Of a DNA stretch of 64,000 nucleotides, positions 1 through 64,000 are shown piece by piece. This stretch comes from Mermis nigrescens. Lineage: Eukaryota > Nematoda > Enoplea > Mermithida > Mermithidae. The notes under the pieces were generated by a model that searched no databases, had not been told where the DNA came from, and saw only the letters and a list, made by a program, of their open reading frames with translations. The stretch is taken from the NCBI GenBank assembly GCA_036768485.1, contig JAVLUZ010000264.1, positions 1 to 64,000 on the forward strand, written 5' to 3'. The first letter of the stretch is position 1. Every line of letters begins with the position of its first letter. The translations under genes and the position numbers were made by a program.

Positions 1-240
1 AAGCCTGGTTTATACTTCACGCATCGCGCCGAACTTGCAAAATATCGCAGTCGCAGGATCGGGCAAAGCACGCAAATTCGATTTATACTATCGCACGAAT
101 AATTGTTCGCGCGAATCGCAGGATTGTCCGCGATACGATTTTTCGATTTATACTTCCTGCGAAGTTCACATCGCTTAATAATTCGCGCAGGCAAGAAATT
201 TCGTCGTGCGATGAATCGCATTTCAGTTTATACTTCATCG
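1..240. repeat. Left terminal inverted repeat and subterminal iterons of the Harbinger element
   Basis: TTTATACTTC or a close variant occurs at 9-18, 82-90, 147-156 and 227-236, each followed by CG-rich blocks such as CGCACG or CTGCGA. The first copy is the terminal repeat. The same motif appears in reverse complement near the right end. Clusters like this are typical transposase or MADF-protein binding sites; that role is inferred. Confidence 0.75.
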
Positions 241-944
241 CGTTCATCTCCGCGAAAAATGTCAAAAATTACTAATTTTAGTAACAAGTTGACGTCCGAC
301 GCGAATTCGCAAAATTGGGCTCGGAAGCGAATTCGCGTCCTTTTTTGCGCACATTTCTATTGAACTGTCAAATTTGACATGTACAAAGCCGATCGACGCG
401 GGTCGACGTGCATGCGCGGCACATTAATACACATCTGATTGTTCGTTTGGTACGTACTTGCTTTGCTTCCCAAAATTTCTTATAGGTATACCTATGTGTT
501 TCTTTCCGAATGGGGATAAAAGCTTGAAAATTTTGTTTCTTCGTACCATTAAGAGGTTACGTCATCATTAAAGCTAATCGTTTATTGTAATCTGTGCTTT
601 CCTTGCTACATTTGTTTTAAGTGCCTACGTAATGAGTACCATTCTATTTTAAAGAATTAACTAATATATTATTTTCCTTTCAGCGATTATGGATTTCGAT
701 GTACAATTGATAAACGAGGTGCAAAATTATCCTGTTTTATGGAACAAGGCGGAAAGCAAATACAAGGACATGAAGCAAAAGGATCTTGCTTGGGAGAAGA
801 TAGCGCTTATTGTCGGGCAGCCGTGTAAGATAAATATTTATGTTTGTATGGAAGAATGATAATAAAATTCTCAGGAAAAACCTAATTAATTAATAATGCT
901 AATATACAGCTTTAAATATTATTTTAACGAAGTGGACTGTTTTT

Positions 945-1180
945 ATCACAGGTCTAAAAGCATTATGAGCTGAAGTGTTGTTGAAGATTTGTTCGACTCT
1001 CAGAATTGTCGATTTTTCAAAAAATCGAAGAAAGGAACTTTGCTATAAACGGTTTTTTAGCCCGTTTTTGACTGAAAAACGTCAAGTTTTGGATGCTTCG
1101 CTCCACTTACACGTTTTTCTGACGATATTTGGTTGAATTTATCGGATTTAAAAAACTCCAACGCTTTTGCGTTTCGGAAA
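945..1180 (-). repeat. Fragment of family C MITE
   Basis: A degenerate stretch shares family C landmarks: TCAGAATTGTCGATTTTTC, a TTTTTAGCCCGTTTTTGACT block, and GATGCTTCGCTCC at the position of the family hairpin. It lies in intron 1 of the MADF gene and has no intact ends. Confidence 0.45.
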
Positions 1181-1198
1181 ACATGGGCACTATAGGAG

Positions 1199-1362
1199 CA
1201 TGGGCGGATTTGAGGGGGGCGGGGGGTCTAGATGAAAGTAGACCGTACAAAAAGCGTAAAAAACGCTATTTTTGCGAGTTAAGAGCGAATTTTTGATCTA
1301 TTTTTAGCGATTTTTGTATAGGGTACCGCCCCCCCCTTAAGAAAATCCTAGATCCGCCACTG
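1199..1362 (-). mobile_element. Family M hAT-like MITE
   Basis: The minus-strand end reads CAGTGGCGGATCTAGGATTT and the other end CATGGGCGGATTTGAGGGGG, so the ends are imperfect inverted repeats around G/C runs. It lies in intron 1 of the MADF gene. I found no clean target duplication. The CAGTGGCGGATC end recurs at 56787-56806. Confidence 0.6.
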
Positions 1363-2231
1363 GTGCTTATCCAAACAATAACTTAGCTATGTTTTTGAAT
1401 TAAAAATACAGAAAAATAAATAGTTCTTTCCTGAATGTTTGAAAAACTGGTAATATAGTAAACGTCTATGAATCGAGTTAAGATCGTCGATTAAATATCA
1501 GTTTATTTCCAGCGCAAAAGTGCAAGGCGAGATGGAAGAATTTGCGAGAAACGTTCGTGAGGCATTACAATGATGGTATTTTAAGTTCAGGATCAGCAGC
1601 CGCTACAGATTGTTAAATGGAAATATTACGACGACTCTATGCTTTTCATACGTGACTCCATCAGCAAAAGAAAGTATGCTAATAAATAAAAATTATTTAG
1701 ATTCATTTAATAAAATTCTGGAACTTTCGTTGGTTGTTGCTTTAACAAGGAAAAGATTTGTAGAGATAAGCTTACTACAGAGAATTGATGGAGTTCTGCT
1801 GGGGTAATAAGCAAAGTTCAAAACAATCGCACCAATTCCGATAAGTAGTCGTATATATAAGTACCTATTTTCGTTAACTGTATGCCTGCAAAGCATCGAA
1901 TTTCTGAGAAAATTAGCAAAGAACGATATTGAGGAAATGAAGTTCTACCTGCTGTAGCAAAACGGATACGAACTTCTTAATCAATACGATTTATTATTAT
2001 CCTTTTTAAAGCGCTTATACATTTTTTCAACTTATTTCGACGAAAAATTTCGAACCCCCAAACGGATAACCCCTAAAAATTGACCATGCTGTGCACCTAT
2101 GGACGGTAAGCGAACTTCTCCAAAAGCAGTCAAAATTATGCCGAAAAATTTGCCCTTCATTTGCGAAATATCGTTTTTCGAACTTATCTTGGTATTTGAA
2201 ATCGCTTTTGGCGCCAACTGGGGTGATGCGC

Positions 2232-2622
2232 ATAGGTGTTCTTGGAAGGGGGTTTTGACCCCCGCAGAATCGCTGCTGACCCTCCGCAGAATGGCCGCTG
2301 ACCCCCCCCAGAATTGTCGATTTTTTGAAAAATTGTAAAAAGTTTGCCTTTTTACGCGTTTTTAGCTCATTTTTGGCTCAAAAGTCCAACATTTTTGGCG
2401 CCATATACGCATTTTTTGACTATACTTTGTTCAATTTTTCGGGGGGTTTTTTTAAAATTTTTTCGAAATTTTTTTACGTTTTTATTTTCTAAAAAGAACA
2501 AACATTTTCGAGACGTCTAAAAATAGCGTTTTGACGTGTACCCGACGTTTTAAAGCCCAAAAAAGGCACTTTTTGAAAATTTTTCGGGCCTGACCCCCCA
2601 GAATTCCCATGCTCTACATGTA
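2232..2622 (-). mobile_element. Family C MITE
   Basis: Family C landmarks are in order: TTGTCGATTTTTTGAAAAATT, TTTTTGGCGCCATATACGC (degenerate hairpin), TTTTGTTCAATTTTTCG, GACGTGTACC and the end CCAGAATTCCCATGCTCTACATG. It lies in intron 2 of the MADF gene. Confidence 0.6.
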
Positions 2623-2734
2623 TGGTGATGCGCCGGGTAATTTTAAAATTAAAAGCGCAAGAACCTTTAGAAGCTTGAATTCAACTCTCCCTTGTTTATC
2701 CGCTTCTGACCAGACATGCACTTCAAGGGGTTTG

Positions 2735-2890
2735 CTGGGGGTCCTGCTAACCCGCAGAATGGAAAAATAGAAAATATTGTCGGGAAAATGAAATAAAATG
2801 AAGGACAAAAACGGATGAAAATCTGAAATTTACTTAAAAAGTGCTTCAAATTGACCAGTATTTGTGTAATAACTTTATTTTAAGGTGACT
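2735..2890 (+). mobile_element. Family B MITE, truncated
   Basis: CAGAATGGAAAAATAGAAAATATTGTCGGG through AAGTGCTTCAAATTGACCAG and GTGTAATAACTTTATTTTAA matches the middle of family B. The left end is preserved imperfectly (CAGACATGCACTTCAAGGGG at 2712). The right end is missing. Confidence 0.55.
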
Positions 2891-3481
2891 TTAGTATTAA
2901 TAGTTTTTTTAGGTGATTTTAGTCCAAAAAAGCTTTGCTTTTGACTTGCTCATTACTATTTATATCTTCGACTAATATTCTTGCTTACAAATTTTTTTGT
3001 GCATTGCTTTTCATAAATTAATAATTTGAGTAACATTAAATGATTAACTGGTTAAATAAAAACTTTCATGGAATTTTCGTTGTCAGAACGGAGTCAAATT
3101 ATGCATCGGGCAACACGAGCGATTTAGAAGACACTGAAAAGGGAACGATGGATGACGATGGGGGTTCTTCTTACCCGTCGCCTACATCTACACCGGCGGC
3201 TCTGTCTACGCAGTCTACCCCGAGCATGACGCCAAAATCTGCAGTCCGGCGAAAGAAAGAAGATTCAACTGTAGAAGACACGATAGTTAGCTATTTGAAG
3301 AGCAGGATGACGAAGTCAGAAGAAACGGATGACGAACTATATGGTATGTAACGATTAGCAAATATTAATAAATGAATTAACTTTAACTTCGGGTTTACTT
3401 TCTTGAGAATGTTAATGAGCGCGAGGGATTGAAAGGGTTGAATCATAAGTGGGCAGTACCAAAATTCTGAGGGGTCAGCAG

Positions 3482-3745
3482 CATAGGTGGGCAGCTCCAA
3501 AGTTCTGGGGGTGCGAAAATTTTTAAAAGTCAAATTTTTGCCTTAAAAACGGTGCTATGGCGAAAAAACACCATTTTTGAACGTATCTCGACGAGCTCTA
3601 TCGATTGGCATCAAAAAACCCAAAAAAGCAAAAGAAAATTAAGAAAATGAAATTCTGGGGGAGTATTGTCGAAAATTTGCCATTCCTTGTTGTGTATTTT
3701 GCCTTCTGAAGGGGTGCATACCCCCAAACCCCCCACTCAGGTATG
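3482..3745 (+). mobile_element. Family A MITE with 7/8 target duplication
   Basis: Starts CATAGGTGGGCAGC and ends ACTCAGGTATG. Flanking octamers are GTCAGCAG (3474-3481) and ATCAGCAG (3746-3753). A second, partial A start (CATAAGTGGGCAGTACC at 3443) lies just upstream, so this copy appears inserted into an older A-like fragment. Confidence 0.75.
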
Positions 3746-4496
3746 ATCAGCAGGATGGTGTAAACGGCTAAAAATATTACTAAAAATTGCTAAAAAATAG
3801 CATTCTGGGGATCAGCGAGTGTAATTCAAGTCCTCGGGGCAGAGATGTATGTAACGGCTCAAAATTTTGGGAGGTTATTTTTCCCCAAAAATGTAGGGGA
3901 GGTCAAAAATTTTCTGGCTTCTATTAGATATATGTCGGGGGATCCAGTGTCCAAACCCCCACGCCCATGTGAGGTTTAAACTACCCAAGAATCTGACAGA
4001 TCGTCCAGATGACTGTAGACCCCATAAGTCAATTTTTATTACCCTTTTCAGCGATTTTACCTATCACCGAACATTTTTCATATTTTATACTATGCGATTT
4101 AATTTATTCAGCTCGTTTGCTGGGCGTTACGTTGGCTCAATACCCGCCGCTGATCAAGATGGAAGTGAAGCTGAAAATTCAACAGGCTCTTCTTGATGCG
4201 GAAAAGAAAATGGAAGAAATGCGCATGCGGGATGTTGAAAACAACGAAATGCTCACTGACACAGTGATTTGGAATGCATCTGCATACCGTTGCTTATGAT
4301 CCGAACATTTGCAAATGAAAACTTTTGGAAAAATTTGAATAAAATGTTGTTGAGACGATTGCATATCATATTTCCACAGTCAGAATCAGATATGCACGTA
4401 GGAGGCCCGTTAGGGAGGTTGTTGGGCATAATAGGCAAAATCAAGCGCAGAGGCCGCCACAATTGCAAGCATGGGTGTAGGCGAAGGGATATGCAC

Positions 4497-5017
4497 CATA
4501 CCTGGGCGTGAGGGTTTGGGGGTATGCACCATACGTGGGCAGCAAGAAAATTCTGGGGGGTGCAAGATTTTTTGAAGTTCAAAAAATGGCCTTAAAAATG
4601 GTGGTATGACGATAAAAACACCATTTTTCGACGTTTCTCATCAAGCACTATCTGGCATCAAAAAAATTGCAAAAGAACGAAAAAAATTTTCAAAAATTGA
4701 ATGCTGGGGGTATTTTGATTTCTGGGGGGTATTTTGGTTTCTGGGGGGTATTTTGGTTTCTGGGGGTTGCATACCCCCCAAACCCCCCACGCTAAGGTGT
4801 GGTATGCACCCCCAGAGGGCAAAATACCCGACAATACCTCCCCAGAATTTCATTTTTTAAAATGTTTTTGTTTTTTTGGGTTTTTTATGCTAATCGATAG
4901 AGATCGACAAGATACTTTAAAAAATGGTACTTTTTCGCCATTGGACCGTTTTTAAGGCAAAAAATTTGACTTTTAAAAATTTTCGCACCCCCAGAACTTT
5001 GGAGCCGCCCACCCATG
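4497..5017 (-). mobile_element. Middle family A copy of the nest, perfect 8-bp duplication
   Basis: Flanked by ATATGCAC at 4489-4496 and 5018-5025 (8/8). It starts CATACCTGGGCGTGAGG and ends GGAGCCGCCCACCCATG. It is itself split at its own GTATGCAC octamer by the copy at 4530-4801. Confidence 0.8.
4530..4801 (+). mobile_element. Innermost family A copy of the nest, perfect 8-bp duplication
   Basis: Flanked by GTATGCAC at 4522-4529 and 4802-4809 (8/8). It runs from CATACGTGGGCAGCAAG to CGCTAAGGTGTG in the opposite orientation to the two copies around it. An extra internal copy of the TTTCTGGGGGGTATTTTGG unit gives a small tandem repeat (4721-4765). Confidence 0.85.
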
Positions 5018-5321
5018 ATATGCACCCCTCGGAAGGCAAAATACCTACTATTAAAATGATACCCAACATTAACCCCCAGAACTTTGGAGCCGCCCACCTA
5101 TTTTTGCATGTCCGTTGCATCCGAGAGTGAGTGATTCTGTTGGTCTAAACCCCACCATTCCCACAATAAACGCTCCAGAATCTAAACTGATTTCTGGGAG
5201 ATATTTAAATTCGAGTCCGAAATCCCTCCTCCGCCTATTCACAGCGTAAGGCCGAATCCCCCGTTCCTAAAAAGTAATGCTTAGCGCTTAATGCTCCAAG
5301 TTTTAATTCGAAATATGCAAG

Positions 5322-6067
5322 TTATTCTAGACTACAAGCTTTTCGCTGCCGTGGCAGAGAACCATATGACGAAACGAAATAATCCTTGAATACTTGGCGA
5401 ACATTGCTTGAAGCAGAGGTAACACGAGTTTGAGTATCATTTTTACTTGCAGAACTATCTAAGAAACAAGTGTCTGACTGAGTTATTTCGCGCCAGTCGC
5501 CGGCAGTTACACTCCCGTCATCTTCTTCGTAATCTATCAAATTCGCAGTGACATATCTCATTGTCGGCGCATCTTGATGGTCAGTTGCCTTTAAAAATTG
5601 TGCAGAGCTAAAGCGGCTTTCACGATGTTATCGGCAGTTTCAGGCTTCATTACGTTTAATGGCTTCTGGAAAATCCTCCATCTGGCTGCGAGGATGCCGA
5701 ATGCATTCTCAACGCAACGTCGGGCTCTAGATAATCGATAATTGAAAATTATCTTATCTTCATCTAAGCGCCTGCCGGGATATGGCTTCATGACGTTCTC
5801 TGCCATCTGGAAAGCGTCGTCAGCGATAAAGACATATGGACTAACGATATAAGTACCAGGCAACTTTTGAGGTGGTGGTAGAGTAATCCCCTCTGAATAC
5901 AGATCGGCACCGAACGCTGATTTCTTGAATGTTCCTCCGTCACTCTGGCTGCCATAGGCACCGACATCCACAATCCTGAACTTATAGTTTGCATCCACGA
6001 TTGCCATAAGTACTATAGAAAAATATCCTTTATAATTATGGTACAAACTGCCGGACTTCGGTGGCGC
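5322..6067 (-). pseudogene. HARBI1-like transposase exon 3 (second D and E of the DDE triad), frameshifted
   Basis: The acceptor CAG at 6070-6068 opens with APPKSGSLYHNYKGYFSI, a hallmark of Harbinger DDE nucleases. FIADDAFQM supplies the second acidic residue and CVENAFGILAARWRIF the catalytic Glu. The frame stops at ALALHNF (about 5591). The next block (MRYVTANLIDYEEDDG to KACSLE, ending at 5322) is in another frame and matches the usual C-terminal tail of the family, so one T has been lost from the run at 5594-5598. The exon is otherwise open. DDE transposases cut and rejoin the transposon ends. Confidence 0.85.
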
Positions 6068-6149
6068 CTGAACAAAGAAACAGAGTCGCCATTAAAAGGT
6101 GTAAACAACCGCAAACATTAGGGATGTGCCGGGTACCCGGACCCGAAAC

Positions 6150-6412
6150 TTTTTTTTTCACTTGTGGGGTTTGTAGGGGGTCCAATCCCCAGAATGGGTT
6201 AATGGAAAATTTTGTTGGGAAAATGAAGCAAAATGAAGGTCAAAAACAGATGAAAATTGATAATTTTCTTCAAAAATACTTCAAATTGACCATAAGTTGT
6301 GTAATAAGATAGTTTTAAGGCTATTTTAGCGTTTATGCAAATTTTTTCGGGTCTTTGTGGCCCAAAAGCTCTATTTCTGAACAATCTCTAGACCGGCTGA
6401 CCCCCCAGATCG
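6150..6412 (+). mobile_element. Family B MITE
   Basis: GTTTGTAGGGGGTCCAATCC at the left, AAATGAAGCAAAATGAAGG, ACTTCAAATTGACCA, TGTGTAATAAGATAG and ATCGGCCATG at the right follow the family B order. The left end is eroded. Intron of the transposase gene. Confidence 0.6.
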
Positions 6413-6431
6413 GCCATGATGGTCAGGATAA

Positions 6432-6696
6432 CACGTGGGCTTAGAGGGTTTGGGTATATGCAGTATGCACCCCCATAAGGCCAAATATCCAACAAGAAAG
6501 TGAAAATATACGACAATACCCCCCAGGATTTCATTTTTGAAATTTTTTTCGCTTTTCTCGGGTTTTTTTATGCCGATCGATAGAGCTCAACGAGAAACGT
6601 TCAAAAATGGTGTTTTTTCGCCATAGAAGCATTTTTAAGGGCAATGTTTGACTTTTAAAAAATTTTGCTCCTCCAGAACTTTTGGGCTGCCCACCT
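6432..6696 (-). mobile_element. Family A MITE
   Basis: Starts ACACGTGGGCTTAGAGGG and ends GGGCTGCCCACCTATG. Internal GCACCCCC, CATTTTTGAAATT, CGAGAAACGTTCAAAAATGG and the GGTGTTTTTTCGCCAT core match the other A copies. It abuts the family B copy on its left. Confidence 0.65.
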
Positions 6697-7094
6697 ATGG
6701 TCGGATACGGTAAATCGCCAGTTCTAGGATTTACAGTAATTTGGGAGCGGGTATTTCAACTTCTCTGGTTAAGAACCCCACAAACCACCACGACAACACT
6801 ATGTATGAGGTTTATAAAATTCAAATTTTTCGTGAGAATTTTTTCGTCTCGCGGTGAAATGTGATCGAAATTGGTAGCATAGAGTATGTTCCGAAAAATG
6901 ATATAAAGCCGAAATGAAATCGATACAATCTAATTTGATTTAATTAAAAAAATTAAATTACGTTACCAGTAAATATCACGCGCTTTGGGATAAATTTCAG
7001 ATTTTTATTAGTTTTATCTTTTTACTGGTTTTCCTTCGAAAAATTTTTATTTTCTCATTCTGCGGTCACACCAATTATTCATATAAGGGGTTTG

Positions 7095-7309
7095 TTGTGG
7101 AGAATGAGGCGAAATGAAAGCCAGAAACAGATGGAAATTGAAAATTTTCTCAGAAAAGGGGATTAAATTCACCGGAACTGAGTAACAACGTAGTTATCTG
7201 GCTACTTTAGCGCTTATGTTTTTCAGAAAATTCTGGTCCTAGAAAATTTAATTTTTGACTCCCCCGCCATGACCGAGATGACCCCGATCGGCCAAGCTAG
7301 GTATTTATG
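7095..7309 (+). mobile_element. Family B MITE, left-truncated
   Basis: GAATGAGGCGAAATGAAAGCC through GATCGGCCAAGCTAGGTATTTATG matches the right two thirds of family B. Its right border is GTCTAGAC, the octamer duplicated by the A copy next to it. Confidence 0.55.
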
Positions 7310-7317
7310 GTCTAGAC

Positions 7318-7584
7318 CATACGTGGGCAGCAAGAAAATTCTGGGGGGGGGGGTGCAAGATTTTTTGAAGGTCGAAAAATGGCCTTAAAAATGGTGGTAT
7401 GGCGATAAAAACACCATTTTTCGACGTTTCTCATCAAGCACTATCCATTGGCATCAAAAAATTGCGAAAAAAACGAAAAAAATTTTCAAAAAATTGAATT
7501 CTGGGGGGGGGTATTTTGATTTCTGGGGGGGGGGTATTTTGGTTTCTGGGGGTGCATACCCCCAAACCCCCACGCCCAGGTGTG
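7318..7584 (+). mobile_element. Family A MITE with perfect GTCTAGAC duplication
   Basis: Flanked by GTCTAGAC at 7310-7317 and 7585-7592 (8/8, itself a palindrome). Ends are CATACGTGGGCAGCAAG and CGCCCAGGTGTG. The core AAAATGGTGGTATGGCGATAA and CATCAAGCACTATCCATTGG is typical of family A. Confidence 0.87.
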
Positions 7585-7726
7585 GTCTAGACCCTAAATC
7601 ACCACATGCACATTTGAATAGTAAAGTCGGAAGATAGAATTATAGATGAACAAGGTTTCTGGTAATTTTTCATTAACAATTTAATGAAAAATAAATCGAA
7701 ATAGGGCATCAAAAAATTCCAATTAC

Positions 7727-7964
7727 CTTGATCTGTACGTGCTTTCCGTCAATGGCTCCGAGGCAAAGTGGGAAATTCCACTTTATCCAATATTCGCTCG
7801 CAATATCTTTCCACTCCTCAATAGTGCACGGCGCATTCACATATTCGTCCTTCAGAGAATCCCAGATCGCTTTGCACGTTTCACGGAAAATTACGTTTAC
7901 AGTTGGAAATCCTATCCGATAAGAAAACGCTAAGCTGCGTTGTTCGTCGCCAGTTGCAAGCAGC
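7727..7964 (-). pseudogene. HARBI1-like transposase exon 2 (first D of the DDE triad)
   Basis: Acceptor at 7967-7965, donor GT at 7726-7725. It encodes [18 protein letters not shown], then [17 protein letters not shown], and [18 protein letters not shown], where the Asp of GAIDGKH is the first catalytic residue. The phase joins cleanly to ...TLR upstream and to APPKSG downstream. No lesion was seen in this exon. Confidence 0.87.
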
Positions 7965-8319
7965 CTGTAAGGAATGAACGATTCAACATTTGATGCAACT
8001 TTTAATCTTCACATAAACAAGTTGATAATCTAAAAATTGTAAAATACAATAGAAATATTAAAGTTAAATAGATGTATATTTTTCAAAATCTCCTGTTAAA
8101 AATAACAGAAAAACAGTTGAAAAATAAAAGTTATGAAAAAATAATTGAGCAAATTAATTAATAAATTTATTAAAATTTAATAATCAGAATCATCAATTAT
8201 TGCCTCAGAATTGATAATTTAAAATCGAAAGTAATCAAAATACCCAAGTTTTAGCAAGGAGATAAATTATTTTACAGCAGAGGCCGTATTCATAAATGTA
8301 GTTGTATGCACACAAAACG

Positions 8320-8782
8320 CTACAATAGCGTTACAACTACGTTATTACACAGTTCCTGGTAAATTTGAAGCACTTTTGAAGAAAATTTGAATTTTCATCC
8401 GTTTTTGGCCTTCATTTTGCTTCATTTTCCCAGCAAAATTTTTCATTTTCCCATTCCGGGGGGTCAGGACCAGACATGCACGTGGGGGGTTTAGGGGGGT
8501 CCTGACCCCCAGAATGGGAAAATTGAAAATTTTGTTGGGGAAATGAAGCAAAATGAAGGCCAAAAACGGATGAAAAATTAAAATTTTTTAAAGTGCTTCA
8601 AATTGACCAGAAACTGTGTAATAACGAAGTTTTAACGCTATTTTAGCGTTTATGCACGTTTTTGAACTCATTTTGGCCCAAAAAAGCTCCATTTTTGACT
8701 CCCCCCGAGACCGGCTAACCCCTCAGATCGGCCATGCTGTGCATCTATGGTCAGGACCCCAAACCCCCCACGTGCATGTCTG
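8320..8782 (-). mobile_element. Family B MITE, truncated, interrupted by another B
   Basis: CGTTACAACTACGTTATTAC through CCATTCCGGGGGGTCAGGAC is inverted family B. It resumes after the inserted copy as GTCAGGACCCCAAACC and ends CACGTGCATGTCTG at about 8782, next to GTCTGGAC. The far end is missing. Confidence 0.65.
8471..8749 (+). mobile_element. Family B MITE, complete, inserted in another B (perfect GTCAGGAC duplication)
   Basis: Flanked by GTCAGGAC at 8463-8470 and 8750-8757 (8/8). Runs from CAGACATGCACGTGGGGGG to CGGCCATGCTGTGCATCTATG, 279 bp, and serves as the reference copy for family B. It carries its own internal GGGGGTCCTGACCCCC octamer site near the left end. Confidence 0.9.
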
Positions 8783-9428
8783 GTCTGGACCCCCCCAGAA
8801 TCCGGCGGACCCCCCAGACCCCCTTCCCCCGAGAATGCTATTTTTAGTGCTATTTTTGGCGATTTTGCCCTGGCGGACCCCCCAGAATTTTGTTTCTGCC
8901 CATGTATAGTTGTATGCCTGTCCCTTGGTAGAAGTACGAATACATTATCTGGAAGCTATCCTTAGGTAAAGTCGTGTCATAAATCCAGGTAGGAACTTCA
9001 AATGAGTAGAATCCTACCGTCAAGCTAGGCCAGATTCTACCGGCAGACAGAACCTAGGTTTTATGAATATGGCCTCAGAACAAAACATGAAGCTTAAGTC
9101 GTGTCATTTACCTCAAAATTAATTCATCAAACGATATGTTTTACGTACATAAATAAAATATTATGACAAATAATTTTAAAATAAACACACGATTAGATAT
9201 TTCGACAAATGTCTTAATACGAGTATAAACACAAACAGTAACCATTTACTTGCACGCAAGCCACCATAAAAAATTAATGCAAGACTTTCCAAAACTCATC
9301 GTTACTTGTTTTGTAATTCGTGCAAAAATTGTTTTTGCATGAAATACTATGAGAGTGACCGACGAAATTTAAATTAATGCCGAGAGAAATTTCAAGAAAA
9401 TGTAGTGTTATTATTTTTGCAAGCTTAC

Positions 9429-9739
9429 CGTAAGGTTATAGCGAGCCTTTCCTATGGACCGATCGGAATAGCGTGAGTAGGTTTTCGTTCGATTCGATTT
9501 CCGATAAGCTGCAATAATTGATAGAATCTTTCTGGTGACATCCGGAAGTAATTAAAATACATTTCAGGGTCTTTTCTCCTCAATTCTGATACTAGATCAT
9601 GATATTGACTCTTTAGAGGCCGACTGATATTGACTGGTCGAACGTACCATCGCCGAATTCTCTGTTTAAATCTCCGATTCAGAACATAATAAGCAAGAGT
9701 AAAGTCAACAACCTCCTCGTCGTTCTCCGTGTTTTTGCA
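9429..9739 (-). pseudogene. HARBI1-like transposase exon 1, with an in-frame stop
   Basis: Open from 9739 (an in-frame TAG lies just upstream), with no ATG at the expected start; the start may be lost or lie in an unseen exon. It encodes DEEVVDFTLAYYVLNRRFK, then DPEMYFNYFRMSPERFYQLL (HTH-like N-terminal region), then HAIPIGP-stop-ERLAITLR. The TAG at 9454-9452 replaces a Glu codon that family members usually have (GPEERLAITLR-type). Donor GT at 9428-9427. Confidence 0.82.
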
Positions 9740-9939
9740 CTACTTACTACTACTACTTCTACAGATATCGATTTTAAATTTCTTCATTCGTACCTACTTA
9801 AATCATTTATGTCACGCAACAATGCTTTGAATTTGTAATGAGGTCAGGCGAGGACGAAAATGAGCAAAAATATGCGCGAAAAAATCGTGCGATGATTCGC
9901 AAGATTCGCAGAAAAAATCGCACGATTTATCGCAGGATA

Positions 9940-10144
9940 GTCGAGTTTGCGAGAAATCGCAGCAAGTATAAATCGAAGACGCGATGCGACGAATTTTTCG
10001 ATTATCGCACGATTTTTCGCAGGAAGTATAAACGGACGGCGCGATGCGTCAATTCGCCCGATTTTCGCAGGATGTGCTATTTTTAGAAAAAGTCACGCCA
10101 TTTAATCCTGCGACGCGATCCTGCGTGAAGTATAAATACGGCTT
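9940..10144. repeat. Right terminal inverted repeat and subterminal iterons of the Harbinger element
   Basis: GAAGTATAAA (reverse complement of TTTATACTTC) or a close variant lies at 9963-9972, 10023-10032 and 10127-10136, within CG-rich sequence such as GCGATGCG and TTTTTCGCAGG. The outermost copy with GCGTG before it mirrors the left end of the window and sets the right boundary near 10144. Confidence 0.75.
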
Positions 10145-10873
10145 TAGACAATGTGCGATATTACCAGCTGCAAAAAATTGCTTCGCCAATGCTGCGTCAC
10201 TTAACCAATGCATTACGATTGCTTCACTCAGCGTCCTAATTGAGTCTGCTTATTATAATGTTTCAGGGCCCAACAAGCTGGTAAAAAGTGGTACCCCCGT
10301 GTACAAAAGATAGGCGGACTGTCCCCACGTTATAACATAGCGGTACCCCCGAAATACGTGCGCGACCCCCTCCATACTACTGTAGAAGATAGGTTTTAAA
10401 ACTTACGTCCAAACTTGTGTGAAGCATACTATAATTGGAACATGAAAGTTGATGTCATTGCAAAGATTTTTAATGGAGAATTCATGAATAATAATACAAA
10501 AAGGAATGCAGTAAAGCGCGTAGAATGATCAGTCAAACAGCCGATTATGCTGCTTCGAAGATCATAAATGCATCTGAGGCAAAACGTGGTAGACAGAATA
10601 CTTATATTACAGAACAAATGAGCAGCGCAAATAAAGATTATCCATTTAAACTAAGAGCAAATGAAATTAGCAGCGAAAAATAAACAAATAAATGGCAAAT
10701 ATTTCAACCCTTTGTACATAAGCGGCTCTTAAATCTTATATTTTAAAGTTAGAATTAAAAAGCCATTGTAAATGCAATTTACATATGTATGTACGCATCC
10801 TTCGATGTTTGTCATTGTTTAAGCGGCTTAATCTTTTTTGTAGGACTTTAAGATTTTAATCATTTTTGATAGG
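10145..10873. other. No gene or repeat recognised
   Basis: AT-rich sequence right of the Harbinger element. It has short C-rich patches (GTACCCCCGTG, GCGACCCCCTCC) but no coding signature or named repeat that I can support. Confidence 0.4.
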
Positions 10874-11047
10874 CAGGCAAGTAGCTGGCCATCCTGTTTT
10901 GGGGGGACCAACATTAATTTTGGGGGGTCCAAGCCGAAAATAGCACAAAATAACGTGTGAAAAGTCCAATTTTTCCGGTTTTTCCTTAATTTTTTTTTTG
11001 GGGGGGGTCGGAGTCGGACCCCTCATTCCCCCACAGCTACGTGCCTG
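10874..11047 (-). mobile_element. Family H MITE
   Basis: Starts CAGGCAAGTAGCTGGCC and ends CCACAGCTACGTGCCTG, inverted repeats of about 14 bp. Flanking octamers TTGATAGG and TAGATAAG agree at 6/8. Same family and length as 35696-35867. Confidence 0.7.
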
Positions 11048-11411
11048 TAGATAAGTAGGTAGGTACCTGTATTTTAGGGCTGACTTACTAAAATCACATG
11101 ACTTCAGTAAGTTAGCTCGATGGTCAATTGAACTGCTACAACTTTTAACTACCACGAGCTGTAAAATTGAAAATTACACTAAAGTAAAAATTTTCAAAAC
11201 TAAGCACAGCATAGACGAGAGAAATATTTCAGCGAAAATATCATTTCCAAATATGTTATTCTGAGCATCGGCATTGGGGAATAATGTGAGACAATTTTAT
11301 GAAAAAAATCTGAAGCATACAACGAGACAATTTGGCTTTTGATATGCACAATTTAATGCCTAATTTTGTGTATAAAATGGCAAAAACGATTAGTAGGCCA
11401 CTATGAACTAC

Positions 11412-11812
11412 CGTACATGCACAGCATGGGAATTCTGACTGGGGTGAAATTTTTAAAGAACTTTTTTAGGGTTTAATACGTGTCAAAAACATCGTTTTTC
11501 AAAGATTCTGACGATGCTCTATCTTTCTAGAGTATAAAAACACAAAAAACTTCGAGAAAAATCAAAAAAATCGAAAAACTTTAACAACATTTAGTTAAAA
11601 CATTAGTATTTGGCGCGAAGCGCCGAAAATTTGACACTTTTGGGCAAATAGATCGCTAAAACCCTTAAAAAGCACCTTTTCTACGAATTTTTAGAAAATT
11701 TTTGGAAAAATCGGAAAATCGCGAATTAAGCGGAGGGTGAAAAAATTTCTGAGAAGGAGGGAGGGGATGAAAATTTTTCCAATTGGGGGAAGAAACCCCC
11801 ATTCCACTCAAA
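11412..11812 (+). mobile_element. Family C MITE
   Basis: Starts CGTACATGCACAGCATGGG. Carries CGTGTCAAAAACATCG, GCTCTATCTTTCTAGAGTAT and the hairpin GGCGCGAAGCGCC at 11612-11624, and ends in G-rich repeats and AAACCCCCATTCCACTC. The terminal CATGTATG-type end is lost. Confidence 0.65.
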
Positions 11813-11814
11813 AA

Positions 11815-12227
11815 CGATGAATTCCTCATATTCGTTGACAATGTTATTTTTCGATTATGCAATTTCTGTATTTTACGTACTATATACTTCAAACTTTACG
11901 ACTATAACTTTGAAAATTGACTCTATTGCGATTTTCGCGCTCACTATAAAATTGACAAAACCCCAAAATTTCACTGTTTCATTGTTTTTAATTCTTTTTG
12001 TAATTTTTTATTCCAACAAAAGAGGTTAGTGCTACATTGTTGGTTGTATCACTTTTTCATCTATTTTAATTCGAACGATTTGGACGCTTTGGCCGCTGGC
12101 CAATATTGAAAATGCGAAAAATTATGAGTCCCTTCAATATTTTTCCTGGAAAAAGTATTTGATAACGAAAATTCATCTTACTTCCAATAAATTTTAACGG
12201 GATTTGATTTTGCCATGAAAATATGTC
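11815..12227. other. No gene recognised
   Basis: AT-rich spacer between a C copy and an A copy. The short open frames show no conserved motif. Confidence 0.4.
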
Positions 12228-12235
12228 CTAGTGAC

Positions 12236-12465
12236 TACATCTGGGCGTAGGCTTTGGGGGTATGCACCCCCCCGAGAAACCAAAATACCCCCGAATTCAA
12301 TTTTTGAAGTTTTTCTTGTTTTTTTTCGCAATTTTTTGATATTAATGGATAGTGCTCGATGAGAAACATTGAAAAATGGTGTTTTTTTGCCATACCACCA
12401 TTTTTGAGGCCATTTTTTAACTTTGAAAAATCTTGCATCCAGAAATTTGGTGCTGCCCACCTATG
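12236..12465 (-). mobile_element. Family A MITE with perfect CTAGTGAC duplication
   Basis: CTAGTGAC flanks it at 12228-12235 and 12466-12473 (8/8). Ends are TACATCTGGGCGTAGG and GTGCTGCCCACCTATG. A clean solo insertion that fixes the family boundaries and the 8-bp duplication length. Confidence 0.88.
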
Positions 12466-12523
12466 CTAGTGACCCAATCAAGCCTGCTTACATCAGTAGC
12501 AGATTTTCATAATGGGGTGGTAC

Positions 12524-13035
12524 CATACAAGAGCATGTGGGTGTGGGAGGGTATCCCCTAAGCTCTGAAAAACTGATAGCTATACAGCAATTTTTGCCGA
12601 AAAAGCATTACTACATATATAGCCTTATTCGGCTCAGAAAATGAGATATACAGCCTTTTTGGGCTCATAAAACTAGCTATATAGCCTTTCTTGGACTCAG
12701 AAACATACCGTGAGCTCAGAAATGCGTTAGTTGTATTTTCTGAGTTTCGAAAGGATATATGTACAGCTATTTTCTCGATTCCAAAAAGGGCTAAATAGCT
12801 ATTTTTAGTCGAAAAGGCAATATATAATTATGTTTGTAAGACCAAAAAAGGCTACATAGCTAGTTTTCTGAGCGCAAAAGGCTATATAGCTGATTTTCTG
12901 AGCGCAAAACGGCTATATGGCTGATTTTCTGAGCCCGAAACGGCTACAGAACCGTTTTTACGAAGCAATTAGTTACATTTCTACCAATTTTGGGTCTTAA
13001 CCTCCCTCCTGAAAGTTTGACCTTGCGCACCTATG
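12524..13035 (+). mobile_element. Family G foldback MITE
   Basis: Left half repeats units like CTATATAGCCTTTCTTGGAC; right half repeats the complement, such as GGCTATATAGCTGATTTTC. The element can therefore fold on itself. Ends are CATACAAGAGCATGTGG and CTTGCGCACCTATG. Flanking octamers (GGTGGTAC/GGCGATGC) agree only at 5/8. The second copy, 16230-16663, has a perfect duplication. Confidence 0.65.
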
Positions 13036-13484
13036 GGCGATGCCCAAAGTTTTCCCCATACAGTTCAAACAGGGTATGAAGATTCTTAATTCACGCGCAA
13101 AATAGCAAGTTTGTGCGAAAAAATGCTTAAGTTTATGTAACTTTAGCGACAATCCAGTGCAAGGCGCCGAAAATTAGTGAAATTTGGGCAAAAAATGTTT
13201 TATGTACGATATTTCCTGTATTTGAGAACTTACAGCAAAGCCAATTGAAGCATTTGACGCGAAATGCCGAAAATTTTTAGAATTTACGCAAAAAAATGAA
13301 AACTACAAAAATATGATTTCCCTCTGAACCGCCAAAAAAGTAAGTAAATCTAATTAACAAGAATTATCCGACGCGAAGCACTTGAAAATCTGAGATGACA
13401 CTTGATGGACGAAAATTATGCAGAATACAGGTGAGTTTTTCATCTCCTTGCCAACAATTCGGACCCAATGGAGACATCCGTCAC

Positions 13485-13974
13485 CATATGTGCATTGCAA
13501 GACTTTTTTGGGCCAAAATGACCTCAAAAACTGGCGTAAGCGTTTAAATAGCGTTAAAACTACGTTATTACATAGTTTTTGGTCAATTTTAAGCACTTCT
13601 GAAGGAAATTTTCGATTTTCATCCGTTTTCGGCCTTCGTTCTGCCTCATGTTCCCCACAAAATTTTCTATTCTTCCATTCTGTGGGGTCTAATCTAAGCC
13701 CCCAACCACATCTGGGCGTGGGGGTGGGGTTTGGGGTATGAAACCCCGAGAAACCAAAATACCCCCAGAATTCTATTTTTGAATTTTTTTTGTTTTTTCG
13801 CAATTTTTGATGCCAATGGATAGTGCTCGATGAGAAACGTCGAAAAATTGTGTTTTCTTCGCCATACCACCATTTTTAAGGCATTTTGTGACCTTTGAAA
13901 AATCTTGCACTCCCCCCCACAATCTTCTTGCTGCCCACGTATGCCCCCAACCCCCCCCCCCTCGTGCATGTCTG
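13485..13974 (-). mobile_element. Family B MITE carrying a nested A (composite), TCCGTCAC/GCCGTCAC duplication
   Basis: Flanked by TCCGTCAC (13477-13484) and GCCGTCAC (13975-13982), 7/8. Starts CATATGTGCATTGCAAG and ends CGTGCATGTCTG. It is split at CCCCCAAC by a family A copy. The same arrangement occurs at 60509-61031. Confidence 0.82.
13707..13943 (-). mobile_element. Family A MITE nested in B, perfect CCCCCAAC duplication
   Basis: CCCCCAAC at 13699-13706 and 13944-13951 (8/8). Ends CACATCTGGGCGTGGGG and TGCTGCCCACGTATG. Confidence 0.88.
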
Positions 13975-14297
13975 GCCGTCACTCTGACCCCCTTGTAAAT
14001 CCACCCCTATCTTACATAAGCCCTACATGGAGTCTGAGCCGACATTTTTCAACGCAAGGTGATCGGATCGATAGCCACGAACCAAGCGTCTAATAAAATG
14101 GCTCTGAAAAGTACAAAAAAACGTTTATAGCGACTTAACCCAAAATGAAAGATACAAAGAAAAATTACAAAAATGAATGAAAGAAAAGTAAAAAAATACT
14201 TAAAGATAAAGTACAGTCGAAAAGGTGCAGTTTCAAGGCAGAGAACTAAATAATTGGTAGGCTATCGGTGAGCAATGCTTCAATCGTTTGCTTTTTG

Positions 14298-44916
<30,619 letters not shown>

Positions 44917-45483
44917 ATCATTTTACGGAAGATTATATATCAAAATGACGGACATAAAATATACCAGATGTATACAAATCTGCCCATGAACCGAAAATGA
45001 TTGCAGTAGTTTTTGGGTTACTATGAAAATAACAAAGCTTTAATCAAAAGTTGCATGTTTGGACACCAGTATGCAAATTAGAAACGTTGATTATGAATGT
45101 AGCATAGCAACCCGTAGTAAAAGTACATTTGTCTCACACATACCAAATAAACGAACAGCTTTATTATCTTATAAAGCAAAATGCGTTCAATTAACTTTTT
45201 CTGCTGAAGAAATTTAATATTGTAAAACTACTTATTTTATGCAGTAAATCTGCAAAGTCCTGGAAAAAAACGACTTTTACCTAATTCAGTGTAAACCAAT
45301 AAAAAATCAACCAGCATAACTAACACTTTGTTAGCTCCTGCAGTGGCAATAGGCTCTCAGACAAAACAGACCGCGTTAAATTTGATCAAGTATTTGAGAA
45401 GTTAAGAAGACCAATATGCGACTCGTTTTTTTCATGGCCTATTCAGTATACCCCTGTAAAAATATATAGGTACATAGGTACCA
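44917..45483. other. Presumed 5' flank or 5' intron of the LMTK-like gene
   Basis: No TATA-like element or exon can be assigned with confidence. The transcription start may be further right. Confidence 0.3.
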
Positions 45484-45900
45484 CACATTCCCATAGGGGT
45501 GAGAGTATTATCCAACTCGAATCACTATCAGACGATTTTGAGCTATCAAACATTTTCTGCATGATTTTTGGAAACGAAAGTAGCAAAGATGTTAAGATTT
45601 TTTTGGCGCGACTAGAACATTTCTGCTTTGTTTACCCATAAAATGCCTAAAATAAAATTAAAATGATCTAAAAAGTCGAAATTTTCGATAAATTCTTATA
45701 TTTTTACACCAAACGTGACATGAAACTAATCAAAACTGGACAAAAAGTACTAGAAAATGCAGTTTTTCGCATTAAAAATATTATATCGGATGTTTTAACC
45801 ATTTTTCATATTTGATCTGCAAAAAAAGCTTTAACTTTAAATTTAGTGGTCCCAAATTTTGAGATTTCACCCCCCTGCACTTTCGACCTTAGGAAACTAT
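45484..45900 (+). repeat. Mosaic repeat related to 43733-44177
   Basis: CACACATTCCCATAGGGGTGAGAG at the left and CCCCCCTGCACTTTCGACC at the right, family G-like tips with an unrelated AT-rich interior. Confidence 0.4.
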
Positions 45901-46093
45901 AGTAGATAGGTACCTAAAATATTATGTGAGAAGTGCAACCTCTCTTAAAATATTGTCCAACTCCTCCAACTGAAAAGTACTCATGTTTCATCGGTGCAAC
46001 AAAACCAACAAAATGAGAACTTTATCGCATTATTCAGTTTTAGGAGATAATCAGAATTAATACTGAGTCATGGATGAAAATATACATGTTCAC

Positions 46094-46507
46094 CATACAT
46101 GCACAGCATGGGAACTTAGGGGGTGAAAACCTAAAGTGCCTTTTTTGGGCCCAAAAATGGCCGGTAAGCGTTAAAAAATATCGTTTTTTGGCGTTTCCCA
46201 CGATCCTCTATCCTTCTAGAGCATAAAATCATGAAAAAAATTTCGAGAAAAGTCGAATTAATTGACCGATATATCGCTTAAAACATGAATATATGGCGCG
46301 AAGCGCCGAAAATTAGGCGATTTTGAGCAAATAGATAGCCAAAAACTCTTGAAAAGACACTTTTTCTACCAATTTTCAGGTAAGTTTAGGAAACTTTTGA
46401 AAAATCCGCCAATTCTGGGGGGTGAAAAATTTTTTGCGGGGATTGAAAAATGATTCTGCGGGGTAGAGGGGGGTGAAAACCCCCAAATCCCCGCAAGATC
46501 ATGTATG
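46094..46507 (+). mobile_element. Family C MITE, reference copy, perfect ATGTTCAC duplication
   Basis: ATGTTCAC at 46086-46093 and 46508-46515 (8/8). Starts CATACATGCACAGCATGGG, ends CCGCAAGATCATGTATG; 414 bp. Hairpin GGCGCGAAGCGCC at 46295-46307. Confidence 0.9.
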
Positions 46508-46825
46508 ATGTTCACTAAAACTTAACGTTTTATTTAAGCTTTAAGCATGGCACTGCATTAATATCAATTTTAAACTATTCTGGAAGCGAGGATGGAAAAA
46601 TGAATCTAATCATGATGAGAAGATACATTATAAAAAGTGAAGGCATTTATCTGAATTGATGATCTATTTAAAAAAAGATTCTATTCAGAAAAAACATTTC
46701 AACAAATGTTAACAGTAAGTAATAATATATTAATACGAATATTTCAATATTTTTCAGAAGTTTGTAAGAAAAGAAGTACATTTTGAAGATATTTCAATAA
46801 ATAGCAATAAAAATAATAATTACGT

Positions 46826-47268
46826 ACAGGCACGTAGTTGTGGGGGAATGGATGGGACGACTCCCCCGGAATTTGGGAAACATTAACATTTTCACAAAGG
46901 TACCCCAAAGAAAAAATGTTGAAAATTCTTAAAGCACGCTTTAAAGACTGCAAGGTTAGATTCTAGGACAATTTTAAACTGAAAAACCCAAAGTTTTCGA
47001 GCGCTCCGCGCCAGATTCATTGTTATGATATAAATTTTGTCTTCTGAACAACCAAAGTTTGAGCAAGACATGATGAATAATATATCAAATATTTCTGACA
47101 CGCTAGTCAAATTTTTATTTTTTTGAAAAGTTTTTCTCCTTAAGTGTGTAGAGCTCGCTAAGAAAAGCTCAAAAGCACCATTATTTTTCCCAGTCTACGA
47201 CTAGTTGTTGACATATCTGGCTTCAAAATTTTTGTCCCCCTCTAATTCAGAAAGCCAGCTACGTGCCT
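46826..47268. mobile_element. Long family H relative, AATTACGT/AATTACTC duplication (6/8)
   Basis: Ends ACAGGCACGTAGTTGTGG and AAAGCCAGCTACGTGCCT match family H, but the element is 443 bp, with GAGCGCTCCGCGCC inside. Confidence 0.65.
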
Positions 47269-47491
47269 AATTACTCACAGCTATTAAATATCAGTCGATT
47301 AGCTAGATCTTACCGCGAGCTGTCTGTATCAGGTCACTCTGCCTTGAATTAGCTGCGTGGATCAATGACAACGAGAAAATAATCAAGTAAAACTTCATTC
47401 CAACTCCAGCTAGGAAGGCGTCTAGAAAATATGGGTAAAACCAGCAAGAAAAAATATGGGCTTTTCCGTAGAAAATAGCTATTGTCCTACC

Positions 47492-47640
47492 CATACATTT
47501 AGCGGGGGTGGGTCGTCCCCCATCTCCCCAATCAGAAATTTTGTTGACCCCGCATCCCCATCTAAGGCTTAGCCCATGCGCTGGCACCAATGCGAAGGCA
47601 CATAACTAAGCCTAGGCCTAGGATATTGGTAACAACAACC
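47492..47640. repeat. Family D fragment followed by family L sequence
   Basis: CATACATTTAGCGGGGGTGGG and GGTCGTCCCCCATCTCCCC are the start of inverted D; from 47570 GGCTTAGCCCATGCGCTGGC and CTAAGCCTAGGCCTAGGA match the sequence at 38555-38625. Confidence 0.5.
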
Positions 47641-47781
47641 CAGAAAGTTTCTTACAGACCTCAAAATAACCCCAAAAAATTTCTTTTTCTTCTTCTACCC
47701 TAATGCTCAAAAACATGGAACAAATTCGCTGGTGACTTAATGGAACAAGTGCCGACTAAGGCTTAGAATATATGCATTCAT

Positions 47782-47887
47782 GATGGTACCAGGCAAAAAA
47801 TAAGCCCGAGCTAACGGAGTTGCACTGAGCTGAACGAGCAAAGCGAGCTGCGACTTTGTATTAGCTAAGGCTTTTTTGCCTGGTATC
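47782..47887. mobile_element. Palindromic mini-MITE (GATACCAGGCAAAAAA ends)
   Basis: GATGGTACCAGGCAAAAAAT at the left and its inverse TTTTTTGCCTGGTATC at the right, about 106 bp. The middle has GAGCTGAACGAGCAAAGCGAGCTG. Same size and layout as family L with different tips. Confidence 0.6.
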
Positions 47888-48246
47888 AATACAGATCTAC
47901 AAGCAGCATCCAATGGTCATTTATTCACGGTCAGACTACAAGAAGCTTTCTGCAAGGATTAGAAAAGTTAAAAATGTCAAAAATTCAAGAAGACTAAGAT
48001 TCGAATTTTTTAAGAACCAATGGTCTGTGATTAAAATCAATGACATATTCGTGATCAGCGTGTGAAAATTAATCACATTCTACCAAATTTCGAAAAAATC
48101 TGAAAACATTTTTCGTTCTTACCTCCTAACCCGCCTAAACCAATTTTTGTTACAAATAGGTAGGCAGGTACCTAGCTATTTAAATTAATGCAGGTCGACG
48201 TGAAACGACAAAAAGACATTACCTATTTTTTGTATTTAATCATAAT

Positions 48247-48444
48247 ATTACCCACAGCATTAGTAGATTTAAATTAGCTATACCTGTTGTACATTCTAAT
48301 TTAGAAAAGTTTGATTTCTTTTTCAAATACATCGCAGTTTGGAACGATCTTCCTGACTTCATTGTATCTTCCCCTAACCTAAACATATTTAAATCCAGGT
48401 TAGTAAACTTTGATTTATCTAGACATCTTGTGGGGCACGCGTAA
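48247..48444 (+). pseudogene. LINE (non-LTR retrotransposon) ORF2 C-terminal fragment
   Basis: Reads KFDFFFKYIAVWNDLPDFI then PNLNIFKSRLVNFDLS and ends at TAA (48442-48444). The F-Y-R/K-x-WN-x-LP...LN-FK motif is the usual end of jockey/CR1-like reverse transcriptase proteins. All upstream protein is missing, as in a 5'-truncated copy. Confidence 0.65.
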
Positions 48445-48562
48445 AAATTGTCATTACATTGATTCGCATGTCCCGTTACTAATTTGTATATAATATGTAA
48501 CTCGTCATTCCGTATTTTATCACTTTGGTTTATTAGTAATAAAATTTCTTTCTTTCTTTCTC
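48247..48562 (+). mobile_element. 5'-truncated LINE 3' end with TTTC tail
   Basis: The C-terminal fragment is followed by about 100 bp of 3' UTR and then AATAAAATTTCTTTCTTTCTTTC, a simple-repeat tail typical of some LINEs. Confidence 0.6.
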
Positions 48563-48609
48563 CTTCAAACCAAGACTCATTTTTATAACTTAACTTTATA
48601 TGAACTTTT

Positions 48610-49113
48610 AAAGAACGTAACCTAGGTAGTCGAATTATTAAATTATGTTGAATTATTAAAAACCGTTCTAAATTGATCCATTTAATCTAACCCCCAAATG
48701 TGCGCCAGATTTCTACTTATTCATCATTATTTTCAAAGCTCATGCTTGACCTAAACTTAATAATCGCGCCACAACTTTTCAGCGCCAAGTTGAGTTATGA
48801 AGTCGCTTTGCTGTGCTCTCGGCTAATAGGTGGCACTGGCATAGTCAGTGTGAAAAAGGGGGAATCCCTCCTCCATCTTCAAGAACTCAGCAATATGGTT
48901 GCATAAAGCTGTTCTGCGACGTAAAATCGAAAAATTCGGCGCATCGCGATGATTTCTTTTATCTTTTTGCAGTTTCTATAGATGTATTGTAGGAAAAGTA
49001 AAAAAATTAGCGTTTCGCACGCATTATAAGCATTTTCCCAAAAACGTAAAAAAATTTGTAAAAAATTTAATTTTTTATTCCTGAAATAGTGAAGCGACCA
49101 CGCCACGCAACGC
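48610..49113. other. No gene recognised
   Basis: Left flank of the hAT element. It contains a variant of the shared hairpin (GGCGCATCGCG at 48938) but no defined element end. Confidence 0.35.
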
Positions 49114-49121
49114 ACCGGATA

Positions 49122-49225
49122 CAGTGTTGCCAGGTCTTAAAAATGAAATGCACCAGATAAATGTTGAAAATGCACTGAAAATGCACTAGATTTTTCATAA
49201 ATGCACTAAAAAATGCACTGTATTT
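49122..49225. repeat. Left end of the hAT element: TIR and TGCACT iterons
   Basis: After the CAGTGTTGCCAGG tip, AAATGCACy occurs five times within about 80 bp (ATGCACCAG, ATGCACTGA, ATGCACTAG, ATGCACTAA, ATGCACTGT). Likely transposase binding sites. Confidence 0.8.
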
Positions 49226-49436
49226 CAAAGAGTAAAACATTTAAGATATAGCCAATCCTGCTAGACTTAAGAGAAGACAATGGCATAAAAATCATCAAAT
49301 AAACTTTTATTCAACGAAAAATTCAATTTAAAAAACCACTAAGCATCATGTAAAATATCTAAAGCATCAATAAGGTCGGAATCACGATCACATTCATTAT
49401 CAACATCTTTGGACTCGTAAATTGCATCTGTGAACC

Positions 49437-49910
49437 TTAACAACATTTTTTTGTTGGCGAAAATTTGGAAAATGGCACATCTAAAAAGTCTAAACCATAA
49501 CGAACCACAAGGATAGCTTCAACAGTATTGCGCAAGAGTCGATTATGCAAGTTATTTTTTACAATATTCATTATCGAAAAGACGCGTTCAACCGAAGCAT
49601 TCGAAAATGGCAAACAGAATAAAGCTAGAGCGAAATTCGCAACATTTTCAAAACGGCAGTCTCCAGCTGCGTCTTTACTATCTTTTACAGCTAACCAAAA
49701 TTGCACAGAATCAATATGACGACCTGGATTTTCATTACAGAACGTTAACGCACGAAATTCTTCTTCGGTTGCTGACGGATCAGGTGCTAGCGATGGGAAC
49801 TGCATTAACAAAGCACCAATGTTAGATGCCTTTTTCTTCAATATGACATCTTGGCTTAGCGATTCTAACAGACACAGCGAGTTCAGTGTATCAGGAAGCC
49901 TAGCTCTGAC
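49437..49910 (-). CDS. hAT transposase exon 10: C-terminal dimerisation domain
   Basis: Acceptor TTGTTTTAG; VRARLPDTLNSLCLLESLSQ, then FENVANFALALFCLPFSNAS, VERVFSIMNIVKNNLHNRLL and EAILVVRYGLDFLD, then stop. LPxSNASVERVFS is the hallmark of the hAT C-terminal domain. Fully open. Confidence 0.9.
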   Translation of the reverse strand, partial: VRARLPDTLNSLCLLESLSQDVILKKKASNIGALLMQFPSLAPDPSATEEEFRALTFCNENPGRHIDSVQFWLAVKDSKDAAGDCRFENVANFALALFCLPFSNASVERVFSIMNIVKNNLHNRLLRNTVEAILVVRYGLDFLDVPFSKFSPTKKCC

Positions 49911-49987
49911 CTAAAACAACCAACGAAAATAATTTCTTATTTGAACATTTAAAGAAAATCGACTCTAATAATAATGAATAAAACTAG

Positions 49988-49988
49988 T

Positions 49989-50025
<37 letters not shown>

Positions 50026-50034
50026 TAATAATAA

Positions 50035-50065
<31 letters not shown>

Positions 50066-50150
50066 AATAATAGAATAATAATGATAGTAATAATAATAAT
50101 AATAGTACATAATCAAATAATAATCACGTCATAATAATAATAATGCACAT
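49988..50150. repeat. (TAA)n microsatellite in the hAT element
   Basis: Long imperfect TAA/AAT tract with occasional interruptions, in the last intron of the transposase gene. Confidence 0.9.
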
Positions 50151-50351
50151 CAAGACATAAAAGCCACACACAATATGACAAACTGCATGTGAATAGAGCA
50201 TAAAAACGTAGTGTCTCTTCATTCATTATTCATATTTGCTCATTATATACAAACGAAGTTCTCATAAGAGCACTGGACAAAATTCTGAAGCATTGAAATT
50301 AGAAACTTAGATGACTAAATACATACATACCTATTGCTTTCAGCTTACCTG

Positions 50352-50469
50352 TCTAGCAGATTCTAAAAGACATCTCTTGCAGCGATCTCGGATCATCTGC
50401 TGAGCATGTAAATCATGAATTTGCTCAATCGCACGGTCAAAATCGATGCCGAAATGAATCGCGTTACAG
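50352..50469 (-). CDS. hAT transposase exon 9
   Basis: Acceptor TTGTTTTAG; CCNAIHFGIDFDRAIEQIHD and MIRDRCKRCLLESARQ, donor CAG|GTAAGC. IRDRCxxCLLE is a late-domain hAT signature. The join to exon 8 needs the alternative donor after ...FEKY. Confidence 0.68.
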
Positions 50470-51190
50470 CACTAAAACAATTGTTAATGCAACAGTCAGC
50501 ACGGTAAAAAGTTAAAACAATTATTAATGCGTTTCGAATTTAAATTCAGAACTAAAAAACACCTAAATACTCAAAATTATAGACCATGTAGCCTTCATAA
50601 AATAGAGCAGATATTATTTTTTGTCAGATGAAGCTACGAACTAGCAGAAATAGGCTTAAAATTGACCTACATTTATAAAACTTCATTTCATCTTTACAGT
50701 TGAGCAAGACCGGACTAATGAAGTAAACACAAAGCAAACAGGGCCAAATCTATGATTTTTTATGGGGACGGACACTTAAACTTTTCCGAAAGCATGCTGA
50801 AATATGTCCAAAAATCCAACTCTCATGTGCGACATAACATTTTTTAACGTTTCAAGTTGTCTACTTCTATTTAAAATCATTTCTATGCAACACTTATTCA
50901 AGCAATTTCAAAATTTTCAACAATTTTGTACAAAAATCTTAACCAGAGCTTGAAAAAAATTGAGAAATAATTATGGTCAAAGTAAACTCGTCGAAATGAA
51001 AAGCCAAGGGGAAGGCAGAGTGGGCGCCCCCTTAAATTCGCCCAAAAAAGCAAGAATACATAAAATTCGCATATTGCAAAAATTTATTAATTATGCTAAC
51101 TGCTTTATTTATGGCAACAAAGGTTGCAAGTTTATTGATGCCTTGCGCAAAAAATGTTTAAAACTACGAATAATATACAATGTAAATTAC

Positions 51191-51980
51191 CAAACGTATT
51201 TTTCGAAATCAAAATTTTCAATATCTGAGTACGGATGCTGGTCAATCCGGTCGCCCACCACAAACTTGCGCAACAGCCTGGAATTAGAAACTATGAATGC
51301 CAAAGAATAATTACGTGAGAAAAATCAAAACAAGAGTTCTTAATTAAATGCATTAATCAAGAATAAAAATTAAGAAATGCAAAAACTGGTCACATGTCTA
51401 AAGCCCTTCTCCCGATAATTATAAAATAGCATGACGTGTACATGTTCAGCTACTTAGTAAATGCAAATCAATGCAATTTTATATCGTTTGCCTGCGTTTG
51501 AATAAAATCATTTTAGAATATGCCATTTGTTAGCAGTGCAAATTATGTAAATCATGAAATAAACAACATTTTATTCAAAGCAAATAAAGCAACGCACATA
51601 TAGCTAAAATAGTTAGTAAGTAGGTGCTTTTAAATGCGACTGATTGTAAGTGTAATAAAGTAAAAAATAAATATACAAAGTTCTACCGTTCATAAAATAG
51701 CCGGAGATCCTTCAGTAATTTAAGACAGTCTGCATTTTCTGACTGAAATAATTGATTAACTCTAGTAAAATCTTGCAGCAGTGTTCTACAGAACACCAAA
51801 TAGACCTAAAGTATCGAGAAAAAATTAGGAATAATTGTGCACTGAATTTTAAATAAATCAGCATAAAACAACTTTATTCGACAAATCGTTGTACATTGCG
51901 CTTAACGAACGAGCAATATATCGACTTTCACCACGTTCGTCTTGTTCAGCTACATCGAAATAGGACAGCAGTGCGTCCCA
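51191..51980 (-). CDS. hAT transposase exons 6-8
   Basis: Exon 6 (51980-51873): WDALLSYFDVAEQDERGESR. Exon 7 (51805-51687): VYLVFCRTLLQDFTRVNQLF then CLKLLKDLRLFYE. Exon 8 (51277-51191): LLRKFVVGDRIDQHPYSD. Splice phases agree from exon 5 to exon 8. These helical segments are the insertion domain typical of hAT proteins. Confidence 0.72.
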
Positions 51981-52359
51981 CTATTGGAGAATAACATTTA
52001 CACACGAATATAAAGATAACCATCTTGTCTCAACCATTCGCACTATCTTTTTTGGCATGGCGCCATCATTCATTTTTTTGTACAACTGAAAAATTTCTGA
52101 TTTAAGCAATAAGGATGAACCTCAAAAAGTGGACAGAGATTCAATATCCTTAGACACACAACACAAGGGATCAACCCCCTACCACGTCACAAGAAAACAT
52201 ACTCCTTGAGCAATTTCTTTGGTTGCACCTTATTTCTATAAAGAAACAGCGACAAAAGACAGCTGAAAGTTTATATACTCGCTTACAAGAACACTTAATA
52301 TGACTGAGCAACAGACTGATTTCCTCTTGAATTTACTCGAATTCATTCGAATAACAAGA

Positions 52360-52404
52360 ATAATAGTAATAGTACTAGTAATAGTAATAGTAATAGTAAT
52401 AGTA

Positions 52405-52449
<45 letters not shown>

Positions 52450-52460
52450 TTAATAATAAT

Positions 52461-52505
<45 letters not shown>
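52360..52505. repeat. (TAA)n / (TAG)n microsatellite in the hAT element
   Basis: AATAGTAATAGTAATAG passes into pure AATAATAAT. The Ile/Asn open frame across it is an artefact. Confidence 0.9.
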
Positions 52506-52508
<3 letters not shown>

Positions 52509-52978
52509 CCATTTCTGATGGCAAACTCATGAGCAATGAAAATCGTGATGAGACATCTAATGCATTAAACGTGGGAGGAAAGCAGGCTTACCAAGCTTCT
52601 AGAAATAGGAACCGTGTGCATATACATATGTTCGAAATACTGACAGAAGAAAATAAAATAAGTATGAATGATCAGCTAAGTTATATTGCAAGAGATGGCT
52701 AATAATATTCTACATTTTTTAGCGAAATCTTAACCCAACAGTTTAAATATCTGGTATAAATCGTCAAAAATCATCAGCAGACTGACACGAAAACCATGAT
52801 TAAAAAGAAAACAGGCAACTTTATCAGACATTATTCTACAGAACACAATGTGCTTTCAAATATCTGACCGTGCAGTAAAAAAAGGAAAACAAGGTGAGAA
52901 TGGCGAAAAAGTTGAAGAAAAAGTAGTAAAAAGTGAAAAAATGAAAGTAGTAAAAACAAATTGAATAAGTTTTCTTAC

Positions 52979-53197
52979 TTCAGAATAAGCTTCTTTACGC
53001 GCAGAGCTCCGACTGAACCAATCATACGTCTGGCGGACTAGAACAGGTGAATTGCTTGGAAGTTCGTCAATAGATTGAGAAACAGCAAGGTGTAAAGAAT
53101 GGCAAATACAGCGAACCATAAGCAAATCCTTTTTGTTCTTTCAACCGAGAAAAAACCCCAGAATGGCGGCCAGTTAGAACACTGGCACCGTCACATC
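52979..53197 (-). pseudogene. hAT transposase exon 5: frameshifted
   Basis: Acceptor CTACAATAG; CDGASVLTGRHSGVFSRLK, then a one-base shift, then DLLMVRCICHSLHLAVSQS and YDWFSRSSARKEAYSE. Both halves are strongly hAT-like. Donor GTAAGA, phase 0. Confidence 0.75.
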
Positions 53198-53299
53198 CTA
53201 TTGTAGTAAAAAATATTATGCAGGACATAACATGTATAATATAGGTACTGGTTAAGTTTCAAATTATTAATATGAATGTTATTATCATTGTTAGCCTAA

Positions 53300-53415
53300 G
53301 AACATCCAGTAAAAATAAAATAATAATAATATTAATTTTAACAATTTTTAGTTTAAAAATAATATTAATATTAAAAATAATAGTAATAATAATAATATTA
53401 TTATTAATATTCACA
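53300..53415. repeat. AAT-rich microsatellite in the hAT element
   Basis: AATAATAATATTAATTTTAAC through AATAATATTATTATTAATATT, intron between exons 4 and 5. Confidence 0.75.
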
Positions 53416-53862
53416 CTTGCACAATAAAAGAGGGGGTACGATAGGTATCCACTAAAAGAACTTTTGGGAGGCATGCACACTCATCAAACCAGGACCAATT
53501 TATTGAACCATGAAAAAGTCATAAATTAACGAATTACTAAATTAATAAATTAATATATAAAATAACTTCTAACATTGTGATTTCAGTACGAAAATTTGAA
53601 GTTAAGTAGGCAAACAATTATCCGTTCATCTCCCCTAAGAAAGTCGGTCTATCCCCCTTCATAAATTGACCCTGTGCATTTATTATCATTAATAAAAATA
53701 ATATTAATATTCATCTTATTATTAATAACAATAACTTACGAAAAATGATTGACAAAAAAACAGAATTTATCAATTGCAAATTAGTATTGTTATAGATAAT
53801 AACCAAAATAGTAACATAATACTAAGTATAATTTATACTTTGAATATTATAGAATCATTCGC

Positions 53863-54236
53863 CTATTCCAACCAGATTGTTGATGTCAAGCTTATCTTCT
53901 TTTAAAGCACCCAGTACGCAAGCTGTTATTGTTTCCGAATCTCTACCACTAAGGTGTATTAATCTGAAAATTTTGGTATATGAATACTGATACACATATT
54001 TTACACACAACAAAATACAATAAATCAAGTCCTGACCGATAAAATGTTGTTATGATCTTTCTCTTAGACTTTGACAAATATCTAATAACCAGGCAAAGCA
54101 TTGGAAGAGCGCCGATGTCAGTTGATTCATCAATTAAAATTGAAAACTTTCCGTTACCCAAATCAGTTAGTATTTCTTCCTTCAAAGATGGAGCTAGAAC
54201 TTGTGTAACTAGCTTTGTACATTTCGTTCGTCCCAG
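53863..54236 (-). CDS. hAT transposase exons 3 and 4: first catal. Asp region
   Basis: Exon 3 (54236-54037): LGRTKCTKLVTQVLAP, then KFSILIDESTDIGALPMLCL; the Asp of LIDESTD is the first catalytic residue. Exon 4 (53963-53863): LIHLSGRDSETITAC and KEDKLDINNLVGIG. The exon 4 donor reads AG|GCGAAT, a GC instead of GT. Confidence 0.78.
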
Positions 54237-54309
54237 CTAAATTATAACACTCATCCTTACAAATAATTATAAAAATTTCATATAAAGGGTAAGGTTAGGT
54301 AGAGGTAGG

Positions 54310-54680
54310 TACTGCATCAACAGACGTGCATAGCATGAGCATTTGATGAGGTAAAGCACAAATATTTTTGAAAGCACATTTTTAACGTAAAAATGCAGGA
54401 CGTGCATTAAAACGCCATTTTTTGAAAATTTCTGTTGATTCTTTTTCTTGAGCATAAAGTAGCGCAAAATTTTAAATTATTCTAAAAAATTCGACCAAGC
54501 TTGACAAAGCATATTCAAAAACTGACTATATGGCGCAACACGCTAGAAATTTTACACTTTTAAGCAAAAATATTGATTTTTCCTGAAAGTCACAAATGCT
54601 GGAGGAGTAAAAATTTCTATAGAGGTGAAAGCATTTTGCTAGAGTAAGTCGGACCCCAGATCTACCGTTTTACATCTACA
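54310..54680 (+). mobile_element. Degenerate family C MITE inside the hAT element
   Basis: CAGACGTGCATAGCATGAGC, CTTTTTCTTGAGCATAAAG, TATGGCGCAACACGCTAG (hairpin decayed) and ACATTTTTGAAAATTTC in C order. It inserted after the hAT copy was formed or was carried by it. Confidence 0.5.
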
Positions 54681-54924
54681 AAAAGTAGAAAAATCTAGTG
54701 GCCTTCACGAATAAGTTTAATGCACACTTCTAAAACAGAATTCCAACCAAACGCAAATAAGCTAGTCATTTCTCAATTAGAAGTAATTAAAAGAATTTAG
54801 TAATATGTTGCATCAGTAAGTCATTTCAGCGGGTGCGCCATACAAGGTCGTTGGGGGTTTCATTCCTGAAAAGGTAGTTTCGCCCCAGGATTCACACTTT
54901 TTCAGAAAAATTGCACACACAAAC

Positions 54925-55250
54925 CTTAACACATTTCTTTCCCGGCAATTTCGGTTGAGCTAGACGCACGACGTGTGTTAAATCATCAGCAGCAAGAAAG
55001 GAAGCACGTTTAGCAATAAAAGCTGCCATTACTAATTCGAGTTGCTTTAAATCATTGCTAACGAGAGGTGCAACAAAATTATCGATCGACCTAGTAGAGA
55101 GAGCAGCTTTGCGGGCATCAGCAAAGTTTTTTTCGTGAACTTTCGAGGTAGTGTGCCGTTTAAGTGAAGAATAGTGAGCAAGAAGCACGCAGTCTTTGCA
55201 ATATTTACAACGAGCCTTCGAAGAATCGTTCGGATATGCACAAATCCAAG
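54925..55250 (-). CDS. hAT transposase exon 2: zinc-finger region
   Basis: Acceptor TCATTTTTAG. AWICAYPNDSSKARCKYC, then HYSSLKRHTTSKVHEKN gives a C-x2-C...H-x5-H finger of BED/TTF type. STRSIDNFVAP and KRASFLAADDL follow, as in other hAT proteins. Phase 0 end at K|GTTTGT. Confidence 0.8.
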
Positions 55251-55712
55251 CTAAAAATGAAATTTGAAAATTTTTGTGCATCATAGTCACGGTTAAAACA
55301 TGCACAAAGGAGAAGTGACAGAATTAAATGTAAAACATCATGTAGTTAAGCATAAACATACACATATTTATTTGATGATTTGGGGGTCACATAAAAAAGA
55401 TAAAAATTTCAGAGGAACATATTCCCGTATTTTTCATGACGTGCATAAATTTGCACTATGCATGCTTAAGGATATAATGAAGCTAGATTTTGCATGTCAA
55501 TATGAGCAAGATGACATAATTATTTACTTGTTGCGTAAATATTCAAATCAATCATTTTGGAAACCAAGACTACACCGAATGTTAGTACATATTCTAGGAA
55601 TTTAACTAATAGATTAAGAAATGCTTTACACAGTGCCATATAGGTGCACAAGCACCTGTTTCTCATACAGACTGAGATGTTTGTGAACTTGATGCATTAA
55701 CGTTGTTCATAC

Positions 55713-55860
55713 CCTTTAAATTAATATCCTTCTCCCACTCACGACGGTATGTTTGCTTATAATCTACACGGCGCTTTTTCTTAGAAGCCAAAACGGTTGA
55801 ATCCGAATCAGAAGATGAATTAATTTCAAAGGCACTTTCCGATGATTCTTCCGAAGCCAT
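55713..55860 (-). CDS. hAT transposase exon 1
   Basis: ATG at 55860: MASEESSESAFEIN, a Ser/Asp stretch, then KKKRRVDYKQTYRREWEKD. Donor G|GTATGA, phase 1. The basic run could be a nuclear localisation signal. Confidence 0.75.
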
Positions 55861-57214
55861 ATTGGCTATACAGCATTGGCTCGATATAGAATAAAATTAC
55901 AGAAATGTACAAATTGGAGTTTCGCGGTCGCCTGAAAGCAGGATATGTAATTAAACAATTTATATTTAAAATTAGGTATGCACAGCACACATAACACTAG
56001 AAAATATCCAAGCACAAAATAGAACTCAATAAAGTAAGCCGCAAATCAGAGAAGGGAATCTAGCCATTTGACATTTGCCTTTTTAAGATAAAAAACATGG
56101 AAGTATTTTATTCTTCTAGAAAGCTTTCATAATCAGCTTAAACATAATATTTGTGGCCTGGGGAGGTCGGATTGGAAACTATTCGGAAAAAACTAAACTA
56201 AACTAACTAAACTAATCGGGAGCCATTTCTACCTCAGCTGGAGTATAACTGACTAGCCAGCCATGTAATCTAAGCCTTAGCCTAAAGATAAGTAATATAC
56301 TTAGAAAAGCTAGGTAAGGTAGGTATGACAATATCAGTAACCTTCGGTGCTAAATTCGGCATTTCATATCCGCCATGCTGTCTGCAAGCCATTTCTTGTC
56401 TATAAAATGACTTTTACATCAATTTCAAAAGCAGAAACAGCTATATTTCAGCTTAGATTTTTTCTATTTTTGAGCGTAATTTTTGAAAAAATTCAGACGT
56501 ACGTTCTGTGTTAAATGCTACAAATACAGTAAATCAAGTTGCAAATCAAGCTTCTGAATGTCACTCAGTCGAAATTTCGCAACTATTTGGCGCTTTGTGC
56601 CGGATTTTCGCAAAAAATGACCGAAAATTCAAAAATTTTTCGAAAAAATATTGCGTCAAAAGCGATTTTGAAAAAAGCATAAAGTTTAAAACGCAAAAAA
56701 CTTTATTTTGAGCGTTATGAGCAAACTTTTGGTTCTACTTTTGGCGGTTTTAGGAAAATTTAGGGTGCCGACCGACCCTTTTAAGAAAATCCTAGATCCG
56801 CCACTGGCGGCCAGCGCTGGCTTCTCTTTTCGCTTTCAATAAGCCTAGGCTAGCTACGATTTAGTATTTTCACAAATAAACAAACAAGATTTTATTGCTA
56901 CGTAAGAAACACATGGCAAAAAATATAAAGACACGGCATGTGATAAGAAGACGAATTAAACAGATGATACCTACATGCATAAAACAGCGTAAGCGACTAA
57001 AACGTCAGCAATGGGAACACGCAGTCACGAAAGTGAAAACTTGGAAGATTGTAAGACAATACTGAGAAAATAAGCCAAAAAATTTGCTACGGTAGCTTTT
57101 CTACATGAACTGGGTTCTGTCCTTCTTAATATTATTACGCTCCTTCCTTCCTCCTTTTCTTTTTTGATTGATTAATTAGTCTACAGTAAGAGCAAACGAG
57201 TTTTAATAACAGAG
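55861..57214. other. Non-coding 5' part of the hAT element
   Basis: Between the transposase ATG and the right end. Contains the right tip of a family M MITE (CTAGATCCGCCACTG, 56792-56806) and a hairpin variant GGCGCTTTGTGCC at 56590. The promoter for the transposase should lie here; no motif assigned. Confidence 0.45.
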
Positions 57215-57362
57215 CAAAGCATTTCTTGAATGCACTAAAAATGCACTAAAAAACTCTAAATTGCACTAAAAATTGCACTAAAAGCCTGATGCACTAGATT
57301 ATGCACCAAATATTTCAAAATGCACTAAATCTGGTGCAAATGCACTGCACCTGGCAACCCTG
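57215..57362. repeat. Right end of the hAT element: TIR and TGCACT iterons
   Basis: Eight copies of (A/T)TGCACTA or TGCACCA lie in about 130 bp before the inverted tip CCTGGCAACCCTG, in the same orientation as at the left end. Confidence 0.8.
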
Positions 57363-57370
57363 ACCGGATA

Positions 57371-58092
57371 GGTTGTGCTAACAGTATTAATATTCATAAT
57401 TTGAATTAAGGCAATGACAATAACTTAGTCTACTGATAAGTCCAATTTATTTATGTATGTGTATGTAAGTATGTACAATACATCTGATAATAAAACGCAT
57501 CTCTTGTAATCAGATTATTAAAACATTGGTCAAACATACTTAAATCTGTATTATTCGTTATATTCCGACCGGACAACACGACTCATTTTAATATGACAGC
57601 TTAAAAATGTCATAAGCGCAGCGACTGGGTCTATTATACTCTTCTTATTGATGTTTCATGTCATTTGCTTAATAGTTGGCACATCTAATAAATTGCCGCA
57701 ACAGCCTTAAAGCCTTGAAATACTCTGCTGTAGTAATAAGTCCTTAAAATCATAACTTCTCAAAGCTTAATCGACAGACTGCGACAGTAGCATTGATCTG
57801 ATTATGTATCGTAATCTGTCGGCTTACTGTCGATTAAAATTCTTGAGCTTTTTCAGTCAATGTTCCCGGAGGCCACAGTATGTAACTCCTTTCTTATATA
57901 CTGTGGGTCGATAAGCTCACTGTAGCCGCATAGCAAGGATGTATTTTTCAATAAAATTTTTTGCGGCATAATTCATTCTCGTCTTCCAACAGATCAATCA
58001 ACTTGCAGAGAAATGTCGCGCATTCCGCTTATGTTAAGTTGACACTTTAAACACAATAGACTAACATTTTGAGAAGCACCACGAACTACCGC
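57371..58092. other. No gene recognised
   Basis: AT-rich sequence right of the hAT element. No conserved frame or repeat tip. Confidence 0.35.
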
Positions 58093-58165
58093 ACAGCTTA
58101 GTGTTAAAACGTTTGCTTCACGTCGAAGCAACCCACGTTCGATACCAGCCGCTAGCTTTTTATTT
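58093..58165 (+). repeat. tRNA-Val-like SINE head
   Basis: CAGCTTAGTGTTAAAACG resembles an A box, GTTTGCTTCACGTCG a Val(CAC)-type anticodon arm and ACGTTCGATACC a B box, at tRNA spacing. The T-arm (CCCACGTTCGATACCAGC) does not pair, so it is a SINE or pseudogene. Confidence 0.5.
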
Positions 58166-58422
58166 AGCGCACTTACTGTAGTATGTCCCAGAACTGTTTA
58201 AATACGTGATCTGAATTTAACAGACGGTGTAGTGCATTAAAAATGGAAGCATACGAGCCGCCCGCCCTCACTGAGCTTATCTGTCGAATCACAGTGAATA
58301 ATCTTATCACGTTTACAGTAGCCTTCAAAAAAATTTACTGTAAAAGCTGTCGAAGAAATGAAACAGACTATACAATGTAGGTAGGTACTATGTGCAAGAT
58401 AAGGAGGATGAGCAGGCGTGTA

Positions 58423-58645
58423 CATAAGTGGGCAACCGCAAATTCTGGGGGTGCAAGATTTTGCAAAGGTAAAAAAATGGCCTTAAAAATGGTCACATGG
58501 CGAAAAAACGCCATTTTTCAACGTTTCTCATCGAGCACTATCCATTGGCAACAAAAAATTGCGAAAAACAAAAAAATTCAAAAATTGATTTCTGGGGGGG
58601 GGTTATTTTGGTTTCTGGGGGTGCATACCCCCACGCCCACGTGTG
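58423..58645 (+). mobile_element. Family A MITE, GGCGTGTA/GGCGCGTA duplication
   Basis: Octamers 58415-58422 and 58646-58653 agree at 7/8. Starts CATAAGTGGGCAACC, ends CACGCCCACGTGTG. Confidence 0.87.
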
Positions 58646-58745
58646 GGCGCGTACCTATCCAATTTTTCTGGAAAAAGCATAGCACTATGGACTATAGTCT
58701 GTTTCACACAAGTTTGGGCATAAATTGTAAAATCTATGTCCGGCA

Positions 58746-59460
58746 ATAAGCTGACAGATTTCGATTATAGCATTGATTTGATATATAATTATCGTAATCC
58801 GTCGGCTTTCTTTCGAAAAAAATTCTAAAAATTCATGCCCAAACTCATGTGAAACTTACTTAAGTTACTTATATATCAAATATCGTCCATAGATCTGTTC
58901 ATATCGATTTTCATCTTTCCACATCAAAATTCCTCATCTCCGCTCAAAATCTCAACAGAATAAATCAGGGTGTCGATTTCCATCCGATTAGTAAGCATCA
59001 AGACCATATATACAATTTTACCACGTTAATGTAGGAGCGGGCTGCGATGACTGACTTTCCACAATGAAAAACTATATTCAGGAAAAAGAAAATTTTATAC
59101 ACAATTTACAAAGTACGGTTTATAACATATGCATAGGCTCCCAATCGCGAAACCAACGCGCCAATTTTATCCTTATTCATTCCAGGATTTTCAGCCCACT
59201 GACCCATCAAGCATTCGTCCGACAAACTTCCTGCGCTTGAAAATCGCTCAAAATATTCAGCCGGGCAAGCCAGCGTTACAATTATTAAAGTTTGCTTGAA
59301 GGGCGCATTTGAGTCGTCGCAGTACACGTGTAAAGCTAGTGGCGAAGTGCCAGGCAATAAATCGATGCGTTTCAATAAAGCAACCCTGCAATAGCAACTG
59401 AGTTTGTGATTAAAAGAATCACGGCCTGTTTTTCAACAATTATCTTTTCTATAAATTGGA
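58746..59460. other. No gene supported
   Basis: The minus-strand frame around 59375-59106 (MKRIDLLPGTSPLALHVYCD, then AEYFERFSSAGSLSDECL) has a coding-like look, but no domain is recognised and there is no neighbouring exon in phase. Confidence 0.35.
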
Positions 59461-59577
59461 ACGACACATGGGCGTGTAAGGGGTTCGTGGGGTATTTAGA
59501 CCTTCTCCCTCACGAGAATCCCTTAGACCCCCAGAATTGTGTTTGTGCATCTTTTGGAATTTTTGTCGGTTCTACAC

Positions 59578-59832
59578 CACACATGGGCGTGAGGGTGGGG
59601 TTTGTGCGGGGGTATGCACCCCCAGAAGTTGAAATACCCCCAGAAATCAAAATAACCCCCAGAAAAATTTTTTGTGCTTTTTTAGCAATTTTTTGATGCC
59701 ATTGGATAGTGCTTGATGAGAAACGTCGAAAAATGGTGTTTTTTCGTCATACGACCACTTTTGAGACCATTTTTTTACCTTTGAAAATTTTTTCACCCCC
59801 CCCCCACAGGATTTTGTTGCTGCCCACCTATG
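59578..59832 (-). mobile_element. Family A MITE, perfect TTCTACAC duplication
   Basis: TTCTACAC at 59570-59577 and 59833-59840 (8/8). Starts CACACATGGGCGTGAGGG, ends GTTGCTGCCCACCTATG. Confidence 0.9.
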
Positions 59833-59840
59833 TTCTACAC

Positions 59841-60500
59841 CACCCAGACCCCAGAATTCGACTGCTGCCCAATTTATATTGACCAATGAAGGTGAAAATT
59901 TTCGTGAAAATTTTCCATAGTGGAACGAAAAAAGGTGCAAAAAACAAAATGAACACGTGCGAGCGAACACATTTAGAAAATTACGATATATTTCCTATTG
60001 GCGAATAAACTTTCGGAAAATTGTTCTTTAATAGGCAGCCGGTCGACCTGACCTCTAAATTTGGGGCGTCGAAAATTTTGAAGTCAGATATTTTGATGAT
60101 CTTATTGAGAAGCAAAAAACAATGACAATTTTAGCGTTCCTTGGCGTTAGTATACAAATATTTAATTCCTCAATATTCCATCCGAGTTTGACTCTGAAAC
60201 AATTTTTAAATCTTGTCTTTATACTTGATTCCGGTAAGAAAAGCGAGGAAGAAAATAAATAATTCGGCACAAAGCGGTGTTAAATTTCGACTTAACCATG
60301 CCATACTAAATTTGGGATGTTTAGGAGAAGAAATATACAAAAACAATAGATCCGGAACAAAGTGCCGAAAAGTTTCGGAATTTATTAGTTCAAAGGTGCG
60401 CTGAAGACCTATTTTCGCGACCTTCAGTTGCGTTTAAAGAACTTTTGATATTTCCTTTGCGATACAATTAAATAAATTGCTCGTATGGGCGTGGAGTGGG
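59841..60500. other. No gene recognised
   Basis: AT-rich spacer. The first 40 bp (CACCCAGACCCCAGAATTCG) belongs to an A-like fragment that the copy at 59578 interrupts. Confidence 0.35.
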
Positions 60501-60508
60501 GTCTGGAC

Positions 60509-61031
60509 CATAGGTGCACAGCATTGCTGATCTGAAGATCAAGAATTGAGCTTTCTAAAAAAAGTGGTGTAAGCGCTAGAATGGCGTTAAAAACTGCGTT
60601 ATTACACCGTTTCTAGTAAATTTACGGTATTTTTGGAGAGAATATTCAATTTTCATCCATTTTTCACCTGCATTTTGCCTCATTTTCCCGAAAAAATTTT
60701 ACATTTTTCCATTTTAGGGGTCTGTAGAGACCCCCAACCACACATGGGCGTGGGGGGTTTGGGGGTATGCACTCCCCCAAAGTTGAAATACCCCCCAGAA
60801 ATCAAAATACCCCCCCTAGAATTCAAATTTTGAATTTTTTTGCTTTTCTAGCGATTTTTTGATGCCATTGGATAGTGCTCAATGAGAAACGTCGAAAAAT
60901 TGTGTTTTTCGCCATACAACCACTTTTAAGACTATTTTTTGACCCTTGAAAATTTTTTCACCCCCCCCCCCTTAGAATTTTGGTGCTGCCCACCTATGCC
61001 CCCAACCCCCCCATCCTCACGTGCATGTCTG
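60509..61031 (-). mobile_element. Family B MITE carrying a nested A (composite), perfect GTCTGGAC duplication
   Basis: GTCTGGAC at 60501-60508 and 61032-61039 (8/8). Starts CATAGGTGCACAGCATTGC, ends CACGTGCATGTCTG. Split at CCCCCAAC by an A copy, exactly as at 13485-13974. Confidence 0.88.
60739..60998 (-). mobile_element. Family A MITE nested in B, perfect CCCCCAAC duplication
   Basis: CCCCCAAC at 60731-60738 and 60999-61006 (8/8). Starts CACACATGGGCGTGGGG, ends GTGCTGCCCACCTATG. Confidence 0.9.
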
Positions 61032-61209
61032 GTCTGGACTCCATCCCACAATCCGGCGGACCCCCATATCGATAGACCCCAGAATTAAATTTCTGATACA
61101 ATTTTTTGCAGTTTTGACCAATCAGACCTCAAAATTTGGTTGCTGCCCATGTGTGGACTGGAGTCTGGACCAAACACGCACGTGGAGGGTTTGAAGAGTC
61201 CTGCCTGAC

Positions 61210-62001
61210 CATAGGTGTGCAACACCAAAATCCTGAAGGGTGCAAGATTTTTCAAAAGTCAAAAAATGGTTTTAGAAATGGTGGTATGGCGAAAAAGCAT
61301 CATTTTTGTACAGCATGGGAATTCTAGGGGCTCAGTAACAAAAATTTTTAAAAAGTGCCTTTCTGGGCTAAAAACCGGAGGTTACACGTCAAACACACTG
61401 TTTTTTGACGTTGCAGACAATGCTCGTTCTTTCAAGAGCATAAAAACGTTAAAAAATTCCAAAAATTGAGTAAATTGAACAAAGTATAGTCAAAAAATAA
61501 TTATATGGCGCGGGAATTCTGGGGGCTAAGTAACAATAATTTTTAAAAAGTGCCTTTTGGGCTAAAAACCGGCACACTGTTTTTTGACGTTGCAGACAAT
61601 GCTCGTTCTTTCAAGAGCATAAAAACGTTAAAAAATTTCAAAAAATTCAAAAAAATTGAGTAAATTGAACAAAATATAGTCAAAAAATAAGTATATGGCG
61701 CGAAGCAACAAAAATTTGAGATTTTTAAGCCAAAAATGAGCTACAAACGCTCAAAAAGATACACTTTTTACAACTTTTACAAAAAAATCGACGATTCTGG
61801 GGGAAGAGGTCGCAGCTATTTTGCGGGGGTCAGTTGTCATTTAGGGGAAGGTCAACCGCCCCATCAAATGCCCCCAAGAACACGCCTGGTACTATCCATT
61901 GGCATCAAGAAATCGCGGAAAAATTTTTCAAAAATTGAATTCTGGGGGTATTCGGCCTTCTGGTGGGTGCATACCCCCAGAACCTTCCATGTCCACGTGT
62001 G
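61210..62001 (+). mobile_element. Family A MITE nested in B and enclosing C
   Basis: Flanks TGCCTGAC (61202-61209) and GTCCTGAC (62002-62009), 6/8. Left piece CATAGGTGTGCAACACC to GCATCATTTTTG; right piece ACTATCCATTGGCATC to CATGTCCACGTGTG. Confidence 0.72.
61306..61885 (+). mobile_element. Family C MITE with internal tandem duplication, nested in A
   Basis: Starts at CAGCATGGGAATTCTAGG (outer tip missing). The block GGAATTCTrGGGGCT to TATGGCGCG occurs twice head to tail (61318-61508 and 61509-61700). Hairpin decayed to GGCGCGAAGCAAC. Right side CAAATGCCCCCAAGAACACG. Confidence 0.68.
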
Positions 62002-62280
62002 GTCCTGACCCCCCAGAATGGAAAAATGGGAAATTTTAGGGTAGAAACAAGGTAAAATGAGTGCTAAAAATGAATGAAAATGAAAATTTTCCTCAAAAGT
62101 GTCTAAATTGATCAGAAATTGTGTAATAAAGCAGTTTTAAAACTAATTCGGCGCTTATATTAGTTTTTGAGCTCATTTAGGCCCAAAAAAGCTTAATGCT
62201 TGACCCTCCCTCGAGACCGGCTGACCCCTCCCTGATTTGGCCATGCTGTACATCTAAGGTCTAACTGGACTAGTCATCAT

Positions 62281-62721
62281 CATAGATGCACAGCATGGCC
62301 GGTCGGTGGGGGGTCAGCCGGTCTAGCGGGGTCAAGAATTGAGCTTCCTTGAGCCAAAATGACCCCAAAAACTAATATAAGCGCAAAAATAGCGTTAAAA
62401 CTACGTTATTACACAGTTTCTGATAAATTCGAAACACTGTCGAACAAAATTTTTAATTTTCATGTTTTTTGCCTTCATTTTGTCCCGTTTTCCCAACAGA
62501 AAACTCCATTGTTCCATTCTGGTGGGGGAGGTCAGGACCATACGTGGGCGGCAAGAAATTCCTGGGGGTCTGAATAGGTTAAATCGCCAAAAATGTTACT
62601 AAAAGTAGAATTCTGAGGGAATCTACAGTAATCTGCGTGTGGTTTCAACTCCTGGAGGGTACAACCCACCACGCCCATGTGTGGTCAGGAACCTCCAAAC
62701 CCTCCCCCACGTGCATGTCTG
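62281..62721 (-). mobile_element. Family B MITE interrupted by A-prime, GTCATCAT/GTTATCAG duplication (6/8)
   Basis: Starts CATAGATGCACAGCATGGCC and ends CACGTGCATGTCTG. Split at its internal GTCAGGAC octamer by the 145-bp A-prime element. Confidence 0.78.
62539..62683 (+). mobile_element. Family A-prime short MITE nested in B, GTCAGGAC/GTCAGGAA duplication
   Basis: Octamers 62531-62538 and 62684-62691 agree at 7/8. Family A tips (CATACGTGGGCGGC, CACGCCCATGTGTG) around an interior with TAAATCGCCAAAAATG and CTACAGTAATCTGCG, as at 27261-27413. Confidence 0.8.
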
Positions 62722-63103
62722 GTTATCAGCCCACCCCACAGCTACGTGTATGCGTATTCACAAGGCAGCAGGTCAATACAAGATCGGTCTAGCAAGATTT
62801 TTTAATCTACAGGGGAAAATTGCGTAAAAAGATCCAGATAGCTCCATCTAAAACCACGGCAGTGTTACTAGCAGGCATATAAAAATACATTTTTGCTCTA
62901 GTCTTTGTCCTAATCTCGAGCAATTTTGTGGAAAGCTTGTTCATTTTCTTCCCTAGTTCTGTATTTTCCTTCCGTCTAATTTTCTTTCCCGTTTTAAAAG
63001 TCAAATAGAACCCGAACCTCCCACATGCATGAGGCTTAAGTGAAAAAACAAACCGGATCAATAGACACTTCTCTTCAGATTTAATAAACGGGGTCACTAA
63101 TAG

Positions 63104-63362
63104 ACATGCACGTGGGGGAGGTTTGGATGGTCTAGACCCCCCAGAATGAAAAAATGGAAAATTTTGAGGAGAAAATGAAGCAAAATAACGGCCAATAATA
63201 GATGAAAATTGAGAATTTTCTTCAAAGTGCTTCAGATGACCAGAAACTGTGTAATAATGTAGTTTTAGAGCTATTTTATCGCTTTTACCAGTTCTTCAGG
63301 TCTTTTTGGCCCAAAAACCTCAATTTTTGACCCTCCCTTAGACGTGCTGGCCCCCCACCAGG
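63104..63362 (+). mobile_element. Family B MITE, right end truncated
   Basis: AGACATGCACGTGGGGGAGG, GGTCTAGACCCCCCAGAATG (internal octamer site intact, empty), AAATGAAGCAAAATAACGG, GCTTCAGATGACCAGAAAC and CCTTAGACGTGCTGGCC. The CATCTATG tip is missing. Confidence 0.68.
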
Positions 63363-64000
63363 AGCAATATAGATATTGTATTAGACAGAAAAGGCAAAAT
63401 AAACTGTTGCCGCAATATACATTACAAAAAGAACTATGTAAATACATTAAGTTCCACGCATCTATCCAGTTTTGTTTTAAGGCCATACCCGCAATTTCCG
63501 TTCAAATTTAATGAAGCATCAAGAAAACTTAGGTGAAAAATATTTCTAAAAAATATAAGTAAATATATTACCACTTCCTTTGCACACGTTTAAAGGAAGT
63601 AGCCGGGTCATTTGCATGGTTTTTAACAAAATAACATTGTTACTCATGGCATATTTTTATCGGTGTAAACCCTTAATTGCACATTTTATTCATCATTTTT
63701 GCAAGAAAATATTGAAAACGTTGTTGTAAAAAGGATTTTTGGAAGCTGAATTTGTATGTTGAACACAAATTTTAATTAGTTTTCCCTTCCTGAAAAAATT
63801 TTCATTTGCACGCCGTGCACGTTCATTTGCACGTCCGGTCTTTCATTTACGCAGTGCAAAACAGATGTGCCCTGCCATCGTTTTTCCTGCACTTTTTGAC
63901 CTTGAAAATGTTTTGGACCCAAAGAATTAGGTACTTTAGTGCTGCCCATGCATCAGGTAGTCCATTCCAGATAATGAAAATTCGACTATATATGTACCAA
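63363..64000. other. No gene recognised
   Basis: AT-rich sequence. Near 63810-63850 GTGCACGTTCATTTGCACGTCC contains inverted GTGCA motifs, and CATGCATCAGG near 63950 resembles family A tips, but no element is defined. Confidence 0.35.

What the first reader, a model, noticed from the sequence alone, without database searches (positions are those of the whole stretch)
4470..5102. Three-deep nest of one MITE family, each layer using the same internal octamer
Family A copy 4530-4801 sits in 4497-5017, which sits in 4470-5102. Both inner insertions have perfect 8-bp duplications (GTATGCAC, ATATGCAC). Each hit the equivalent octamer of its host, inside GGGGGTATGCACCCCC. Repeated use of one position in its own relatives implies strong target preference: G run, octamer, C run.
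Basis: seen in the sequence. Interest (0 to 1): 0.82.

Follow-up and report, generated by a model that had tools for sequence, protein, structure and literature searches.

The report
Jumping DNA carrying its own landing-site

Summary
The nest is real. The inner copy (4530-4801), the middle copy (4497-5017) and their perfect 8-bp duplications are as described; the outer copy (4470-5102) has a decayed 6-of-8 duplication. Identity to consensus falls 94.0, 82.0, 75.3% from inside to outside, as successive insertion predicts. In the 524-Mb genome 704 junctions sit at this octamer, against 18 spread over 31 control positions; 50 of 100 listed are in each orientation, so they are many events.

The interpretation needs three changes. 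(1) The octamer is not the specificity: the family targets a hAT/P-like palindromic frame, about G.GTnnnnAC.C, core leaning to CYRG. The consensus holds one full match, and that octamer makes up 53% of GGGTnnnnACCC sites in the genome. It is hit about as often per site as others (roughly 2-3%), so no homing to relatives is needed. (2) A second sharp position, CATACCAC (510 matches; 95 of 100 listed at the exact site), is not explained by the frame. (3) A related family, B, nests in its own octamer (8471-8749; 46 such junctions), and A inserts into B's. Superfamily: hAT-like; no transposase was linked.

The parts
4470..5102 (-). Outer family A copy, interrupted at its octamer; flanks ATTGCAAG / TTTGCATG (6 of 8 alike)
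   Evidence: 75.3% identity to consensus over 85 aligned columns
4489..4496 (.). 8-bp target duplication ATATGCAC, left of middle copy
4497..5017 (-). Middle family A copy, inserted in the outer copy's octamer and itself interrupted at its octamer
   Evidence: 82.0% identity to consensus
4522..4529 (.). 8-bp target duplication GTATGCAC, left of inner copy
4530..4801 (+). Inner, complete family A copy (272 bp), ends CATACGTGGGC / CACACCTTAGC
   Evidence: 94.0% identity to consensus
4802..4809 (.). 8-bp target duplication GTATGCAC, right of inner copy
5018..5025 (.). 8-bp target duplication ATATGCAC, right of middle copy
8314..8782 (-). Family B host copy (8314-8470 and tail 8758-8782), interrupted at its own octamer GGGGG-GTCAGGAC-CCC
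8463..8470 (.). Target duplication GTCAGGAC, left (second copy at 8750-8757)
8471..8749 (+). Family B copy (279 bp) nested in family B; carries its own octamer GTCCTGAC at 8499-8506
31919..32127 (+). Family A copy after GTCTAGAC in an older A-like copy (31691 onward), by inference at that copy's octamer position; no matching right duplication
61210..62001 (+). A-related copy (foreign stretch inside) whose right side abuts a family B octamer (GTCCTGAC at 62002-62009, then CCCCCAGAATGG); left flank TGCCTGAC, 6 of 8 alike
62539..62683 (+). Short A-like copy with duplication GTCAGGAC / GTCAGGAA, abutting a family B octamer
7318..7584 (+). Complete family A copy, perfect duplication GTCTAGAC, intact octamer; a reference copy for the family

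Best explanation
Family A is a non-autonomous, hAT-like MITE (consensus 254 bp, imperfect 11-bp inverted ends CAYANNTGGGC, 8-bp duplications), moved by a transposase that was not found here. The transposase prefers a palindromic target frame, about G.GTnnnnAC.C with a core leaning to CYRG. About 26-34 bp inside one end the element carries GGGGGTGCATACCCCC, a full match to that frame. With tens of thousands of copies the family itself supplies about half of the GGGTnnnnACCC sites, so new copies land there at the ordinary per-site rate. Each insertion uses up one site but brings in a fresh one, so nests can grow a further layer. The three-deep nest is the product of two such events at different times. 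Shown: the nest, the duplications, the age order, the genome-wide concentration, the frame, the supply of sites. Inferred: the identity of the transposase and that it moved all three layers.
For: Junctions and age order. 704 octamer junctions genome-wide, reversed-pattern control 0, against 18 within 31 positions after CGACGTTTCTC, an anchor found 12 times in the 264-kb sample, as often as GGGGGTATGCACCCC. Duplication length: 25 of 48 TIR-to-TIR pairs have an exact 8-bp duplication, none an exact one of any other length from 5 to 12. Frame at those 25 sites: T 0.72 at position 2, A 0.76 at position 7 as read; on both strands G 0.68 two before, C 0.68 two after. In 18 of them outside A the six-position score averages 3.78 against 1.37 in random sequence; A's octamer is the only 6/6 position of the consensus, with one 5/6. 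GGGTNNNNAC directly before a TIR: 6,589, reversed-pattern control 50, about 5.6% of the roughly 117,000 TIR ends estimated from 59 in the sample, against 120 intact strand-sites in 528,000 strand positions, about 0.02%. GGGTATGCACCC 25,055 (control 682) of 47,503 GGGTNNNNACCC (control 7,092). Per-site rates: octamer about 2.0%, others about 3.1%. Independent events: 50 junctions with end 1 and 50 with end 2 in 100 listed, seven end subtypes. Strict triple-nest pattern: 4 genome-wide, near the roughly 5 that I expect if layers are independent.
Against: The second hot position, CATACCAC (510 matches, 95 of 100 listed at the exact site), scores only 3 of 6 on the frame by my count, so the frame does not account for all self-insertions. 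Several 'other' sites are octamers of related families, so 'others' are not all unique sequence. The frame was chosen on sites that include the 18. Rate denominators come from a 264-kb sample (35 and 85 strand-sites), and the octamer's second side was taken as equal to 704, not counted. A third region also has peaks (653 matches), which I only infer to be octamer sites. No transposase was linked.
Confidence: 0.82

Rival explanations
1. Self-homing: transposase bound to the G-rich subterminal repeats (TTCTGGGGG and its inverse) of a resident copy draws the transposition complex to that copy's octamer, so relatives are preferred beyond what the target sequence predicts.
For: A has several TTCTGGGGG repeats and the octamer lies between two inverted G-runs (consensus). 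The hAT transposase Hermes contacts its transposon end through multiple BED domains (PMC10368747, start of abstract only). The second hot position lacks the frame.
Against: Per-site rate at A's octamer (about 2.0%) is not above that at other GGGTnnnnAC sites (about 3.1%). The strict triple-nest count (4) shows no excess over independence. But the 'others' include octamers of relatives, which would share such homing.
Confidence: 0.1
2. Structure rather than sequence: the G-run/C-run palindrome extrudes or bends, and the transposase is drawn to that shape; the octamer letters are incidental.
For: Frames with different cores are used (GTCTAGAC, GTCCTGAC, GTATGCAC), and the reported 16-mer is an imperfect palindrome. 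No folding was computed.
Against: The 18 sites outside A seldom have long G and C runs but keep T and A at positions 2 and 7. CATACCAC is not a palindrome yet is hot.
Confidence: 0.12
3. One old nested composite was copied around, so the 704 junctions are descendants of a few events, not repeated targeting.
For: Composites with intact outer ends could move as units; some listed places look like duplicated segments (C51:11520329 and C51:16398196, each 1,447 bases from a similar hAT fragment).
Against: 50:50 orientation and seven end subtypes in 100 listed junctions, which show at least seven events; layers of different age in the window.
Confidence: 0.06
4. Assembly or recombination artefact (collapsed tandem copies) rather than insertion.
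For: The family is very abundant, and G/C runs are hard to assemble (recalled).
Against: Flush perfect duplications at inverted ends, an age gradient, and hundreds of examples.
Confidence: 0.02

Closest known systems
Nested plant MITEs (Jiang and Wessler 2001; known here only as cited in PMC3695323 and PMC10664404)
   Same: MITEs inserted in members of the same family; PMC10664404 quotes 11% of rice MITEs in multimers (passages)
   Different: Here the hot position is a full copy of the family's own target frame, carried near one end and shared in frame by a related family. I could not read the 2001 paper, so I cannot say what positions it reports.
hobo and P element target motifs in Drosophila (PMC3276498, passages)
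   Same: 8-bp duplications and palindromic target motifs GTNCGNAC and GTCCGGAC, extending beyond the duplication; the core seen here, GTC[CT][GA]GAC, is nearly the same
   Different: The elements' ends differ (by recall), and here the target frame is carried inside the element
P-MITEs of Anopheles gambiae (PMC1562414, passages)
   Same: MITEs with 8-bp perfect duplications, derived from a transposon family with that duplication length
   Different: P ends there are 27-31 bp; family A has about 11 bp
Mar, a hAT MITE of Drosophila willistoni (PMC3517528, passages)
   Same: hAT-derived MITE, 11-bp inverted ends, 8-bp duplications
   Different: Mar duplications are nnnTAnnn (Buster type); family A is nTnnnnAn
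hAT-derived tandem and nested MITEs at cod inversion breakpoints (PMC12368964, passages)
   Same: hAT-derived MITEs in nested, tandem arrangement
   Different: The words 'target site' and 'TSD' do not occur in its main text; there the interest is in inversions

Membership tests
MITE | Short (under about 600 bp), non-coding, inverted ends, high copy number | tested here: met
   Consensus 254 bp with inverted ends; 87 hits, 29 full length, in 264 kb. Lack of coding is inferred from length.
hAT superfamily | 8-bp target duplication | tested here: met
   25 of 48 end-to-end pairs have an exact 8-bp duplication; none has an exact one of 5-7 or 9-12 bp
hAT superfamily | Duplication consensus nTnnnnAn (hobo, as listed in PMC3276498; Ac by recall) | tested here: met
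   T 0.72 at position 2, A 0.76 at position 7, 25 sites; compared with a table passage of PMC3276498
hAT superfamily | Short inverted ends, 5-27 bp (PMC3517528, passage) | tested here: met
   About 11 bp, CAYANNTGGGC
hAT superfamily | End motif beginning YARNG (recalled) | tested here: not met
   Third base of the end is T or C; the motif is recalled, from no call
hAT superfamily | Moved by a hAT transposase whose gene has the same ends | tested here: inconclusive
   hAT domains abound (150 matches, 150 scored of 3,147 candidates), but L051 and L052 show no gene bounded by these ends; the others could not be fetched
P superfamily | 8-bp duplication with GTCCGGAC-like target | tested here: met
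P superfamily | Inverted ends of 27-31 bp (PMC1562414, passage) | tested here: not met
   About 11 bp
P superfamily | P transposase in the genome | tested here: inconclusive
   PF12017: 0 matches, but the control genomes also gave 0

The most novel reading that the evidence does not exclude
A group of related MITE families keeps, near one end, a mimic of its own transposase's target (G-run, GTnnnnAC, C-run). The frame is held while the four core bases change between families (A ATGC; B CTAG or CCTG; perhaps more), because the mimic does something: either it is a transposase-docking palindrome needed for mobility, or it gives newcomers a harmless landing site, so that the group builds its own safe haven.
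Probability: 0.2. Interest if true: 0.7.

Novelty: new variant of a known kind. Interest (0 to 1): 0.48.

Why it matters
Nested MITEs and palindromic hAT/P target motifs are known separately. Here a MITE holds a full match to its own target frame and so supplies about half of the GGGTnnnnACCC sites of its genome. That gives a simple, countable reason why some MITEs nest in themselves, and it makes the safe-haven idea testable: with hundreds of nests one can ask whether self-insertion limits spread or damage. Related families with the same frame and different cores offer a natural comparison of what the transposase needs.

Tried and rejected
Rejected: that the octamer letters are the specificity; that nests arise by copying one composite; that deep nests are in excess (4 found, about 5 expected by rough arithmetic: 704 insertions, half with the end-2 side facing a GTGCATAC reading, 2.7% hit again, half of those end-2 facing; the two patterns differ somewhat in flank strictness); that the hAT fragment next to two octamer junctions on C51 belongs to family A (a 94-aa open stretch, no shared ends around it); that the 580-aa hAT reading frame L052 is the partner (my search for matching ends with a duplication found none; the locus has masked stretches). 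A search for long elements (600-8,000 bp) with A-like ends in the sample gave one 1,274-bp pair with one mismatch in its duplication, not examined further. PF12017 was uninformative. Sequence words of the ends in papers: 34 papers, 10 listed, none of those 10 on transposons by title; the other 24 were not seen, so I make no claim that the family is undescribed. The stretch, meant as a control, itself has peaks (653 matches; gaps 7-9 in 65 and 26-27 in 15 of 100 listed), so it is not a cold control.

Left unexplained: the second hot position CATACCAC; why two A copies share the duplication GTTGGGGG (13707-13943, 60739-60998); the host species.

Full report
What was checked. The nest is as described: duplications at 4489-4496/5018-5025 (ATATGCAC) and 4522-4529/4802-4809 (GTATGCAC), inner copy 4530-4801, middle 4497-5017, outer 4470-5102 with a 6-of-8 duplication. 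Identity to the consensus is 94.0% (235 of 250 columns), 82.0% (196 of 239) and 75.3% (64 of 85) from inside to outside; the 29 full-length copies in 264 kb range from 81.7 to 96.8%, median 91.6%.

The family. A 254-position consensus was built from full-length hits in the window, a 200-kb stretch of C11 and 30 loci of 2-3 kb. Ends are CATANNTGGGC and CACANNTGGGC. The 264-kb sample (window plus C11 stretch) holds 87 hits, 29 of them full length, which scales to about 58,000 full-length copies in the genome (my arithmetic). The 30 loci were chosen by carrying GGGGGTATGCACCCC, so they are biased towards intact octamers; the 264-kb sample is not, except that the window is the one with the finding.

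Target frame. End-to-end pairs 100-600 bp apart number 48; 25 have an exact 8-bp duplication and none an exact one of another length from 5 to 12. At those 25 sites, as read, position 2 is T in 0.72 and position 7 is A in 0.76; on both strands the base two before the duplication is G in 0.68 and two after is C in 0.68. Leaving out six sites flagged by nhmmer as lying in A, and one repeat of an octamer, 18 remain. On six positions (G two before, G1, T2, A7, C8, C two after) they average 3.78 against 1.37 for random positions of the sample; 11 of 18 score 4 or more against 2.4%, and 5 of 18 score 5 or more against 0.27%; none scores 6. The frame was chosen, so this is not an independent test. 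Genome-wide, GGGTNNNNAC directly before a TIR occurs 6,589 times, reversed-pattern control 50. I estimate about 117,000 TIR ends from 59 in the sample, hence about 5.6%, against 120 intact strand-sites in 528,000 strand positions, about 0.02%. Of the 63 rows that showed letters, 13 were A's octamer; the other 50 lean to C at position 3 (0.54), C or T at 4 (0.74), A or G at 5 (0.72), G at 6 (0.62), with GTCCGGAC the commonest (6). Some of these rows are the two sides of one insertion, so they are not all independent. The core is close to the motifs of hobo (GTNCGNAC) and the P element (GTCCGGAC) in PMC3276498 (passages only).

Where A lands in A. At the octamer: 704 junctions of the exact form GGGTATGCAC + CAYANNTGGGC, reversed-pattern control 0. 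After CGACGTTTCTC, 18 in 31 positions; that anchor occurs 12 times in the sample, as does GGGGGTATGCACCCC. Per position this is a contrast of about a thousand. In the 100 listed octamer junctions the inserted copy faces with end 1 in 50 and end 2 in 50, with seven end subtypes. A second sharp position exists: GCCATACCAC followed within 30 bases by a TIR, 510 matches, 95 of 100 listed with no gap, that is duplication CATACCAC, which on the other strand is consensus 72-79. Sample examples with duplications are C11 stretch 164505-164861 (perfect) and L023 228-460 (one mismatch). It meets only 3 of 6 positions of the frame by my count and stays unexplained. In a third stretch, after AATTCTGGGGG, 653 matches peak at gaps 7-9 (65 of 100 listed) and 26-27 (15 of 100); one gap-7 and one gap-25 place are also in the listing, so I read these peaks as octamer sites in length variants, an inference. 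No stretch other than these was tested, so this is not a full profile.

Supply, not homing. GGGTNNNNACCC occurs at 47,503 places (reversed control 7,092) and GGGTATGCACCC at 25,055 (control 682), so A's octamer is 53% of these 12-mers. Taking 1,408 octamer ends (twice 704; the other side was not counted) and 5,181 other ends, with 35 and 85 intact strand-sites in the sample, rates are about 2.0% and 3.1%. With the full count, 704 of 25,759 occupied plus intact sites is 2.7%. The octamer is thus not used more than its frame allows, and its core is a poor one. The strict triple pattern (end-2 tails stacked) has 4 places, near the 5 I expect if layers are independent; the window's own nest does not fit that strict pattern, because end 1 faces. 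Another stacked nest lies in L030 541-832.

Other families. Window 8471-8749 is a 279-bp element of a second family (B) with perfect duplications GTCAGGAC, inside another B copy at B's own octamer, GGGGGTCAGGACCC. The exact junction GGGTCAGGAC + CANANATGCAC occurs 46 times genome-wide, this one included. B's end 2, CAGACATGCACGTGGGGGGTTTAGGGGG-GTCCTGAC-CCCCAGAATGG, and A's, CACACCTGGGCGTGGGGGTTTGGGGG-GTATGCAC-CCCCAGAAACC, are alike in the G-runs and CCCCAGAA; 7 of 11 terminal bases and 0 of 4 core bases agree. Other B copies have GTCTAGAC there. In the 264-kb sample I count by eye five of 19 readable B end-2 sites interrupted at the octamer (two weak hits, C11 139444 and 37716, left out): three by A-type copies (C11 25304, window 62002 and 62531) and two by B (window 8463, perfect duplication; C11 61966, two mismatches in the duplication). 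GTCTAGAC, one of the three commonest octamers before a TIR (3 of 133 distinct ends, as are GTATGCAC and CATACCAC), is thus partly B's octamer. Further palindromes GGGTnnnnACCC with other cores occur at window 2249, 20895, 43102, 46470 and C11 16409, 161598, 180239; whether these lie near ends of mobile families was not settled.

Superfamily and partner. 8-bp duplications, nTnnnnAn and short ends fit hAT; the P superfamily shares the target but has 27-31-bp ends in Anopheles (PMC1562414, passages). The end does not fit the YARNG motif that I recall for hAT. hAT domains are many, but the two fetched places show none bounded by A's ends. The window's own hAT piece (49437-49910) was not linked to A.

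Literature. Nested MITEs are known (Jiang and Wessler 2001, cited in passages of PMC3695323 and PMC10664404; the paper itself is not held). Palindromic target motifs are known, and hAT MITEs in nests are described in cod (PMC12368964, passages). In eight answered paper searches I saw, in the rows listed (titles and starts of abstracts), no report of a MITE that carries its own target frame near an end. I read passages of eight papers and none in full.

Verdict. A true and well-seen observation, explained by target preference plus supply. The extra interest lies in the carried target frame shared by related families, and in the second hot position.

Noticed in passing
L023 228-460; C11:464505-464861 (in L047): Second sharp self-insertion position of family A, duplication CATACCAC (510 matches genome-wide, 95 of 100 listed at the exact site), not predicted by the target frame.
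   Followed up: partly
8314-8782: Family B nested in family B at its own octamer; the host's end at 8782 abuts GTCTGGAC CCCCCC, which looks like yet another such site.
   Followed up: partly
49437-49910 (-): hAT C-terminal dimerisation domain (PF05699, E 4.1e-08) in an open stretch of 157 aa.
   Followed up: no
5591-6091 (-): DDE_Tnp_4 endonuclease domain (PF13359, E 1.4e-30), Harbinger-like by recall.
   Followed up: no
C11:462556-475554 (in L047-L048): Dense cluster of family A copies, several back to back, joined at TATGCA-type sites.
   Followed up: partly
G000:C7:339-4318: GGGTNNNNACCC recurs about every 181 bases or a multiple of it, which suggests a tandem array.
   Followed up: no
16066-16209: Perfect 72-base inverted repeat with no spacer.
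   Followed up: no
61394-61465 and 61573-61644: Two stretches 99% alike, 179 bases apart, inside 61210-62001, an apparent recent local duplication.
   Followed up: no
13707-13943 and 60739-60998: Two A copies share the duplication GTTGGGGG, both beside a family B end: a G-run next to the octamer is also used.
   Followed up: no
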